Assembly: GCF_030067705.1 (NCBI RefSeq)
Contig: NZ_JASJEX010000004.1
Span: 1-64,000 of the forward strand
Length of the DNA stretch: 64,000 nt
Direction: 5' to 3'
From: Kribbibacterium absianum
GTDB lineage: Bacteria; Actinomycetota; Coriobacteriia; Coriobacteriales; Atopobiaceae
Translations under genes and position numbers: made by a program
Notes under the pieces: generated by a model
Seen by the model: only the letters and a program-made list of their open reading frames with translations
What the model was told of the DNA's origin: nothing
The model's database searches: none
Part shown: in pieces, positions 1 to 64,000 of the stretch
Layout: every line of letters begins with the position of its first letter
Position numbering within the stretch: the first letter of the stretch is position 1

Positions 1-138
1 CCACGCATCCTACAACAGGGGGGACGCGCCCGCCGCGCCCTCACGGGCGCGGCCGGCGCGTCCATCTGGCTGCGGGAACCCGGCCAGCGCCTCAAATGTT
101 CAGATGGCTCTGCAAATCAACCCCGGGGGGGTCGTCGC

Positions 139-1098
139 TCACTGGGCGTCGGCCGCAGGCGCCTCCAGTTTGAAGTTCGCGTAACCTTCTTTGAAGAGCG
201 AACCGTACGAGGAGCCCTCTCCGCGCACCGGCTGCAGGATCTGCGCCCTGTCGGCCTTCGGGTCGCTCGACGAGGCGGCCTGTGTCCACGCGGAGCTCAC
301 GATGTCCGAGCGGTTGCGCAGGTAGTTGCCGATCTTCAGCAGCTCCTCGCGGGCCTCGGCATAGGTGCCGCTCGTCACGTCGACGGCCTGGATGTCGGCG
401 ATGGCGTTGGAGATCTTGACCGCGAGCTCGGCGGCGTCGCTCCTCCCCGCCTCGCGCTCCGAGGAGTCGCCGGTGATGCCGGTGCCCTCGAGGCGCTCGA
501 CAGAGTCGTCGAGCGCGGCAGCGTACTCCCCGAGGGCCTGGTAGTCGGCTTTCAGCGACTCGTAGGTGGTCTCGTCGCCGGACTTGACGTCGTCCGCGTT
601 CGTCGCAGCGTCCTGGCCGCTCAGCGTGGTCACGGCCGCCACCGATCCAGCCTGCGAGGTGTCCGCGGGCTCGGTGGCCCGGGTGGCGAACGCGTCGGGG
701 TCCCAGGGGTGCGTGATGAGGAGCACGGCGCCCCCCACCACGAGGACGCACGCGATGGCCGCGAGCACCACCGAGCGCATGCGGACCGGCTGCTCGTGAA
801 GGTAGGGGTCCTTGAGGTCCTGCTCGGCCGGAAGGGCCGGCTCGATCCGGGGGAGCCGACCGGTCTCCTGGCTCGGGGACGGGCGTCGCTCCTTGGTCTT
901 CACGCTCTTGGGCGAAGGGCTCACCGGCATGCCGCACTTGGGGCACGACTCCGACCCCTCCGGAACCATGGCGCCGCAGCTAGGACAGTACGACCCTTGA
1001 AGACGTGGAAGAACGGCCGTGGCCTCGAGCGAGGCATGGCAGGCCGGGCACACGGCGGTGCCGTCGGCCACATGGGTCCCACAATGCGGGCATTTCAC
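139..1098 (-). CDS. Double zinc-ribbon single-pass membrane protein
   Basis: A 319-residue protein of unknown function. Two zinc-ribbon motifs are visible at the N-terminus: Cys3/Cys6 with Cys17/Cys20, and Cys38/Cys41 with Cys52/Cys55. A charged linker follows, then one hydrophobic segment at about residues 109-127. The rest, from about 130, is acidic and Ala/Ser/Thr-rich and has the look of an extracytoplasmic helical domain (residues 170-260). The likely topology is zinc ribbons inside and the C-terminal domain outside. Such zinc_ribbon_2 proteins are common in Coriobacteriia and are usually annotated as hypothetical. It lies 51 bp downstream of acnA on the same strand and may share its transcript. 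The membrane and zinc calls are sound; no role can be assigned. Confidence 0.75.
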   Translation of the reverse strand: MKCPHCGTHVADGTAVCPACHASLEATAVLPRLQGSYCPSCGAMVPEGSESCPKCGMPVSPSPKSVKTKERRPSPSQETGRLPRIEPALPAEQDLKDPYLHEQPVRMRSVVLAAIACVLVVGGAVLLITHPWDPDAFATRATEPADTSQAGSVAAVTTLSGQDAATNADDVKSGDETTYESLKADYQALGEYAAALDDSVERLEGTGITGDSSEREAGRSDAAELAVKISNAIADIQAVDVTSGTYAEAREELLKIGNYLRNRSDIVSSAWTQAASSSDPKADRAQILQPVRGEGSSYGSLFKEGYANFKLEAPAADAQ

Positions 1099-1149
1099 CG
1101 GTCGTTCCTCCTCCCCGGACGTCGTCGGAAGCCCTCGTATCCTAGCGGA

Positions 1150-3837
1150 CTAATGGGCGATCTGATCCAGAACGTACGGAAGGATACCGCCCTTCCGCAG
1201 GTAGCCGGCCTCGGTCTCCGTGTCCACACGGACGCGGCACGGGAACTCGACCGCCTCTCCATCAGCCTTGACGGCGCGGACGGTGACAGTGCCACCGACG
1301 GACAGGTCGAACGGCGCCACCGAGAAGGCCTCGGTGCCATCGAGCCCGAGCGCGGCCAGGCTCACGTCCGCGAGCTCGAGCGGCACGATGCCCATGCCGA
1401 CGAGGTTCGAGCGGTGGATGCGCTCGAACGACTCGGCGATCACCGCGCGCACGCCTTGGAGCACCGGGCCCTTGGCCGCCCAGTCCCGGCTCGAGCCGCT
1501 CCCGTACATCTTGCCGGCAACCACCACGAGCGGCGCGTCGCCGTAGTGGTCGGCGGCGTCCCACACCGGGACGACCTCGCCGGTGAGGAGGTCGCGCGTG
1601 TAGCCGCCGCGGCGCCCGTCGGCGAGGCGGTTCTCCAAGCGCACGTTGGCAAAGGTGCCGCGCTCCATGACCTCGTGGTTGCCGCGGCGCGAGCCGTACG
1701 TGTTGAAGTCCTCCGGCGCCACGCCGCGCTCCTCGAGGTAGCGCGCGGCCGGCGAGTCCGGCGCGATGGCACCGGCGGGAGAGATGTGGTCGGTGGTCAC
1801 GAAGTCCGGGAGCAGCGCGAGGCACCGCGCCCCATCGAGCGACCACGAGTCGCAGGGGCGCGCGATCTCGAAGTAGGGCGGCCGACGGATGTACGTGGAC
1901 GTCGGGTCCCAAGGGAACGTGTCGCTCTGCGCGTCCGGAAGCAGGCGCCAGGCCGCGTCGCCGTCGAAGAGCCCCGCCGTGCCCTCCTCGTAGAGGGACG
2001 GGGACAGCACCGCGTCGAGCACCTCCTGCACCTCGGCGGCACTCGGGAGCAGGTCGGAGAGCATCACCGGCTCGCCGTCAGCGCCGATCCCGACCGGCTC
2101 TGTGGAGAGGTCGACGTCGACGGTGCCAGCCAGCGAGTACGCCACGACGAGCGCCGGCGACGCGAGGTAGTTCTGTGCCACGTCCGGCGAGATGCGGCCG
2201 TCGAAGTTGCGGTTGCCCGAGAGCACGCTCGCGAGCTCGAGGTCCTCGGCGGCCTCGTGCATGCCCGGGAGCACCGGCCCGGAGTTGCCGATGCAACTCA
2301 TGCAGCCATGGCCGCAGGTCTCGAAGCCGAGCCGCGCCAGCGGGGCGGCGAGGCCGGCCCGCTCCAAGAGCAGCGACGCCGCGTGGCTGCCGGGCGCGAG
2401 GACCTTCTTGACCCATGGCTTGGGCTCGAGGCCCGCGTCTAGCGCCTTCTGGGCCGTGAGGCCGGCGGCGACCATCATCGCCGGATCGGTGGCGGTGGTG
2501 CAGCTCGTGATGGCCGCAATCGCGAGGGCGCCGTGGCCGAGCGCCTCGTCGGACGCCCCCACCGGGACCGTCCGGAGCGTCTGAAAGTCGCCGTGGCCGT
2601 TCTGCTCCGCGACCGCACGGAAGCGCTCGCGGAGACCCTCCGGGAACACCTGGTTGTGAGGACGGCTCGGCCCCGCCAGGCAGGGACGCACGGTGCCGAG
2701 GTCCAGCTCAACGGTCCTGCCGTAGACGCGGGCGCCCTCGAGCCCCCAGCAGCCCTCTGCCCGATAGTAGGCCTCGACGAAGCGCACCTCGTCCTCCGGA
2801 CGCCCCGTGAGGCGCAGGTAGTCGACGCACTGTTCGTCAACCGGGAAGAGCACCGCCGTCGAGCCGTACTCCGGGGACATGTTGGCCACACAGGCGCGCT
2901 GGGGGACCGTGAGGCCGGCGACGCCGTCGCCCGTGACCTCGACGATGGATCCCACGACGCCGGTCTCGCGCAGGAGCTTTGCGACCGTCAGCGCGAGGTC
3001 CATGGCCTGCGCCCCGTCCGGCAGCTGCCCGGTGAGGCGGAGCTCGACCACCTCGGGGACGCGCATCGGGAGCGGCTGACCGAGCGCGGCCGCCTCTGCC
3101 TCGATGCCGCCGACGCCCCAGCCCAGGACGCCGATGCCGTTGGCCGTCGTCGTGTGCGAGTCGCTGCCCACAAGCGTGTCGAAGCAGGCCAGCTCCTCGC
3201 CCTCGTGCAGGGCGTCGACGGCCACCACCGGCGAGAAGACCTCGACGTTCAGCTGATGGCAGATGCCCTGGCCCGGCGGCACAATCTGCACGTTGTCGAA
3301 CGAGGCGCCCGCCCACTTGAGGAACGAGAAGCGCTCGGCGTTGCGGCGCGCCTCGATCCGCTGGTTCTCGAAGGCGGCATCGGCACAGCCGGCGACGTCC
3401 GCGCACACCGAGTGATCGACGACAAGCACGCAGGGGATGCGCGGGTTCACAAGCGTCGGGTCTCCCCCGTCGGCCGCCACGGCGTCCCGCATGGCCGCAA
3501 AGTCCACGAAGATCGGCACACCGGTGAAGTCTTGGAACAGCACGCGCGCGGGCCAGAAGTCCACCTCGCCGCCGGCACGCCCCTCAAGGCCGGCCGACAC
3601 CACCTCCCAGGCCTGGCGCACCGCCTCCTCATCGGTGGCCGCGCGCCGCACGACGTTCTCCAACAGGCGCACCGAGGCGCGGGGCAGACGGAGCGCGCCC
3701 GGTATCCGTGACACGTCGACGATGGAGCGGGCGACGTCACCGGCCGTCAGCGTCTTCGTCCTCCGGGCCTCCAGAACGGAGGTTGCGAACCGCTCGGCCT
3801 GTTCGGCGGAGTGCGCGGCGGCGTTCACGTCGGTCAT
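1150..3837 (-). CDS. acnA: Aconitate hydratase (AcnA type)
   Basis: Interconverts citrate and isocitrate through cis-aconitate with a [4Fe-4S] cluster in the cytoplasm. At 895 residues it has the usual length of the AcnA/IRP family. The three cluster ligands are visible: Cys446 in an SCTTATDP motif, and Cys512 and Cys515 in a CMSCIGNSGP motif. The C-terminal swivel domain contains the expected YGSGSSRDWAAKG segment near residue 780. The start at 3837 is preceded by an AGAGGA ribosome site, and the family N-terminus (RLPRASVRLLENVVRR) begins near residue 50, so a much later start is unlikely. Its first 101 bp overlap the end of the P-type ATPase gene, which is unusual. The gene is probably translated from the same message as the ATPase. 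Confidence 0.96.
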   Translation of the reverse strand: MTDVNAAAHSAEQAERFATSVLEARRTKTLTAGDVARSIVDVSRIPGALRLPRASVRLLENVVRRAATDEEAVRQAWEVVSAGLEGRAGGEVDFWPARVLFQDFTGVPIFVDFAAMRDAVAADGGDPTLVNPRIPCVLVVDHSVCADVAGCADAAFENQRIEARRNAERFSFLKWAGASFDNVQIVPPGQGICHQLNVEVFSPVVAVDALHEGEELACFDTLVGSDSHTTTANGIGVLGWGVGGIEAEAAALGQPLPMRVPEVVELRLTGQLPDGAQAMDLALTVAKLLRETGVVGSIVEVTGDGVAGLTVPQRACVANMSPEYGSTAVLFPVDEQCVDYLRLTGRPEDEVRFVEAYYRAEGCWGLEGARVYGRTVELDLGTVRPCLAGPSRPHNQVFPEGLRERFRAVAEQNGHGDFQTLRTVPVGASDEALGHGALAIAAITSCTTATDPAMMVAAGLTAQKALDAGLEPKPWVKKVLAPGSHAASLLLERAGLAAPLARLGFETCGHGCMSCIGNSGPVLPGMHEAAEDLELASVLSGNRNFDGRISPDVAQNYLASPALVVAYSLAGTVDVDLSTEPVGIGADGEPVMLSDLLPSAAEVQEVLDAVLSPSLYEEGTAGLFDGDAAWRLLPDAQSDTFPWDPTSTYIRRPPYFEIARPCDSWSLDGARCLALLPDFVTTDHISPAGAIAPDSPAARYLEERGVAPEDFNTYGSRRGNHEVMERGTFANVRLENRLADGRRGGYTRDLLTGEVVPVWDAADHYGDAPLVVVAGKMYGSGSSRDWAAKGPVLQGVRAVIAESFERIHRSNLVGMGIVPLELADVSLAALGLDGTEAFSVAPFDLSVGGTVTVRAVKADGEAVEFPCRVRVDTETEAGYLRKGGILPYVLDQIAH

Positions 3838-6265
3838 GGGTCCTCTTTTCCACGCGTCGGGCGAATCTCAGATAGGGGCCGGCCGGGTTGTCGGCATCGG
3901 CCACAGAGCGGCGGAACAAGGCGAAGAACAGGGCCAGCGCGGCCCCGGCCACGAGGGCCAGGAAACCGGCAAGCGGCCAGGTCAGGGTCGCGACCTCGAA
4001 GAAGCTGCCGAAGACCGAGACGCCGAGCACCACCACAGCGAGCATGGCCCAAAAGAGGAGACGGCGCAGCCAGTTGAGCGGTTTGGACACGCACCGGACC
4101 AACGCGAGACCCACGGAGGCCGTCACGCAGGTGGCGATCGTGGACACCTGGGCCGCGCTCATGCCCAACGGGTAACGGGCGAAGACCACGATGGCGAGCC
4201 CGAGCGAGATGGCGAGGGCCGCAGGCACCGCGTGAGCGAGCACGTTGGCGAGGAACGAGCCCCTCACTCGGTCGTGGTTGGGCTCGAGCGCGAGCACGAA
4301 CGACGGGATGCCGATCACCGCCGCCGAGACGAGCGTCAGCTGAATCGGCAGGAGCGGGTACGGCGGGACGATGATGCACAGCGTGGCCACGACGATGGAG
4401 AAGACCGTCTTCTCCAGAAAGAGCGCCGCAGAGCGTTGCAGGTTGTTGATCGAGCGCCTGCCCTCGGCGACCACGGCCGGCATGTGCGAGAAGTCGTCGT
4501 CCACGAGGACGATCTCGGCCACGGAACGGGCGGCGTCCGAGCCCCCGGCCATGGCCACCGAGCAGTCCGCCTCCCGAAGGGCGAGCACGTCGTTCACGCC
4601 GTCGCCCGTCATCGCCACCGTGTGGCCCTCGGCCTGGAGGGCGAGCACGAGGTCTCGCTTCTGCTGCGGCGTGACGCGGCCGAACACCCGGCAGTCACGG
4701 GCCGCGCGCTTGAGCTTCTCGGGGGTGTCGAGGGTCGTGGCGTCGACGTACTCGTCGGCGTCAGGCACCCCCGCCTCCTGCGCGATCGCCGCGACCGTTC
4801 GAGGGTCGTCGCCCGAGATCACCCGCAGGCCGACCCCCTGCTCCTTGAAGTACGCAAGGGTGGCCGGCGCCGAGTCGCGCACCTGGTCCGAGATGGCGAC
4901 GAAGCCGAGCAGGACGGGGACGCCCGTGAAACGGTCGTCCTTGTCGAACCCCTCCACCCGGCACACGGCCAGGAGCCGCGCGCACGCACCGGCCTCGCGC
5001 TCTGCAGCCGCCAACGCGTCCGCACGATCGGGAACCAGGAACTGGGCCGCGCCCACCGCAAGGCCGCCGCCCGTCTCCAACAGGCAGCCCGAATACTTAC
5101 GGTCGCTCGAGAAGGGCACCGCCCGCGTGATGACACGGGGCTGGAGCGCATGCTCCTCCTGGTAGGCGAGCACCGCCCGGGCCGTGTCGTTGGCGTCGTC
5201 GGCATTGGCGGCCATCACGGTGACCAGGTCGCTCACGAGGTCCTCACGCTCGACGCCCGGCTCGGGAATGAGCTTCTCCACCGTCATCGCGCCGCTCGTG
5301 ATGGTCCCGGTCTTGTCGAGGCACAGCACGTCCACGCGGGCGAGGGCCTCGATGCAGTAGAGCTGTTGGACGAGCACCTTCTGCATCGCGAGCCGGACCG
5401 TCGAGATCGCGAGCACCGAGCTCGTCAGCAGCACGAGCCCCTGAGGGATCATCCCCGTGACGGCCGCGACGGTGGTGAGGGCGGCGTCCTGCCAGGACCC
5501 GCCGTCGAAGAAGGAGCGCAGGAAGAGCACCGTTCCCACCGGAAGCAGCACCCACGTGCCGAGCTTCACGATGAAGCGCAGCGTGGAGCGGATCTCGGAC
5601 TCGATGGGCTTGGCGGCGCGGGCCTCGTCGTTGATCTGCGCCGCGAAGGAGGCGGCGCCCACGGCCACGGCCTGTCCCACACAGGACCCGGCCGTCACGA
5701 ACGACCCCGAGAGGAGCCGGTCGTCGGGGCCCTTGCGCACGGGCTCGGACTCACCGGTGAGGAGCGACTCGTTCATGACCACCTTGCCGGAGCGCACCCG
5801 AAGGTCGGCCGGCACCTGGTCGCCCGAGGAGAGCAGCACGAGGTCGCCCTGCACGACCCCCGTCGACGGGACCTCGACCACCTTCCCTCCCCGGCGCACG
5901 CGGACCGGTCGCTCCGCAAGGATGGAGAGCTGGTCCACGGCGCGCTTGGACTGCACCTCCTGGAAGATGCCGATGGCCGCGTTGCAGACGACGATGATCA
6001 TGAACAGCATGTTCCGGTAGCTGCCGGTGAGGAACACCACGACCGCCAGAAGAACGTTCACCGCGTTGAACAGGGTGCAGACGTTGTCCCGCACGATCTG
6101 CCCCACCGTGCGCGTGCGGGGCGAGACGTCCACGTTGGACTTGCCCTCCGCCGTGAGCTGCTCGGCCTCTGCCTCCGTGAGGCCCGAATCGGGCGTGGCG
6201 ACGAAGGGCTGCTCCTCGCACGGCCCCTCAGGGGCTCCTGGAGCCCCGTGGACTGCGTCCGCCAC
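3737..6265 (-). CDS. P-type cation-transporting ATPase (CtpE-like)
   Basis: An 842-residue ATP-driven membrane cation pump. The phosphorylation motif DKTGT is present with Asp317, together with the actuator motif TGESEPV, the hinge motif TGDGVNDVLAL, and clusters of hydrophobic helices at both ends. The membrane motif next to the catalytic domain reads IPQGLVLLTS. That resembles the IPEGL of CtpE/MgtA-type pumps but has Gln in place of the usual Glu. There is no N-terminal heavy-metal domain, which argues against a copper or zinc exporter; calcium or magnesium is a better guess, but substrate is not proven. The start is GTG at 6265 behind GGGGAGGGGACA. The Arg-rich tail runs 101 bp into acnA. 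Confidence 0.88.
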   Translation of the reverse strand: MADAVHGAPGAPEGPCEEQPFVATPDSGLTEAEAEQLTAEGKSNVDVSPRTRTVGQIVRDNVCTLFNAVNVLLAVVVFLTGSYRNMLFMIIVVCNAAIGIFQEVQSKRAVDQLSILAERPVRVRRGGKVVEVPSTGVVQGDLVLLSSGDQVPADLRVRSGKVVMNESLLTGESEPVRKGPDDRLLSGSFVTAGSCVGQAVAVGAASFAAQINDEARAAKPIESEIRSTLRFIVKLGTWVLLPVGTVLFLRSFFDGGSWQDAALTTVAAVTGMIPQGLVLLTSSVLAISTVRLAMQKVLVQQLYCIEALARVDVLCLDKTGTITSGAMTVEKLIPEPGVEREDLVSDLVTVMAANADDANDTARAVLAYQEEHALQPRVITRAVPFSSDRKYSGCLLETGGGLAVGAAQFLVPDRADALAAAEREAGACARLLAVCRVEGFDKDDRFTGVPVLLGFVAISDQVRDSAPATLAYFKEQGVGLRVISGDDPRTVAAIAQEAGVPDADEYVDATTLDTPEKLKRAARDCRVFGRVTPQQKRDLVLALQAEGHTVAMTGDGVNDVLALREADCSVAMAGGSDAARSVAEIVLVDDDFSHMPAVVAEGRRSINNLQRSAALFLEKTVFSIVVATLCIIVPPYPLLPIQLTLVSAAVIGIPSFVLALEPNHDRVRGSFLANVLAHAVPAALAISLGLAIVVFARYPLGMSAAQVSTIATCVTASVGLALVRCVSKPLNWLRRLLFWAMLAVVVLGVSVFGSFFEVATLTWPLAGFLALVAGAALALFFALFRRSVADADNPAGPYLRFARRVEKRTHDRRERRRALRRTGRAVRNLRSGGPEDEDADGR

Positions 6266-6290
6266 TGTCCCCTCCCCGTCCTCGGCTGCG

Positions 6291-6328
6291 AAAAAGGCCG
6301 GGAGCCAGCGAACGTGCTGCTCCCGGCC
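6291..6328 (-). terminator. Rho-independent terminator after tRNA-Arg(CCG)
   Basis: A 10-bp perfect stem (6296-6305 with 6319-6328) is followed on the minus strand by five T residues. It lies 14 bp past the tRNA 3' end, between the tRNA and the P-type ATPase start, so it separates the two transcripts. Confidence 0.85.
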
Positions 6329-6341
6329 TCGACCGTTGCAA

Positions 6342-6418
6342 TGGTGCCGCCTGTGGGGCTCGAACCCACGGCCTTTCGCTCCGGAGGCGAACGCTCTGAT
6401 CCACTGAGCTAAGGCGGC
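6342..6418 (-). tRNA. tRNA-Arg, anticodon CCG
   Basis: A full cloverleaf can be drawn: 7-bp acceptor stem GCCGCCT/AGGCGGC, D arm, anticodon loop CTCCGGA giving anticodon CCG (reads CGG), and TTCGAGC T-loop. The discriminator is A and CCA is encoded at 6342-6344. A strong terminator follows. Confidence 0.97.
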
Positions 6419-6497
6419 TAGCGGATGAAAGTATAAGGGAACCGGGCGCCGTCCGGCGTGACATTTTGGTCACGCGCCACGGTCGCGGGCAGACGGG

Positions 6498-7586
6498 TCA
6501 CTCCTGCGAGCGGGAGAAGGTCTCCGGGCCGAAGCTCTTCAGGTACCCCATCAGGTGCGCCAGCGTCAGGGCGCTGTTGGGCCCGGTGGAGGTCAGCGCC
6601 TTGTGCATCAGGGACCTCAGCAGCCCTGGCGTGGGCTCGGCGTCGAGCACGAGCATCTGGAACAGCGGGTCCTCGTGCAGGAACGCGAGCCACCTCTCCT
6701 GCTCCTCCTTGGAGACGTAGTTCTCCAGGTCCGTCAGCCGCCCCAGCTCGTCCATCACGTACTGGGCGTAGAGCGTGCCGAGCCGGTTGCGCGACTCGTC
6801 CGTGTCGAGCCCGAACCGCTGCTGGTGATCCTGGATCGCGGCCGTGCGGCGGTGCCGCTCGAGGAACGTGCCCGTGGTGAGGGTCTTCTGCCGCTCACCG
6901 CGGATGTGCTTCTCGTAGTGGTAGGGCGTCTCGGGAAGGAGCGCGACGGACCGGGCCCTCTCGATCGCCGCCAACGTGAAGAAGAAGTCGGCCACGTAGG
7001 GCTCTCCGCCGCTCTCGAACCGAAGCCCGTCGAGGAGCTCGCGGCGAAAGAACTTCGTGAAGATCGCGCCCATCAGGTGCTCCTCCTCGAGGTCGAGCAC
7101 CACCGTCTGCACGGCGGGGCCGGTGAGGAAGGCCCGGTGGGGCGTGCGCTCCTCGCTGTAGGCCACGTCGCCGCGCCGGTTGAAGAAGTCCTCGGTGAGA
7201 CCCTCCACCACGATGTCCGGGTCCTCGACGTCAATGGCGCGGGCCGCCACCTCGAGGAACGTGGGCTCGGCGACGTCCTCGCAGTCGAAGAAGCACACGT
7301 AGCGCCCCCGGGCGTGCCGGATGCCCCGGTTGCGGGCCTCGGAGAGCCCCTGGCGCAGGTCGTTGTGGATGAGCCGCACCCGCGGGTCGTCCTGTGCGGC
7401 ACGAAGCACCCGAAGCACCGAGTGGTCCCGGCACGCGTCGTCCACCACGAGCAGCTCCCAGTCGGGGAACGACTGGGCGCGGACGGATCTCACGGCGTCC
7501 GCCGCGTAGTCCTCCGTGGCGTGGACGCACATCACGATGGTGAAGAGCGGCGGCTCCTGCTCGGTCAGAGCGACGGCTGGGTTCAT
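6498..7586 (-). CDS. Glycosyltransferase family 2
   Basis: A 362-residue GT-A-fold glycosyltransferase, presumably adding a sugar to a cell-surface glycan. The N-terminal third has the usual pattern: FTIVMCVHATEDY strand, then LLVVDDACRD, then GLSEARNRGI and ARGRYVCFFDCED. The metal-binding DXD position reads DCED, an odd form. The C-terminal half is helical, with no membrane segment evident. It is clearly paralogous to the gene at 13095-14189: both share DPDIVVEGL, a KFFRR motif and a similar tail. The start at 7586 sits behind CGGAGG. The gene stands alone between tRNA-Arg and the ABC importer. Acceptor and donor are unknown. Confidence 0.85.
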   Translation of the reverse strand: MNPAVALTEQEPPLFTIVMCVHATEDYAADAVRSVRAQSFPDWELLVVDDACRDHSVLRVLRAAQDDPRVRLIHNDLRQGLSEARNRGIRHARGRYVCFFDCEDVAEPTFLEVAARAIDVEDPDIVVEGLTEDFFNRRGDVAYSEERTPHRAFLTGPAVQTVVLDLEEEHLMGAIFTKFFRRELLDGLRFESGGEPYVADFFFTLAAIERARSVALLPETPYHYEKHIRGERQKTLTTGTFLERHRRTAAIQDHQQRFGLDTDESRNRLGTLYAQYVMDELGRLTDLENYVSKEEQERWLAFLHEDPLFQMLVLDAEPTPGLLRSLMHKALTSTGPNSALTLAHLMGYLKSFGPETFSRSQE

Positions 7587-7685
7587 GGCACCTCCGAGAC
7601 GGGCAACGGGACAGGTTCAAAGCTCAGTGAATTGTGCCCCTTGGCGCCTGCGGCGAGAAGCCCCCGCCGGCCAGCGGCCAAACAC

Positions 7686-7720
7686 AAAAAACGGGGCGGC
7701 CGCTCTCCGCGACCGCCCCG
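7686..7720 (-). terminator. Rho-independent terminator of the ABC importer
   Basis: A 12-bp stem (7692-7703 with 7709-7720, one G-U pair) followed on the minus strand by six T residues, 10 bp beyond the stop codon of the ATPase gene. Confidence 0.9.
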
Positions 7721-7730
7721 CCCGAAGGGC

Positions 7731-8807
7731 CTAGAGCACGTGCACGTCCTCGGGGCCAAAGGCCACGAACGCCTCGTCGCCCACGTCGTAGATCTTGTGG
7801 TTCTTGGGATTGAAGTCGGTGATCTTGACGAGGGTGTCCCCCACCTTCACCTGGTAGTTGTGGTAGTTGCCCATGAAGCGGGACAGCGTCACCGTGCAGG
7901 GCAGCACGCCCTCGTCGGCCAGTGCCGCCGCTTCCGGGCGCAGCACCAGCGTGACGTCGTCGCCCACGTTGAGGTGCCCGACGTTGGACACGTCCACCGG
8001 GTTGCCCTCGATGGTGGCCTGGCCGTGGTGCCCGTCCTTCTCCGCCAGCGTGCCGCGCAGGAAGTTGGACTCGCCGATGAAGTCGGCAACGAACTCGTTG
8101 GCGGGCTCGTAGTACACCGTGAGGGGATCGCCCATCTGCTGCACGACGCCCTTCTTCATGATGATGATGTTGTCCGAGAGAGCCATCGCCTCGGACTGGT
8201 CGTGCGTGACATAGACAGCGGTGATGCCGGCCTCCTGCTGGATGCGGCGGATCTCGTTGCGCATGTCCACGCGGAGCTTGGCGTCCAGGTTGGAGAGCGG
8301 CTCGTCAAAGAGCAGCACGCCGGGCTCGAGCACGAGGGCGCGCGCGAGCGCCACGCGCTGCTGCTGGCCGCCGGACAGCTGGTTGGTCATGCGGTCTTCC
8401 ATCCCGTCGAGGCCCACGAGGTGCAGGATGTTCGTCACCTTCTTGGCGATCTCGTCCTTGGGTACCTTGCGGAGCTTCAGGCCGTAGGCCACGTTGTCGA
8501 AGATGTTGTAGTGCGGCAGGAGGGCGTAGCTCTGGAACACCATCGCGGTGTCGCGCTTGTTGGGGGTGAGCTCGTTGATCGGCTCCCCGCCCAGGTAGAT
8601 CTCGCCCTCGTTGGGGCTCTCGAAACCGGCGATCATGCGCAGGATCGTGGTCTTGCCGCAGCCGGAGGGGCCGAGCAGCGTCACGAACTCGCCGGGCGCG
8701 ATGTCCAGCGACACGTCGTGGACGGCGTAGAAGTCCTTCTTGGTCTTGGGGTCCTGGTAGATCTTTGAGATGTGGTCCAGCCGGACGCCTTTCTTTTCCT
8801 TTGCCAT
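7731..8807 (-). CDS. ABC importer ATPase, Fe3+/spermidine-putrescine family
   Basis: The nucleotide-binding subunit of an importer, 358 residues. Walker A GPSGCGKTT is at 46-54, Q-loop FQSYALLPH near 91-99, signature LSGGQ at 144-148, Walker B VLLFDEP at about 164-170, then the D-loop and switch His. The C-terminal third (from about 240) is the TOBE-type beta domain seen in PotA, FbpC and PhnT. The stop of the permease gene is 3 bp upstream, and the message ends at the terminator just downstream. Together with the permease and binding protein it forms a complete importer. The substrate could be Fe3+ or 2-aminoethylphosphonate; sequence alone does not decide. Confidence 0.92.
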   Translation of the reverse strand: MAKEKKGVRLDHISKIYQDPKTKKDFYAVHDVSLDIAPGEFVTLLGPSGCGKTTILRMIAGFESPNEGEIYLGGEPINELTPNKRDTAMVFQSYALLPHYNIFDNVAYGLKLRKVPKDEIAKKVTNILHLVGLDGMEDRMTNQLSGGQQQRVALARALVLEPGVLLFDEPLSNLDAKLRVDMRNEIRRIQQEAGITAVYVTHDQSEAMALSDNIIIMKKGVVQQMGDPLTVYYEPANEFVADFIGESNFLRGTLAEKDGHHGQATIEGNPVDVSNVGHLNVGDDVTLVLRPEAAALADEGVLPCTVTLSRFMGNYHNYQVKVGDTLVKITDFNPKNHKIYDVGDEAFVAFGPEDVHVL

Positions 8808-8810
8808 GGG

Positions 8811-10586
8811 TTAGAGCTCCTCCACTTGTCCGCTCTCGACGTAATCGGTGCCGATCGCCTCGGCGGCCTCCTTGTCGGCCTTGGTCGCGCGGCTCGTGCC
8901 GAAGCGACGGATGACGGCGTTCATGATGAGGACCGCGCCGTAGGTGATCATGATCAGGATGGTCGCGAAGGCGCAGGCGATGCCGTAGTTGCCCTTCTCG
9001 GCGAACTCGTTGATCTGCACCGTGATCAGGTACGTGGACGGCGTCACGAGCAGGATGATCGCGGAGATGGCCGTGATCGAGCGCACGAAGGCCGTCACGA
9101 GGCCGGAGAGGAAGCTCTCCTTGATGAGTGGCAGCGTCACGGTGCGAAACACCGTGAAGCTGTCGGCGCCCATGTCGTAGGCCGACTCCTCGATGGACTT
9201 GTCGATTTGGCGCAGCGCCGAGATGCCGGAGCGCGTGCCGGTGGGCAGCGAGCGCACGACGAACACGATGATGAGGATCGCGCTCGTGCCGTAGATGCCC
9301 TGCAGGAGCCCGGTGTGGAACAGGCCGCCGGAGAAGCCGCGGATGTAGCCCACGCCGAGGACGGTGCCCGGCACCGCCATGGCGAGCATCGAGACGGCCT
9401 CGATGAACCCGCGCCCGTGGAAGTCGCGCTTCACCACGAGGTACGAGATGACCATCGAGAGCAGGGCCGTGATGGGCGCCGCGATGAGCGAGAGCAGGAA
9501 CGAGTCGCCGAAGGCCTGCAGGCCGTGGTACTTGGTGAACACCTGCGCGAACCACTTGCCGGTGAGCGTGAAGTCGTAGCCCCAGGTCTTGAAGAGGGCG
9601 CCGAACGGCACGCAGATGTACATCGCGACGACGAAGATGGCGCAGACGGAGCAGAGGAGCGTCAGCGGGATGCGCACGGAGTTGTCCGTGGTGAGCATGC
9701 GGGCGCGGCTCGCCTTGCCGGAGAGCGTCGCCGTGGACTTGGCCTCGAGCACGTACTTCTGCACGGCGAACATCGCGAGCGTGATGCACAGGAGCACGAC
9801 GGCCATCGCGGCGGCGCCCTGCTTGTCATAGGCGCCGGTGATCTGCAGGTAGATCGTCGTGGCGAGGGTGTCGTAGGAGCCGCCGATGATCATCGGGTTC
9901 GCGAAGTCGGCGATGGACTCGATGAAGGTGACGAGGAACGCGTTGCCGAGGCCCGGGGCGATGAGCGGCAGCGTCACGGACGTGAAGACCTTCCAGCGGG
10001 AGGCGCCCATGTCGCGCGACGCCTCCTCAAGCGACGGGTCGATGTTCCGGAGGAGGCCCTTGAGCATCATGTAGCACACCGGGAAGAACGTCAGCGTCTG
10101 GACGATGAAGATGCCCCAGAAGCCGTAGACGTTGTTGTCGTAGATGCCGAGCACGTAGCGCGTGATGATGCCCGCCTTGCCGAACAGCATGATGATGGAG
10201 AGCGACAGCACGAAGGGCGGGCTCACCACCGGCAACATCGAGACGAGCGCGAACAGACCGCGCATGAACTTGGTCTTGAGCTGCACGTACTCCTCGACGT
10301 AGGCGAAGAGCAAGCCCACGAGGGCGGAGCAGATGCCCACGAGGAAGCCCACCGCCAGCGTGTTGGTGATGGCCGTCGTGAAGCTCCCCATCTGGAAGAT
10401 GCGGTCGAACACCGCCAGCGACGGGCCGCTGTCGGTGATGAAGCTGTCAACCAAAAGGATGGCCAGCGGGTACAGGATGAAGAGCGTCAAAAGCGCGATA
10501 AGGACGACGATGGTCGTCATCATGATGGGGTCGCCGAGCAACTTCTTGCGGTCGAGAGCGGCGCTTTGGTCCTTGGCCACGGACAT
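8811..10586 (-). CDS. ABC importer permease, double-module (FbpB-like)
   Basis: A 591-residue integral membrane protein with about twelve hydrophobic segments, built as two fused permease halves in the manner of FbpB/AfuB. Each half carries the EAA coupling loop, for example EEASRDMGASRWKVF in the first and EESAYDMGADSFTVF in the second. The fused form means one gene supplies both membrane subunits. The start ATG at 10586 follows AGGAAAGGGGG closely. A hairpin lies in the 135-bp spacer that separates it from the binding-protein gene. Confidence 0.92.
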   Translation of the reverse strand: MSVAKDQSAALDRKKLLGDPIMMTTIVVLIALLTLFILYPLAILLVDSFITDSGPSLAVFDRIFQMGSFTTAITNTLAVGFLVGICSALVGLLFAYVEEYVQLKTKFMRGLFALVSMLPVVSPPFVLSLSIIMLFGKAGIITRYVLGIYDNNVYGFWGIFIVQTLTFFPVCYMMLKGLLRNIDPSLEEASRDMGASRWKVFTSVTLPLIAPGLGNAFLVTFIESIADFANPMIIGGSYDTLATTIYLQITGAYDKQGAAAMAVVLLCITLAMFAVQKYVLEAKSTATLSGKASRARMLTTDNSVRIPLTLLCSVCAIFVVAMYICVPFGALFKTWGYDFTLTGKWFAQVFTKYHGLQAFGDSFLLSLIAAPITALLSMVISYLVVKRDFHGRGFIEAVSMLAMAVPGTVLGVGYIRGFSGGLFHTGLLQGIYGTSAILIIVFVVRSLPTGTRSGISALRQIDKSIEESAYDMGADSFTVFRTVTLPLIKESFLSGLVTAFVRSITAISAIILLVTPSTYLITVQINEFAEKGNYGIACAFATILIMITYGAVLIMNAVIRRFGTSRATKADKEAAEAIGTDYVESGQVEEL

Positions 10587-10639
10587 CCCCCTTTCCTTGA
10601 GTCTTGGAGCAAGCCTTCAGCTTGCCCCTCTACAGCGAA

Positions 10640-10668
10640 GATGCCGGGAGGGAGGACCCCCCGGCATC
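10640..10668 (-). promoter_or_regulatory. Intercistronic hairpin between binding protein and permease genes
   Basis: A perfect 9-bp stem (10640-10648 with 10660-10668) without a run of T after it. In this position, after the binding-protein gene, such hairpins commonly attenuate read-through or protect the upstream message so that binding protein is made in excess. The role here is inferred. Confidence 0.6.
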
Positions 10669-10721
10669 ATGGCTTGAGCCTCCGTCGCCACTGAGGCGAC
10701 GGTCAGACCGACCTCGCTCCT

Positions 10722-11858
10722 CTACTCGGTCTGGAAGCGGTCGTCGCCGCCGCCGAGGGCCGCCATGACCTCCTCGACGTAGGTGGAGGTGTTCTTCTTG
10801 GCGTCCTCGAAGTCGTAGTCCATCGTGTTGTCCGGGTCGAGGCCGTACTCGGTGGCCACTTCGGGCTGGGTGGCGTTGTCGATGACGAGGAACTGGTAGG
10901 AGCCGTTCTGCGCGGCAAGCTCCACGCACTCCGGGGACAGCGCGTACTCGACCCACAGCTTGGCGGCGTTGGGATGCGCGGCGCCCTTGAAGATGGCGGT
11001 GGCGCCCACCTCGCAGGTGGTGCCGGACGTCGGGACCTGCATGCCGATGTTCTCGTAGCCGTTGTCCACGATCTGGTAGATGCCGTCGTGCAGGAAGCCG
11101 AGGCCGAGCACGCACTCGCCGGTGCCGACGTTCTTGGAGGGGCCGGAGCCGGACTTGGTGTAGACCTGCACGTTCTTGTCGAGGTCGACGAGCCACTGGA
11201 TGCCCTCGTCGTGGCCGTACTTCTGGATGGCCGTGTTGATGATCAGCTTCGCCGTGCCGGCGGTGTTGTAGTTGGAGCTCCAGATGAGGCCCTTGTACTT
11301 GGCGTCCGTGAGGTCCGCGAAGTCCTTCGGCGCGTCGATGCCGAGGCGCTCGAGCTCGTCCTTGTTGTACATGATGCCGAGCATGCCGGTGTAGATGCCG
11401 AACCAGTTGTTGTCGGCGTCCTTGTAGATGTCCTTGGTGATGTGGGAGGCATTGGCCGCGTCATAGGGCTCGAGCAGGCCGGCGGCGGCGCACTCGTTGT
11501 AGGGGTCGGAGGTGCCGCCGAACCACGCGTCGGCGCTCGGGTTGCCGTTCTCCTCCTCGATCTTCGCCTGAACCTCACCGGTGGACAGGCGCTGGCTCTG
11601 GACGTCGATGCCGTAGAGCTCCTTGAAGTGGTCGCACGCGGCCGTCAGGTACTCCTCCTCGCAGGAGCCGTACACGACGAGCGAGCCTTCCTTTTGGGCT
11701 GCGGCCACGAGCTCGGCGTCAGCGCCGACGGAGTCGCCGGACTCTGCCTCGGCCTGGGCGCCGTCGCCGGCCGAGCCACCACTGCACGCGACAAGACCAA
11801 GACCTGCGACCGCGATTGCGGACCCGCCAAGGAAGTTGCGACGCGTGACGTTCTTCAT
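10722..11858 (-). CDS. ABC importer substrate-binding lipoprotein (FbpA/AfuA-like)
   Basis: A 378-residue extracellular binding protein. The N-terminus carries a twin-arginine-like signal (TRRNFLGG) followed by a hydrophobic stretch and a lipobox LVAC, so it is probably exported folded and anchored by lipid at Cys25. The mature part has the SLVVYGSCEEEYLTAA start and the DAWFGGTSDPYNECAAAGLL pattern of the family that binds Fe3+ or phosphonate ligands. It is the first gene of the three-gene importer, and the start at 11858 has AGGTGG upstream. Iron is the default family assignment; phosphonate or another anion is possible. Confidence 0.9.
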   Translation of the reverse strand: MKNVTRRNFLGGSAIAVAGLGLVACSGGSAGDGAQAEAESGDSVGADAELVAAAQKEGSLVVYGSCEEEYLTAACDHFKELYGIDVQSQRLSTGEVQAKIEEENGNPSADAWFGGTSDPYNECAAAGLLEPYDAANASHITKDIYKDADNNWFGIYTGMLGIMYNKDELERLGIDAPKDFADLTDAKYKGLIWSSNYNTAGTAKLIINTAIQKYGHDEGIQWLVDLDKNVQVYTKSGSGPSKNVGTGECVLGLGFLHDGIYQIVDNGYENIGMQVPTSGTTCEVGATAIFKGAAHPNAAKLWVEYALSPECVELAAQNGSYQFLVIDNATQPEVATEYGLDPDNTMDYDFEDAKKNTSTYVEEVMAALGGGDDRFQTE

Positions 11859-12065
11859 GGTTCCACCTGTCCCTTCGGAGCTTGTCGGCGCTTCGATCGC
11901 GCCTCTTTAAGCATTGTTATGATGGGACACAAAGCAAAAAGCGCAGCGGATTCGCCCAGGGGACGTTCGTAACAGGTAAAAGGCGGGCCAGTGCTTTCCT
12001 GTGGACAAGACCGTCAGAAATGGGTATACAGGGTGCCTTTTTTTGGCATGCCAGCTTCGGATGGG

Positions 12066-13085
12066 CTATGCCTCGTGGGCCATGCGCCCCTTCACCCGGT
12101 CGAGGAACCGCGCCGAGCCGCCAACGGCGCCGAGCGCGAGGCCCTCGTAGTACCGACGGTCCGTGGCCTTCTTGAGCCATGGGTGCTCGGAGGCCAGCCA
12201 GGAGCGGAACTCCCTGGCACGGGCACGACCGCGCCTCCGGTCGTCGTCATAGACCAGCATGATGTTGTAGTGCGTGTTCACGAGGAGCCGTGCGCGCTCG
12301 CGGACATAGGCCGCGCGCGCCTCCTCGAGCCCTGGATCGAGGAGGCGCTCCTCGGCGAACTCGGCGACACGGCGCACGACGCGGTCGTGGTCGGCGAACC
12401 GTCGCACGTAGTTGGGCGCCGCAACGCTCTGGGACGCGTTCCCCACCTGGTACTGGTAGACCTCGATGTCCAGGAACGTGACCGTGCGCGCCTGGCTCGT
12501 GAGCTCGATCACGTACTGGCTGTCCTCGTAGAAGGTGCGCTCCAGGAGCCTGAGGCCGAGCCGGCGCGCGAAGTCCGTGCTCGCGTTGACCGTGTGTATC
12601 TGGGCCGCCGAGCTCCGCGCAAGCACGTCCGAGACCGTCGTGAGAGGCACGCACTCCCCCACCGGGACACCGGCCGGCAGCGGCCGCGGCTCCCGATCGC
12701 CCGTGCCCATGCGGACGTCGCAGCGCCAGTCGACGACAAGGTCGGAGCTCAGGCCGGCCAACGCGTCGAGCAGTGCGTCGAGCCCGTCCACGTCCACCCA
12801 GTCGTCGCCGTCCACGACGCGGAAGTAGCGCCCCCGCGCGAGGGCGAGCCCGGTGTTCACGGCCCCACCATGCCCGGCGTTCTCCTGCGACACCACGCGC
12901 ACCACCTCGGGACACCGCTCCGCATAGCGGTCGGCCACCTGGCGCGTGCCGTCCGACGAGCCGTCGTCCACGACGATGACCTCGAGGCGCCCCGCGAAGC
13001 GCGACAGCGCCAGCGTCTCCAGGCCCGTCGACAGGCAGCTCTCGACGTTGTAGCTCGGCACGCAAACGGTCAGCTGCGGCTGCAC
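12066..13085 (-). CDS. Glycosyltransferase family 2
   Basis: A 339-residue GT2 enzyme. LTVCVPSYNVESCL starts the Rossmann-like donor domain, followed by VIVVDDGSSDGT and the metal-binding VDGDDWVD. The acceptor half is helical with no clear membrane span. It is the last gene of a four-gene unit whose first two genes encode a TagG/TagH-like exporter, which points to a secreted polysaccharide or teichoic-acid-like polymer. It begins 9 bp after the preceding glycosyltransferase. Its sequence resembles the glycosyltransferases at 40106-41137 and 41241-42275 more than the gene just upstream. Confidence 0.87.
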   Translation of the reverse strand: MQPQLTVCVPSYNVESCLSTGLETLALSRFAGRLEVIVVDDGSSDGTRQVADRYAERCPEVVRVVSQENAGHGGAVNTGLALARGRYFRVVDGDDWVDVDGLDALLDALAGLSSDLVVDWRCDVRMGTGDREPRPLPAGVPVGECVPLTTVSDVLARSSAAQIHTVNASTDFARRLGLRLLERTFYEDSQYVIELTSQARTVTFLDIEVYQYQVGNASQSVAAPNYVRRFADHDRVVRRVAEFAEERLLDPGLEEARAAYVRERARLLVNTHYNIMLVYDDDRRRGRARAREFRSWLASEHPWLKKATDRRYYEGLALGAVGGSARFLDRVKGRMAHEA

Positions 13086-13094
13086 GGTGCCCTC

Positions 13095-14189
13095 CTAGCG
13101 CTCCGATTGGATCTTCGTGACAAGGCCGGGTCCCTGGGCCTTCGCGCGGCTCACAGCGGTGCCGAGTGCGAGCATCGCCGGGACGCACCCGGACCTCAGC
13201 ACCCCGAGCGAGACGGCCAGCGCGCGAGAGCGCCGTGCCCGCGCCACGGGGATCAGCCGCTGGAAAAGCGGGTCGCGCTTGAGCTCGCGAGCCCAAGCAC
13301 GGCGTTCCCCCTTCGACAGGCCGCCCACCGGGGCCGCCTGGCGCATCAGGGTCGAGACCACATAACGGCCGTACAGCGCGCCGAGCGTCTGCATGGCCTC
13401 GTCGTCGGCGATGCCGTGCGCCTCGAGGAAATCGAGCATGGTCTGGATGCGCGCCCGGTGCACGTCGTAGTAGTCCGGGGTGTAGCGCTGTGAGTCGTAG
13501 CGGCCGCCCGTCAAGCTCCCCGAGCGCTTCTGGTAGCGGTACTCGGCCACGTCGAGGACGCAGACCGTGCGGGCGCGCTCGAAGGCGCCGAGGGAGAAGA
13601 AGAAGTCCTCGGAGACCGTGAGGCCGGAATCGAACCGGAGGTCGGCCACGAGCGCGCGGCGGAAGAACTTCGTGTGGACATAGCCGAGCAGCGTGCGCTC
13701 CTCGAGCGGCAGCGCGAGGCCGGCCACCTCGTCCGTTCCCCGCGCGACCGCGGACGGGGCCGTGACGCGATTCGCGTAGACGAACCCGCCGGCGCCGTCC
13801 AGATAGCGCTCCTCGAGCCCCTCCACCACGATGTCGGGGTCCTGGGCCTCAATGGCGGCGGCAGCGGCCGAGAGAAAGTCCGGCCCAGTCTCATCGTCAG
13901 GGTCCGGGAAGCAGACGTAACGTCCCCGTGCCACCTCGAGGCCGGTGTTGCGGGCGGCGGAGAGCCCGCGGTTGCTCTCGTGGCGCACGACGCGCACGCG
14001 CGCGTCGCCAGCCGCCTCGTTGAGGGCGGTCTCGATCGAGGCGTCCGGCGAGGCGTCGTCGACGAGGATGAGCTCGAAGTCCCCGCAGCGCTGGTCCAGC
14101 AGGCACCGGACCGCGCGCGCGATGTACGGCTCCACGCCGTAGACGCAGAGCACCAGGCTGAACAAGGGCTCCGCAGGCGCCATCGTCAT
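13095..14189 (-). CDS. Glycosyltransferase family 2
   Basis: A 364-residue GT2 enzyme with FSLVLCVYGVEPY, ILVDDASPDAS, GLSAARNTGL and a PDPDDE metal motif. The start is ATG at 14189, which overlaps the TGA of the ABC ATPase as ATGA, so the two are translationally coupled; a second ATG lies two codons on. The reading frame stays open far upstream to 15896, but that extension only runs opposite the ABC genes and has no start signal. It is paralogous to the gene at 6498-7586. It likely builds the glycan exported by the adjoining ABC pair. Confidence 0.88.
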   Translation of the reverse strand: MTMAPAEPLFSLVLCVYGVEPYIARAVRCLLDQRCGDFELILVDDASPDASIETALNEAAGDARVRVVRHESNRGLSAARNTGLEVARGRYVCFPDPDDETGPDFLSAAAAAIEAQDPDIVVEGLEERYLDGAGGFVYANRVTAPSAVARGTDEVAGLALPLEERTLLGYVHTKFFRRALVADLRFDSGLTVSEDFFFSLGAFERARTVCVLDVAEYRYQKRSGSLTGGRYDSQRYTPDYYDVHRARIQTMLDFLEAHGIADDEAMQTLGALYGRYVVSTLMRQAAPVGGLSKGERRAWARELKRDPLFQRLIPVARARRSRALAVSLGVLRSGCVPAMLALGTAVSRAKAQGPGLVTKIQSER

Positions 14190-14989
14190 GCCCCCAGCGC
14201 CTTGTAGGCGTCGCACACTTCCCGCGTCGGGCCCACCATGCGCAGCTCGCCCTTCTCGATCCAGGCGACGCGCGTGCAGATGCGCTCCACGAGGTCGATG
14301 GAGTGGCTCACGAGCAGCACCGTGACGTTGTTGGACTCCACGAGCTCCTGGATGCGCCGCTCGCACTTCTGCTGGAACAGGAAGTCGCCCACGGAGAGGG
14401 TCTCGTCGACGATGAGGATGTCCGGCTCGGTGATCGTGGCGATGGCGAACGCGATGCGGGCCACCATGCCGCTCGAGTAGTTCTTGAGCGGCATGTCCTG
14501 GAAGTCCCGGAGCTCGGCGAAGTCGATGATCTCCTCGTAGTGCTCGTCGATGAACGCCTTCTTGTAGCCGAGCAGCGCGCCGTTGAGGTAGATGTTCTCG
14601 CGCGCGGTGAGGTCCATGTCGAAGCCGGCGCCCAGCTCGATGAGCGGCGCGATGGTGCCCTTGACGGTGACGGACCCCTCGCTCGGCTCCAGCACGCCGG
14701 CGATGCACTTGAGCATCGTGGACTTGCCCGAGCCGTTGGTGCCGACGAGCCCGAAGGCCTCCCCCCGCTTCACGGTGAAGGAGACGTCGTCCAACGCGCG
14801 GAACTCCTTGAAGAAGAGGTTCCGACGCACGAGCGCGATGAAGTACTCCTTGAGGGAGTTGAGCTGCTCGGACGCGATGTTGAAGATCATGCTCACGTTG
14901 TTGACGCTGATGAGCGTCTCGGCGTCGGGCGCCACCTCGTGGGCGGTCAGGATGGAGCCGCTGTCGGGCGCGTTCGGGATAATGGCCAC
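14186..14989 (-). CDS. Polysaccharide/teichoic acid export ABC ATPase (TagH-like)
   Basis: The 267-residue ATPase of a polymer exporter. Walker A GTNGSGKST is at 83-91, the signature is the YSSGM form (171-175) typical of TagH, Wzt and RfbE, and Walker B ILIVDE is at 191-196. There is no C-terminal glycan-binding domain, so it is the short TagH/KpsT-like type. The gene follows the permease by 9 bp and overlaps the next glycosyltransferase by 4 bp. Together they indicate flipping of a lipid-linked glycan across the membrane. Confidence 0.93.
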   Translation of the reverse strand: MAIIPNAPDSGSILTAHEVAPDAETLISVNNVSMIFNIASEQLNSLKEYFIALVRRNLFFKEFRALDDVSFTVKRGEAFGLVGTNGSGKSTMLKCIAGVLEPSEGSVTVKGTIAPLIELGAGFDMDLTARENIYLNGALLGYKKAFIDEHYEEIIDFAELRDFQDMPLKNYSSGMVARIAFAIATITEPDILIVDETLSVGDFLFQQKCERRIQELVESNNVTVLLVSHSIDLVERICTRVAWIEKGELRMVGPTREVCDAYKALGA

Positions 14990-14998
14990 TGGGGACTC

Positions 14999-15820
14999 CT
15001 AGATGAAGAGGATGAACTTGTGCTCGTTCTTCCGGAACACGAGCAGCCCGATGGCGAGCATCACGACGGCCATGAGGACGCACATGACGTTGGCCTCGAG
15101 CGAGGGCACCTGCTGGTAGAGGACGCAGGTGCGGAAGTAGTCGACGTACTGGTAGAGCGGGTTCCACTTCATGAGCCCCTGCAGGGTCGCCGGCAGAAGG
15201 TCCAGGGTGTAGAAGATCGGGGTCGCGTACATCCAGGCCGTGGTCACGACGCCCCACAGGTGGATGACGTCGCGGAAGAACACCGCCAGCGTCGCCAAGA
15301 GCAGCGACAGGCCGATGCAGAAGACCAGGAAGTACACGAGGAACGGCACGAGGAAGATCGCCTGCCAGCCGAGCGGGACCTGGCACACGAGCATGACCAG
15401 CGCCACGGCGATGAGTGACAGCGCGAAGTTCACGACGGCGAAGAGAACCTTCTCGACCGGGAACACGAGGCGGTTCACGCGGACCTTCTTGAGCAGGGGC
15501 GCCGCGTTGATGATCGACCACATGCCGTCGGAGGTCGCCGAGCTCATCAGGCCGAACGTGATGTTGCCGATGATCAGGTACACCGGGTAGACGTTGGCCG
15601 GCATGTCGGCGCCGCGCATGAAATGGGTGAACACCACCGCCATCACGAGCATCATCAGAAGCGGGTTGAGCACCGACCACACGATGCCGAGCACGCTCCG
15701 GCGGTACTTGAGCTTGAAGTCCTTGCGCACAAGCTCCTGCAGGACGGCGATGTCTCGCTTGGCGCCGGTGTTCCACGTAGCCTGCTGGTAGGTCAGGCGT
15801 TGTTCCTCGGTGGTGGCCAC
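14999..15820 (-). CDS. Polysaccharide/teichoic acid export ABC permease (TagG-like)
   Basis: A 273-residue ABC-2-type membrane subunit with six hydrophobic segments. The N-terminal amphipathic interface and LVRKDFKLKYRRSVLGIVWSVL region are typical of TagG, Wzm and RfbA, and ATPIFYTLDLLPATLQGLMKWNPL in pieces matches the conserved re-entrant region of this family. It is the first gene of the four-gene export and glycosyltransferase unit (15820 to 12066). Confidence 0.93.
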   Translation of the reverse strand: MATTEEQRLTYQQATWNTGAKRDIAVLQELVRKDFKLKYRRSVLGIVWSVLNPLLMMLVMAVVFTHFMRGADMPANVYPVYLIIGNITFGLMSSATSDGMWSIINAAPLLKKVRVNRLVFPVEKVLFAVVNFALSLIAVALVMLVCQVPLGWQAIFLVPFLVYFLVFCIGLSLLLATLAVFFRDVIHLWGVVTTAWMYATPIFYTLDLLPATLQGLMKWNPLYQYVDYFRTCVLYQQVPSLEANVMCVLMAVVMLAIGLLVFRKNEHKFILFI

Positions 15821-15961
15821 GGAACCTCCGTGCTCGAGGGGTCAGGGACAAAGGGGCGGCGTCGGGCGCCGCGAACCCGATGGACAAAGATACCATGGGC
15901 TTTCAGGGCGCCCATGGAGCGCCCATGGAACCGGCGCTGACAGCCCAGCCTCTGCATAAAG

Positions 15962-15982
15962 AAAAAGCCCCACAGGGGGGCT
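15962..15982 (-). terminator. Rho-independent terminator after tRNA-Asn
   Basis: A short G+C-rich stem (15966-15971 with 15977-15982) followed on the minus strand by five T residues, 9 bp past the tRNA 3' end. Confidence 0.75.
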
Positions 15983-15990
15983 GAAGAATC

Positions 15991-16065
15991 TGGCTCCTCG
16001 GGTAGGGCTCGAACCTACAACAGCGCGGTTAACAGCCGCGTGCTCTACCATTGAGCTACCGAGGA
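15991..16065 (-). tRNA. tRNA-Asn, anticodon GTT
   Basis: Cloverleaf with acceptor stem TCCTCGG/CCGAGGA, anticodon loop CTGTTAA giving GTT, T-loop TTCGAGC, discriminator G and encoded CCA at 15991-15993. Confidence 0.97.
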
Positions 16066-16155
16066 ATTCGCGGTGCGCCTTTGGCACGAGAAAGAAGTAT
16101 AGCGCCTCTCCCCCACCCCGCAAGTGCCAATCTCACGTTTTTTCGCGCCGCCCGT

Positions 16156-16231
16156 GGACGCTTCCGTCAAAGCGCTGTGTCCACGCTCCAATCGGCTGGA
16201 GCGTGGACATTTGGCTTTGACCGGAGCGTCC
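16156..16231. repeat. Family C long hairpin repeat, copy C1
   Basis: A single large inverted repeat. The left arm 16156-16190 (begins GGACGCTTCCGTCAAAGCG) pairs with the right arm at about 16197-16231, leaving a 6-nt loop. It is the simple form of the element that occurs as nested, tandem copies at 55789-56069 and 61041-61182. It lies between tRNA-Asn and the terminator of the YfcC carrier gene. Confidence 0.85.
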
Positions 16232-16274
16232 GCACTCTTGCGGGCACCCCGAAGAAGAGGGGCACCCTCGTGCC

Positions 16275-16307
16275 AAAAGAAGGGCCCCGCGGCTCGCCGC
16301 AGGGCCC
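16275..16307 (-). terminator. Rho-independent terminator of the YfcC carrier gene
   Basis: A 12-bp stem (16282-16293 with 16296-16307, one G-U pair) followed on the minus strand by TTCTTTT, 27 bp after the stop codon. Confidence 0.85.
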
Positions 16308-16333
16308 CTTAGGAGCCGATGTCCCTTTTCCAG

Positions 16334-17914
16334 CTAGGCCGGTACCACCATGCAGGCGACGGTCAGGACGACCATCAGCACGAAGAACAGGATCACGAGC
16401 AGCTTGGCCGCGAACTTGAGCCAGGTGCTGTAGTCCACGCGGGCGAGCGCGAGGCCGCCCATGATGGCGCCGCAGGTCGGCGTGAAGAGGTTCACGAAGC
16501 CGTTGGCCGCAGAGAAGATCTGGACCATGACGGACGGCGAGAAGCCCAGCTCCACCGCGAGCGGGCCCATGATGGGCATGGACACCGCGGCCATGCCGGA
16601 GCTCGACGGGATGAGGAAGGACAGGGCCACGTACAGCAGGTACGAGAGCGGCGCGAAGACGATGGCGCTCACGCCCTTGAGGCCTGCGGCCGCCGTGGTG
16701 AGGATCCAGTCGGAGAGGCCCGTATTGGCCATCAGGACGGAGACGCCGCGGGCCAGGGCGATGACGAGCACGACGCCCATCATGTCGCCGGCACCGGCGA
16801 TGAAGCCGTCGACCAGCTCGCGCTCGGAGAGACCGGCGACGATGCCGATGATGATGCCCATCAGGAGGAACCAGCAGGTGGCCTCCGCGAAGTACCACTG
16901 GCCGAGCGGCGTGCCGGTGAGGAAGGCGCTCCAGCCCATGGAGGTCTGGACCTCCTCGGTGATGACGGCGTCGGGCTCGGTGTTGAACACCAGCTCGCCG
17001 CCCACGCCGGCGTCGTCCCACGCGGCGATGATGTCCTCGCCGGTGATGGCGTCAGAGGTGGTCTCGGTGGCATAGCCGGCGTTGAACGCGTCGACGTGCA
17101 GGTCCTCCCAGGGCACGAAGCCGATGATCATCACGATGAAGGTGGTGATGAAGAGGACGAGCACCGCCTTCTGGCGGCCGGTGATCTGGGTGGTCTCAGA
17201 GACGGCCTTGGCGGCCTCGCCGTACTCCTTCTGGGCGGCCTGGCGCTCATGGTTGCCCAGGAGCGTGCGGTTGGGGTCGGCCTTGACCTTCTTGGCGTAG
17301 TTCATCACGAAGATGATCGAGATGGCGTCGGCCACGACCATCAGCAGCAAGCCGAGCACGATGACCACGGTCTGGTCGACGGGGATGCCCATGTCCGTGA
17401 GGGTGGCGGCCGCGATGCCCGTCGCGAACGGGTTCACCGTGGAGCCGAGCACGCCGCAGCCCGCGCCGAGGAGCACCACGGCGGCGCCCACAAGGACGTC
17501 CATGCCGGCGGCCATCATCGTGGCGGCGAGCAGGGCGTAGAAGCCCACGGTCTCCTCGCAGAAACCGTAGGTGGAGCCCATCAGCGAGAACACGACCATG
17601 ATGATCGGGATCAGCCACTCCTCCTTGCCGCCCATCCCACGGACGAGCGCGGAGATGCCGGCGTTGAGGGCGCCCGAGGCGTCCACCATCGCCAGGAAGC
17701 CGCCGAGGACCATGACGAAGATGCATACGTCGATGGCGTCGACAAAGCCCTCGTAGGGGGCCATGACGATGTCGGGCAGCGTGGCCGCAGTGATGTCGGG
17801 GAACGCCCCGGACATCGCAAGGGAGATGAGCGCCACGGCGATCAAGATGATGATCAAGATCGTGTAGGACGACAGCATCTCCCTCTTCTTCTTGGTAGCT
17901 TCAGCCATTGCCAA
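16334..17914 (-). CDS. YfcC/DcuC-superfamily carrier, probable basic amino acid transporter
   Basis: A 526-residue membrane protein with about twelve hydrophobic segments in two halves, the second beginning after a hydrophilic loop at about 205-250. The STYGFCEETVGFY and GSTVNPFATG segments are typical of the YfcC family (COG1288), whose members are often annotated as arginine/ornithine carriers. It follows the arginine deiminase genes and the aminotransferase but is separated from them by 485 bp, so it is probably transcribed on its own. Uptake or exchange of arginine, ornithine or a peptide is a reasonable guess from context; the substrate is unproven. Confidence 0.85.
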   Translation of the reverse strand: MAMAEATKKKREMLSSYTILIIILIAVALISLAMSGAFPDITAATLPDIVMAPYEGFVDAIDVCIFVMVLGGFLAMVDASGALNAGISALVRGMGGKEEWLIPIIMVVFSLMGSTYGFCEETVGFYALLAATMMAAGMDVLVGAAVVLLGAGCGVLGSTVNPFATGIAAATLTDMGIPVDQTVVIVLGLLLMVVADAISIIFVMNYAKKVKADPNRTLLGNHERQAAQKEYGEAAKAVSETTQITGRQKAVLVLFITTFIVMIIGFVPWEDLHVDAFNAGYATETTSDAITGEDIIAAWDDAGVGGELVFNTEPDAVITEEVQTSMGWSAFLTGTPLGQWYFAEATCWFLLMGIIIGIVAGLSERELVDGFIAGAGDMMGVVLVIALARGVSVLMANTGLSDWILTTAAAGLKGVSAIVFAPLSYLLYVALSFLIPSSSGMAAVSMPIMGPLAVELGFSPSVMVQIFSAANGFVNLFTPTCGAIMGGLALARVDYSTWLKFAAKLLVILFFVLMVVLTVACMVVPA

Positions 17915-18399
17915 AGGCTCCTTTCCTCCTCAGGGCTTCGGGCCCTGACCGACAACCGGACCCCCACTCTGGGCGGGGTCGCAGCGGATACAGGGCTCAG
18001 TTTACCCAAAGTCGATTCACACGACATACAGAAAGATGAATGGCTCACCGAGTGCCGTTCGGACGAAAATGGCAACCGCCGGCGGTCTTCGAACGCAAGG
18101 GAGAACCACGTGTTTCGATGGGTCCCGCTCTCTCGTTCACGGGGAAGCGCGACCCTGAGACGGCGAACGGCAACCGGGTTTCGGCGAAAGACCCCCTCCA
18201 GAGAAAACGGATGGAAAAGAAGCCGAGGGGCCAGAGAAAGAGACAGGCCTCCCGATTCACGAGAAGCCTGTTTCGCTTGGCATTATGCACTCGTGCGCAT
18301 AGGTTATTCAAAGGTCTCGCGCCCGACGGCGACGATGCGTCACGCGACGAACGCAGGGCCAGGACCGGCAACCGGGGCCCGCGTGCCCGGCGCGGAGCT
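17915..18399. other. 485-bp intergenic region upstream of the YfcC carrier
   Basis: No coding sequence is supported here. It should hold the promoter of the carrier gene (minus strand) and the end of the aminotransferase transcript. Two inverted repeats are visible: a stem at 18243-18271, listed as a possible terminator, and an imperfect palindrome around 18283-18302 (TTATGCAC with GTGCGCATA) that could be an operator. Its A+T content is higher than that of the flanking genes near 18200-18310. Confidence 0.5.
18243..18271 (-). terminator. Possible terminator downstream of the aminotransferase
   Basis: ACAGGC at 18243-18248 pairs with GCCTGT at 18266-18271. On the minus strand it is followed by CTCTTTCTC, which is only weakly T-rich. 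It lies 129 bp past the stop codon. Confidence 0.35.
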
Positions 18400-19524
18400 C
18401 TAGAGCTCCGCCAGGGCCTCCCCCAAAAGGGTCAGGCCCATGTCCAGCACGTCGGCCGGGCAGCAGTAGCCCAGCCGCACGCCGCCTGGCAGCTCGAAGC
18501 AGGAGCCGGGAATCAGAAGGACGCCGCGCTCGCGCAGGATCTTGAGGCAGAACGTGCGGTCGTCCATCTCGGCGGGCAGGTCGAGCGAGAGGTACGACAC
18601 CGGCACCCCGTTGGGCGCCACCCAGCTGGCACGGCTCTGCTTGGCCAGCCACGCCTCCACGGTGGCCGCCCGCTCGGCCGCGATCGCACGATTGCGGTCG
18701 AGCACCTGGTCGGCATGCTCGAGCACGAGCGTCGCGATCACGTCGTTGGGCACGCCGGCGCTGATCAGCGTGTAGTCGCGCACCGAACGGATCTTGTCGG
18801 ACAGCCCGTCGGGCGCGACGGTCCAGCCGATGCGGCAGCCGGGCACCGAGTAGCTCTTGGACAGCGAGTTGGTGGCGACGCCCCTCTCGTACACGTCCAC
18901 GATGGACACGAAGCCCTGGTCCTCCACCACCGGGAGGTACACCTCATCCGAGAGGACGTAGGCGCCCGACCACCGGGCGATCTCTGCTATGCGCTCGAGG
19001 TCGTCCGGGGACAGCACGGCGGCGGTGGGATTGGCGGCGTTGTTGAGGCAGATGAGCCTCGTGTCCTTGCGCACGAGCCGCTCCAGCGCGTCCAGGTTCG
19101 GCTTCCAATCGTTCTCGCGGCGCAGCTCCCAGAGGGATACGTCGGCGCCCAAGGCCCGGGGGATCTCCCAAAGCGGCTGGTAGGTGGGCCACTCGACGAC
19201 CACGTGGTCGCCGGCGCCCACCAGGGCGGTCAGTGCGCCGAGGTTTGCGCCGGACGCCCCGTTGAACTGGAGGATCTGGGAGTCGGGCACCTCGCGGCGG
19301 TACCGCGAGGCGACCGCGCGCTTGAACCCCGGCGAGCCCTCGATCCACCCGTAGTTCATGGGCTCTGCCTCGAGAAGCGCGCGAGCCTTGGCTCCCCCCT
19401 CCCCGTCCAGGGCCATGACCTCCGGATAGGTGAAGGACGACACCGACGACTGCGCGATGTCCCACACCGCGTCGCGCTCGTAGTCGTTGAGCCACACCTC
19501 GTTGGGAATCGGCACGACGTTCAT
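18400..19524 (-). CDS. PLP-dependent aminotransferase, class I/II
   Basis: A 374-residue fold-type I aminotransferase. The PLP lysine is Lys223 in NSLSKSYSVPGCRIGW, and the cofactor Asp/Tyr motif is SDEVYLP. The Asn-containing NNAANPTAAVLS segment contacts the cofactor phosphate. The start at 19524 (MNVVPIPNEVW) is set by the GGGAGGGAG site upstream; the frame stays open further upstream but only opposite the antiporter gene. Being 90 bp downstream of the arginine antiporter, it may act on arginine, ornithine or a product, and is reminiscent of the aminotransferases annotated as capreomycidine-synthase-like. The substrate is not known. Confidence 0.87.
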   Translation of the reverse strand: MNVVPIPNEVWLNDYERDAVWDIAQSSVSSFTYPEVMALDGEGGAKARALLEAEPMNYGWIEGSPGFKRAVASRYRREVPDSQILQFNGASGANLGALTALVGAGDHVVVEWPTYQPLWEIPRALGADVSLWELRRENDWKPNLDALERLVRKDTRLICLNNAANPTAAVLSPDDLERIAEIARWSGAYVLSDEVYLPVVEDQGFVSIVDVYERGVATNSLSKSYSVPGCRIGWTVAPDGLSDKIRSVRDYTLISAGVPNDVIATLVLEHADQVLDRNRAIAAERAATVEAWLAKQSRASWVAPNGVPVSYLSLDLPAEMDDRTFCLKILRERGVLLIPGSCFELPGGVRLGYCCPADVLDMGLTLLGEALAEL

Positions 19525-19613
19525 AGGGCTCCCTCCCTGGGACGAAGGGGCGCTCGAGCCGACCCATGGGACTCGAGCGCCGATTGTAATGCCAGCGGGC
19601 AGGCCGTTGTCGA

Positions 19614-21062
19614 TTAGAAGCTGATGATGCCCATCGCCAGGAGCACGAGGGCGATCACGCCGGCCGCGCAGATCACGGCCATGCAGGCCATCTCGGGGCC
19701 CGTGAACGGCTTCTCGTGGTGCTCCTTGCGCCCGGCGATGTAGACGAAGATGCCGGGGATGTAGCCCACACAGGTGAGCATGAGGTAGCTCCAGCCGTTG
19801 AGCAGCGTGGCGATCACGAGGAACACGGTGGCGATCAGGCCGGCGATGCCCTCGCCCACCTGGCCGTTCCCGAAGGAGTACACCATGTTGTAGGCGCTCG
19901 CGAGCGCCCAGGTGATCACGATGGCCACCGTGCACATCGAGAACGCGAAGTTGTAGGCGTCCTCGGTGAAGATCAGCGTCGCCATGAAGACCTGGGTGCA
20001 CACGCCGACGATGAGCAGCGAGAACCCGGGCGCGCCCTTCTTGTTGAGCTCGCCCCACTTGGCCGGGATCAGCTTGTGGTCCGCCATGAGCTGTGTCGTC
20101 TCCGCCGGCAGGATGGTGAACGAGAGCCACGAGCCCGCCACCGAGATGATCATCGCGATCGAGAGGAAGGCGCCGCCCCAGCCCGGGGCGATCGTGTTGA
20201 AGACGTACACGGACGCCGGGTAGTCCATCTGGGCCACCTCGGTGAACGGCAGGACGCCGAACGGCAGGATCGACATGCCGATGTAGATCACGAGCAGCGC
20301 GACCAGGCCGATGACCGTGGCCTCGCCGGCCTGCGACTTCTTTTTGGCGCGAGCGGAGACCACCGAGGCGCCCTCAATGCCGATGAAGCACCACATCATG
20401 ATCATCAGGCAGTTGATGATCTGGTCCGAGACCGAGCCCAGGTCCGCCTCTTCGGCCATCTGGGCGACATTGGTCGCCACGTTGCCCCAGAAGGTCTCGG
20501 TGAGGATGCCAGCGTTGAAGCTGATCAGACAGAAGAGCAGGAAGAGCGCGATCGCTGCGACCTTTGCCACCATCACGATGGCGTTGATGAACGAGGCGCT
20601 CTCGACGCCGTTCATCACGAGGATGGTGATGCCCCACATCACCAGGGAGGCGATCACGATGCACGCTACGGTGTTCCCCGGCAGGAACGGCGCATAGAAG
20701 TAACCGATCGTGGACATCATGATCGTCGCGAACGCGACGTTGCCGAGCCACGCCGACAGCCAGTAGCCCCAGCCGGAGACGAAACCGGCGAACGGCCCGA
20801 AGCCGGCGGTGGCATAGCTGAAGATGCCGTCGAGGTCCGGGCGCCGGTCCGCGAGGTTCTTGAGCGAGAGCGCCAGGCAGAGGAACGCCACGCCCACGAT
20901 CAGCCACGCGATGAGCGCCGGGCCGGGAGCCGAGACGCCTGCGATCTGGCCGGTGAGCGCGAAGGCCCCCGAGCCGATGCACGAGCTCACCACGATGCCG
21001 ATGAGCCCGAACAGCCCGATGCCGTTGGGGTTCACCTTCTCCGTGGTCTCTTTGCTTGCCAT
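19614..21062 (-). CDS. arcD: APC-family basic amino acid antiporter (ArcD-like, arginine/ornithine)
   Basis: A 482-residue transporter with about twelve hydrophobic segments. It opens with GLFGLIGIVVSSCIGSGAF, the substrate-binding helix 1 of the APC superfamily, which includes basic amino acid antiporters. In the arginine deiminase pathway such an antiporter swaps arginine for ornithine without energy cost. The start at 21062 (MASKETTEK) follows AAAGGAGGAAGC; an upstream ATG at 21113 has no ribosome site. It lies after argF, separated by a strong terminator, so it may depend on read-through or its own promoter. Confidence 0.88.
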   Translation of the reverse strand: MASKETTEKVNPNGIGLFGLIGIVVSSCIGSGAFALTGQIAGVSAPGPALIAWLIVGVAFLCLALSLKNLADRRPDLDGIFSYATAGFGPFAGFVSGWGYWLSAWLGNVAFATIMMSTIGYFYAPFLPGNTVACIVIASLVMWGITILVMNGVESASFINAIVMVAKVAAIALFLLFCLISFNAGILTETFWGNVATNVAQMAEEADLGSVSDQIINCLMIMMWCFIGIEGASVVSARAKKKSQAGEATVIGLVALLVIYIGMSILPFGVLPFTEVAQMDYPASVYVFNTIAPGWGGAFLSIAMIISVAGSWLSFTILPAETTQLMADHKLIPAKWGELNKKGAPGFSLLIVGVCTQVFMATLIFTEDAYNFAFSMCTVAIVITWALASAYNMVYSFGNGQVGEGIAGLIATVFLVIATLLNGWSYLMLTCVGYIPGIFVYIAGRKEHHEKPFTGPEMACMAVICAAGVIALVLLAMGIISF

Positions 21063-21126
21063 GCTTCCTCCTTTGGCCGATGCATCGAACGCACCCCTGA
21101 TTTCACAGTGCATACAGATGCGAGAG

Positions 21127-21161
21127 AAAGAAAAAGGAGGGGAGGTTGGAGCCTCCCCTCC
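21127..21161 (-). terminator. Rho-independent terminator after argF
   Basis: A perfect 10-bp stem (21136-21145 with 21152-21161) followed on the minus strand by TTTTTCTTTC, 12 bp past the argF stop codon. Confidence 0.92.
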
Positions 21162-21173
21162 TCGTTGCGACTG

Positions 21174-22169
21174 TTATTTCAGGGTCGCGTAGATGACGGC
21201 CTTGATGGAGTGCATGCGGTTCTCGGCCTCGTCAAAGACACGGGAGCGCTTGGACTCGAAGACCTCGTCGGCGACCTCCATCTCCTTGAGCCCGAACTTC
21301 TCGTAGATGTCCTGGCCGATGGTGGTCTGCAGGTCGTGGAACGACGGCAGGCAGTGCATGAAGATGGCGTCGTCGGCGGCGTTGTCCATGACCTTGGTGG
21401 TCACCTGGTACGGGGACAGCAGCTTGATGCGCTCCTCCCACACGGAGTCGGGCTCGCCCATGGAGACCCAGATGTCGGTGTAGATGACGTTGGCGCCCTT
21501 GGTGCCCTCGTCGACGTCGTCCGTGAGGGTGACGGAGCCACCGGTCTCGGCCGCGATCTGCTTGCAGGTCTCAACGAGGTCCTCGGCGGGCCACAGCTCC
21601 TTGGGGCCGCAGGCGGTGAAGTTCATGCCCATCTTGGCACAGGCCACCATGAGGGAGTTGCCCATGTTGTTGCGGGCGTCGCCCATGTAGGTGAGCTTGA
21701 GGCCCTTGAGGCCCTGCGGGAAGTTCTCCTTGATCGTCATGAGGTCGGCGATCATCTGAGTGGGGTGGAACTCGTCGGTCAGGCCGTTCCAGACGGGCAC
21801 GCCGGACTTGTCGGCAAGCTCCTGGACCAGGTCCTGATCAAAGCCGCGGTACTCGATGCCGTCATACATGCGGCCGAGCACGCGGGCGGTGTCCTCGATG
21901 GACTCCTTCTTGCCCATCTGGGAGCTGCCGGGGTCGAGGTAGGTGACGCCGCAGCCCAGGTCGTAGCCGGCCACCTCGAAGGAGCAGCGGGTGCGCGTGG
22001 AGGTCTTCTCGAACAGGAGGACGATGTTCTTGCCCGTGAGGTACTTGTGGGGCACGCCGTTCATCTTCATGTTCTTGAAGTTGATGGAAAGGTCGATCAG
22101 GTACTCGATCTCCTGCGGCGTGAAGTCGAGGAGCTTGAGGAAGCTGCGGCCACGAAGGTTGACGCCCAT
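21174..22169 (-). CDS. argF: Ornithine carbamoyltransferase, catabolic (ArcB/ArgF)
   Basis: Second enzyme of the arginine deiminase pathway: citrulline plus phosphate gives ornithine and carbamoyl phosphate. At 331 residues it is of family length. Carbamoyl-phosphate site STRTR is at 57-61, the ornithine loop DXXXSMG at 232-238 and the HCLP motif at 272-275. The start at 22169 is chosen for the AAAGGAG site just upstream; 18 codons further up the frame is still open but lacks a site. Its place directly after arcA supports the catabolic rather than the biosynthetic role, though the reaction is reversible. Confidence 0.96.
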
Positions 22170-22244
22170 ATGCGGGCTCCTTTCTGTGAGCGCCGGACGC
22201 GCCGGCGCGTTCCCAAAAACCAAGGGATTGTCGAACCAACTCGA

Positions 22245-22277
22245 CCATGGCCGGGGAACGCGGTTCCCCGGCCATGG
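22245..22277 (-). promoter_or_regulatory. Perfect 15-bp hairpin between arcA and argF
   Basis: 22245-22259 pairs perfectly with 22263-22277, leaving a 3-nt loop (GCG). No T-run follows, so it is more likely an mRNA-stabilising or processing structure than a terminator. It begins 21 bp after the arcA stop codon. Confidence 0.75.
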
Positions 22278-22298
22278 AGGAGGCCTATCGAAGGAGCG

Positions 22299-23555
22299 TT
22301 ACCACTCCACGTCCTCGCGCCAGAACGGCATGGACATGCAACGGGGGCCGCCACGGCCGCGGGACAGCTCGGCGGACGGGATCACAAGCAGGTCGAGCCC
22401 GGCCTTGTAGAGGATCTCGTTCGTGACGTTGTTGCGCTGGTACACGCAGATCTGACCCGGCTTCACGCAGAGCGTGTTGGAGCCGTCGTTCCACTGCTCG
22501 CGCGCAGCCGCGATCGGGTCGCCGCCGCCGCACGGGATCAGGGTCACCTGGTCGAGGCCGAGGATCTTTGCGAGCGTGTTCTCGAGGGTGTCGTTCATCT
22601 CCTCGATCTTGACGTCGTTGACCTCCTTGCCCGGCGTCAGCTTGAACACCTGGAGGGTGCCCATGATGGCCGGGTGGATGGTGAACTTGTCACGGTCGAT
22701 CTGGGTGAACACCGTGTCGAGGTGCATGAAGGCGCGGGAGACCGGGATGTTGAACGCATAGATCTCGGTGATCGGGCACTCCTCCTTGCCCCAGAACATG
22801 TGGTTCGCCATGACGTCGATGGCAGCGGCCTCGGTGCGCTGGGAGATGCCCACCGCGATGGCGTGGCTGTTGAGGTTCAGAACGTCGCCGCCCTCGGTGT
22901 GGTAGGCGCTGTTGCGGCGATACCACAGCGGCACGTCACAGTAGTCCGGGTGGTACTTGAAGATGTACTTGCCGTACAGCGTCTCGCGGTTGCGGGTGAC
23001 GGAGTACATGCGGTTCAGGTTCACGCCGTTGCCGACCACCGCGAACGGGTCGCGGGTGAAGTACAGGTTGGGCATCGGGTCGACGAGCAGGTCGCTCTCG
23101 GTGTCGCCGTCGGTGCCCACGATGGAGCGCAGCGTCTCGTTGGCCTTCACCGGGAGCTGGACCTCCTGCTTGGTGACGCCGGCCATCGTGTGCTCGACCA
23201 TCTCAAGGTTGTCCTTGAACGAGTCGATGTACTCGCGGATGATCTGCGGCGCGTGCTTCCCGGTGACGCCGGACTCCTCGACCCACTGGTCGAGGAACTC
23301 GTCGCGTGCCTCGGGGTGCGCGTCGAGCGCCTCGGCCACCAGCTTCTCGAGGTAGAGGACCTCGACGCCCTGGTCGCGCAGGGTCTGCGCGAAGGTGTCG
23401 TGCTCCTCCTGCGCCACCTGGAGGAACGGGACGTCGTCGAACAGCAGACGCTCCAGCTCATCCGGGGGCAGGTTCAGGAGCTCGTCTCCCGGGCGATGCA
23501 GGCAGACCTTCTTGAGTTGCCCGATCTCGCTCGAGACATGTAGCCCTTTGGACAT
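22299..23555 (-). CDS. arcA: Arginine deiminase
   Basis: Hydrolyses arginine to citrulline and ammonia, the first step of anaerobic arginine fermentation, in the cytoplasm. At 418 residues it has the family length. The catalytic Cys406 sits in RGGPRCMSMPF, and FTRDPF, HLDTVF and the substrate-binding GGGDP segments are all present. It is the first gene of the cluster arcA-argF-arcD-aminotransferase. ATP formation from the pathway needs carbamate kinase, which is not found in the window. Confidence 0.97.
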   Translation of the reverse strand: MSKGLHVSSEIGQLKKVCLHRPGDELLNLPPDELERLLFDDVPFLQVAQEEHDTFAQTLRDQGVEVLYLEKLVAEALDAHPEARDEFLDQWVEESGVTGKHAPQIIREYIDSFKDNLEMVEHTMAGVTKQEVQLPVKANETLRSIVGTDGDTESDLLVDPMPNLYFTRDPFAVVGNGVNLNRMYSVTRNRETLYGKYIFKYHPDYCDVPLWYRRNSAYHTEGGDVLNLNSHAIAVGISQRTEAAAIDVMANHMFWGKEECPITEIYAFNIPVSRAFMHLDTVFTQIDRDKFTIHPAIMGTLQVFKLTPGKEVNDVKIEEMNDTLENTLAKILGLDQVTLIPCGGGDPIAAAREQWNDGSNTLCVKPGQICVYQRNNVTNEILYKAGLDLLVIPSAELSRGRGGPRCMSMPFWREDVEW

Positions 23556-24252
23556 AGTGCCTCCTCCTAGGTCGGCGCGGCGCCGTCCTGGAGCGCCGCG
23601 TCCCTGCCGGTCAGACCTTCGGGTTGTCCGCTCGCTTTTTATTAGGGGGCGGACGCCCTCAGACCCGTTTTCCGGAACCCATTATGAGTACCGGCCGTGC
23701 ATATTGTTACAGGTTCCCCCGAACGGTCTCTTAGAACCCCTGAACGGGGGTCACGTGGAAAAAACCTGTCCAACTGTGGAGGAATGAGGGACATGGCGGT
23801 ATTGACCTGCGGTTTTCTGGATTCTTGGCGGCACATCGGTCGATATCAATTCCTATTGCATCTGCTGACTTCAACATGAATCGAGCAAAAACGCGGCAAC
23901 TCGTGCATATTCACTGGCAAAACCGCATATATCGATGTCGTTCCACCTATTGCGTACCCGACCGGCCGTGTCCTTTGTCAATGCATGCTGAACCATCACA
24001 GAACCGCTCGTCGGCCCACAGGCGCCACTCGCGAGCGGCGCCGCCCCGGCGACCTCGAACCATGGCAGCAAGTCACGCCCGGTGCACGAGCCGGTAACGG
24101 AAGCTGAAAGGCGTCGCCAGCCTTCGTGACGTTGCGTTTTAATGGGGAACGACGGCGGGAGGCGGCGGCGCCCGACCCGCTCGGGAAGAACACCGCTAGT
24201 CGCCCTCACAGACACCCAACGGCGGGGAACGCCCCGCGGACAAGGACCCACC
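23556..24252. other. 697-bp divergent intergenic region between arcA and ppk
   Basis: No gene is supported. It must carry the arcA promoter (minus) and the ppk promoter (plus). A CATAAT hexamer on the minus strand near 23680 could be an arcA -10 box, but no good -35 is seen. The 9-mer GTGCATATT occurs twice, at 23697-23705 and 23903-23911, the latter as part of an imperfect palindrome GTGCATATTCAC; it could be a regulator site (ArgR- or Crp/Fnr-like), which is speculation. A small hairpin, CCCC-TGAA-CGGGG, is near 23738-23750. The stretch is distinctly A+T-richer than the genes around it. Confidence 0.45.
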
Positions 24253-27198
24253 ATGGCCAAGAACCCCAAAAAGGGAAGCGGAAAGGAATCCAGGAAGGCG
24301 CGCAAGAAGCAGAAGCGCGCCCAAGACAAGGCCCAGGACAAGAAGCTGCGGCGCGACACGCCCAAACCCCTGCGCGAGAAGAAGGGCTCGGCCTCGGCCG
24401 CCTATGCCAAGCAGGCCAACAAGAAGGGCCACGAGCGCTCGAAGCAGGCCAGACCCAAGAACGAGGCGCCCGAGAAGCACGAGCGGGACTATTCCTACAC
24501 CCAGAACCGCGAGCTCTCCTGGCTCCGTTTCGACGACCGTGTCCTCACGGAGGCCCTGACGCCCGAGGTGCCGCTCTTCGAGCGCCTCAAGTTCTGCGCG
24601 ATCTTCCAGAGCAACCTGGACGAGTGGTTCATGATCCGCGTGGGTGGCCTCTCCACGCTCACCACGCTCAAGCGACCCCCTTTGGACAACAAGAGCGGGA
24701 TGACGCCGCAGCAGCAGCTGGACGCGATCTTCGGCGAGCTGCCCGACATGCTCGGGCGCCAGGAGGGGGCGTTCGCGGCGATCGAGCGGCAGCTGGTCCG
24801 TTTCGGCCTCGAGCGCGTGGGGCGCGAGGACTTCGACGACAAGGACAACGTGGCGGTCGCCCGGTACTTCGAGCGCAACCTGGCGCCGATCCTCTCCCCG
24901 CTCGTCGTCGACCCGCGGCACCCGTTCCCCAACCTCCGCAACGGCCAGCTCTACGTGATGTGCGCGCTGGACGCCGGCGCCGAGGGCGAGCTGCTCGGCA
25001 TGGTGGAGGTCCCGGCGTCCGCACCGCGCGTGGTGGAGCTGCCGAGCCGCCAGGAGCGGTTCCGCTACGCGCTCGTGGAGGACGTCATCGCGCAGGGGCT
25101 CGTGCTGTCCGACTCCTTCAACGCGTACCGCCCGGTCTCGGCGGCCGTCGTGCGCGTCACCCGCAACGCCGACGTGGACCCCGACGGCGAGGGCGTGGAG
25201 GAAGAAGAGGACTACCGCGAGCACATGAAGAAGATCCTCAAGCGCCGCATGCGCCTGGAGCCGGTGCGCGTGGAGCTGGAAGGGTCGCTCGGCCCGCGCC
25301 TGGAGGAGCTGGTCCGCGAGGAGCTCGGCCTCTCCCCCGACCGCGTGAGCCGCATGGCGATGCCCCTTGACCTCTCGTACGTCTACAGCCTCGAGTCCAA
25401 GCTGCCGGACCGCAACCGCCAGGCGTTGCTCTTCGAGCCCTTCGAGCCGCAGCAGTCGCCGATGGTGGACCCGAAGCGCCCGGTGCGCGAGCAGGTGGAG
25501 GACCACGACGTCCTCCTCTACTACCCCTATGAGTCCATGAAGCCGCTGTTGGACCTCGTGGCCCAGGCGGCGAGCGACGACAGCTGCATCTCGATCCGCA
25601 TCACGCTCTACCGCGTGGCCACCCGCTCGCGCCTGTGCGAGTCGCTCATCGCGGCGGCCGAGAACGGCAAGGACGTCACGGTGCTGATGGAGCTCCGCGC
25701 CCGCTTCGACGAGAAGAACAACATCGAATGGGCCGAGCGCCTGGACCAGGCCGGGTGCACGGTGATCTACGGCTCCGAGGGGTTCAAGTGCCACTCGAAG
25801 ATCTGCCAGGTCACCTATCACGACAACGACGGGCTCACGCGCATCACGTGCCTCGGCACCGGCAACTTCAACGAGAAGACCGCGCGGCTCTACAGCGACT
25901 TCATGCTGATGACCGCCGACAAGGGCATCGGCGAGGACGGCAACAACTTCTTCCGCAACCTCACCCTCGGCAACCTTCGCGGCTCCTACAAGTACCTGGG
26001 CGTCGCGCCCACCGGGCTCAAGCCGCTCATCATGCGCGGCATCGAGCGCGAGATCGCCCGGGCCCGGGCCGGGAAGCCGGCCCAGGTGTTCATGAAGATG
26101 AACTCCCTCACCGACCGCGACGTGATCGACAAGATCGCGGAGGCGACGCAGGCCGGGGTCAAGATGGTCCTCATCGTCCGCGGCATCTGCTGCATCAAGC
26201 CGGGGATCGCGGGCAGAACCGACGGCCTCGAGGTGCGGCAGATCGTCGGGCGCCTCCTGGAGCACAGCCGCGTGTACGCGTTCGGCCCGAGCGCCGACAC
26301 CGTGTACCTCTCGAGCGCGGACATGATGACCCGCAACACCGAGCGCCGCGTGGAGATCGCGTTCCCGGTGCTCGACCCCACGTGCCGTGCCATGGTGGTG
26401 GAGTACATGGACCTCCAGATGAGCGACAACGTGAAGGCGCGCCGCCTCACGAGCATCGGCACCTGGGAGCGCGTCGAGGCGGCGCCGGACGCGCCGCTGC
26501 TGGACAGCCAGGACGTCCTGATCGCGCTGGCCTACCATCACGCGCGGATCCGCTCCCAGGGGCGCCAGGCCCCGCTGGCGCCCGAGCTGGCGTCGCTGCC
26601 GCCCGACGTGATCCGGCGCCTGATCTCCCTGTACTCGTCGTACCCGCTGGCGAGCGAGCCGTCGACGCGTCCCACCGGGCCGGCGCCAACGGTGTCCGAA
26701 GAGCCCATGGTCGAGGACGAGATGCTCGCGCAGGCCGTGACGGACCACGACGAGCCGCTCGCCGACGCGGACGCCGCCGTGAAGGCCAACACCGCGCCGC
26801 TCTCCGGCGCGCCCAAGGACAACGGCGGCGTCGCCGTCGCTGGGTCCGAGGGCGCGGTGGCCACCGACGCACCGCGACCGGAGGAGCCGCTCGCGCCGAC
26901 GGATCCGAGCCCTGCGCCCGCTGACGCCGGGGCGTTCGTGCGCCCCGACCTCGTGGGCGAGGCCACCGAGAAGGCCGGCGGCGCCCTCGCGACGCGCAAG
27001 CCGAGCCGGTTCGCCGCCGCGTTCTCGTTGATCGGATTGGGTATCCGAACGCTGTTCCAAGGGCCGGAGGCCGCCGAGAGGGCGCGCCAGCGCGTGGAGC
27101 AGAAGAACGCCGAGCAGCACCGCCGCGAGGCCGAGCGCGCGGCTCGGAGGAGCCGGACGGACACGAACACGAGGGGCACCGATGAGACTCACCGTTGA
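24253..27198 (+). CDS. ppk1: Polyphosphate kinase 1 with extended N- and C-terminal tails
   Basis: Transfers the gamma-phosphate of ATP to polyphosphate. The PPK1 core runs from about residue 80 (YTQNRELSWLRFDDRVL) to about 795. The autophosphorylated histidine is His514 in EGFKCHSKIC, and the second conserved histidine is His671 in LLEHSRVYAFG. Typical PPK1 is about 700 residues; this one has 981. The first 80 residues are Lys/Arg/Gln-rich and look unstructured. The last 180 are acidic with Ala/Pro, then turn basic at the very end. The start at 24253 (weak AAGGA site) is preferred over an in-frame ATG at 24142 that has no site; with the latter the protein would have 1018 residues. It overlaps the next gene by 17 bp. 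Confidence 0.94.
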   Translation: MAKNPKKGSGKESRKARKKQKRAQDKAQDKKLRRDTPKPLREKKGSASAAYAKQANKKGHERSKQARPKNEAPEKHERDYSYTQNRELSWLRFDDRVLTEALTPEVPLFERLKFCAIFQSNLDEWFMIRVGGLSTLTTLKRPPLDNKSGMTPQQQLDAIFGELPDMLGRQEGAFAAIERQLVRFGLERVGREDFDDKDNVAVARYFERNLAPILSPLVVDPRHPFPNLRNGQLYVMCALDAGAEGELLGMVEVPASAPRVVELPSRQERFRYALVEDVIAQGLVLSDSFNAYRPVSAAVVRVTRNADVDPDGEGVEEEEDYREHMKKILKRRMRLEPVRVELEGSLGPRLEELVREELGLSPDRVSRMAMPLDLSYVYSLESKLPDRNRQALLFEPFEPQQSPMVDPKRPVREQVEDHDVLLYYPYESMKPLLDLVAQAASDDSCISIRITLYRVATRSRLCESLIAAAENGKDVTVLMELRARFDEKNNIEWAERLDQAGCTVIYGSEGFKCHSKICQVTYHDNDGLTRITCLGTGNFNEKTARLYSDFMLMTADKGIGEDGNNFFRNLTLGNLRGSYKYLGVAPTGLKPLIMRGIEREIARARAGKPAQVFMKMNSLTDRDVIDKIAEATQAGVKMVLIVRGICCIKPGIAGRTDGLEVRQIVGRLLEHSRVYAFGPSADTVYLSSADMMTRNTERRVEIAFPVLDPTCRAMVVEYMDLQMSDNVKARRLTSIGTWERVEAAPDAPLLDSQDVLIALAYHHARIRSQGRQAPLAPELASLPPDVIRRLISLYSSYPLASEPSTRPTGPAPTVSEEPMVEDEMLAQAVTDHDEPLADADAAVKANTAPLSGAPKDNGGVAVAGSEGAVATDAPRPEEPLAPTDPSPAPADAGAFVRPDLVGEATEKAGGALATRKPSRFAAAFSLIGLGIRTLFQGPEAAERARQRVEQKNAEQHRREAERAARRSRTDTNTRGTDETHR

Positions 27199-28507
27199 GC
27201 GCATGAGCTACGGGCCCGGCGCCGTCGCGCATGCCGAGGACGGCCGCGTGGCGTTCGTCTCGGGGGCCTGCCCGGGCGACGTGGTCGAGGCCGCCGTGGA
27301 CAAGGACGGCAAGCGCTGCCTCGAGGCGCACGTGGTAGAGGTGCTCGAGGCGGGGCCCGACCGCGTGCGACCTCGGTGCCCGTATGCCGGCATCTGCGGC
27401 GGGTGCCCGTGGGCCCAGCTGGACTATGCCGCCCAGCTCGCAGCGAAGCGCGCGAACGTGGTGGACGCGCTCGTGCGGATCGGCAAACTGGGCGTCGAGC
27501 GGACAGAGAGGCTCGTGCGCCCGTGCCGGGACCCGGGCGACCCATGGGGCTACCGGAACAAGATCGAGCTGGCGGCCGCGGAGCAGCGGGGCAAGACGGT
27601 CATCGGGCTGCACGCCGCGCGCGGCGAGGGCGTGGTCAAGGTGGACGAGTGCCTGCTCTTCGACCCGTCCCACAAGAAGCTCCTCAAGCACGCCGCGGGG
27701 GCGCTTGGCTATCTGGCGAACTCGCACGGCCTTGCGCTCGACCGCGTGGGGCTGCGCGGCTCTCGGCGGACCCGTGAGGCGGAGATCGCCGTGTGGACCT
27801 CGACGGGGCCGTTCCCCCGCGCCCAGGCCGTCCGCATGCTCGAGCAGGGCAAGAAGGTGACGAGCATCGTGCGGCCGATGCTCAAGGGCGACAAGGACTC
27901 GATGAGGGCGCGCAAAGTGACCCGCGTCGAGCGGCTCGACGGCATCGGTGCCTGGGACGAGCGCGTACTGGAGGAGGAGATGCGGGTCTCGGCCCCGAGC
28001 TTCTTCCAGGTCAACACCAAGGGGGCCGACGCGCTCGTGTCGCTCGTGCTGGAGGCGCTCGAGCCCGGCCCCGAGGACGTCGCCATGGACCTCTACTCCG
28101 GCGCCGGGACGTTCACGCTGCCCCTCGGGCGCCGGTGCGCCTGGGTCGACGCGGTGGAGAGCTACGGGCCGGCCGTGCGCGACCTCCGAAAGAACCTCGA
28201 GCGGGCGAACCTCACGAACGTCGACGCCGTGGGCGGCGACGCCGGGCGCGAGTTCCCCGACGACGCTGACCCCGACATCGTGGTGGTGGACCCGCCTCGC
28301 GCCGGGCTTGCCGAGCACGTGGTGGACCTCCTCTCGGAGACGCCGGCACGGGCCATCGCGTACGTGAGCTGCGATCCCGCGACGCTCGCGCGGGACATCG
28401 CGCGGTTCGAGGAGCGTGGCGCGTTCCAGGCCGACTGGGTGCAGCCGGTGGACCTGTTCCCCCAGACGTACCACGTTGAGAGCGTGACCCTGCTCCGGCG
28501 CCGCTAG
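27182..28507 (+). CDS. RNA uracil-C5 methyltransferase (RlmD/TrmA family)
   Basis: A 441-residue SAM-dependent methyltransferase that makes 5-methyluracil in rRNA or tRNA. An N-terminal TRAM RNA-binding domain (about 1-55) is followed by the [4Fe-4S] cysteines Cys66, Cys72 and Cys75 in CPYAGICGGCP. The SAM motif DLYSGAGTFTLPL and DPPRAGL follow, and the catalytic Cys397 lies in YVSCDPATLARD. The cluster motif is that of RlmD/RumA rather than TrmA, but many Gram-positive homologues (RlmCD) modify two sites, so the exact target is open. It overlaps ppk by 17 bp and is co-transcribed with it. Confidence 0.93.
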   Translation: MRLTVERMSYGPGAVAHAEDGRVAFVSGACPGDVVEAAVDKDGKRCLEAHVVEVLEAGPDRVRPRCPYAGICGGCPWAQLDYAAQLAAKRANVVDALVRIGKLGVERTERLVRPCRDPGDPWGYRNKIELAAAEQRGKTVIGLHAARGEGVVKVDECLLFDPSHKKLLKHAAGALGYLANSHGLALDRVGLRGSRRTREAEIAVWTSTGPFPRAQAVRMLEQGKKVTSIVRPMLKGDKDSMRARKVTRVERLDGIGAWDERVLEEEMRVSAPSFFQVNTKGADALVSLVLEALEPGPEDVAMDLYSGAGTFTLPLGRRCAWVDAVESYGPAVRDLRKNLERANLTNVDAVGGDAGREFPDDADPDIVVVDPPRAGLAEHVVDLLSETPARAIAYVSCDPATLARDIARFEERGAFQADWVQPVDLFPQTYHVESVTLLRRR

Positions 28508-28573
28508 GGCGCGCCGCGCAGGACGGGCACCCTCGGCACGGTGCCCGATCCCGCTGATGAGAGGAGATTTGCC

Positions 28574-29152
28574 ATGGACAAGACCTGCGCCATCATGCTC
28601 GCGGACGGCTTCGAGACCATCGAGGCCCTCGCCCCGTGCGACGTGCTGCGCCGCGCGGGCGTGAAGACCACGCTCGCGGGCTGCTGCGGCAGCCGCACGG
28701 TCACGAGCGCCCAAGGGGTCGTCGTGACCTGCGACGCCACGGTGGAGGAGCTCGACCTCGCCGAGTACGACCTCATGGTCACGCCCGGGGGCGCCGAGGG
28801 CGTCAAGCGCCTGGGCGAGAACGACGCCGTGATGACGGCCCTCGCCGCGCGCATGGACCGGGGCGCGCTCGTCGGCTCCATCTGCGCGGCGCCGTCGCTG
28901 CTCGCCACGCTCAAGAAGCTGGACCGGCGCGTGGCCACCTGCTACCCGGGCTGGGAGACCGATTTCCCGGCCGGCGTGCGCCCGGCAGACAACGGCGTGT
29001 ATGTGGACGGGAACCTGATCACCGGGTCCGGCCCGGCCTTCGCCGTGCCCTTCGGCCTTGCGCTCGCGGTCGCGCTCGTGGGGAAGGACGAGGCCGAGAG
29101 GGTCGCCGCCGGCATGCTGGTGCCGGACACCGCCTGGGGCTGCATCCATTGA
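28574..29152 (+). CDS. DJ-1/PfpI family protein
   Basis: A 192-residue DJ-1-superfamily protein, probably of the YajL/ThiJ type. The family nucleophile is Cys104 in GSICAAPSLL (usually CAGP), with the acid at Glu17 in DGFETIEAL. YajL-type proteins are reported as chaperones or glyoxalase/deglycase enzymes. The start at 28574 is set by the GAGAGGAGA site; an ORF extension to 28541 lacks one. A small hairpin (28525-28531 with 28540-28546) lies in its leader. A strong terminator follows the gene. Confidence 0.9.
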   Translation: MDKTCAIMLADGFETIEALAPCDVLRRAGVKTTLAGCCGSRTVTSAQGVVVTCDATVEELDLAEYDLMVTPGGAEGVKRLGENDAVMTALAARMDRGALVGSICAAPSLLATLKKLDRRVATCYPGWETDFPAGVRPADNGVYVDGNLITGSGPAFAVPFGLALAVALVGKDEAERVAAGMLVPDTAWGCIH

Positions 29153-29176
29153 CGCACCGCGTTTGAGCGGGACCTC

Positions 29177-29222
29177 GGGCGCCAGGAGGGCCGATGCGAC
29201 CCTCCTGGCGCCCTTTCCTTTT
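29177..29222 (+). terminator. Rho-independent terminator after the DJ-1 gene
   Basis: A 13-14-bp stem (GGGCGCCAGGAGGG at 29177-29190 with 29200-29213) followed by TTTCCTTTT. It ends the ppk to DJ-1 transcript. Confidence 0.93.
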
Positions 29223-29270
29223 GCGGTAGAGTTTTCAGGCACGAACAAGCCATCGATGAAAGGAGCGCCC

Positions 29271-29846
29271 GTGATCCTGGCCTCCCAGTCGCCGCGCCGC
29301 ATCGACCTGATGAAGCAGGGCGGCTACGTCTGCCGCACTATCCCGGCGAACATTGACGAGTCGGCCGAGCCGGACGAGGAGCCCGAGGCCCTGGTGGAGC
29401 GGCTCGCCACGAGCAAGGCGCTGGCCGTGATGGACCGAGCCGACCCCAACGAGGTGGTCGTGGGCGCCGACACCGTCGTGTGGCTCGACGGCGCCGTGCT
29501 CGGCAAGCCGAAGGACCACGAGGACGCCGAGGCGATGCTTGGCCGGCTCTCGGGCACACGGCACCACGTCTCGACGGGCGTGTGCCTGGCCGTCAAGGAC
29601 GGCCACGGGCGCGTCTCGACCCATTCCTTTGTGGACACGGCCGACGTGGAGTTCTATCCCCTCGAGCCCCAAGAGGTCTGGTCCTACGCCCAGAGCGAGG
29701 AGCCCATGGACAAGGCCGGCGCCTATGCGATCCAAGGCCAAGGGCGGCTCTTTGTGAAGGGCATCCGTGGCAACTACGACACGGTGGTCGGGCTGCCGAT
29801 CGCACGCGTGGCCCGCGAGCTGCGCACCTTCATCAACGGCCTCTGA
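29271..29846 (+). CDS. maf: Maf-like nucleoside triphosphate pyrophosphatase
   Basis: A 191-residue house-cleaning pyrophosphatase that removes non-standard or excess NTPs (dTTP/UTP or modified bases). ASQSPRRIDLM at the N-terminus is the family P-loop-like signature, Asp67 in GADTVV is the catalytic acid, and DKAGAYAIQGQG is the conserved C-terminal motif. The start is taken as GTG at 29271 because AAAGGAG lies 7 bp upstream. The ATG at 29256 would put that site inside the gene. The gene begins about 50 bp past the terminator of the preceding transcript. Confidence 0.92.
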   Translation: MILASQSPRRIDLMKQGGYVCRTIPANIDESAEPDEEPEALVERLATSKALAVMDRADPNEVVVGADTVVWLDGAVLGKPKDHEDAEAMLGRLSGTRHHVSTGVCLAVKDGHGRVSTHSFVDTADVEFYPLEPQEVWSYAQSEEPMDKAGAYAIQGQGRLFVKGIRGNYDTVVGLPIARVARELRTFINGL

Positions 29847-29906
29847 CAACGCGCCGGCACGTGGCGAGGGTCCCTTGCCGCGCACCGACCGAGAAAGGAG
29901 CCCGAC

Positions 29907-30902
29907 ATGGGCCTCACCCTGAACGACATCCCCGGTTTCTTCGTCGGCCACTGGACCGACCCGTCCGCAGCGACCGGCTGCACGGCCATCGTGTGCCCGG
30001 ACGGCGCCGTCGGCGGCGTGGACGTGGCGGGCGGCGCCCCGGCGACCCGCGAGACGGACCTGCTCAGACCCGAGGAGATGGTGCAGCAGCTGCACGCGGT
30101 GGTCCTCTCGGGGGGGTCGGCGTTCGGGCTCGCTGCGGCCGCGGGCGCCGCCAACGAGCTGGAGGCGCGCGGCATCGGCTTCGACATGCAGGTGTGCCGC
30201 GTGCCAATCGTGTCGAGCGCGTGCGTCTTCGACCTCGGTTTCGGCGATGCGGCCGTGCGCCCGGGCGAGGCCCAGGGGGCCGAGGCGGTGCGCGCCGCGC
30301 TCGACGGGACCGCGGACGTGACCGCGATGGGCAACGTGGGCGCAGGGACGGGCTGCACCGTCGGCAAGTTCGCCGGCCCCACCCAGTGCATGAAGGGCGG
30401 CCTCGGTTGGGCCGTGGAGCAAGAGGGGCCGCTTGTGGTGGGCGCGATCGCGGCGGTCAACGCGGTCGGCTCGGTGCGCGACCCCGAGACCGAGGAGTGG
30501 GTCGCCGGCGCACGGGTCGCCGGCGCCTCGCTCGACGTGATCCCCGACCCGCTCGGCGCCATCTCGGCGATGTTCTCACAGGGGGCGTCCCAAGTCACAG
30601 CCGGTGACGCACCGCTCCCCCGCAGCAACACGACTATCTCCTGCGTGGTCACCAACGCGCTGCTCTCGAAGGCCCAGTGCACGAAGGTGGCCCAGATGTG
30701 CGGCGACGCCTATGCGCGGTGCATCGTGCCGTCCCACACCACCAACGACGGCGACACGGTCTTCGTGATGGCGAACGGCCCCGTGCCGGCGCCGGAGGAC
30801 GTGGTGGGCATCGTTGCCCAGCGGGCGCTGGCGCGCGCCATCGTGGACGGCTGCCGCAGCGCGGAGACGCTCCTCGGGGTCCCGGGCGCCGCCTCGCGGT
30901 AG
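29907..30902 (+). CDS. P1 family peptidase (DmpA/NylC-like, self-processing)
   Basis: A 331-residue member of the N-terminal-nucleophile P1 family. These enzymes are made as a precursor that cleaves itself into two chains. The expected cleavage point is between Asn241 and Thr242 in RSNTTISCVVTN, by analogy with the Asn-Thr site of NylC, giving Thr242 as nucleophile. LSGGSAFGLAAAAG (about 65-80) and GNVGAGTGCTVGK (about 139-151) are family motifs. Known members are L-aminopeptidase/D-esterases or oligoamide hydrolases. No signal peptide. Two family A repeats begin 2 bp after the stop codon. Confidence 0.9.
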   Translation: MGLTLNDIPGFFVGHWTDPSAATGCTAIVCPDGAVGGVDVAGGAPATRETDLLRPEEMVQQLHAVVLSGGSAFGLAAAAGAANELEARGIGFDMQVCRVPIVSSACVFDLGFGDAAVRPGEAQGAEAVRAALDGTADVTAMGNVGAGTGCTVGKFAGPTQCMKGGLGWAVEQEGPLVVGAIAAVNAVGSVRDPETEEWVAGARVAGASLDVIPDPLGAISAMFSQGASQVTAGDAPLPRSNTTISCVVTNALLSKAQCTKVAQMCGDAYARCIVPSHTTNDGDTVFVMANGPVPAPEDVVGIVAQRALARAIVDGCRSAETLLGVPGAASR

Positions 30903-30904
30903 AC

Positions 30905-30956
30905 GTGCATTTGGGGACAGTCCCCAAATGCACAGGGGACAGTCCCCAAATGCACA
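30905..30956. repeat. Family A palindromes A1 (complete) and A2 (right half)
   Basis: A1 spans 30905-30933: a 14-bp arm GTGCATTTGGGGAC, a central A, and its perfect reverse complement. A2 spans 30935-30956 and lacks the left GTGCATTT. Both have A as centre on the plus strand. They start 2 bp after the P1 peptidase stop codon and end about 45 bp before the HAD phosphatase start, so they may act as a terminator hairpin. These are REP-like elements, see the RAYT gene at 31906-32658. Confidence 0.95.
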
Positions 30957-31002
30957 TTCCTGCTAGGGTTGATCTGGTCCGTCACGAGCAAGGGAGCCCC
31001 GC

Positions 31003-31842
31003 GTGTACAAACTCATCGCCAGCGACATGGACGAGACGTTCATCGGCCACGACAAGACCGTGCATCCGGGCAACCTCGAGGCGGCGCGCCGGCTTCAGGA
31101 GCAGGGCGGCCACTTCGTCGTTGCCACCGGGCGCCCGTTCTATAGCGTGCAGGGGACCTTAGCGCAGGTTGGCACGGCAGGGGATCCGAGCGAGGTCACC
31201 ATCGCGCTCAACGGCGGCACGGTGTACCGCAACGACGGAACCCTCATCGTCGGCCACCCGCTGTCGGGCGACGCGGCGCGGGCTCTTCTCGAGCAGGCTC
31301 AGCAGCGCGAGCTGTGTGCGCACGTGTACCTTGGCGACCGCACCCTGGTCACGAACGTGACCGAGGCTGAGCGGGCCTTTGTGGACGGACGCATGGAGAT
31401 CGTCGAGACGGGTTGGGAGGAGGCCTTCTCGGCCATTGACGTCGAGCCCGTGTACAAGGTGCTGTTCCACGATCTGGACGTGCCGTTCCTCCGCGCGGTC
31501 GAGGCGGAGCTGCGGCGCGACCTGCCGGAGCTGCTCGCGACGCTTGAGACGTCCTACTCGAGCGAGCGATACCTGGAGTTCAACCCGCTGGGCGTCGGCA
31601 AGGGGTCGGGGCTGCTCGAGGCCGCGAACGCGCTCGGTGTGGGGGTCGAGGAGACCGTGGCCGTGGGCGACTCGCTCAACGACCTCTCGATGCTCGAGGA
31701 CGCGGGCCTGTCCCTCGTGGTGAGCAACGTGTCCGAGGGCCTCGAGGCGGTCCTTCCCGAGAAGGTCCAGCGGCTCGAGTCCTCGTGCGATGACGCGGCC
31801 ATCGCCGAGGTCGTCGACCGCTTCTTCACAACGTGCCTGTAG
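31003..31842 (+). CDS. Cof-type HAD-IIB family phosphatase
   Basis: A 279-residue haloacid-dehalogenase-fold phosphatase. Motif I is DMDETFIG with Asp8 and Asp10; here the usual DLDGTL is altered. Motif II is VVATGRP, motif III is the Lys in GKGSGL, and motif IV is GDSLNDLSML. The cap is of type IIB, as in Cof and YbiV, which act on sugar phosphates and small phosphorylated metabolites. The GTG start at 31003 follows AGGGAG. The last base of its TAG stop codon is the first base of repeat A3. Confidence 0.9.
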   Translation: MYKLIASDMDETFIGHDKTVHPGNLEAARRLQEQGGHFVVATGRPFYSVQGTLAQVGTAGDPSEVTIALNGGTVYRNDGTLIVGHPLSGDAARALLEQAQQRELCAHVYLGDRTLVTNVTEAERAFVDGRMEIVETGWEEAFSAIDVEPVYKVLFHDLDVPFLRAVEAELRRDLPELLATLETSYSSERYLEFNPLGVGKGSGLLEAANALGVGVEETVAVGDSLNDLSMLEDAGLSLVVSNVSEGLEAVLPEKVQRLESSCDDAAIAEVVDRFFTTCL

Positions 31843-31901
31843 GGACAGTCCCCAAATGCACGTCTCTCGCATGTGCATTTGGGGACAGTCCCGTTTTGCA
31901 C
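31842..31901. repeat. Family A palindromes A3 (right part) and A4 (mosaic)
   Basis: A3 (31842-31861) is the right part of the element starting at GGGACAGTCCCC. A4 (31873-31901) has a left arm of the GTGCATTT subtype but a right arm GTTTTGCAC of the other subtype seen in A6, so its stem has a four-base internal mismatch. Both have A at the centre on the plus strand. A4 ends 4 bp from the RAYT stop codon; A3 begins inside the stop codon of the HAD gene. Confidence 0.92.
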
Positions 31902-31905
31902 GTTG

Positions 31906-32658
31906 TCACGCGCGGCCGATGATGCCGCGCCCAACCCCGGTGTGGCGTTCGATTTGCTTAGCCGTGAGACCGACCGCTTTAAGGTGCCGGAGCGCGGCGT
32001 CCCGCTCTTTTCGGCCGAGCTTCCCGATCTGCTCGAGCGGCCGGTCGCCAAGGAGCTCTCGAACGACAGCCGTGGCGTCCACGTCGGTCACGTGGGCTCG
32101 GAGGCCCTTCCGTAGCGCGGCGGTCTCTACGGCGCTTGGCATGATTTCGTGGAAGGCCCGGAATCCGTCCGGCCCTCCCAGCATCTCGAGCACGAGGTCG
32201 GGGCACACGAGTCCGGGCTGTCCCAGGTACTCTCGGTAGCTCGACCATGGCCAGTCGCAGTCCGGCGACAGCCCGGCCCGCACGGGGTTCTGGTGCACGT
32301 AGCGCACCGTGTTGAGAAGCTGCTCGTCGCTCTCAACGGGCACGACGTGCGGGCGATTCTGGTAGACGTGCCCCACATGCCCATGGAGCTCGTTGAACCG
32401 GGTCGCGTACGGGCCGGTTATGCGCGCCAAGAACCGATTGAGCGTATCGTGCGGATCCTCGACGACGAAGTGGAGGTGGTTGTCCATCAACACCCAGGCG
32501 AAGAGCCTCACGTCCCGCTCGTCGGCCAGCACCAGGCGCACACGGTTGAGGAACGCGAGCTTGTCCTCGTCGCCCTCGAAGATCGCGAGGCGCCCCACCC
32601 CGCGGCTCGTGACGTGATAGATTCCGGAACTCGAGCGACGCCGGCCGGTGCGTGGCAT
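31906..32658 (-). CDS. REP-associated tyrosine transposase (RAYT, Y1_Tnp/TnpA_REP family)
   Basis: A 250-residue single-strand DNA transposase of the IS200-like HUH superfamily. The metal-binding HUH motif is MDNHLHFVVE (His61, His63). The likely nucleophile is Tyr120 in VRYVHQNPVRAG, matching the Tyr of the E. coli TnpA_REP. WPWSSYREY and a C-terminal helix-turn-helix-like segment (residues 200-250) complete the family plan. RAYTs cut and join REP palindromes and are normally single-copy, vertically held genes. The start at 32658 (AAAGGAGG site) excludes the longer ORF. The gene is flanked by family A palindromes 4 bp after its stop and 33 bp before its start, which marks them as its targets. 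All catalytic residues are intact, so it is probably active. Confidence 0.93.
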   Translation of the reverse strand: MPRTGRRRSSSGIYHVTSRGVGRLAIFEGDEDKLAFLNRVRLVLADERDVRLFAWVLMDNHLHFVVEDPHDTLNRFLARITGPYATRFNELHGHVGHVYQNRPHVVPVESDEQLLNTVRYVHQNPVRAGLSPDCDWPWSSYREYLGQPGLVCPDLVLEMLGGPDGFRAFHEIMPSAVETAALRKGLRAHVTDVDATAVVRELLGDRPLEQIGKLGRKERDAALRHLKAVGLTAKQIERHTGVGRGIIGRA

Positions 32659-32691
32659 GGGTGCCTCCTTTGAGTGACGAAACGTGCATGT

Positions 32692-32720
32692 GTGCATTTG
32701 GGGACTGTCCCTAAATGCAC
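32692..32720. repeat. Family A palindrome A5
   Basis: A 29-bp palindrome, GTGCATTTGGGGAC with right arm GTCCCTAAATGCAC, one mismatch, centre T on the plus strand. It is therefore inverted relative to A1-A4. It lies 33 bp upstream of the RAYT start and one base after the glpK stop codon; extended by the flanking GAT, the element overlaps that stop codon. Confidence 0.95.
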
Positions 32721-32721
32721 A

Positions 32722-34224
32722 TCACGGGACGTCGTTGGGTTTGAAGGAGCGGCACGCGTCCACCGCGTGGATCCACTGGCGATAGCGCCGGTCCATCTCG
32801 GGCGCCGGCCGCTCGGGCTCGAAGACGCGCTCCAGCTCTGCGGAGAGGTCGCCCTCGGCCCAGAAGCCACAACCTAGGCCGGCCAGGTACGCCGCACCGA
32901 GCGCCGTCAGCTCGGTGAGCGAGAACCGCTCCACCGGAATCTGGCAGAGGTCCGCCTGGAACTGCAGGAGGAAGTCGTTGGCCGCCGCTCCCCCGTCCAC
33001 GCGAAGCATCTGCAGCGGCACGCCGGAGTCGCCCTCCATGGCCTCGAGCACGTCGCGGGCCTGGAACGCCATCGACTCGAGGGCCGCACGGACCAGCTGG
33101 TCGTGCGTCGTGCCAAGCGAGAGCCCGAGGATGCTCGCCCGCGCGCTCTCGTCCCAGAACGGCGCCCCCAGACCCACGAAGGCGGGCACGATGAACACGC
33201 CGCCCGAGGTGCCCGCACGCTGCGCCATCGCGGCCGTCTCGCCCACGTCCTCGATGAGCCCCAGGTTGTCGCGCAGCCACTTCATCAAGGAGCCGGACAC
33301 AAAAACGGAGCCCTCGAGCGCGTAGGTGGTGCGTCCGTCGCGGCGCCACGCGACCGTCGAGAGGAGGCCGTTGTTGGACCGCACGATGGACCCGCCGGTG
33401 TTCATCAGCAGGAAGCCGCCCGTGCCGTAGGTGTTCTTGGCCATGCCGGGCTCGAGGCACAGCTGACCGAAGAGCGCCGCCTGCTGGTCGCCGACGATCG
33501 AGCAGATGGGCACCTCCGCGCCAAAGAAGGCGAACGGCTGGGTCACGGCGAGCGCCCCCGAGGTGTCGACGATCCGTGGCAGCACGCAGCGCGGCACCCC
33601 AAAGGCCTCGAGCAGCTCCTCGTCCCAGCTGGTGGACGCGATGTCGCACAGCAGGGTCCGGGACGCGTTGGAGGCGTCCGTGACGTGTGCCGCGCCGCCA
33701 GTGAGCTTCCACACGAGCCACGTGTCCATGGTGCCGAAGAGCAGCTCGCCGGCCTCGGCGCGCTCGCGGGCCCCGGGGACGTTCTCGAGCAGCCACGCCA
33801 GTTTGGAAGCCGAGAAGTACGGGTCGATGCGGAGCCCGGTGCGCTCGCGAACGAGCGGCTCGAGCCCATCCGCCTTCCAGCGGTCGCAGATGTCGGCCGT
33901 CTGCCGCGACTGCCAGACGATTGCCGGAGCCACCGGGAGCCCGGTCTTCGCGTCCCAGAGAAGGCACGTCTCGCGCTGGTTCGAGATGCCGATCGCGGCG
34001 ATCTGCCCTGGGTCGGTGCCGGTCTCGTTGAGGACCTGCGCCACGACGGCCATCGTGTCGAGCCACGCCTGCGTTGCGTCCTGCTCGACCCACCCCGGCT
34101 GCCGGTACGAGAGCGCTCCCTCCTTTTGGGCGACGCCGGCCACGGCGCGGTCGTGGTCGAAGAGGATCGCACGGGACGAGGTGGTCCCGTGGTCAATGGC
34201 GAGGATCAAGCGCGGGTCAGCCAT
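32722..34224 (-). CDS. glpK: Glycerol kinase
   Basis: Phosphorylates glycerol to glycerol-3-phosphate with ATP. A 500-residue FGGY-family kinase with the N-terminal DHGTTSSRAILFD phosphate-binding loop and GISNQRET. The two FGGY signatures are replaced by their usual close variants. Start at 34224 (MADPRLILAID), with AGAAGGGA upstream; an extension of 20 codons would run through repeat A6. It is the last gene of a glycerol operon with two FAD oxidoreductases and a DUF1667 protein. Its TGA stop overlaps the extended end of repeat A5. Confidence 0.96.
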   Translation of the reverse strand: MADPRLILAIDHGTTSSRAILFDHDRAVAGVAQKEGALSYRQPGWVEQDATQAWLDTMAVVAQVLNETGTDPGQIAAIGISNQRETCLLWDAKTGLPVAPAIVWQSRQTADICDRWKADGLEPLVRERTGLRIDPYFSASKLAWLLENVPGARERAEAGELLFGTMDTWLVWKLTGGAAHVTDASNASRTLLCDIASTSWDEELLEAFGVPRCVLPRIVDTSGALAVTQPFAFFGAEVPICSIVGDQQAALFGQLCLEPGMAKNTYGTGGFLLMNTGGSIVRSNNGLLSTVAWRRDGRTTYALEGSVFVSGSLMKWLRDNLGLIEDVGETAAMAQRAGTSGGVFIVPAFVGLGAPFWDESARASILGLSLGTTHDQLVRAALESMAFQARDVLEAMEGDSGVPLQMLRVDGGAAANDFLLQFQADLCQIPVERFSLTELTALGAAYLAGLGCGFWAEGDLSAELERVFEPERPAPEMDRRYRQWIHAVDACRSFKPNDVP

Positions 34225-34237
34225 GCCGCGTCCCTTC

Positions 34238-34648
34238 TCATTTGCATGTTGATGTGCAAAACGGGACTGTCCCTGTTTGCACATCGACGGGCTTGGTCAC
34301 GACGACGTCCGCGCCGGTGCCGCACACGTTGGCGACGACCACGTCGCCGATGGCGAGCGGCGCGTCGACGACGGTCTCGGAGAGCGCACGGGCGACGTCG
34401 AGCACTGCGTCCTTTGGCACGTCCGGCACGGTCTTCACGCTGGTCACCGGCCACGCCCCGCCGCGCACGGCCACGGTCCCTGTCACCGTGCGGCGTGGGT
34501 CCGCCACCTCCGCGCGGGCATAGGCCTCGCCGCGCGAGCACGTGTTGCCCGAGACGCGCACGACGGTGCCGTCCTCCAGCACGGCCGAGAGCTGGCACCC
34601 GATGGGGCACCGGATGCAGGTGAGCTCGATGGTCTCAGCCACGGTCAC
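34238..34648 (-). CDS. DUF1667 protein with a repeat-derived C-terminus
   Basis: A 136-residue small cysteine protein, ITCIRCPIGCQL-like at the N-terminus (Cys11, Cys14, Cys18) plus Cys37, probably binding iron-sulfur or zinc. DUF1667 proteins commonly accompany GlpA/GlpB-type FAD oxidoreductases and glpK in anaerobes; they are thought to help electron transfer, but this is not proven. The natural domain appears to end near residue 121 (VVVTKPV). The last 15 residues (DVQTGTVPFCTSTCK) are encoded by repeat A6 and the bases after it. The start overlaps the stop of the preceding gene by 14 bp. Confidence 0.85.
   Translation of the reverse strand: MTVAETIELTCIRCPIGCQLSAVLEDGTVVRVSGNTCSRGEAYARAEVADPRRTVTGTVAVRGGAWPVTSVKTVPDVPKDAVLDVARALSETVVDAPLAIGDVVVANVCGTGADVVVTKPVDVQTGTVPFCTSTCK
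34251..34285. repeat. Family A palindrome A6, inside the 3' end of the DUF1667 gene
   Basis: Extended 35-bp form: GATGTGCAAAACGGGAC, centre T, then its near-complement ending TTTGCACATC. Arms are of the GTGCAAA subtype with an AC/CA mismatch. It is in the same orientation as A5, facing the RAYT. It is translated as the C-terminal tail of the DUF1667 protein and lies 26 bp upstream of the glpK start codon. Confidence 0.93.
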
Positions 34649-35897
34649 CTCCTTCGACCGAGACGGTCACGGGCCCGGTCACGTCGGCGAGCACCGCAGG
34701 CCCCAGCACCGCCTGCTCCATCTCGCCCGGGGCGACGACGCGGCGCTTCCGGCGCACAAGCTCACGGCCGTCCGCGCTGACGACCAGCGCGACGTCGCGC
34801 AGCGGCTCTGTCACGCGGAACCGCACGGTCAGCGGCCCGTCGAGCCGCGCCGGGTCCACCGAAGAGGGCACCGTGTAGCGCACATGGCTGCCCGCTTCGA
34901 TGGCCACGCGTCTGCCGGTCTCCCCCTCGCCGCCGGCCACATAGGCCGCCGCGGCCCGCCCGGCGTGGGCGGCCTCCTCGCTCACATGGTCCACGAGGTC
35001 GTGGACGTGCAGCACGTTGCCGCAGGCGAACACGCCCGGCACGTCGGTCATGAGCCGTTCGTCCACCACCGGGCCGCCGGTCACGGACGAGAGCCCGACG
35101 CCCGCTTGGCGCGAGAGCTCGTTCTCGGGCAACAGGCCACAGGACAGCAGCAGCGTGTCGCACTCGTAGACCCGCTCGGTGCCGGGAATCGGGGCGCCGT
35201 GCCCGTCCACCTGGGCGATCTCCACGCCCTCAACGCGTTCGCGGCCGAGCACCCGCGTGGCCGTGTGGGAGAGCAAAAGCGGGATGCCGAAGTCGTCGAG
35301 GCACTGCACGATGTTGCGTTTGAGGCCGCCCGAGTAGGGCATGAGCTCGGCCACGCAGAGCACCTCCGCGCCCTCGAGCGCCATGCGGCGCGCCATGATG
35401 AGCCCGATGTCGCCGGAGCCGAGCACCACGACGCGCCGGCCCGGCATGAGCCCCTCCCGGTTCACGAGCCGCTGCGCGGTGCCCGCTGAGAAAACACCCG
35501 CCGGCCGGTAGCCCGGGATGTTGAGCGCGCCCCGCGGCCGCTCGCGGCACCCCATGGCCAGCACGACGGCGCCGGCCTCGACCGTCTCGAGGCCGCGCTC
35601 GGGCGACAGGCACGTGACGGTCCGCTCGCTGCTCACGTCCAGCACGGTGGTGCCGCATCGACACTCGATGCCCCGCTCGCGGGCCATCTCGACGTAGCGA
35701 GCGGCGTACTCGGGGCCGGTCAGCTCCTCCTTGAAGGCATGGAGCCCGAAGCCGTTGTGCACGCACTGGTTGAGGATACCGCCCAGCTCCACGTCACGTT
35801 CCAGCACGAGGATGTCCCGGGCGCCCGCGCCATAGGCCGCCACGGCGGCAGCGAGACCGGCCGGCCCGCCTCCAATGATCACGAGGTCGCGCCTCAT
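34635..35897 (-). CDS. NAD(P)/FAD-dependent oxidoreductase (glycerol-3-phosphate pathway, GlpB-like position)
   Basis: A 420-residue pyridine-nucleotide-disulfide-type flavoprotein. The FAD site is VIIGGGPAGLAAAVAAYGAG near the N-terminus and the second nucleotide site is VVVLGSGDIGLIMARRM (about 167). TDVPGVFACGNVLHVHD is the second FAD motif (about 283). It follows the GlpA-like gene with an ATGA overlap and precedes DUF1667. In many Firmicutes and spirochaetes this trio replaces classical GlpABC. It likely passes electrons from the GlpA-like dehydrogenase; the acceptor is unknown. The start at 35897 has GGGAGG upstream. Confidence 0.88.
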   Translation of the reverse strand: MRRDLVIIGGGPAGLAAAVAAYGAGARDILVLERDVELGGILNQCVHNGFGLHAFKEELTGPEYAARYVEMARERGIECRCGTTVLDVSSERTVTCLSPERGLETVEAGAVVLAMGCRERPRGALNIPGYRPAGVFSAGTAQRLVNREGLMPGRRVVVLGSGDIGLIMARRMALEGAEVLCVAELMPYSGGLKRNIVQCLDDFGIPLLLSHTATRVLGRERVEGVEIAQVDGHGAPIPGTERVYECDTLLLSCGLLPENELSRQAGVGLSSVTGGPVVDERLMTDVPGVFACGNVLHVHDLVDHVSEEAAHAGRAAAAYVAGGEGETGRRVAIEAGSHVRYTVPSSVDPARLDGPLTVRFRVTEPLRDVALVVSADGRELVRRKRRVVAPGEMEQAVLGPAVLADVTGPVTVSVEGGDRG

Positions 35898-37390
35898 CGC
35901 TCGCCTCCCTTCGCAACCGGGTCGTCCGCGCCGGTCTTGGTGGGACCGTCGACGATCCACGAGCGGGCACCGCTCTTGTGCACCTCGCTCGGCGCCAGGC
36001 CCAGCTCCCGCTCGAGCACCTGCATCACAAAGGGCGTGCAGAAGCCGCCCTGGCACCGGCCCATGCCCGCGCGCAGGCGTCGCTTCACGCCGTCCAGCGT
36101 CCGTGGAGGCACCGGTCGGCGGCAGGCGTCCTCGATCTCGCCCTGGGTGACCAGCTCGCAGCGGCACACGACGTGGCCGTAGCTCGGCCGCTCCGCCACG
36201 AGGCTCGCCTGCTCCTCCCCCGGCAGGTCCGCGAACCGTGGAACGCCCAGGCGCTCGCCCTGGAAATCGCCCCGCTGCGTCGCACAGAGCGCGCGGGACA
36301 CCGCGTCCGCGACCATGACGCCGATGGCCGGCGCGCTCGTGAGGCCGGGGGACTCGATCCCTGCCGCATTGAAGAAGCCCGGGGCGCTCTCCCGGATCAC
36401 GAACTCGTGGCCCGCCTCATGGGCGCGCAGCCCCGCGAACGAGGTGATCACGCTCCGCAGGGGCAGGTCCGGCACCGAGCGCACCGCCTTCTCGGCGACG
36501 TCGGCCAGCTCGGCCGCCGTGGTCTCGGTGGCGAGCGGGTCCTCGACGTCCACCGCCGTCGGTCCCACGAGCGTGTTGCCGTGACAGGTCGGCGCGACGA
36601 GCACGCCCTTGCCCTTGTCGGTGGGCAGCTGGAACAGCGTGACCGAGGGCACCGGCGCCGCAGTCTTGTCGAGCAGGTAGTACGAGCCGCGCCGCGGTGT
36701 GATCGAGAGGCGCGGCGCGGCGTCGCCCACAGTGGCGTTGAACAGGCGCGCAGAGTCCAGACCGGCGGCGTTCACCACCGCGCCCGCGCGCCAGGACCCG
36801 GCGCTCGTGGTGACGAGCCACCCACCTCTGGCGGGCTCGGCAGCCGCAACGCGCTCGTTGAACGAGAACTCGGCGCCGTTCTCGGCGGCGTTCTCGGCCA
36901 GGGCGACCGTGAGCAGGAAGGGGTCCACGATGCCGGCGGTCGGCGCCCAGAGCGCCCACCGTACCTCGGGCGACACCGTGGGCTCGATGGCGCGGGCCTC
37001 GTCGCCGCCCACGATCGAGAGGTCGCGGACGCCGTTTCTGAGACCCTGGGCCAGCAGGCGCTCGAGGCCGGCGCGCCCCTCGTCGTCGAAGCAGAGCACG
37101 AGCGAGCCGTTGTTGCGGTACGGCACGTCGAGCTCGGCACAGAGGCCGGGCATCAGAGCCGCCCCTTGCACGTTGAGGCGGGCCATGAGGGTGCCCGGCC
37201 TCGCGTCGAAGCCGGCGTGGACGATGCCGGAGTTGGCCTTGGACGCCCCGCAGCAGACGTCCTCCTCCGCCTCCACCACGTGCACCGCGAGGTCGCGGCG
37301 CGTCAATTCGCGGGCAATGGCGCAGCCCACAACGCCGGCACCGATGACCAGCACGTCGCACTCGCGCTCGATGGGAGCTCTGGGTACCAC
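35894..37390 (-). CDS. Anaerobic glycerol-3-phosphate dehydrogenase-like FAD protein (GlpA-like) with BFD [2Fe-2S] domain
   Basis: A 498-residue DAO-family flavoprotein: VLVIGAGVVGCAIARELTRR binds FAD, and KANSGIVHAGFDARPGT matches GlpA/GlpO-type glycerol-3-phosphate oxidases. The C-terminal 90 residues hold a BFD-like domain with four Cys (VCRCELV and GRCQGGFC), probably a [2Fe-2S] site. It oxidises glycerol-3-phosphate to dihydroxyacetone phosphate, by homology. The start is GTG at 37390 with GAGGAGA eight bases upstream. It is the first gene of the glycerol operon. Neither glpF nor a regulator is visible. Confidence 0.88.
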   Translation of the reverse strand: MVPRAPIERECDVLVIGAGVVGCAIARELTRRDLAVHVVEAEEDVCCGASKANSGIVHAGFDARPGTLMARLNVQGAALMPGLCAELDVPYRNNGSLVLCFDDEGRAGLERLLAQGLRNGVRDLSIVGGDEARAIEPTVSPEVRWALWAPTAGIVDPFLLTVALAENAAENGAEFSFNERVAAAEPARGGWLVTTSAGSWRAGAVVNAAGLDSARLFNATVGDAAPRLSITPRRGSYYLLDKTAAPVPSVTLFQLPTDKGKGVLVAPTCHGNTLVGPTAVDVEDPLATETTAAELADVAEKAVRSVPDLPLRSVITSFAGLRAHEAGHEFVIRESAPGFFNAAGIESPGLTSAPAIGVMVADAVSRALCATQRGDFQGERLGVPRFADLPGEEQASLVAERPSYGHVVCRCELVTQGEIEDACRRPVPPRTLDGVKRRLRAGMGRCQGGFCTPFVMQVLERELGLAPSEVHKSGARSWIVDGPTKTGADDPVAKGGER

Positions 37391-37536
37391 GGTTGTCTCC
37401 TCGTCCGATGGGTCGGTTGGATCGATGAAGATAACCTTAACCGATGAGAATCGGTCGCGGGCCAGGTGTGCCCGTCGGCCAACGGACGCAACGAGACATG
37501 TCAACGGCGGCCAACGGCCAGCGCGGCCCGATGTAG

Positions 37537-39858
37537 CTACCGGCCCTCCTCGAGCAGGGCCAAGAGGTCCTGCGGGGACATCCCGGCGAGGTCGGCGCCC
37601 CCTTGGTCCACCAGCTCGCCGGCGAAGCGCGCCTTCTTCCGCTGCAGCTCCACGATGCGCTCCTCCACCGTGTCCTGCGCGATGACCTTGTACACCTTGA
37701 CGGTCTGCGTCTGGCCGATGCGGTGGGCGCGGTCCGTCGCCTGCTCCTCCTCGGCAAGGTTCCACCACGGGTCCGCATGGATCACCATTGACGCTCCGGT
37801 CAGCGTGAGCCCCGTGCCGCCCGCCTTGAGGCTGATCAGGAACACCGGCACGTCGCCTCCGTTGAACCGCTCCACGAGGTCCGCCCGCTGCCGCTTGGAC
37901 GTCGAGCCGTCGAGCCGGTAATAGGGCACGCCCGCCTCGTCCAGCCGCCGTCCGAGCAGGTCCAGAAAGCCCGTGAACTGCGAGAACACCAGGGCGCGCT
38001 CCCCCGCCGCCTGGCCGTTTTGCACCAGTTCGAGGATCACGTCGGCCTTGGAGCTCGGCCCCGTGAACCCGTCGTCAACCAGGCCCGGCCAGCAGCAGGC
38101 CTCGCGCAGGCGCGTCAGCTCGCCGAGCACCTCGGCGCCCCGCTCGCCCAGAGGCTCCCCAGCGACACCCCCCTGCAGAGCTGCCCGCAGGCGCTCCGCG
38201 TGCTCCTCGTACACGGCCCGCTCCTCCGCCGTGAGCGGCGTCACGACCGTCGACTCGAGCTTCTCGGGCAGGTGCCGAGCCACATCGGCCTTCTTACGGC
38301 GCAGCAGGAACGGTGCGACGAGGGTGTGGAGCTCGTCCGCAGCCTCCTCGCTGCCGGCCAGGATGTCGAGGCCGAAGCGCGCCCGGAACTGCCGGAACGA
38401 GCCCAGGTACCCGGGCATCACGAAGTCGAAGATGCTCCACAGCTCGGCCGGACGGTTCTCGACCGGGGTGCCCGTCAGCGCAAAGGCGTGCTCGGCCGGG
38501 ATGCGCTTGATGGCCTGCGTGGTCTTGGCGCCCGGCGTCTTGATGTACTGGGCCTCGTCGAGCACGAGCAGGTACGGCCGCAGGGCCGCGAGGGCGCCGC
38601 AGTCGATGCGCGCGATGTCGTACGAGCACACGAGCACCTGCGCGTGGCCGTCCATCTTGCGCCGGCGCGCGTCGGACGCGCCCGTGAGGGTCTCGACGCA
38701 GAGGCGCGGCGCGAACCTCTCCAGCTCGCTCGCCCAGTTGTAGACGAGCGACGACGGGCACACGACGACGCACGGCCCGGACCCGGCCGCGTCCTGCTGT
38801 CGGGCCAGGATGAGCGCGATGACCTGCACGGTCTTGCCGAGCCCCATCTCGTCGGCGAGCACGCCGCCGAGCCCCATGTCGCAGAGCAGGTTCATCCAGC
38901 GGAGACCCTCCTCCTGGTAGGGCCGCAACGTGGCGCAGAGCCCCGCCGGCTCCGGGCACGGCGCCGAGCTCGCGCGCTTGAAGGACTCGACCAGGTCGTC
39001 GAGCCCCGCGCCCGTGTCCCTCTGGCCGGCAAGGTACTCGGCCAAAAGCTCGGGGGGCAGCCCCACCGTGAGGTGCTCCTCCATCAGCGGCAGCACCGTG
39101 CGGCAGAAGAGCGACCGGTCACAGGCCCCCACGACAAGGGCGTCCGCCTGCATGAAGCCCTGGAGCAGGTCGCCCACCGCCGCGAAGTCGTGGGAGCACT
39201 TGTAGAAGCGGCCCCCGCGCCAGAGGTACAGACGCTCGTCCGAGCGCACGATCGGCGCGGGGGCGTCGAGCGCAAGCGCCAGGGACCCGTCGGCCCGCTC
39301 GGTCACGGTCACCGTCAGTGCCGGGTCCTCCCGCAGGACGCGTGTGGCTCGCTCCTCGCCGTCCACCGTCAACAACAAGGGCTCGTCGAACTCGCCGTGG
39401 ATGTCGAGCAGCTCCACGAGGTCGTCCACAGTGAGCGCGGCCTCGCGAACCCCGCTCTCCACCGGAGTGCCGGCTGCCTGCCCAAGGCCTTCGAAGAAGC
39501 CCTCGGCCCCAGCCTGACGACGCTGCAGGCCCTCCAAGAAGCCCAGCAGCTCGCGGGAGCGCGCGTCGAACACGGCAGGGTCGTGTATGAACGCCACCGA
39601 CGGCCCATAGGCGTGGAAGGACCCGGTGCGCACATGGTCCACGAGGTGCCAGAGGTCCTCGACAGGCTCCTCGGTGCCCCCGAGACGCAGCGAGAACCAT
39701 GCCCACCAACGGCCGTCCCGCTCGGCCACGTGGGCCAGGAGGCTCACCGACCCCGGCTCCACGTCGAGCTTTTGCGTCGAGAAGGCCCGGGCGGCCGGCG
39801 CGGTGTCGAGGGACGCCATCAGAGCGGACAGGACGGGCGACGTGGCGGGATCGGACAT
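37537..39858 (-). CDS. SNF2-family DNA helicase/ATPase
   Basis: A 773-residue Swi2/Snf2 DNA translocase. The first 280 residues carry an SNF2-associated region; the usual SWIM zinc finger in front of it is absent. The ATPase core has Walker A DEMGLGKTVQ at about 331-340, DEAQ near 433, LTGTPVENR, and helicase C motifs VFSQFTGFLDLL and DRAHRIGQTQTVKVY. It remodels or moves along DNA; what it acts on is unknown. It is monocistronic between the glycerol operon and a glycosyltransferase on the other strand. The start at 39858 follows GAGGAG; the longer ORF upstream is opposite coding or non-coding. Confidence 0.92.
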   Translation of the reverse strand: MSDPATSPVLSALMASLDTAPAARAFSTQKLDVEPGSVSLLAHVAERDGRWWAWFSLRLGGTEEPVEDLWHLVDHVRTGSFHAYGPSVAFIHDPAVFDARSRELLGFLEGLQRRQAGAEGFFEGLGQAAGTPVESGVREAALTVDDLVELLDIHGEFDEPLLLTVDGEERATRVLREDPALTVTVTERADGSLALALDAPAPIVRSDERLYLWRGGRFYKCSHDFAAVGDLLQGFMQADALVVGACDRSLFCRTVLPLMEEHLTVGLPPELLAEYLAGQRDTGAGLDDLVESFKRASSAPCPEPAGLCATLRPYQEEGLRWMNLLCDMGLGGVLADEMGLGKTVQVIALILARQQDAAGSGPCVVVCPSSLVYNWASELERFAPRLCVETLTGASDARRRKMDGHAQVLVCSYDIARIDCGALAALRPYLLVLDEAQYIKTPGAKTTQAIKRIPAEHAFALTGTPVENRPAELWSIFDFVMPGYLGSFRQFRARFGLDILAGSEEAADELHTLVAPFLLRRKKADVARHLPEKLESTVVTPLTAEERAVYEEHAERLRAALQGGVAGEPLGERGAEVLGELTRLREACCWPGLVDDGFTGPSSKADVILELVQNGQAAGERALVFSQFTGFLDLLGRRLDEAGVPYYRLDGSTSKRQRADLVERFNGGDVPVFLISLKAGGTGLTLTGASMVIHADPWWNLAEEEQATDRAHRIGQTQTVKVYKVIAQDTVEERIVELQRKKARFAGELVDQGGADLAGMSPQDLLALLEEGR

Positions 39859-40105
39859 GGGCGCTCCTCGGGAGACGGGTCGACGGGACGCCCGGGTTTC
39901 TATCCATTTGACGGCGCTCGGCGCCCGGCCATCGAGGTCAGTGGGACGCACGGCCTTCGGGCGGTGACGCGCGCCACGGAGACGGGCACGGCGCGCTCGC
40001 GCGGCACTTCTGGGGCCCTGCGCCTTCGTGGACAGGAGCACCACAGTTGTTTGGTACTCTTGCTCGGCTTGCCCAGGCCCCGACCAGAAGGGACGTCCCC
40101 TCGCC

Positions 40106-41137
40106 GTGGAGACACCGCAGCCCATCGTCACCTTCGTTGTTCCCTCCTACAACGCCGCCGACTACCTCGAGCGCTCGGTGAGCAGCATCCTCGCCGCCCC
40201 GGGCGACTTCGAGGTGCTCATCGTCGACGACGGGTCCCAAGACGACACGCTCGCCCTCGCCCGACGCCTGGCGGAGCAGGACGGGCGCGTGCGCGTCATC
40301 GCCCAGTCGAACGCCAACTGGGGCGGCGTTGTGAACCATGCGATCAGCCTGGCACGGGGGACCTACTTCAAGATCGTCGACGCCGACGACCACGTGGACC
40401 CGGAGGCGGTGGGCCAGGTGCTCGCGCGCCTGACCGAGCAGCGCGACCGCGGCGAGCTGCCCGACCTCGTGGTCACCAACTACGTGTACGACCGAGTGAG
40501 CGACCAGTCCCAGCACACGATCAGCTACCGCGGGTACTTCCCGGAGGGTCGCGTGGCGGCCTGGAAGGACCTCGGACGCCCCAACACCGACCAGATCATC
40601 ATGGTTCACGCGTCGTGGTTCCGGACCGAACTGCTGCGCGACGTCGCCCTCGTGCAGCTCCCCGAGGGCATCTCGTACACGGACAGCCTCCTGGTGCTGC
40701 AGTCCGTGCCCTACGTGCGCACGGTCCTCTACCTGGACCTCGACGTCTATTACTACCTGATCGGCCGCGTGGGACAGTCCGTGGACGTCGAGATGGTGGT
40801 CAAGAACATCGACCAGCAGCTCTACGTGACCGAGCGGGCCATCGAGCTCGTGGACTACGAGGAGCTCCACAAGAAGGAGCCCCGTCAGGCACAGGTGATG
40901 CTGCGGTACCTGAGCTGCATGATGAGCATCTGCACCATCTACCTGTTCATGGACGGGTCCCCCGGCGCCATCGAGAAGAACCGCCAGATCTGGGCCCGGA
41001 TGAGGCAGATCAGCCCGTGGCTCACCCGCAAGATCTCGTGGACCAAGGCCGGGCTGGCCAACAGGCACACACGGGCGGGCCGATGGACCGCCGTCCAGGT
41101 GTACGGAATTGTGCAGAACATTTTCAAGTTCGCCTGA
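40106..41137 (+). CDS. Glycosyltransferase family 2
   Basis: A 343-residue GT2 enzyme with VTFVVPSYNAADYLE, VLIVDDGSQDDT and VDADDHVD for metal and donor binding. A GTG start at 40106 has AAGGGA upstream with a long spacer. A GTG at 40028 is the alternative and would add 26 residues. It is closely related to the gene at 41241, which is convergent; both share the LVVTNYVY segment, so they likely arose by duplication. The C-terminal region is amphipathic. It probably works on the same glycan as the Glf-dependent pathway beside it. Confidence 0.86.
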   Translation: METPQPIVTFVVPSYNAADYLERSVSSILAAPGDFEVLIVDDGSQDDTLALARRLAEQDGRVRVIAQSNANWGGVVNHAISLARGTYFKIVDADDHVDPEAVGQVLARLTEQRDRGELPDLVVTNYVYDRVSDQSQHTISYRGYFPEGRVAAWKDLGRPNTDQIIMVHASWFRTELLRDVALVQLPEGISYTDSLLVLQSVPYVRTVLYLDLDVYYYLIGRVGQSVDVEMVVKNIDQQLYVTERAIELVDYEELHKKEPRQAQVMLRYLSCMMSICTIYLFMDGSPGAIEKNRQIWARMRQISPWLTRKISWTKAGLANRHTRAGRWTAVQVYGIVQNIFKFA

Positions 41138-41181
41138 GGAGGCCGGGACGCAAGCCGCCTCGCGCAGCACCCGAGCATGAA

Positions 41182-41219
41182 GAACGCCCCACAGGCCACG
41201 TGGCGCCTGCGGGGCGTTC
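41182..41219. terminator. Bidirectional hairpin terminator between convergent glycosyltransferases
   Basis: Outer 9-bp stem (41182-41190 with 41211-41219) continued by an inner CAGGC/GCCTG stem. No T-run; it serves both strands by position. Confidence 0.7.
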
Positions 41220-41240
41220 CCATTCGACCGCACGTCTCGG

Positions 41241-42275
41241 TCAGTTGAACTTGAACACCTTGGACGTGACCCGGTAGAGGCCGAGGGAGGTCTTCTCCCC
41301 CGCCTTCGTCGGGAGGTTCGTCATCGTGCCCAGGAACGAGTGGCGCACGTGCCGGTACATTTCCGGGTCGTAGACGCGGAAGTACTCCCACAGCGCATGG
41401 CAGTCCGCGCGGGCGCTCGGTTCCTCGGAGAGCTTCGAGAAGATGGAGCAGATCACCATAATCATCGTGAGGTAGTTGAACATGTAGTTGCGGAGCTTTG
41501 GCTCCTGCACGTCGTCGTAGAGGTGGTAGGCGTCGATCATGATGCGCGTGATGCGCAGCTGCTGGTCGATGCGCCCGGCCATCACCGACTCGTTGACGGA
41601 CTGGTCCTCGCGGCCGATGAAGTAGCGGTACAGGTCCACGTCCAAGTAGTAGAGCGTCTTCACGCGCGGCATTGGCACGTAGGCGTAGATGTTGTCCACG
41701 TAGAACGTGTGGGGCGGCATCGGCACGCCGCCGTCGCGGAGCACATCGACGCGGTAGCAGAGCGAGTGCATCAGCAGGTACTGCGACGGGCCGAAGCGGC
41801 CGACCTCGCTCCACGTGAGCACCTTGTTGCGGCGCAGCGCGAACTTGTAGTCGACGACGCTCTCCTTCTGGTCCTCGACGTGCTCGTACACGTAGTTGGT
41901 GACCACGAGGTCGACGCGCACGTCGTACTTGATGAACGAGCGCAGCGTCTTGAGCAGGCTCTGGAGCGCGTCGGCGTCGTACCAGTCATCGGAGTCGCAG
42001 ACCTTGAAGTACACGCCGTCGGCAGCATTGAGCGCCGTCAGCACCGCGATGCCGTGGCCGCCGTTCTCCTGATGGATGGCCTTGACGAGGTTCGGGTAGC
42101 GGGCCTCCCACTCTTGGGCCTTCTCCCAGGTGTTGTCCTTGGTCGAGCCGTCGTCGACGATGATCACCTGGATGTCCTCGGCCTCGCCGGATCCCTCGAT
42201 GATGGAGGAGACGGCATGGTCCATATAGGCCGCCGAGTTGTAGCAGGGAATCCCGACGGTCAGGGTCTTCTCCAT
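41241..42275 (-). CDS. Glycosyltransferase family 2
   Basis: A 344-residue GT2 enzyme. LTVGIPCYNSAAYM, VIIVDDGSTKDN and CDSDDWYD give the donor site. The helical C-terminal half has DLYRYFIGREDQSVNE, very close to the VYYYLIGRVGQSVD of the convergent gene at 40106-41137. It is 51 bp downstream of glf on the same strand, so it may be a galactofuranosyltransferase; that is inference from context only. Confidence 0.88.
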   Translation of the reverse strand: MEKTLTVGIPCYNSAAYMDHAVSSIIEGSGEAEDIQVIIVDDGSTKDNTWEKAQEWEARYPNLVKAIHQENGGHGIAVLTALNAADGVYFKVCDSDDWYDADALQSLLKTLRSFIKYDVRVDLVVTNYVYEHVEDQKESVVDYKFALRRNKVLTWSEVGRFGPSQYLLMHSLCYRVDVLRDGGVPMPPHTFYVDNIYAYVPMPRVKTLYYLDVDLYRYFIGREDQSVNESVMAGRIDQQLRITRIMIDAYHLYDDVQEPKLRNYMFNYLTMIMVICSIFSKLSEEPSARADCHALWEYFRVYDPEMYRHVRHSFLGTMTNLPTKAGEKTSLGLYRVTSKVFKFN

Positions 42276-42326
42276 GGGTGCGTTGTCCTCCGTGGTCTTC
42301 GTAGGGGCGGGTGCGACGGGACGCCC

Positions 42327-43529
42327 TTAAGCGTGGGCGGCGATGATCTCGTCGGACAGGTCGAGCGCCGAGGCGGTGACCGCGTCCATGTCGTAGTAGC
42401 GGTACTCGGCCAGACGGCCCGCCGGATGGAAGTTCGCGATCATGCCCACCCGGTCGCGGTACTGCTGGTACAGCTCCTGGTTCTCGGGCTCGATGATCGG
42501 ATAGTAGGCGTCCATGCCCGCCTCGCGGTCGTAGGCCAGCGGGTACTCGCGCATGATGGTCGTCACGCCCTCGAGCTCCTGGCCGGTCATGTTCTTGAAC
42601 TCCGTGATGCGGGTGAAGTCCTCGCTCGTGGTGTAGTTCACGGTGCCCACCGGCTGGAAGCGGTCCATGGCAAGGGTCTCGAAGCGCATGTCGAGGCTGC
42701 GGTACGGCAGCGCGCCCGCGTCGCACTGGAAGAGCTCGTCGAGCGGACCGGTGTACACCACCTCGCCGCCGTAGGGCTTGCCCTGCACCACCACGTGGTT
42801 GCCCTCGACCGAGAGGATCTGTCGCGCGTCCACCTCCACGAAGACGTCGATGAGGTCGTGGTCGAGCATGCGCTCGAACATGCTCGTGTAGCCCTCGGCC
42901 GGCATGCCCTGGTACGGCGCCTGCGGGAAGTAGCGGTCGTCGTCGCCGACGAAGACGGGCACGCGACCGGTGATGGACGGGTCGATCTCGTCCGGGGTCT
43001 GGCCCCACTGCTTCATCGTGTAGTACAGGAAGATGTTCTCGTAGACGTAGTCGGCCACCTCCTGCAGGTCCGGGTCGTTCTTCTCGCGGAGCTGCATGAT
43101 CGGCACCTTCTTGTTCTCGCCGAAGGTGGCAACGAGCTTCTGGTAGAGCTCCTCGCCGCGCTCCTCCCCGAACGCGAGCTTGAGGCTCGCGTGGTTGAAC
43201 GGAACCGGCATCAGCGTGCCGTGGACGTCCGCAAGCACGCGGTGCTCGTAGTCCGTGAACTCGGTGAAGCGCGAGAGGAAGGAGTTCACGCGGCTGTTGA
43301 ACGTGTGGTAGATGTGCGGGCCGTACTGGTGGATCAGGACGCCGGCCTCGTCGTAGCAGTCGTAGGCGTTGCCCGCGATATGGTCGCGCATCTCGAGCAC
43401 GCAGACCTTGGCGCCGCAGCTCTCGGCGAAGCGGCGCGCCACCACGGACCCCGCGTAGCCGGCGCCGACCACGAGCATGTCGTAATCGTCGGCTTTGAAG
43501 TCCTCCGGTAGACCGGTTGCGATGCTCAT
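42327..43529 (-). CDS. glf: UDP-galactopyranose mutase
   Basis: Converts UDP-galactopyranose to UDP-galactofuranose with reduced FAD. At 400 residues it has the family length. The FAD site is VVGAGYAGSVVARRFAE near the N-terminus; HIYHTFNSRVNSFLSRFTEF is the conserved substrate region. AEYRYYDMD, with the family Arg and paired Tyr, lies near 375. Its presence shows that galactofuranose is built into a surface polymer. It forms a two-gene unit with the following glycosyltransferase. Start ATG at 43529. Confidence 0.96.
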   Translation of the reverse strand: MSIATGLPEDFKADDYDMLVVGAGYAGSVVARRFAESCGAKVCVLEMRDHIAGNAYDCYDEAGVLIHQYGPHIYHTFNSRVNSFLSRFTEFTDYEHRVLADVHGTLMPVPFNHASLKLAFGEERGEELYQKLVATFGENKKVPIMQLREKNDPDLQEVADYVYENIFLYYTMKQWGQTPDEIDPSITGRVPVFVGDDDRYFPQAPYQGMPAEGYTSMFERMLDHDLIDVFVEVDARQILSVEGNHVVVQGKPYGGEVVYTGPLDELFQCDAGALPYRSLDMRFETLAMDRFQPVGTVNYTTSEDFTRITEFKNMTGQELEGVTTIMREYPLAYDREAGMDAYYPIIEPENQELYQQYRDRVGMIANFHPAGRLAEYRYYDMDAVTASALDLSDEIIAAHA

Positions 43530-43764
43530 GAATCCTCCTGGTCGGGATGGCGTCTCCGCAGGTGCGGGGCGCCGGTCTGACGCGTCGATTTCTGCGAAAT
43601 CGTAGCACGCGCCCCTATACTGATGACGTTCGTGGGCGGCGCGCGCGGTGTCGGAACATCATACGCGCACGAGCGAACCACAGAAAGAGCGCAGGTTGTG
43701 ACAGATCTGCAAGACGAGAGGGCCGCCCGTGCGGGCGGTCGAGAGAGAAAGGACGCGCGCAGCC

Positions 43765-44742
43765 ATGGCAGACTTCCTGAGCCGGATGAAGGAGATGGCG
43801 AAGGCCGACGTCAAGACCATCGTGCTCCCCGAGGGCGAGGACCCGCGCACCATCGAGGCGGCCAAGGCCGTCGTCGCCGAGGGCACGGCGAACCTCGTGA
43901 TCCTGGGCGACCCCGCGACCATCGACGTCCCGGGGGCCACCGTGATCGACCCCAAGGTGGACCCGCGGCACCGCCCCTACGCCGAGAAGCTCCAGGAGCT
44001 CCGCGCCAAGAAGGGCATGACGCTCGAGCAGGCCGACGCGCTGATGGACGACAACACCTATTTCGGCACGATGATGGTCAAGATGGGCGACGCGGACGGC
44101 CTCGTCTCGGGCGCCTGCCACTCGACCGCGAACACCCTTCGCCCGGCGCTCCAGATCTTGAAGACCAAGCCGGGCACCAAGCTCGTCTCCGGCTTCATGG
44201 TCATGTGCGTGCCCGACTGCGAGTACGGCGACCACGGCACGTTCATCTTCAGTGACATCGGCCTCAACGAGTACCCCGACGCCGACCAGCTCTCCGAGAT
44301 CGCGATCAGCTCGGCCGAGTCCTGGCGCGCCCTCATGGGCTCCGAGCCCACGATCGCGATGCTCTCCTACTCCACCAAGGGGTCCGCGAAGAACGACGCG
44401 GTCACGAAGGTGGCCGAGGCGTTCCGCCTCCTGCAGGAGAAGGCGCCCGAGCTGCACTGCGACGGCGAGCTGCAGGTGGACGCCGCGCTCGACGAGACCG
44501 TCTGCGCCCTCAAGGCCCCCGGCTCCAAGGTGGGCGGCCACGCCGACGTGCTGATCTTCCCGAACCTCGACGCCGGCAACATCGGCTACAAGCTGGTCCA
44601 GCGCCTCGGCAAGGCGGAGGCCTACGGCCCCTTGCTCCAGGGCATCGCGAAGCCGGTCAACGACCTGTCCCGCGGGTGCTCCGCGACCGACATCGAGGCC
44701 GTCATCGCGATCACGGCGGTGCAGGCGCAGCTGGAGGGCTAG
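43765..44742 (+). CDS. pta: Phosphate acetyltransferase
   Basis: Interconverts acetyl-CoA and acetyl phosphate. A 325-residue short-form Pta with TIVLPEGEDPRTIEAA at the N-terminus, GLVSGACHSTANTLRPALQI near 113 and the FPNLDAGNIGYKLVQRLGKA motif near 270. Start at 43765 with AAAGGA upstream. Acetate kinase usually follows pta in this class, but here a strong terminator follows and ackA is not in the window. Confidence 0.95.
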   Translation: MADFLSRMKEMAKADVKTIVLPEGEDPRTIEAAKAVVAEGTANLVILGDPATIDVPGATVIDPKVDPRHRPYAEKLQELRAKKGMTLEQADALMDDNTYFGTMMVKMGDADGLVSGACHSTANTLRPALQILKTKPGTKLVSGFMVMCVPDCEYGDHGTFIFSDIGLNEYPDADQLSEIAISSAESWRALMGSEPTIAMLSYSTKGSAKNDAVTKVAEAFRLLQEKAPELHCDGELQVDAALDETVCALKAPGSKVGGHADVLIFPNLDAGNIGYKLVQRLGKAEAYGPLLQGIAKPVNDLSRGCSATDIEAVIAITAVQAQLEG

Positions 44743-44763
44743 GCGGCTGGGACTCGAATGTCG

Positions 44764-44802
44764 AGCGGGCCGACCTGATGCAGGGTCGGCCCGCTCTTTC
44801 TT
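44764..44802 (+). terminator. Rho-independent terminator of pta
   Basis: A 12-13-bp stem (44764-44775 with 44783-44795) followed by CTTTCTTT, 22 bp after the stop codon. Confidence 0.92.
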
Positions 44803-44886
44803 TGGGCCTGACGGGCACCAGGCTGTTCCTGGCAGACGGCGCTCAGCCTGATCTTTTGGGACGTGGCCGACAGGTCGGAAATGTCC

Positions 44887-45567
44887 CTAGCAGCCATCGA
44901 GCATGTCCTCCATGGCCGTCCGGGCCCGCTCCTGCGCAGAGCGGGCCCTTTGTTTTGCCGAGCCAGGCTCGGGCGATTCCAGCGGCGCCCCGACGTGGAC
45001 GTCGAAACCCGGCCGCCGACGCAGAAGGCGGTTGAGGCAGGCGCGCCGGTGCTGCACGAGCGCGACCGGCACCACAGGCGCGCCGTTGCCGAGCGCGATG
45101 CGGAACGCGCCGTCCCGGAACGGCTGCAGCTCTGTGGCGTACGGAACCAGGTTGCCCTCCGGGAAGACCACGAGCGCGTTGCCCTCCTTGAGCACCTGCT
45201 TGCAGCGGTGCACCATGAAGCGCGCCTCCCCGATCGTCTCGCCGGTGAAGATCGTGCCAAGGGCCCGGACCACCGGGCCGTAGACGCGCGCCTCGCCGTT
45301 CTCGGCCAAGGCGAGGAACCGCGCCTCTGTCGGCGCGATGGCACAGGCCACCATGCAGGAGTCCAGGAGGCAGCAATGGTTGGCGACCACGACGCTGCCG
45401 CCAAACGTGTCCGGAGCACCGGGCTGTCGGACCACGCGCATGCCGAACCACAGGGAGCAATGGGCGCGCAGGATCGGGCGGACGAAGCGGTACAGGAGGC
45501 TCTGGTGGCGCTGCTGGCGCGGCGTGGGCTCCTCGAAGAGGCGGTCGCGCCGCTGCTGCGACGTCAT
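44887..45567 (-). CDS. 1-acyl-sn-glycerol-3-phosphate acyltransferase (PlsC family)
   Basis: A 226-residue PlsC-domain acyltransferase. The catalytic H(X4)D is VVANHCCLLDS, with block 3 FPEGNLVPY binding the acceptor phosphate. It starts at 45567, with ATGA overlap of the glycosyltransferase stop, so the two are translationally coupled. That pairing suggests that it acts in making or remodelling a glycolipid such as a lipoteichoic-acid anchor or phosphatidic acid; the exact acceptor is unknown. Confidence 0.88.
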   Translation of the reverse strand: MTSQQRRDRLFEEPTPRQQRHQSLLYRFVRPILRAHCSLWFGMRVVRQPGAPDTFGGSVVVANHCCLLDSCMVACAIAPTEARFLALAENGEARVYGPVVRALGTIFTGETIGEARFMVHRCKQVLKEGNALVVFPEGNLVPYATELQPFRDGAFRIALGNGAPVVPVALVQHRRACLNRLLRRRPGFDVHVGAPLESPEPGSAKQRARSAQERARTAMEDMLDGC

Positions 45568-46727
45568 GACGAGCGCCTCTCGTACCAGGCGCGGTCGTCC
45601 TCGATGGCGGCCTCCTCCATGGCCAGGAACTTCTCGACGCAGCGACCCACGCGCAGGCTCTCTGCCTCGGCCAGGTAGCGTCCGCGCCAGGCGGCCTGCT
45701 CCTCGGGGTGTTCGATCCACCAGTCCAGGCGCTCGGCCAGCGCGGCCGCGTCCTTCGCGGGGAACAGGGACCGCTCGGTGAGCGCGAAGGCCGCAGGCGC
45801 CGACAGAGGCGCCTCGCCGATGACGGGCACGCAACCGCAGGCAAAGGCCTCGATCACCGACATCGCCTCGATGTCCACTGTGGACGCGTGCACGTACAGG
45901 GCGCACCGGCGCAACTCCTCCACGAGCGCTTCCTGAGAGAGGAACCCGATGACCGGCGGGTTCGGCAGGCTCGCGCCGGCGCGGCGGAGTGCCCGCTCGC
46001 CCGGGCCGGTGCCAAAGATGTGGAGCTGGATGCGACCCGCGTGGCGCGAGCGGCGCACGGCCTCGATGATCGTGACCTGGTTCTTCTCGGGGGCGAGCCG
46101 CCCCACGGTGGCGATGTGCACCAGCCCCGCAGTGTCTGATGTGCATTTGGGGACAGTCCCCAAATGCACATCGGGTGTGAAACGGTCCGGGACGCCGTTG
46201 GAGATCACGTGCAAGGCGTTCGAGTACCCGTTGCGACGCAGGTCGCGGGCGATCATCTCGCTCGGGCAGTGGACGTGGCGCACGTGGTCATAGAGCTGGG
46301 CGCGGAACAGGCGGTGGACGCCGGCACAGAGCAGGGGCGCCTCCCCCATCCGCGCGTTGGACGTGACGTTCTGCGGCTGCAGGTGGAACGCCGCGGAGAC
46401 CGGGATCGACGCCGCCCGCGCCTGGCGCAACGCCTCGCGCTCGAGCGCGAACGGCAGGAACAGGTGCACCACGTCCACGCCGTCGATTGCCCGGGCCACC
46501 GCCTGCTTGTCCGGCTTTGCGAAGTGGAACCCGCAGGCGCGAGACACCGGCGTGACGACCGGGATGTGCCGCTCGTCCACCGCCAACGTGTCGGCGCCGG
46601 TCGCGGCCATGCCCAGGAGCCGGACCTCGTGGCCCTTGGCGCGCAGGGCGTCGGCGTAGCGGCGTGCCGTGAGCGAGGTGCCGTTGGAGCAGGTGGAGAG
46701 GTCGTCCATGACAAAGGCGATGCGCAC
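45564..46727 (-). CDS. GT4-family glycosyltransferase with an in-frame palindromic repeat
   Basis: A 387-residue GT-B glycosyltransferase. The N-terminal domain begins MRIAFVMDDLSTCSNGTSL; the C-terminal donor domain begins at HIATVGRLAPEKNQ and has the EX7E-type region DIEAMSVIEAFACG. The family is used for diacylglycerol glucosylation and similar steps, which fits the coupled PlsC gene. The start is GTG at 46727 with GAAGGGA upstream, rather than the ATG at 46754. Residues 186-197 (DVHLGTVPKCTS) are encoded by family A repeat A7. They lie in the linker between the two domains, where an insertion may be tolerated. Confidence 0.88.
   Translation of the reverse strand: MRIAFVMDDLSTCSNGTSLTARRYADALRAKGHEVRLLGMAATGADTLAVDERHIPVVTPVSRACGFHFAKPDKQAVARAIDGVDVVHLFLPFALEREALRQARAASIPVSAAFHLQPQNVTSNARMGEAPLLCAGVHRLFRAQLYDHVRHVHCPSEMIARDLRRNGYSNALHVISNGVPDRFTPDVHLGTVPKCTSDTAGLVHIATVGRLAPEKNQVTIIEAVRRSRHAGRIQLHIFGTGPGERALRRAGASLPNPPVIGFLSQEALVEELRRCALYVHASTVDIEAMSVIEAFACGCVPVIGEAPLSAPAAFALTERSLFPAKDAAALAERLDWWIEHPEEQAAWRGRYLAEAESLRVGRCVEKFLAMEEAAIEDDRAWYERRSS
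46138..46172. repeat. Family A palindrome A7, in frame inside the GT4 gene
   Basis: The most perfect copy: GATGTGCATTTGGGGAC, central A, and the exact reverse complement, 35 bp. On the coding strand it is read without a stop codon. It lies about 12 kb from A6 and the RAYT. Confidence 0.96.
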
Positions 46728-46887
46728 GCGGGTCCCTTCGGTTGGGTGGGTCAATCAGGGGATACCCAAGCCGACGAGCCGTAGCCAGCGGCGGGCGCGG
46801 GCAACGGTAACGAAAACGGCCGACCCAGGCAATGGCCCAGGCCGGCTACACATGTTGCGTGCGATACGAGGACGGCGCCCGACGGGG

Positions 46888-47160
46888 TCACTCGCTTGGC
46901 ACGATGCCGATAGTGGTGCCCGGCTCCACGTCGTGCGAGCCGGCGCACGCGAAGGTGATCGCGCCGCGGTCGCCCTCCTGGAGCGACTCGCCGAAGGAGC
47001 AGGTGCGACAGGTCTGCGCCAGGCCCACGACACGGGCAATCTGGCCCTCGATCCGGTCGCCCACGCGCACCTCGCCGGAGACCACCGTCGCGAGCGCCTG
47101 CACGGCAGGGCGCCCCTCGAAGTCCACCGTCCGCACATCCGAGACGAACACCCGCGCCAT
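46888..47160 (-). CDS. Small protein resembling a free-standing translation factor domain 2 (EF-Tu beta-barrel)
   Basis: A 90-residue basic/acidic-balanced protein. The pattern VSGEVRVGDRIE, then GDRGAITFACAG, then DVEPGTTIGI follows the beta-barrel domain II of EF-Tu/EF-G-type factors. No GTPase domain is attached. Two cysteines (CRTC) might bind metal. Start ATG at 47160 with GGGGGAG upstream; the longer frame up to 47277 would pass through family B repeats. It is a single gene between pckA and the GT4 gene. I can find no assigned role; such domains can bind RNA ends or partner proteins. Confidence 0.7.
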   Translation of the reverse strand: MARVFVSDVRTVDFEGRPAVQALATVVSGEVRVGDRIEGQIARVVGLAQTCRTCSFGESLQEGDRGAITFACAGSHDVEPGTTIGIVPSE

Positions 47161-47244
47161 GGCAGCTCCCCCTTCCGAGCGATGGCCTCCACGATACCGG
47201 AAACGGCCCCGGCGCCGATGGCAGGCCGGGGCCGCAGCGGCCAC

Positions 47245-47317
47245 GTGAGACAGTTCTGTCTCTTTGGACTGTCCCACCGGGTCGGATGAGACAGTTCTGT
47301 CTCTTTGGACTGTCTCA
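47245..47317. repeat. Family B tandem palindromes B1 and B2
   Basis: Two near-identical copies at 47245-47277 and 47287-47317, each TGAGACAGTTCTGTCTCTTT then GGACTGTC(T/C)C. The ends TGAGACAGT and ACTGTCTCA are inverted and a second inverted repeat AGACAG-TT-CTGTCT is nested in the left end. B2 ends 5 bp before the pckA stop codon complement. The ACTGTC core resembles the core of family A, but the arms differ. Confidence 0.9.
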
Positions 47318-47322
47318 GCGGG

Positions 47323-48972
<1,650 letters not shown>

Positions 48973-49616
48973 GGCTCCTCCTCGAGAAGAAGGCCAACGG
49001 CCGGAACGCCCCTGAGAGAGGCTCGGCCGGGCGATGGAAACGTCGGGGCACGGCCTGCGCAGCGCGGCACGTCGGACACGGCGCTCCGCGCGACCCCCGA
49101 GCGGCGCCGGAGCGCCGCTGAACCTAGGTAGTATCTTGACCCAACATGAAAGTGGGGCACCAGAACGATGGTGTTAAATCTCTCGACTCGGCGGGGCGGC
49201 CTATGCGTCGTCCAGCCGCGACAGCCCCGCACCCATGGCACTCTCCCCTATGAATGGGACGGTCACGCGCCGTCTCGTCAGCTTGGACACCCGAGCCGGG
49301 AACGCGCGCGATCCACGGAGCCATCACGATGCTCGACTCTTCATGAACAACGCATTCATCCAATCATCGAACCACCCAACCGTTGATGAGAGGGCAATCC
49401 CGTTGTTGTAAAGGGCTTCCGAGAGGCGCTGGATGTGCCTGACTCATTCATTGGAGGTCGCAGTGCTCAAGTAGACGGTCGCGGATCAACCATCCACCGA
49501 ATCATGACGTGGTGCGGCTGGAGGGCCAGGAGGCACATACTTGATGGCCTAAGAATCTGGCAGCCTTGGATGTGTCGACCACCACCGTCCTGCACTCCCA
49601 GAAACGGAGGTACCCC
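48973..49616. other. 644-bp divergent intergenic region upstream of pckA
   Basis: No gene or RNA is recognised. It should hold promoters for pckA (minus) and for the ferredoxin-like gene (plus). A TTGACC hexamer at about 49136 on the plus strand has no matching -10 box. Short ORFs here are not supported by ribosome sites. Confidence 0.45.
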
Positions 49617-50390
49617 TTGACCCCTGAGCGCGCGCTGGCTCTGAGCTACAGCCCCACGGGCACGTCCGCTGCAGCCGCACGACGGTTGGCCAGCGTCTTT
49701 ACTCATGACCCGGAGGCCGTGGACACGACGCGGCACCCGGTCGCGCTCGAGCTGGCGCCCCAGGACCTGGTGGTGCTGGGTGCCCCTGTCCACGACGCAG
49801 GGCTACCCAGGGAGATGGCCGCCCATCTCTCGGGAATTCGCGGCACGTTCACGCCTGCGGTGCTGGTGGTCACCTATGGGAGCCGGTCTTTTGGGACGGC
49901 CCTCCAGGATTTGGACACATGGGCACGGCGCCAGGGTTTCCTCCCCTTTGCTGGCTTCGCACTGGCGGGACCCCACAGTCAGTTGACGGCAGCGCCCTGC
50001 GCCGGGCCAGCAACGTTGTCAGACGGACAAGAGGCACGGCTCGGCACGTTCGCCCGCAGCGCGCTGGAGACCCTCGACCGCGCCGAGACGGTCTTTGACC
50101 TGCCGGGCTTCGAGCCCCCTCTAGGCCCTGCCCTCCCCGACCACCCGGAAAGGGACGTCAAGACCTCCTGCGACCCGGACCTGTGCATCGGCTGCGGCGC
50201 CTGTCCGGCCGCCTGCCCTCGGCAATGCATCCCTGCGGAGGAGCCCTATCTCACGAACTTGCGCCGATGCAACGGTTGTGGCGCCTGCGTGCGCATCTGC
50301 CCCGTGGGCGCGCGGGAGCTGGAACCCGAGACGGCGCTCGCGGCGATTCGCGCCTCTCTGGGGCTCGACGGCGCCGCGCGAGGCGAGTAG
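49617..50390 (+). CDS. Flavodoxin-like domain fused to 2x[4Fe-4S] ferredoxin (EFR1-type)
   Basis: A 257-residue electron-transfer protein. The N-terminal flavodoxin-like part has the FMN phosphate loop SYSPTGTS (10-17) and GAPVHDAGLP. The C-terminus has two CX2CX2CX3C clusters: Cys190/193/196/200 and Cys218/221/224/228. This matches the EFR1 family of anaerobes. The start is taken as TTG at 49617 because ACGGAGG is 6 bp upstream; upstream in-frame ATG codons have no site. It is monocistronic. Partners unknown. Confidence 0.88.
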   Translation: MTPERALALSYSPTGTSAAAARRLASVFTHDPEAVDTTRHPVALELAPQDLVVLGAPVHDAGLPREMAAHLSGIRGTFTPAVLVVTYGSRSFGTALQDLDTWARRQGFLPFAGFALAGPHSQLTAAPCAGPATLSDGQEARLGTFARSALETLDRAETVFDLPGFEPPLGPALPDHPERDVKTSCDPDLCIGCGACPAACPRQCIPAEEPYLTNLRRCNGCGACVRICPVGARELEPETALAAIRASLGLDGAARGE

Positions 50391-50483
50391 GCAGGTTCGC
50401 AGCGCCTGCCGAATGTGCCGGAAGCGCGCTTTCATCACTCAATTGCGCGATTTCAGAGGATACGGAAGGCTCTGAGCACCTGC

Positions 50484-51881
50484 CTAATCGGAGGCAGACC
50501 CCGGCAACCGCACCACCGAGGCATCGAGAAGGCTCACGTCCTCCTGATCATGGCTCGCAACCAACAGCGGGCGCCCGGCCAGATGTCCGAGCACCGCGCT
50601 GGCAGCGGCCGCGTGACTCTCCTCGTCAAGACCGGCGAACGGCTCGTCGAGCAGGACGGCAGAGGTGGGGGCGACAAGCGCTCGGGCCACCTCGACGCGG
50701 CGCGCCTGCCCTCCAGAAAGCGTGGCCGCCGGACGGCCCGCGGCGTCCTCCCCTACCAGCGAGCGCACGAGCGCGTCCGCTTGGGGCCACAGGGCGCGCG
50801 GCGCGACGAGCCGGAGGTTCTCCTCGGCCGTGAGCCCCTCCACAAGCGACGGGGCCTGCCACACCACCGAGACGAGCTCCGGCACGTCGCGTGAGCCGGC
50901 CAAAAGCGGGACCCGGCCGCAGAGGGCGTCCACCAGCGTCGTCTTGCCGGCGCCGGACGCCGCCGAGAGCACGGCGCGCTCCCCCGGCGCCAAGGTCAGG
51001 TCGACCCCCTGCCACGTCACATCGCCACCGTGCCCGGCCGACGCGCGGGCGAGACCGACCGAGCCTGGCGCCACGGCTCGTTCCCGCGGCGCCAACCGCA
51101 CGGCCAAACGACCCGTCGCACGGCCGCTCCAGGCAAGAAGCGCCCGGAAGGTTCTCTCGGCCAGCCACGCGAGCAGCACCACGACGACCGTCCACGCGAA
51201 CAGGTCCGACGTCTCCAGGAGCAGCTTGGCCTGGTACACGCGCTCGCCGAGAGTGCCGTCCACGAGGCCAATGAGCTCGGCCGCAACGCCGGCCTTCCAG
51301 CTCATGCCCACCGCCGAGGCGGCCGTGACCGCGAGTCCGGGCGCCACCCCTGGCCATCCGGCCGCGAGGGCCCGGCGCACCGACCCCACGCCCATGAGCC
51401 GCAGAGCGTCGAGGCGCCCGCGGTCGAGGCTGCGGACGGCCCCCCGCATCGACGCATAGAACGCAGGGAAGGCCACGAGGAACACGCAGGCCCAGGTCAC
51501 GCCGCCGGTGCCGACCCAGAGCAAGAGCACCACGACCACGCACGCGACCGGCACCGTCTTGAGGGCGCTCACGGCGGGCTCAAGCAGCACGTCCACCGCC
51601 GGGCGCTGGGCGGCGAGGGCGCCGAGGGCGCATCCCAGCGTGAACGCGACAAGGAACCCGCCCACGATGGCCAGCGTCGAGCACGCGACCACGCGCCAGA
51701 ACTCGGCGGTCACACAGAGACGCGCGAGCGCGGCGACCGTCTCCACGGGCCCGGGGAGGAGCAGGTCGCTCCCCACGAGCCCCGCCACGGCCTGCCACGC
51801 CACGAGCCACAGAAGGGCAGCGGCCGCACGGATGCCCGCACGGCCGCGTCCGCTCGTTGTGTGAGAGCGCTCGGGCGCCAC
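50484..51881 (-). CDS. Fused permease-ATPase of an ABC importer (SsuC/SsuB- or TauC/TauB-like)
   Basis: A 465-residue fusion that is normally two genes. Residues 1-250 form an SsuC/TauC-type permease with about six hydrophobic segments and an EAA-like loop at about 156-170. Residues 285-465 are the ATPase: Walker A SAASGAGKTT at 306-315 (first Gly replaced by Ala), LSGGQ at 388-392, LLDEPFAGLD at 410-419. The ATPase half is short. The GTG start lies one base after the stop of the binding protein gene. Direct fusion means that one polypeptide could dimerise to give the full transporter. The sequence is continuous with no frameshift. Confidence 0.88.
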   Translation of the reverse strand: MAPERSHTTSGRGRAGIRAAAALLWLVAWQAVAGLVGSDLLLPGPVETVAALARLCVTAEFWRVVACSTLAIVGGFLVAFTLGCALGALAAQRPAVDVLLEPAVSALKTVPVACVVVVLLLWVGTGGVTWACVFLVAFPAFYASMRGAVRSLDRGRLDALRLMGVGSVRRALAAGWPGVAPGLAVTAASAVGMSWKAGVAAELIGLVDGTLGERVYQAKLLLETSDLFAWTVVVVLLAWLAERTFRALLAWSGRATGRLAVRLAPRERAVAPGSVGLARASAGHGGDVTWQGVDLTLAPGERAVLSAASGAGKTTLVDALCGRVPLLAGSRDVPELVSVVWQAPSLVEGLTAEENLRLVAPRALWPQADALVRSLVGEDAAGRPAATLSGGQARRVEVARALVAPTSAVLLDEPFAGLDEESHAAAASAVLGHLAGRPLLVASHDQEDVSLLDASVVRLPGSASD

Positions 51882-51882
51882 G

Positions 51883-52917
51883 CTAGTCGAGCCAGTAGAA
51901 GTCGTCCTCCGGCATCGAGCCGCCCACCGAGGACGGGTCCATGCCGTGGAGCACCGACAGGTACCCCTCGAGGGCCTCCTCCATCTCGTCGCCGGTGGTG
52001 CAGACGATGCCGCACTCGGGGATCGCCTTGGCCACGACGGCCTCGTTGTCGATGATGCCCTTCTCGGCCACGATCTTCGCGGCGGCCGCGGGGTCGGCGT
52101 TCACGGCCTCCACGCTCGCCTTGTGGGCCTCGACGAACGTAGTGACGGCGCTCGGGTGCTCGTCCAGGAACTCGCTGCGCACGATGGTCACGCCGGTCAC
52201 GAGCTGCGACCCCTCGGGCGCGTACCGCGTCCACGCGGTGCCGAGGTTGAACGCGAGCACCGCGCCCTCCACCTTGGACAGCGCGACCGTGGCGTAAGGC
52301 TGCGGCAGGAGCGCGCAGGCATCCTCGTGCTGCTGCAGCTGAGCCAGGGCCTCGCTCGGCTCGCTGCCGTACTCGAGGGTCACCTGGTCCGCGAGGCCCG
52401 CCTGCCCGAGCAGGTACTCCATCGTGTACTGCGGCGTGGTGCCCTTGCCCGTCATGTAGACGGTCTTCCCGGCCAGGCCGCCGAGGTCGGTCACCGTGCC
52501 GGTGCGGTCGATGAGGCACAGGACGGAGAGGGTGTTGAGGTCGATGCACCGGACCTTGCCGTCGGTCTTCGCATAGAGGACCGAGCTCACGTTGGACGGC
52601 ACGAGGGCGATGTCCACGTCACCGGAGATCACCTTCTGGTTCACCTCGTCGGCGGTGCCGAAGATCGAGAACTCGTAGGGTGTGCCCTCTTGGACCATGA
52701 GGTCCGCGAGGCCGATGGAGGTGGGGCCCTTCAGGGACGCGACCCGAACGGTGACGTCCTCCTCGGCGGCGGTCTGCTCGGGCCCCTCCTGGCCCTGCGG
52801 CTTGTCCTGTGCCTGGCCCGACTGCCCGCAGGCGGACAGGACGGCGGTCATCGGCACGGCGATGCCAAGGGAGCCGAGCAGCTTGAGAGCGCTCCGGCGG
52901 TCGATCATCTGGCTCAT
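51883..52917 (-). CDS. ABC importer substrate-binding lipoprotein (SsuA/NMT1-like)
   Basis: A 344-residue extracellular lipoprotein. The signal peptide ends in a LSAC lipobox (Cys30) and the RRSALKLLGS stretch resembles a Tat-type start. The periplasmic-binding fold with VRVASLKGPTSIGLADLM and SGDVDIALVPSN matches the SsuA/TauA/NMT1 group that binds sulfonates, nitrate, or thiamine precursors. It precedes the fused permease-ATPase by one base. Start at 52917 with AAGGAGGG. The substrate is not known. Confidence 0.9.
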   Translation of the reverse strand: MSQMIDRRSALKLLGSLGIAVPMTAVLSACGQSGQAQDKPQGQEGPEQTAAEEDVTVRVASLKGPTSIGLADLMVQEGTPYEFSIFGTADEVNQKVISGDVDIALVPSNVSSVLYAKTDGKVRCIDLNTLSVLCLIDRTGTVTDLGGLAGKTVYMTGKGTTPQYTMEYLLGQAGLADQVTLEYGSEPSEALAQLQQHEDACALLPQPYATVALSKVEGAVLAFNLGTAWTRYAPEGSQLVTGVTIVRSEFLDEHPSAVTTFVEAHKASVEAVNADPAAAAKIVAEKGIIDNEAVVAKAIPECGIVCTTGDEMEEALEGYLSVLHGMDPSSVGGSMPEDDFYWLD

Positions 52918-52953
52918 GGGCCCTCCTTCATGTCTGCAACTGTCAAAGGAATT

Positions 52954-54003
52954 CTACGCGACCGGGTCTCGCTCGTCGCCCGGGAACTCGATGCCCTCGC
53001 TGAGGCGCAGGGCGTCCATGATGCCCAGGGCGACGAGCGTGTTGTGGTTGGCCTGCTCGGGCCAGTGGTTGGCCTTCACGTGGCCCGTGAAGTCGCGGAT
53101 CTCGAACTCCATGTTGTTGACCTCGTGGTCGGTCCCGTTGTCCCGATGGCGCGCGGGAAGCTCGGTCACCGTGCCGTCGATGGCCACGATGCGGGCGTCC
53201 TCCGGCGAGCTCACGTTCGAGAAGACGAGCGTGGCCTTCTCGCCCTCGATGGTGCACGGGCTCGGGTCGGTCGTGACCTTGGAGTACGCGACGTCGGCGA
53301 TCATCGAGGGGTAGTCGAAGATCGCGGTGCCGCAGAGGTCGATGAGGTCGTCGTCGCCGGTGACGTCGATCGTGTCCGCGAAGCCGGACAGGTCGTCAGG
53401 CTCGCCGAAGAGGAGCACGAGCGCGTTCACCGGGTAGATGCCGAGGTCCATGAGCGCGCCGGTGCCCAGCTTGGGGTCGAAGATGTTGGTGTGCTCGTGC
53501 TTGAGGACGAGGTCGTAGCGGCTCGAGTACTTGCCATAGTGGAACGACGCGCGGCGGATCCGCCCGAGCTGGCCGCAGGCCTCGCGGATCTGCAGGTACG
53601 CCGGGTCGTGGGCCAGGCGCATGGCTTCCATGGCCACGACCCCGCGCTCCTTGGCGGCCTCCATCACGCGCTCGGCGGCCCCTTGGGACAGGCAGAAGGG
53701 CTTCTCGACGAGGACGGACTTGCCGGCGGCGATCATCTCGAGCGCCTGCTCCTCGTGACAGGCGTTGGGGCTCGCGATGTAGACAGCGTCCACGTCCGGG
53801 TCCCGGGCAAGGTCGTCCAGCGATGACCAGGACTTCTCGGCACCGTGGGCGTGCGCGTAATCCGCGGCCTTCTGCGCGTCGCGGCTGTAGCAGCCGGCGA
53901 GCTCGGCGCCGTCCACCACCTCGAGCGCCTCGAGGAACTGCCCTGTGATCATCGACGTGCCGATCGTGGCGAACCGGACCGCGCCCTGCTTGTCTGTGCC
54001 CAT
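52954..54003 (-). CDS. Gfo/Idh/MocA family oxidoreductase
   Basis: A 349-residue NAD(P)-dependent dehydrogenase for sugars or cyclitols. FATIGTSMITGQFLEAL is the Rossmann start, EKPF is the conserved Glu-Lys-Pro motif, and the C-terminal alpha/beta domain has the GTGALMDLGIYPV motif (GALxDxGxY) of the active site. Its start is at 54003 with AGGGAGGG; an ATG at 54039 lacks a site. 36 bp separate it from the binding-protein gene, so it probably belongs to the same operon. Substrate unknown. Confidence 0.9.
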   Translation of the reverse strand: MGTDKQGAVRFATIGTSMITGQFLEALEVVDGAELAGCYSRDAQKAADYAHAHGAEKSWSSLDDLARDPDVDAVYIASPNACHEEQALEMIAAGKSVLVEKPFCLSQGAAERVMEAAKERGVVAMEAMRLAHDPAYLQIREACGQLGRIRRASFHYGKYSSRYDLVLKHEHTNIFDPKLGTGALMDLGIYPVNALVLLFGEPDDLSGFADTIDVTGDDDLIDLCGTAIFDYPSMIADVAYSKVTTDPSPCTIEGEKATLVFSNVSSPEDARIVAIDGTVTELPARHRDNGTDHEVNNMEFEIRDFTGHVKANHWPEQANHNTLVALGIMDALRLSEGIEFPGDERDPVA

Positions 54004-54066
54004 GGACCCTCCCTGGAGTCGAACGGAATCGTCAGCCATTGTCGCAGATTCCTACCCAACCCCACG

Positions 54067-54097
54067 GGGCCCTCCTCTGGCGGGTCCGGGAGGGCCC
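54067..54097 (-). terminator. Hairpin between the beta-helix gene and the oxidoreductase gene
   Basis: GGGCCCTCC at 54067-54075 pairs with GGAGGGCCC at 54089-54097. No T-run. A second stem, 54116-54125 with 54137-54146, overlaps the stop codon of the beta-helix gene. Together they likely end or attenuate that transcript. Confidence 0.6.
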
Positions 54098-54134
54098 GTC
54101 GTGAACGAAGGGGCCGTCGCGGCCTGGCGCGGCG

Positions 54135-55664
54135 TCAGGCCGCGACGGACACCTCGGCGTGGAGCGTGAGCGGCCCATCGAGAGCCGCGGGGGCGAGCGA
54201 GATCGGCCCCTCGTGCTCGGCGCCCTCCTCTGAGGAACGGCGACCCTCGGCGTCAGGGAACCACGCAAGGGAGTCACAGAGGGAGAGGTCGAGCGAACCG
54301 CCATGGTTGCAGAGGTCGTCGGCGGCGTCGACGGCGCGGTTCTGCGCGACGACGCCGCCGGTGATCACGACGCACCCGGTGTTGAGGACGCCACCGCCCG
54401 TGACGGCCCGGTTGCCCTCCACCACGCCCGCGACGAGCATCATCTCGCCGCGGTCGTTCGCGATGCCTCCGCCCATCTGGGCCAGGTTCCCGGTGACGTC
54501 CGTGCCCGCGAGCTCCGTCTCGCCCTTGGCGTACACGCCGCCGCCGATGCCCTCGCACCCGTTGTCCTCGATGGTGCCGCCCGTGCCCTTTAGGCGCCCG
54601 TGGCGGCCGATGTACACGCCGCCGCCCGCGTACTGGGTGCTCATCGCAAAATTGCGGGCGATGGATCCGGAGCTCACGGCCAGGACGCCGTCGCCGTTGT
54701 AGATGCCGCCGCCATAGAGCGCCGCATTCTCGAGCACCTCGCCGCCGTCCACGGCAAGCGACCCGGATGCGTACACGCCTCCCCCGATGAACTGGGCCGC
54801 GTTGCCCTCGATCGCGCCACCGAGCAGCGACACGAGCGTGCGGCGCGGGTCGTCGCCCACCGCGTACACCCCTCCCCCGCAGTAGGCCGCGTTGTGAGAG
54901 ATCCGTCCGCCGGTCATAGTGAGGCGCGCCTCGCTGAGGTAGACCCCGCCGCCGTTGACGGCCGCCGTGCCGGTGAGGTTGTTGTCGAGGATGGCGCCGC
55001 CCTCCAACGAGAAGTGCGCCCCGTCGCGCACCTGCACGGCCGGGCTCGGCGCCTCGCCCAACCCCACGCACATGTTGTCGCGCACCTCGCCGCCGCGCAT
55101 CGTGAGACGGGCCCGGGCGCCCTCGACGCGGATCGCCGCGCCGCTGGCGGATGGGTCCTGGGCACGTCCGACGACCCATCCGCTCACTCGCGCGCCCTCC
55201 TCCAGGATCAGCTCGCCGGCCGTTTGGAACAGGCTCGCGCAGCCGGTGGCCTCGTCGGGCTCGGCGTCGGGGACGACCGCGGCCACGGCGCCACGGATGC
55301 ACAGGTGGGATCCCACTGCCCCGCAGGCAAAGGCGGCGCCCGTGAGCGCGGACCGCTGGCCCTCGAGCGTCCACGAGCCGCTGAATGTGACCGACGCGCC
55401 GACCGCCACGTCGAACTGCCGGCGCTGGGCCGAGCGGACCACGTGCACGTCGCGGCCCTCCACAATCACCGACGAGCCAAGCGGCACCGTCACGGTGCTC
55501 GTCTCGCGCACCGTTCCCTCGAGCACGAGCCACTGGGACCCGCCTTGCTCCACGATCGTGCGGAGCTCGTCCCAGTCCGCGACCACGCGGGGCTCCGTCG
55601 GCATCGCGTCCCGGGCGCCGACGCCCCGGTGCCGGGATGCCTCCCTTCTCGGTGCGCGTGCCAT
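54135..55664 (-). CDS. Predicted right-handed beta-helix protein with eight GGG(V/I)Y-type repeats
   Basis: A 509-residue repetitive protein. From about residue 230 to 460 there are eight GGGVY/GGGI repeats spaced 20-30 residues, with intervening GG(A/T/E)I and N-containing turns as in parallel beta-helix (pectate-lyase-like or chlamydial Pmp-like) proteins. There is no signal peptide, no transmembrane helix, and no sortase motif, which is odd for a protein of a fold that is usually secreted. The start at 55664 has GGGAGGG upstream. Function not known: adhesin-like, polysaccharide lyase-like or internal scaffold are all possible. It stands between family C repeats and the Gfo/Idh operon. Confidence 0.82.
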   Translation of the reverse strand: MARAPRREASRHRGVGARDAMPTEPRVVADWDELRTIVEQGGSQWLVLEGTVRETSTVTVPLGSSVIVEGRDVHVVRSAQRRQFDVAVGASVTFSGSWTLEGQRSALTGAAFACGAVGSHLCIRGAVAAVVPDAEPDEATGCASLFQTAGELILEEGARVSGWVVGRAQDPSASGAAIRVEGARARLTMRGGEVRDNMCVGLGEAPSPAVQVRDGAHFSLEGGAILDNNLTGTAAVNGGGVYLSEARLTMTGGRISHNAAYCGGGVYAVGDDPRRTLVSLLGGAIEGNAAQFIGGGVYASGSLAVDGGEVLENAALYGGGIYNGDGVLAVSSGSIARNFAMSTQYAGGGVYIGRHGRLKGTGGTIEDNGCEGIGGGVYAKGETELAGTDVTGNLAQMGGGIANDRGEMMLVAGVVEGNRAVTGGGVLNTGCVVITGGVVAQNRAVDAADDLCNHGGSLDLSLCDSLAWFPDAEGRRSSEEGAEHEGPISLAPAALDGPLTLHAEVSVAA

Positions 55665-55788
55665 CCTGTCCCTCCCTCATTTGATATCTACCCTTGTAGA
55701 TCTAAGATTCAGCACCCGTTAAGATTACAAGACAAACACTGAATCATATCGAGAGACATCAGTCGGTATACCAGCTACCTCCTACCCC

Positions 55789-56069
55789 GGACGCTTCGGA
55801 GAGAGCGAAATGTCCGCGGTTGGACGCTTCGGTCAAAGCGAAATGTCCACGCTCCAGCCAGGCGCAGCGTGGACAAACGGCTCTCTCCCGAGCGTCCGGG
55901 CGCGGTATCGCCTGCCACCCGTGGTCGGAACCCGACGGGCGCGGACTCATCGCCGGCGCCGGGCACACCCGTCAAAGCGAAATGTCCACGCTCCAGCCGA
56001 TCGGAGCGTGGACAAATGGCTCTCTCCCAAGCGTCCAGACGTGGACAAATGGCTCTCTCCCAAGCGTCC
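55789..56069. repeat. Family C repeats, composite locus C2
   Basis: Nested and tandem copies of the arm GGACGCTTCGG(AGAGA/TCAAA)GCG. Outer left arm 55789-55815, inner left arm from 55822, inner right arm ending at 55897. Then follow a 73-bp spacer, a second inner hairpin at 55971-56036 whose left end is truncated, and a lone right arm at 56043-56069. It ends 7 bp from the stop codon of the ABC exporter gene. Confidence 0.88.
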
Positions 56070-56076
56070 GGAGGCG

Positions 56077-57888
56077 TTAGTCGCAGTTGGCGAATTGAGC
56101 GTTATAGAGTTCCGCGTAGAAGCCGTTCCTCTCGAGCAGCTCCCCGTGCGTGCCCTTCTCGACCACGTTGCCGTCGCGCATCACGAGGATCAGGTCCGCG
56201 TTGCGGATCGTGCTCAAGCGGTGCGCCACCACGAAGCTCGTGCGCCCCTCCATCAGCCGGTCCATCGCCTCCTGGATCAACACCTCGGTACGGGTGTCCA
56301 CATTGCTCGTCGCCTCGTCCAGGATCAGCACCGGGCGGTCGGCCAGCACGGCGCGGGCGATTGTCAGCAGCTGCCGCTGGCCTTGGCTCACGTTGCTCGC
56401 CTCCTCGTTGATCCGGAAGTCGTAGCCGCCGGCCAGCGTGTGGATGAAGTGGTCGCACCGCGCGATCCTCGCGGCCTCCTCCACCTCCTCGTCGGTGGCG
56501 TCGAGGCGCCCGTAGCGGATGTTCTCGCGAATCGTGCCCTCGAAGAGCCACGTGTCCTGCAGCACCATCCCGAACTGCCCACGCAGCTCGCCCCGCTCGT
56601 AGTCGCGCACGTCCTCGCCGTCCACGAGCACGCGCCCGGAGCCCACGTCATAGAAGCGCATCATGAGCTTCATCAGCGTGGTCTTGCCGGCGCCAGTGGG
56701 CCCCACGATGGCGACCGTCTGGCCCGGCCTCACGTCGCACGAGAAGTCATGAATCACGGTCTGGCCGGGCAGGTAGCCAAAGTCGACGTCCTCGAACCGA
56801 ACCGCGCCCGGACGCGCCCCGGGCGTCTCGGGACGTGCGGGCTCCGACTCGCTCGGCGCGCCCAGGAACTCGAAGATGCGCTCGGCCGCCGCGGCCATGG
56901 CCTGGAGCTGTGCGGAGACGTTGGCCAGCTGGGTGATCGGCGACGTGAAGTTCTGCACGTACTGCATGAACGCCTGGATGTCGCCGATGGTGATCGACCC
57001 GCCCGCCGCGAGCCCGGCGCCCACGATGACCACGGCCGCGTAGCCCATGTTGGACACGAAGTTCATGAGCGGCTGCATGATGCCGCCATAGAACTGGCTC
57101 TTCCAAGCACTGTCGTACAGGTCGTCGTTGGCGCGGTCGAACTCCGTCGCGCTCTGCTCGCCGCGATCGAAGACCTGGATCACGGACTGGCCGCCGAAGT
57201 CCTCCTCGACGATGCCGTTGACCACGCCCAACTCGTTCTGCTGGGCCAAGAAGTAGCGCTGGGAGAAGCGCACGACGACGAGCACGATCACGAGGGCCAC
57301 CGGCAGCGTGAGCAGCGTCACGCCGGCCAGGACCGGGCTGATGGCGAACATCATGACCGTGACGCCGATGACCTGGGTGACGCACGTGATCACCTGCGTG
57401 ATGGCCTGGTTCAGCGACTGGCCGAGCGTGTCGACGTCGTTCGTGATGCGGGAGAGCACGTCGCCCTTGGAGTGGGTCTCGAAGTAGCCCATCGGCACCT
57501 CGGCGATCTTGGCCGCGATGTCGGCCCGCAGGCGGAAGGTGATCCTCTGGGTCACCCCGGTCATGATGAGCCCTTGCACGAACTGCGCGCCGCAGCTGCA
57601 CACGTACAGGCCGACGAGCACGAGCAGCACGCGGGCGATGCCGTCGAAGTCGATGCCGCCCGTCCCCTGCACCATGTTCACGAGGCCGTCGAAGAGGAGC
57701 GTCGTGGCCTGGCCGAGGATGTCCGGGCCGAGCACGCTGAGCACGACGGACACGATGGCGAACGCGAGCGAGAAGCAGATGCCCACAAGGTGCGGCCTGA
57801 CGTAGCCAAGCAGCGCGGCCATCGTGCCCTTGAAGTCCTTTGCCTTTTCTGTCGTGCGGCGACGGCCGCCAGGTCCCATCGGCGGCAT
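56077..57888 (-). CDS. ABC exporter half-transporter (MdlB-like)
   Basis: A 603-residue membrane-ATPase half-transporter. Six hydrophobic segments occupy about 30-330. The ATPase has Walker A GPTGAGKTTLMK, signature NVSQGQRQLL and Walker B PVLILDEATSNVD. The signature begins VSQGQ in place of LSGGQ, a frequent variant in the second half of heterodimers. It begins one base into the stop of the partner gene (TGATG), so the two are co-translated and should form a heterodimer. It is probably a multidrug or peptide exporter under the MarR regulator. Confidence 0.93.
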   Translation of the reverse strand: MPPMGPGGRRRTTEKAKDFKGTMAALLGYVRPHLVGICFSLAFAIVSVVLSVLGPDILGQATTLLFDGLVNMVQGTGGIDFDGIARVLLVLVGLYVCSCGAQFVQGLIMTGVTQRITFRLRADIAAKIAEVPMGYFETHSKGDVLSRITNDVDTLGQSLNQAITQVITCVTQVIGVTVMMFAISPVLAGVTLLTLPVALVIVLVVVRFSQRYFLAQQNELGVVNGIVEEDFGGQSVIQVFDRGEQSATEFDRANDDLYDSAWKSQFYGGIMQPLMNFVSNMGYAAVVIVGAGLAAGGSITIGDIQAFMQYVQNFTSPITQLANVSAQLQAMAAAAERIFEFLGAPSESEPARPETPGARPGAVRFEDVDFGYLPGQTVIHDFSCDVRPGQTVAIVGPTGAGKTTLMKLMMRFYDVGSGRVLVDGEDVRDYERGELRGQFGMVLQDTWLFEGTIRENIRYGRLDATDEEVEEAARIARCDHFIHTLAGGYDFRINEEASNVSQGQRQLLTIARAVLADRPVLILDEATSNVDTRTEVLIQEAMDRLMEGRTSFVVAHRLSTIRNADLILVMRDGNVVEKGTHGELLERNGFYAELYNAQFANCD

Positions 57889-60323
57889 CAGCGCTCGCCT
57901 CCCTTCGTGCGAGAACCGTTCGCAGCGAAGCCGTCCTCCAAGAGGGCCACCTCGCTGTCAATGGCCTCGTCCAGCTTCCGCGCAGGCCTGCCGAGCATAC
58001 GGTCCACGTCCTCCTCCGTGAGGCCCAGCTCCTGCGCCGAGAGCTGCGACGTCGCGATCTCCAGGTACGTCGGGCAGGAGCGCAACAGCTCCTCGTGGGT
58101 GCCCTGGCCGGCCACGTGGCCCTGGTCGAGCACGAGGATCTCGTCGGCGTCCATGATCGTGGCAACGCGCTGGGCCACCACGACCACCGCGCACTCGGGG
58201 TAGTCGTGCTTGAGGGCCGCGCGCAGGGCCGCGTCCGTCTTGTAGTCGAGCGCCGAGAACGAGTCGTCGAAGACGAGCACCTCGGGGTCCTTGGCCAGGG
58301 CGCGCGCGATGGACAGGCGCTGGCGCTGGCCACCGGACACGTTGGACCCCTTTTGCGCGATGGCGCCCTGGTAGCCGCCGTCCTTCTCGGCGATGAAGTC
58401 CGCCGCCTGCGCGGCGCCGGCGGCCTTCTCCATGGCCTGGTCCGAGATGTTAGCGCTCGCGAACTTGATGTTCTCCTCGACGGTCCCCGAGAAGAGCAGC
58501 CCCTGCTGCGGCACGTAGCCCACGCGGCTGCGGAGGTCCTGGAGCGCCATGTCCTTCACGTTGACGCCGTCGAGCGTGACGGCGCCCTTTGTGGCGTCGT
58601 AGAGCCGAGGGATCAGCTGCACGAGCGTCGACTTGCCGGAGCCGGTCGAGCCGATGATGGCGACGCGCTTGCCGGGCGTGGTCGTGAAGGAGACGCCCTC
58701 CACCACGGGGTCGGTCGCGTCCGGGTAGGTGAACGTGACGTCGTCGAACGCCAGCTCGCCGTGAACGCCGGGCGCGGGCGTCTTGGGGTCCTCGGGGTCG
58801 GTGATGGAGACCTTGCAGTCGAGGACGTCGGAAATGCGCTCGGCGGACACCATCGCGCGCGGCAGCATCACGGAGACCATGGCAAGGATCATGAAGGCCA
58901 TCACGATCTGCATCGTGTAGGTGATGAACGCCATCATCGTGCCCACCTGCAGGTTGCCGTTCTCGATTCCGCTCGCGCCGAACCACACGATCGAGGCGAC
59001 GATCAGGTTCATCACCAGGGTGATAGCCGGCATCGCGAAGGACATCGCGCGGTTCACGAAAAGCTGCGTGTCCATGAGCTCGGTGTTGGCCTGTTTGAAG
59101 CGTCCCTTCTCGTAGTCCTCGCGGCCGAAGGCGCGGATCGGCATGATGCCGTCGAGCATCTCACGGGCGACGAGGTTCACACGGTCCACGAGCGACTGCA
59201 TCCTCTGGAACTTGGGCAGCGTGAAGCCGAGCAGGAGCCCCATGACGGCGCAGATCACGAGGATCGCCACACCGATGATCCACTCGAGGCCCGTGTGTGT
59301 GGCCGTCACGCGGAGGAACGCGACGATGCCCATGATCGGCGCGAGCATCACCATGCGCATCGACATCACGCAGATCTGCTGCACCTGCGTGACGTCGTTG
59401 GTGCACCGCGTGATCAGCGACGCCTGGCTGAACTGGTTGACCTCGGCGGGCGACAGCCGCATGACCTTCTTGAACAGCCGCGAGCGGGTGTCCCTCGCGA
59501 TGGCCGCGGCGGCGCGGCTGGCGACCAGGCCGTCGACGACGGTGGTGACGAGCGTGCCCGCGCAGATCAGGAACATGATGAACGCGATGTGGTTGAGGTA
59601 GTCGGAGCGCACCTGGTCGAGGTCGATGCCCTGGGCCTCGTACTCCTGCTTCACATAGTCCACGGCGCGCTGGTCGATGATCGTGCCGCCGGTTGAGCCC
59701 ATGGCGTCGGCCATGTTGTCGGCGGACTCCACGAGTTGGTCGCGCGTCACGAGGCCGGAGTCATAGAGGGCGCGGACGGTGTCGAGGGTGATCTTGCCGT
59801 CCTTTTGGGCCTTTTGCATGGCCTCCATGGCAGCCAGCTGCTTGGGGCCCGCTTGGGCCACTGCGGCAGCCTGGGGGTTCGCTGCCTGCGCGGCACCTGC
59901 GGCCGGGGCAGCCTGAGCGCCGGACCCGAGCAGGTCCGTGTCCATCTGGTCCGTGGAGATGCCCTGCTCAAGGGCCAGAACCACGCATTCCGGCAACCCG
60001 AGCGCAGAGCCCACAGCGCCGTCGCTCGCGGCCTCCTCGTCCGTGCCGGTGTAGGTGCGGATGCCCTCAGCGTCCGGTGCGGAGTAGGCCGCGTCTACGG
60101 TCTTCCAGTCATTGTCGCTCATGAACATGGAAAGGTCGTCCAGCGCGTCGGCGCTGACGGTCTCGGGCGTGGGGCTCTCGATGCCGCCCTGTTGGAGACC
60201 GACGTCGACGATGTCGCTCATGTAGGTGGGCAGCGACAGCGTGAGGTTCGCCTGGACGATCAACAACGTGACGCAGACGACCCACGCAAAGACGTGCCCC
60301 TGGTAAAAGCGAAGCAGCTTCAC
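57888..60323 (-). CDS. ABC exporter half-transporter (MdlA-like) with a large external loop
   Basis: An 811-residue half-transporter, about 200 residues longer than usual. The extra sequence lies at about 45-240 between membrane helices 1 and 2, on the outer face, and is rich in Ala, Gln, Asp and Gly. The ATPase has Walker A GSTGSGKSTLVQ, signature NVSGGQRQRLS and Walker B VLVFDDSFSALD. The Asp after Walker B (DD instead of DE) means this site is likely degenerate, which is common in heterodimeric exporters. It overlaps the MarR gene by 4 bp (ATGA). Confidence 0.92.
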   Translation of the reverse strand: MKLLRFYQGHVFAWVVCVTLLIVQANLTLSLPTYMSDIVDVGLQQGGIESPTPETVSADALDDLSMFMSDNDWKTVDAAYSAPDAEGIRTYTGTDEEAASDGAVGSALGLPECVVLALEQGISTDQMDTDLLGSGAQAAPAAGAAQAANPQAAAVAQAGPKQLAAMEAMQKAQKDGKITLDTVRALYDSGLVTRDQLVESADNMADAMGSTGGTIIDQRAVDYVKQEYEAQGIDLDQVRSDYLNHIAFIMFLICAGTLVTTVVDGLVASRAAAAIARDTRSRLFKKVMRLSPAEVNQFSQASLITRCTNDVTQVQQICVMSMRMVMLAPIMGIVAFLRVTATHTGLEWIIGVAILVICAVMGLLLGFTLPKFQRMQSLVDRVNLVAREMLDGIMPIRAFGREDYEKGRFKQANTELMDTQLFVNRAMSFAMPAITLVMNLIVASIVWFGASGIENGNLQVGTMMAFITYTMQIVMAFMILAMVSVMLPRAMVSAERISDVLDCKVSITDPEDPKTPAPGVHGELAFDDVTFTYPDATDPVVEGVSFTTTPGKRVAIIGSTGSGKSTLVQLIPRLYDATKGAVTLDGVNVKDMALQDLRSRVGYVPQQGLLFSGTVEENIKFASANISDQAMEKAAGAAQAADFIAEKDGGYQGAIAQKGSNVSGGQRQRLSIARALAKDPEVLVFDDSFSALDYKTDAALRAALKHDYPECAVVVVAQRVATIMDADEILVLDQGHVAGQGTHEELLRSCPTYLEIATSQLSAQELGLTEEDVDRMLGRPARKLDEAIDSEVALLEDGFAANGSRTKGGER

Positions 60324-60922
60324 TGATGATCCTCCTCGGATTGCTGAGACGCAAGCGCTTCCGCAGTGGAAGCGCCATGACGCTGCTCAATCACGTCGAG
60401 CATGCGGTCGAGGATGCGCACGAGCTCCCGGGAGTCCTCTTCGCCCAGGTCCCACAGGAAGTCCGCAACGACGCCACGGACGAAGTCCATCTTGTCCTCG
60501 GCGAACTCGCGTCCGGTGGCGGTGAGGGCGATGGTCACTTTGCGGCGGTCCTTGTGGCGGTGGCTGCGCTCGATGACGCCCTTCTCTTCGAGGGCCGTGC
60601 AGATGTTTGATACGCGCGCGCCGGACAGGCCGGTGGCTTCGCGAAGCTCGGTGGCAGTTGCCTCACCGCCGCTTGCGACGAGGTGGCTCAGGACGGCCAT
60701 GGACCCGCGCAGGTTGTCCTGCAGTTGGCGGCGCTCGCGCGAGCTCAGGCCCGGTCGGTCATCGACGGGCAACAAGGGCACCTCGTCCGGGACGGGTCGC
60801 GGGGCACCGCCCACGGCCAGGCGGCTCATGACCGAGGCGAGCCGGTCCGCCAGTGAGTAGTACAGCTCCGGGACGTCCTCGCGAATCCTGTGATGGCAGC
60901 GCGCGTCGTCATCCATGTGCAT
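60320..60922 (-). CDS. MarR family transcriptional regulator
   Basis: A 200-residue winged-helix regulator. ATELREATGLSGARVSNICTALEEKGVIER in pieces is the recognition helix region (about 95-120) and the HKDRRKVTIALTATGREF wing is typical of MarR. A longer N-terminal stretch (about 70 residues) than usual precedes it. It leads the operon with the two ABC exporter genes and presumably represses it until a ligand binds. Start at 60922 with GAGGAG; an ATG two codons later is an alternative. Confidence 0.92.
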   Translation of the reverse strand: MHMDDDARCHHRIREDVPELYYSLADRLASVMSRLAVGGAPRPVPDEVPLLPVDDRPGLSSRERRQLQDNLRGSMAVLSHLVASGGEATATELREATGLSGARVSNICTALEEKGVIERSHRHKDRRKVTIALTATGREFAEDKMDFVRGVVADFLWDLGEEDSRELVRILDRMLDVIEQRHGASTAEALASQQSEEDHQ

Positions 60923-60930
60923 CGCTCCTC

Positions 60931-60950
60931 GAACTTGGTTCTATCCGAAC
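60931..60950 (-). promoter_or_regulatory. Candidate MarR operator
   Basis: Interlaced half-sites GAAC, GTTC and GAAC, that is GAAC-n3-GTTC and GTTC-n5-GAAC on the coding strand, lie 8-28 bp upstream of the marR start codon. MarR proteins usually bind such palindromes over their own promoter. Inferred. Confidence 0.4.
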
Positions 60951-61040
60951 TTTTTTGATCAGCACCCATCCTACCCCTAAACCAAGGGACGAGTCGTGAA
61001 TCGTTCGGGTGTAACCCAGTTCGCGCACAACCTAACCGTT

Positions 61041-61182
61041 GGACGCTTCGGAGAGAACGAAATGTCCACGGTTGGACGCTTCGGTCAAAGCGATTTGTCC
61101 ACGCTCCAGCCGATCGGAGCGTGGACAAACGGCTCTCTCCGAAGCGTCCAGGTGCGGACAAACGGCTCTCTCCCAAGCGTCC
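61041..61182. repeat. Family C repeat, nested double palindrome C3
   Basis: A symmetrical 142-bp structure. Outer left arm 61041-61067 and outer right arm 61156-61182 (27 bp each) enclose an inner left arm 61074-61107 and inner right arm 61116-61149 (34 bp each) around an 8-bp centre. Spacers of 6 bp separate the outer and inner arms on each side. All four arms share GGACGCTT...TGTCC. It can form two-layer hairpins or a cruciform. It lies 119 bp upstream of marR. Confidence 0.92.
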
Positions 61183-61210
61183 AGGGGTGCGATAACGATG
61201 CCGAAAGCCA

Positions 61211-61237
61211 AAACAAAACCCCTCCATCGGAGGGGTT
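61211..61237 (-). terminator. Rho-independent terminator after tRNA-Lys
   Basis: AACCCCTCC at 61217-61225 pairs with GGAGGGGTT at 61229-61237, followed on the minus strand by TTTTGTTTT. Confidence 0.9.
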
Positions 61238-61252
61238 CGCATGAGAGTCAAA

Positions 61253-61328
61253 TGGTGGACCGTCAGGGGTTCGAACCCTGGACCTTGGGATTAAGAGTCC
61301 CCTGCTCTACCAGCTGAGCTAACGGTCC
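61253..61328 (-). tRNA. tRNA-Lys, anticodon CTT
   Basis: Acceptor GGACCGT/ACGGTCC, anticodon loop CTCTTAA giving CTT, T-loop TTCGAAC, discriminator A, encoded CCA at 61253-61255. Confidence 0.97.
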
Positions 61329-61351
61329 GTGCTATGTGCGCACAAGCAGAA

Positions 61352-61428
61352 TGGGGTGGGCGAAGGGGCTCGAACCCTCGACCTACGGAGCCACAGTCCG
61401 TCGCTCTGCCAACTGAGCTACGCCCACC
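61352..61428 (-). tRNA. tRNA-His, anticodon GTG
   Basis: Acceptor GTGGGCG/CGCCCAC with an extra G-1 (61428) facing C73, the hallmark of tRNA-His. Anticodon loop CTGTGGC gives GTG. CCA is encoded at 61352-61354. It lies 23 bp upstream of tRNA-Lys, so the two are probably co-transcribed. Confidence 0.96.
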
Positions 61429-61636
61429 ATCTCCCACCGATGCGGTGCGAGGGATATTGTGCGACAACGCCCTCGGGGTTTGCAAGCACGAATTCCGACT
61501 TTTTCAAGAAGCTGCCTTTCAGGTGCCCGCCTAGCCCGGAAGCGACCCTCTCGTCTGTCAGCACGCACCACCGGGAGCCATACGATGCCACCGTGCGCCG
61601 GCCCTCCCCGCTTGGTCTACACTCGTTGCTGCACAA

Positions 61637-61712
61637 GCGCCTGTAGCTCAGGGGACAGAGCACCGGTCTTCTAAACCGCTGGTCGCGCGTTCGAATCGCG
61701 CCAGGCGCACCA
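61637..61712 (+). tRNA. tRNA-Arg, anticodon TCT
   Basis: Acceptor GCGCCTG/CAGGCGC, anticodon loop CTTCTAA giving TCT (reads AGA), T-loop TTCGAAT, discriminator A and encoded CCA at 61710-61712. Confidence 0.97.
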
Positions 61713-61723
61713 CAGATACGAGA

Positions 61724-61756
61724 GGCCAGGTGGCGGAGGTGCCACTTGGCCTTCTT
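61724..61756 (+). terminator. Rho-independent terminator after tRNA-Arg(TCT)
   Basis: GGCCAGGTGGC at 61724-61734 pairs with GCCACTTGGCC at 61741-61751 (one G-U pair) followed by TTCTT. Confidence 0.8.
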
Positions 61757-61802
61757 CGTACGCACGGCTCAGCCACGCCCGGCACATCGCCCCGCTGCGA
61801 CA

Positions 61803-61980
61803 TTTGCGGAGAAACGTTTCCGCGCAAACCATTGCGGAGAACCGGTTCCCCGCAACGACAAACGCCAGGTCGGCATGGCTGGGAGGCCACTTCTCGCCCC
61901 GTTTCCCCGCAAAGACCCGCCACATTTTGCGGGCAAACGTTTCCCCACATCCCCCGTTTGCGGGCAAACGTCTCCGCGCA
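61803..61980. repeat. Family D cluster of 24-26 bp palindromes
   Basis: Four copies and one half of a palindrome with consensus TTTGCGGGGAAAC plus its reverse complement. D1 61803-61828, D2 61832-61855 (AACCGGTT core), D3 half 61900-61913, D4 61925-61949, D5 61957-61980. They fill most of the convergent gap between tRNA-Arg(TCT) and asd. No gene is present between them. Confidence 0.88.
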
Positions 61981-62021
61981 TCCCCACGGCCACGAGTCCG
62001 GTCCGGCGCCGACCCGCCAAC

Positions 62022-62049
62022 AAAAAGGCGGCCGCACCATGCGACCGCC
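62022..62049 (-). terminator. Rho-independent terminator of the lysC-asd operon
   Basis: GGCGGCCGC at 62027-62035 pairs with GCGACCGCC at 62041-62049 (one G-U pair on the RNA), followed on the minus strand by TTTTT, 28 bp after the asd stop codon. Confidence 0.9.
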
Positions 62050-62076
62050 CATGCACTCCTGCCGCACCCTCGCCTG

Positions 62077-63114
62077 CTACAGCAGCAGCTCCGCGATCTG
62101 GACCGCGTTCGTGGCGGCGCCCTTGCGAATCTGGTCGCCGCAGCACCAGAACGTGAGGCCATTCGTCCCCTCGGGTGCGGAGATGTCCTCACGGATGCGC
62201 CCCACATACACGAGGTCCTGCTCGGAGGTGTCGAGCGGCATCGGGTACTCTCGGCAGCTCGGGTCGTCCACCACGCGAACGCCCGGAGCGGCGGCCAAGA
62301 CAACACGGGCCTCGTCCGGCGTCAACGGGCTGTCGAGCTCCACCGTGATGGACTCGCTGTGGGAACGCGCCACCGGCACGCGGACGCACGTGCAGTTCAC
62401 GGCAAGGCCGTCGTTGTGGAGGATCTTGCGGCCCTCGTTCTGCATCTTCATCTCTTCGGAGGTGTAGCCCGCCGCGTCGAACCCGCCGATCTGCGGGATC
62501 AGGTTGTATGCGAGCTGGTACGGGAACACGCGCGGCGCGGGCACTTTGCGGCCCTCGACGATGGCAGCGTTCTCGGTCTCGAGCTGCTCGATGCCAGGCA
62601 TGCCAGCGCCGCTCGCGGCCTGATAGGTGGAGCACACCACGCGATTGAGGCCGGCGGCGCGGTCGAGCGGCGCGAGGCACACGAGCGCGATGATGGTGGA
62701 GCAGTTGGGGTTCGCGATGATGCCCGTGTTCCACGCTACGTCCTCAGGGTTCACCTCGGGCACCACGAGTGGCACCTCGGGGTCGAGACGGTACGCGCTC
62801 GAGTTGTCGACCACCACGGCGCCGGCTTTGACGGCGTGCGGCAGCAAGCGCTCGGCGACGTCGTTCTCGGCCGCACCGAGCACCAGGTCGATGCCCTCGA
62901 AGCTCTCGGGCGTCGCCTCCTGGATCGTGATCATGCGGCCGTTCCAGCACATCTGCTGTCCGGCGGAGCGCGCGGACGCCAACAGGCGCAGCTCCCCGAG
63001 CGGGAAATGCCGCTCCTGCAGGCACTGCATCATCTGGCGCCCCACCGCGCCGGTCGCGCCGAGAATCGCAACGTTCGGGCCCTGGGGCCCGCGGTCTGCC
63101 AGCCCCACGGTCAC
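62077..63114 (-). CDS. asd: Aspartate-semialdehyde dehydrogenase
   Basis: NADPH-dependent reduction of aspartyl phosphate to aspartate semialdehyde, the branch point for lysine, threonine, methionine and diaminopimelate. 345 residues. VAILGATGAVGRQMMQCL binds NADP, the catalytic Cys138 is in NPNCSTI, and the substrate His is in RVPVARSHSESI. GTG start at 63114 overlaps the lysC stop as GTGA, so the two are coupled. Confidence 0.95.
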   Translation of the reverse strand: MTVGLADRGPQGPNVAILGATGAVGRQMMQCLQERHFPLGELRLLASARSAGQQMCWNGRMITIQEATPESFEGIDLVLGAAENDVAERLLPHAVKAGAVVVDNSSAYRLDPEVPLVVPEVNPEDVAWNTGIIANPNCSTIIALVCLAPLDRAAGLNRVVCSTYQAASGAGMPGIEQLETENAAIVEGRKVPAPRVFPYQLAYNLIPQIGGFDAAGYTSEEMKMQNEGRKILHNDGLAVNCTCVRVPVARSHSESITVELDSPLTPDEARVVLAAAPGVRVVDDPSCREYPMPLDTSEQDLVYVGRIREDISAPEGTNGLTFWCCGDQIRKGAATNAVQIAELLL

Positions 63115-64000
63115 TCCCCTTCCTCGATCACGAACGCGTCGTAGATGGCCCCCACGGTGCGCTCGAAGTCGTCGTTGTCGACCCCGATGATGATGGTGAT
63201 CTCCTGGGAGCTCTGAGAGATCATGCGCACGTTAATACCGGCGTTACCCAGCGTCCCCAGCAGCTTACCTGCGGTTCCGGGACGGCGGCTCATGTTGCGG
63301 CCCACCACCGAGACGAGCGCGAGACGGTCGATCACCTTGACCTCGTCCGGGTGCACCTCGCGCTGGATGTCCGCGACGATGGAGTAGATGGAGTCCTTCA
63401 CGTCCGCGCCGTTGACCACGATCGAGAACGAGTCCACGCCTGTGGGAACGTGTTCCACCGAGACGTGGTAGCGCTCGAAGATGGACAGCACCTGGCGCAG
63501 GAAGCCCACCGCGTTGGACATGTGCGTCTTGCCCACATAGATGGACATGAAGTCCTTCTTGCCGGCGATGCCCGTGATGATCGGGTCGTTGGCGTGGGGC
63601 TCGACGCGCTCGCGGATGATGGTCCCCGTGGCGTCCGGCTGGTTGGTGTTGAGGATCGCGATCGGGATGTTGGCCTCGCGCACCGGGAAGATGGCCTCCT
63701 CGTGGAGCACGTTGGCGCCCATGTAGGAGAGCTCGCGCATCTCGTCGAAGGTGATGCGCTCGATGGTGAGCGGGTCGTCGACGATGCGCGGGTCCGCGGT
63801 GAGGAAGCCGCACACGTCCGTCCAGTTCTCGTAGAGGTCCGCCGAGAGGGCGTTCGCGAGGATGGAGCCCGTGATGTCGCCACCGCCTCGGTCCAAGAGT
63901 TTGATGTCGCCGTCCACGGTGGCCCCGTAGAAGCCGGGCATCACGAAACTGCCCACGCGCACCACGACGTCCCGGACCCGCGCGGCGGTCCTCTCCAGGT
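63111..64000 (-). CDS. lysC: Aspartate kinase, C-terminal part (cut by the window end)
   Basis: The 3' 890 bp of an aspartokinase. The frame remains open to the window edge, so the N-terminus lies beyond 64000. The visible part has the LLDRGGGDITGSILANAL active-site segment and TDVCGFLTADPRIV, followed by two ACT domains (about the last 160 residues; GKTHMSNAVGFLRQVLSIF and VVGRNMSRRPGTAGKLLGTL). ACT domains bind lysine or threonine for feedback control. It forms an operon with asd. Confidence 0.93.
   Translation of the reverse strand, partial: LERTAARVRDVVVRVGSFVMPGFYGATVDGDIKLLDRGGGDITGSILANALSADLYENWTDVCGFLTADPRIVDDPLTIERITFDEMRELSYMGANVLHEEAIFPVREANIPIAILNTNQPDATGTIIRERVEPHANDPIITGIAGKKDFMSIYVGKTHMSNAVGFLRQVLSIFERYHVSVEHVPTGVDSFSIVVNGADVKDSIYSIVADIQREVHPDEVKVIDRLALVSVVGRNMSRRPGTAGKLLGTLGNAGINVRMISQSSQEITIIIGVDNDDFERTVGAIYDAFVIEEGE

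Follow-up and report, generated by a model that had tools for sequence, protein, structure and literature searches.

Palindrome in the GT4 gene

The DNA analyzed, a 64,000-nt stretch of the Kribbibacterium absianum genome (referred to here as the window), contains a glycosyltransferase gene, an overlapping acyltransferase gene, and a short palindrome lying wholly within the former, as follows:

45564–46727, minus strand: GT4-family glycosyltransferase of 387 amino acids plus stop (Pfam, ortholog alignments, AlphaFold, and Foldseek)
44887–45567, minus strand: PlsC-type acyltransferase (Pfam PF01553), overlapping the GT4 gene by 4 nt and kept beside it in relatives (synteny)
46138–46172, no strand assigned: 35-bp REP-like palindrome inside the GT4 gene, with a minus-strand reading of DVHLGTVPKCTS plus one further base

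The product of the GT4 gene matched the Pfam domains Glycos_transf_1 (73 bits) and Glyco_transf_4 (65 bits), and its predicted structure matched the GT-B fold GT4 enzymes BshA, PimA, and MshA in Foldseek, which together place it among the GT4 enzymes of that fold. A GT4 gene followed by a PlsC-type acyltransferase gene is conserved in Atopobiaceae-like and Clostridia genomes, and this conservation makes the orthology of the GT4 gene firm. In one relative the two are fused as a single open reading frame (ORF) (L019 1501–2727), which suggests that both act in one glycolipid pathway.

The palindrome, GATGTGCATTTGGGGACAGTCCCCAAATGCACATC, consists of GATGTGCATTTGGGGAC-A-GTCCCCAAATGCACATC and is perfect, with 17-bp arms around a 1-nt center. 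No other perfect palindrome in the window with a loop of 0 or 1 nt is as long, and in 20 mononucleotide shuffles of the window the longest arms were 8 to 12 bp versus 17 bp here. All 35 bp recur identically on another contig, at G000:C3:412092, and four other copies of the family to which it belongs differ from it by one base. The first-pass annotation had named it the most perfect copy, but genome-wide the copies at C3:412092 and C2:388761 surpass it, with arms extended to 26 bp and 21 bp, respectively. The same annotation proposed a 17-bp hairpin in the mRNA. A hairpin in the middle of the message is indeed predicted, but in the RNA fold 16 bases pair on either side of a 3-nt loop (−26.8 kcal/mol when the palindrome is folded alone), and the local folding z-score of its 111-nt context is −3.55.

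The palindrome is translated. It encodes residues 186 to 197 of the protein, DVHLGTVPKCTS, and the conserved HIATVGRLAPEKNQ starts at residue 204; the frame and the motifs on both sides of the peptide align colinearly with orthologs. Thus, the earlier observations that the palindrome is read in frame within an intact ORF, that it occupies the interdomain linker before HIATVGRLAPEKNQ, and that the downstream motifs are preserved all held. In the AlphaFold model (mean pLDDT, 91), pLDDT falls below 50 only at residues 188 to 196, within the palindrome peptide, and this segment lies at the domain boundary between the strands at residues 171 to 174 and 203 to 208. Judged from the predicted model, the GT4 interdomain loop is a permissive site. 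The codons contributed by the palindrome have a GC3 of 50%, versus 92% for the GT4 gene.

A dispersed, lineage-specific palindrome family

A search of the 2.18-Mb genome with a half-site pattern returned 77 matches, versus 0 for the reversed control, and merging of both halves and the arm variants gave 67 palindromes of 35 bp. The position profile of these 67 sites is conserved exactly from −17 to +17, with nothing beyond. At position 6 the commonest form of the family carries an A-C mismatch, which would give the hairpin from one strand a G-U wobble; the GT4 copy is perfect there. None of the 139 remaining genomes of the taxonomic family matched the half-site pattern, and related palindromes, few in number, turned up in just 4 of the 397 remaining genomes of the class when a relaxed full-length pattern was used; by these searches the family is lineage specific, essentially belonging to one species. 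Relative to the literature searched, both the family sequence and the host lineage appear to be new.

Target-site duplications were looked for at the palindromes and, as a rule, were not found. The matches listed for a degenerate peptide pattern, which covered older, decayed in-gene copies, were the known palindromes and a decayed palindromic site at C3:408400. In REPINs, two inverted REP units with a short spacer make up the mobile unit; here several doublets occur, with center spacings of 22 to 45 nt, but most copies, including that in the GT4 gene, are single palindromes. One overlapping pair lies in the window:

30902–30958, no strand assigned: two overlapping family palindromes, intergenic

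At G000:C3:412092, C1:199304, and C1:282346, palindromes are nested in longer inverted repeats of the flanks (such as GCGCGCC...GGCGCGC and AGCT...AGCT), and they look as if they had been inserted into a terminator stem or been extended by one. The window contains two other repeats. One, about 117 nt long, is dispersed, with copies in both direct and inverted orientation (55789–56077, 61035–61190, and 16148–16232). The other, at 47246–47324, is a second palindromic repeat, part of which is GGACTGTCC-like, present as a tandem pair of 38-nt copies (TGAGACAGTTCTGTCTC...).

Placement of the copies relative to genes

Three known genes seeded the codon-usage model with which genes were called in the stretches of DNA fetched around the palindromes. 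Fifty-five of the 67 palindromes were intergenic, 8 overlapped a gene end, and 4 lay inside an ORF, 3 of the last within about 50 bp of the ORF 3′ end; the GT4 copy alone lies deep within a gene, and the other 66 are between genes or at or near their ends. Because 84% of the fetched DNA is coding, random placement would put about 56 of the 67 in genes (binomial). For 51 palindromes a gene 3′ end was no more than 50 nt away (51/67, versus 22% of random intergenic positions), and only three lay between divergent genes. Five genes receive their stop codon and last residues (C-I-stop or C-L-stop) from a palindrome, at G000:C1:37706, C2:65116, C2:87176, and C2:424794 and at 31830–31864 of the window.

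A candidate mobilizer

A gene resembling those of REP-associated tyrosine transposases (RAYTs) lies in the same window and has family palindromes at both borders:

31909–32658, minus strand: RAYT-like (Y1_Tnp) gene, PF01797
31830–31864, no strand assigned: family palindrome carrying the stop codon of the HAD-type gene at 31003–31842
31870–31904, no strand assigned: family palindrome forming a doublet with the preceding one, at the 3′ border of the RAYT-like gene
32689–32723, no strand assigned: family palindrome at the 5′ border of the RAYT-like gene

The product scored 69.8 bits against NCBIfam NF047646, under the cut-off of 80. The genome has five Y1_Tnp genes, for all of which the best NCBIfam match is the REP-associated tyrosine transposase model, below the cut-off, and only the gene at 31909–32658 is bordered by a family palindrome. 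The GGGACNGTCCC palindrome was absent from the fetched flanks of seven RAYT homologs from other genera (44 to 45% identical), and a literature search yielded no report pairing RAYT with Coriobacteria. The copy number and the adjacent RAYT-like gene suggest that the palindrome is mobile. The putative pairing of transposase and palindrome is supported by one locus, and the gene at 31909–32658 is probably the mobilizer of the family.

Orthologous linkers

The linker was measured between SNGV and TVGR and compared with 26 other distinct orthologous linkers from Atopobiaceae and Clostridia. None of the 26 contained the palindrome peptide, and the refuting case named in the first-pass annotation, a distant ortholog with the same peptide but no DNA palindrome, was looked for and not found. 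The linker has 27 residues in K. absianum and 19 to 23 in most orthologs (22 in L047, for example), with exceptions of 27 residues in one unrelated case and 45 in one genus; thus, the length of the GT4 loop is naturally variable among relatives, from 19 to 45 residues. In the alignment with the closest ortholog, L012 (63% identical), in which the flanking VPxxFxP and GLVHh motifs align, 12 residues stand where 8 stood.

The earlier proposal that a mobile palindrome had become a peptide insertion therefore stands insofar as a copy of a dispersed family is translated in the interdomain linker, but not as a simple insertion of 12 residues. A clean 12-residue insertion was rejected because the linker has 27 residues versus 19 to 23 and because the 35-bp length is not divisible by 3. 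Since the linker is only 4 to 8 residues longer than that of most orthologs, part of the old linker seems to have been replaced; the sequences point to a net gain of 4 to 8 residues, with about 4 to 8 replaced. With the closest ortholog only 63% identical, we infer the pre-insertion linker from this comparison.

Reading frame and C-terminal tails

Neither strand of the element has a stop in the frame read in the GT4 gene (DVxxGTVPxCT), whether the form is common or perfect; of the two remaining frames, one is interrupted by a stop on each strand of the common form. Three proteins have C-terminal tails translated in the GT4 frame:

34238–34648: gene for a DUF1667 protein
34251–34285, no strand assigned: family palindrome with the AAAC/GTTT arm variant, encoding DVQTGTVPFCTSTCK, the C-terminal tail of the DUF1667 protein
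L084 2008–3258: gene for a DUF815 AAA protein
L101 2965–4275: gene for a PapA_C-like protein

The tail encoded at L084, DVHLGTNARCMIDVQAGTVPVCTL, resembles two consecutive units. The lack of stops in this frame suffices to explain why it is shared without invoking a function of the peptide. We consider it unlikely that this symmetric family without a tag, which would have its own RAYT, is repeatedly added to proteins through its stop-free frame and could be kept for function. In that case, the element would act as a recurrent supplier of new peptide segments; the internal loop insertion and the three C-terminal tails, all from one genome, share the frame.

Origin and fate of the insertion

The reading that we consider very probable is that a nonautonomous REP-like element, probably moved by a RAYT, replaced some 4 to 8 codons of the GT4 loop and is tolerated there, most likely with neutral or nearly neutral effect. 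The palindrome would be one copy of this element, mobilized by the RAYT-like transposase encoded 13.5 kb away, and would have landed in the codons for the loop joining the two Rossmann domains. Roughly 4 to 8 codons of the old loop would have been swapped out while the frame stayed open, and selection would tolerate the insertion, with little or no effect on the enzyme. Such tolerance is expected because the loop is unstructured and naturally variable in length.

It is very unlikely that the insertion was instead domesticated, the peptide or the hairpin being kept as useful, for example, by pausing ribosomes to aid folding at the domain boundary or by tuning the hinge. A strong hairpin at a domain boundary would suit such a role, and the only deep in-gene copy of the family must have passed strong selection; nevertheless, the orthologs manage without the peptide, the length of their loops is free, and the sequence, available from one genome only, gives no sign that the peptide is conserved.

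Scarcely any probability attaches to an ancestral linker that chance or templated repair (quasi-palindrome correction) made palindromic, with no insertion of a dispersed element. In the closest ortholog, L012, the corresponding linker contains a perfect palindrome of 26 bp (G020:C1:1544230–1544255), so palindromes can form here in GC-rich codons. However, that palindrome is single copy in its genome and unrelated in sequence, and arms of its type arise in 16 of 400 synonymous shuffles (4%), whereas the GT4 palindrome shares all 35 bp with the copy at C3:412092 and has a GC3 unlike that of its host gene. A convergent palindrome insertion in the L012 linker was likewise set aside, since that palindrome is single copy and is explained by codon composition. 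Equally improbable is an artifact, either a misjoin at a repeat that brought the palindrome into the gene or an ORF that is not translated: short repeats can cause misassembly, but 35 bp is short relative to usual read lengths, both flanks are colinear and in the same frame of the same orthologous gene, and the genome is assembled in 7 contigs with 99.8% completeness.

The tolerated REP-like insertion is a well-documented example, from an Atopobiaceae-like bacterium, of short selfish DNA that has been incorporated into a protein, and a probable cognate transposase is encoded nearby. It reveals a tolerated site, an unstructured interdomain loop that was already variable in length, and does not overturn prior knowledge.

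Comparison with known systems

REPs are palindromes of 20 to 50 nt that occur in tens of copies, intergenically and near gene 3′ ends, in association with RAYTs, also named TnpA-REP (PMC3733652, PMC3116915). The K. absianum family resembles REP/REPIN and RAYT systems in palindrome size, in its tens of copies, in its intergenic location near 3′ ends (55 intergenic, 11 at or near gene ends, and 1 deep inside a gene, as befits a short, dispersed, mainly intergenic palindrome), in its doublets, and in its tandem and convergent gene contexts. As in those systems, a RAYT-like gene (31909–32658, with an NCBIfam RAYT match below the cut-off) is bordered by family copies. REPs with a GTAG or CGTC tetranucleotide at one end differ: the 67-site profile contains no such tag, and the K. 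absianum family is conserved symmetrically to ±17 and found in essentially one species. The family is called REP-like because this one-sided tag is missing. A point of similarity is that perfect-palindrome REPs with group 3 TnpA-REP have already been described (PMC8266576).

Some REPs lie wholly inside ORFs and are read through in frame, and some give flanking ORFs their TAG stops (PMC3733652, 2013). The K. absianum family likewise has an in-frame copy within an ORF and palindromes that supply stop codons; it differs from the intragenic REPs of that report in its new host lineage, its new repeat sequence, its single deep copy, and the glycosyltransferase linker in which that copy lies. The palindromic elements of Rickettsia (Ogata and colleagues 2000, 2002; reviewed in PMC10969869), given there as about 150 bp long, provide in-frame peptide inserts in many genes at sites compatible with the fold and function of the protein. 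The GT4 insertion is similar, being a mobile palindrome whose in-frame translation yields a peptide at a fold-compatible site, but the element is 35 bp long and only 1 of 67 palindromes lies deep inside an ORF, which by description sets it apart from elements inserted in frame in many ORFs. The in-frame insertion of a REP-like element into a flexible interdomain loop is genuine, and it is an event of a kind already known from intragenic REPs and from the Rickettsia palindromic elements (PMC3733652; PMC10969869).
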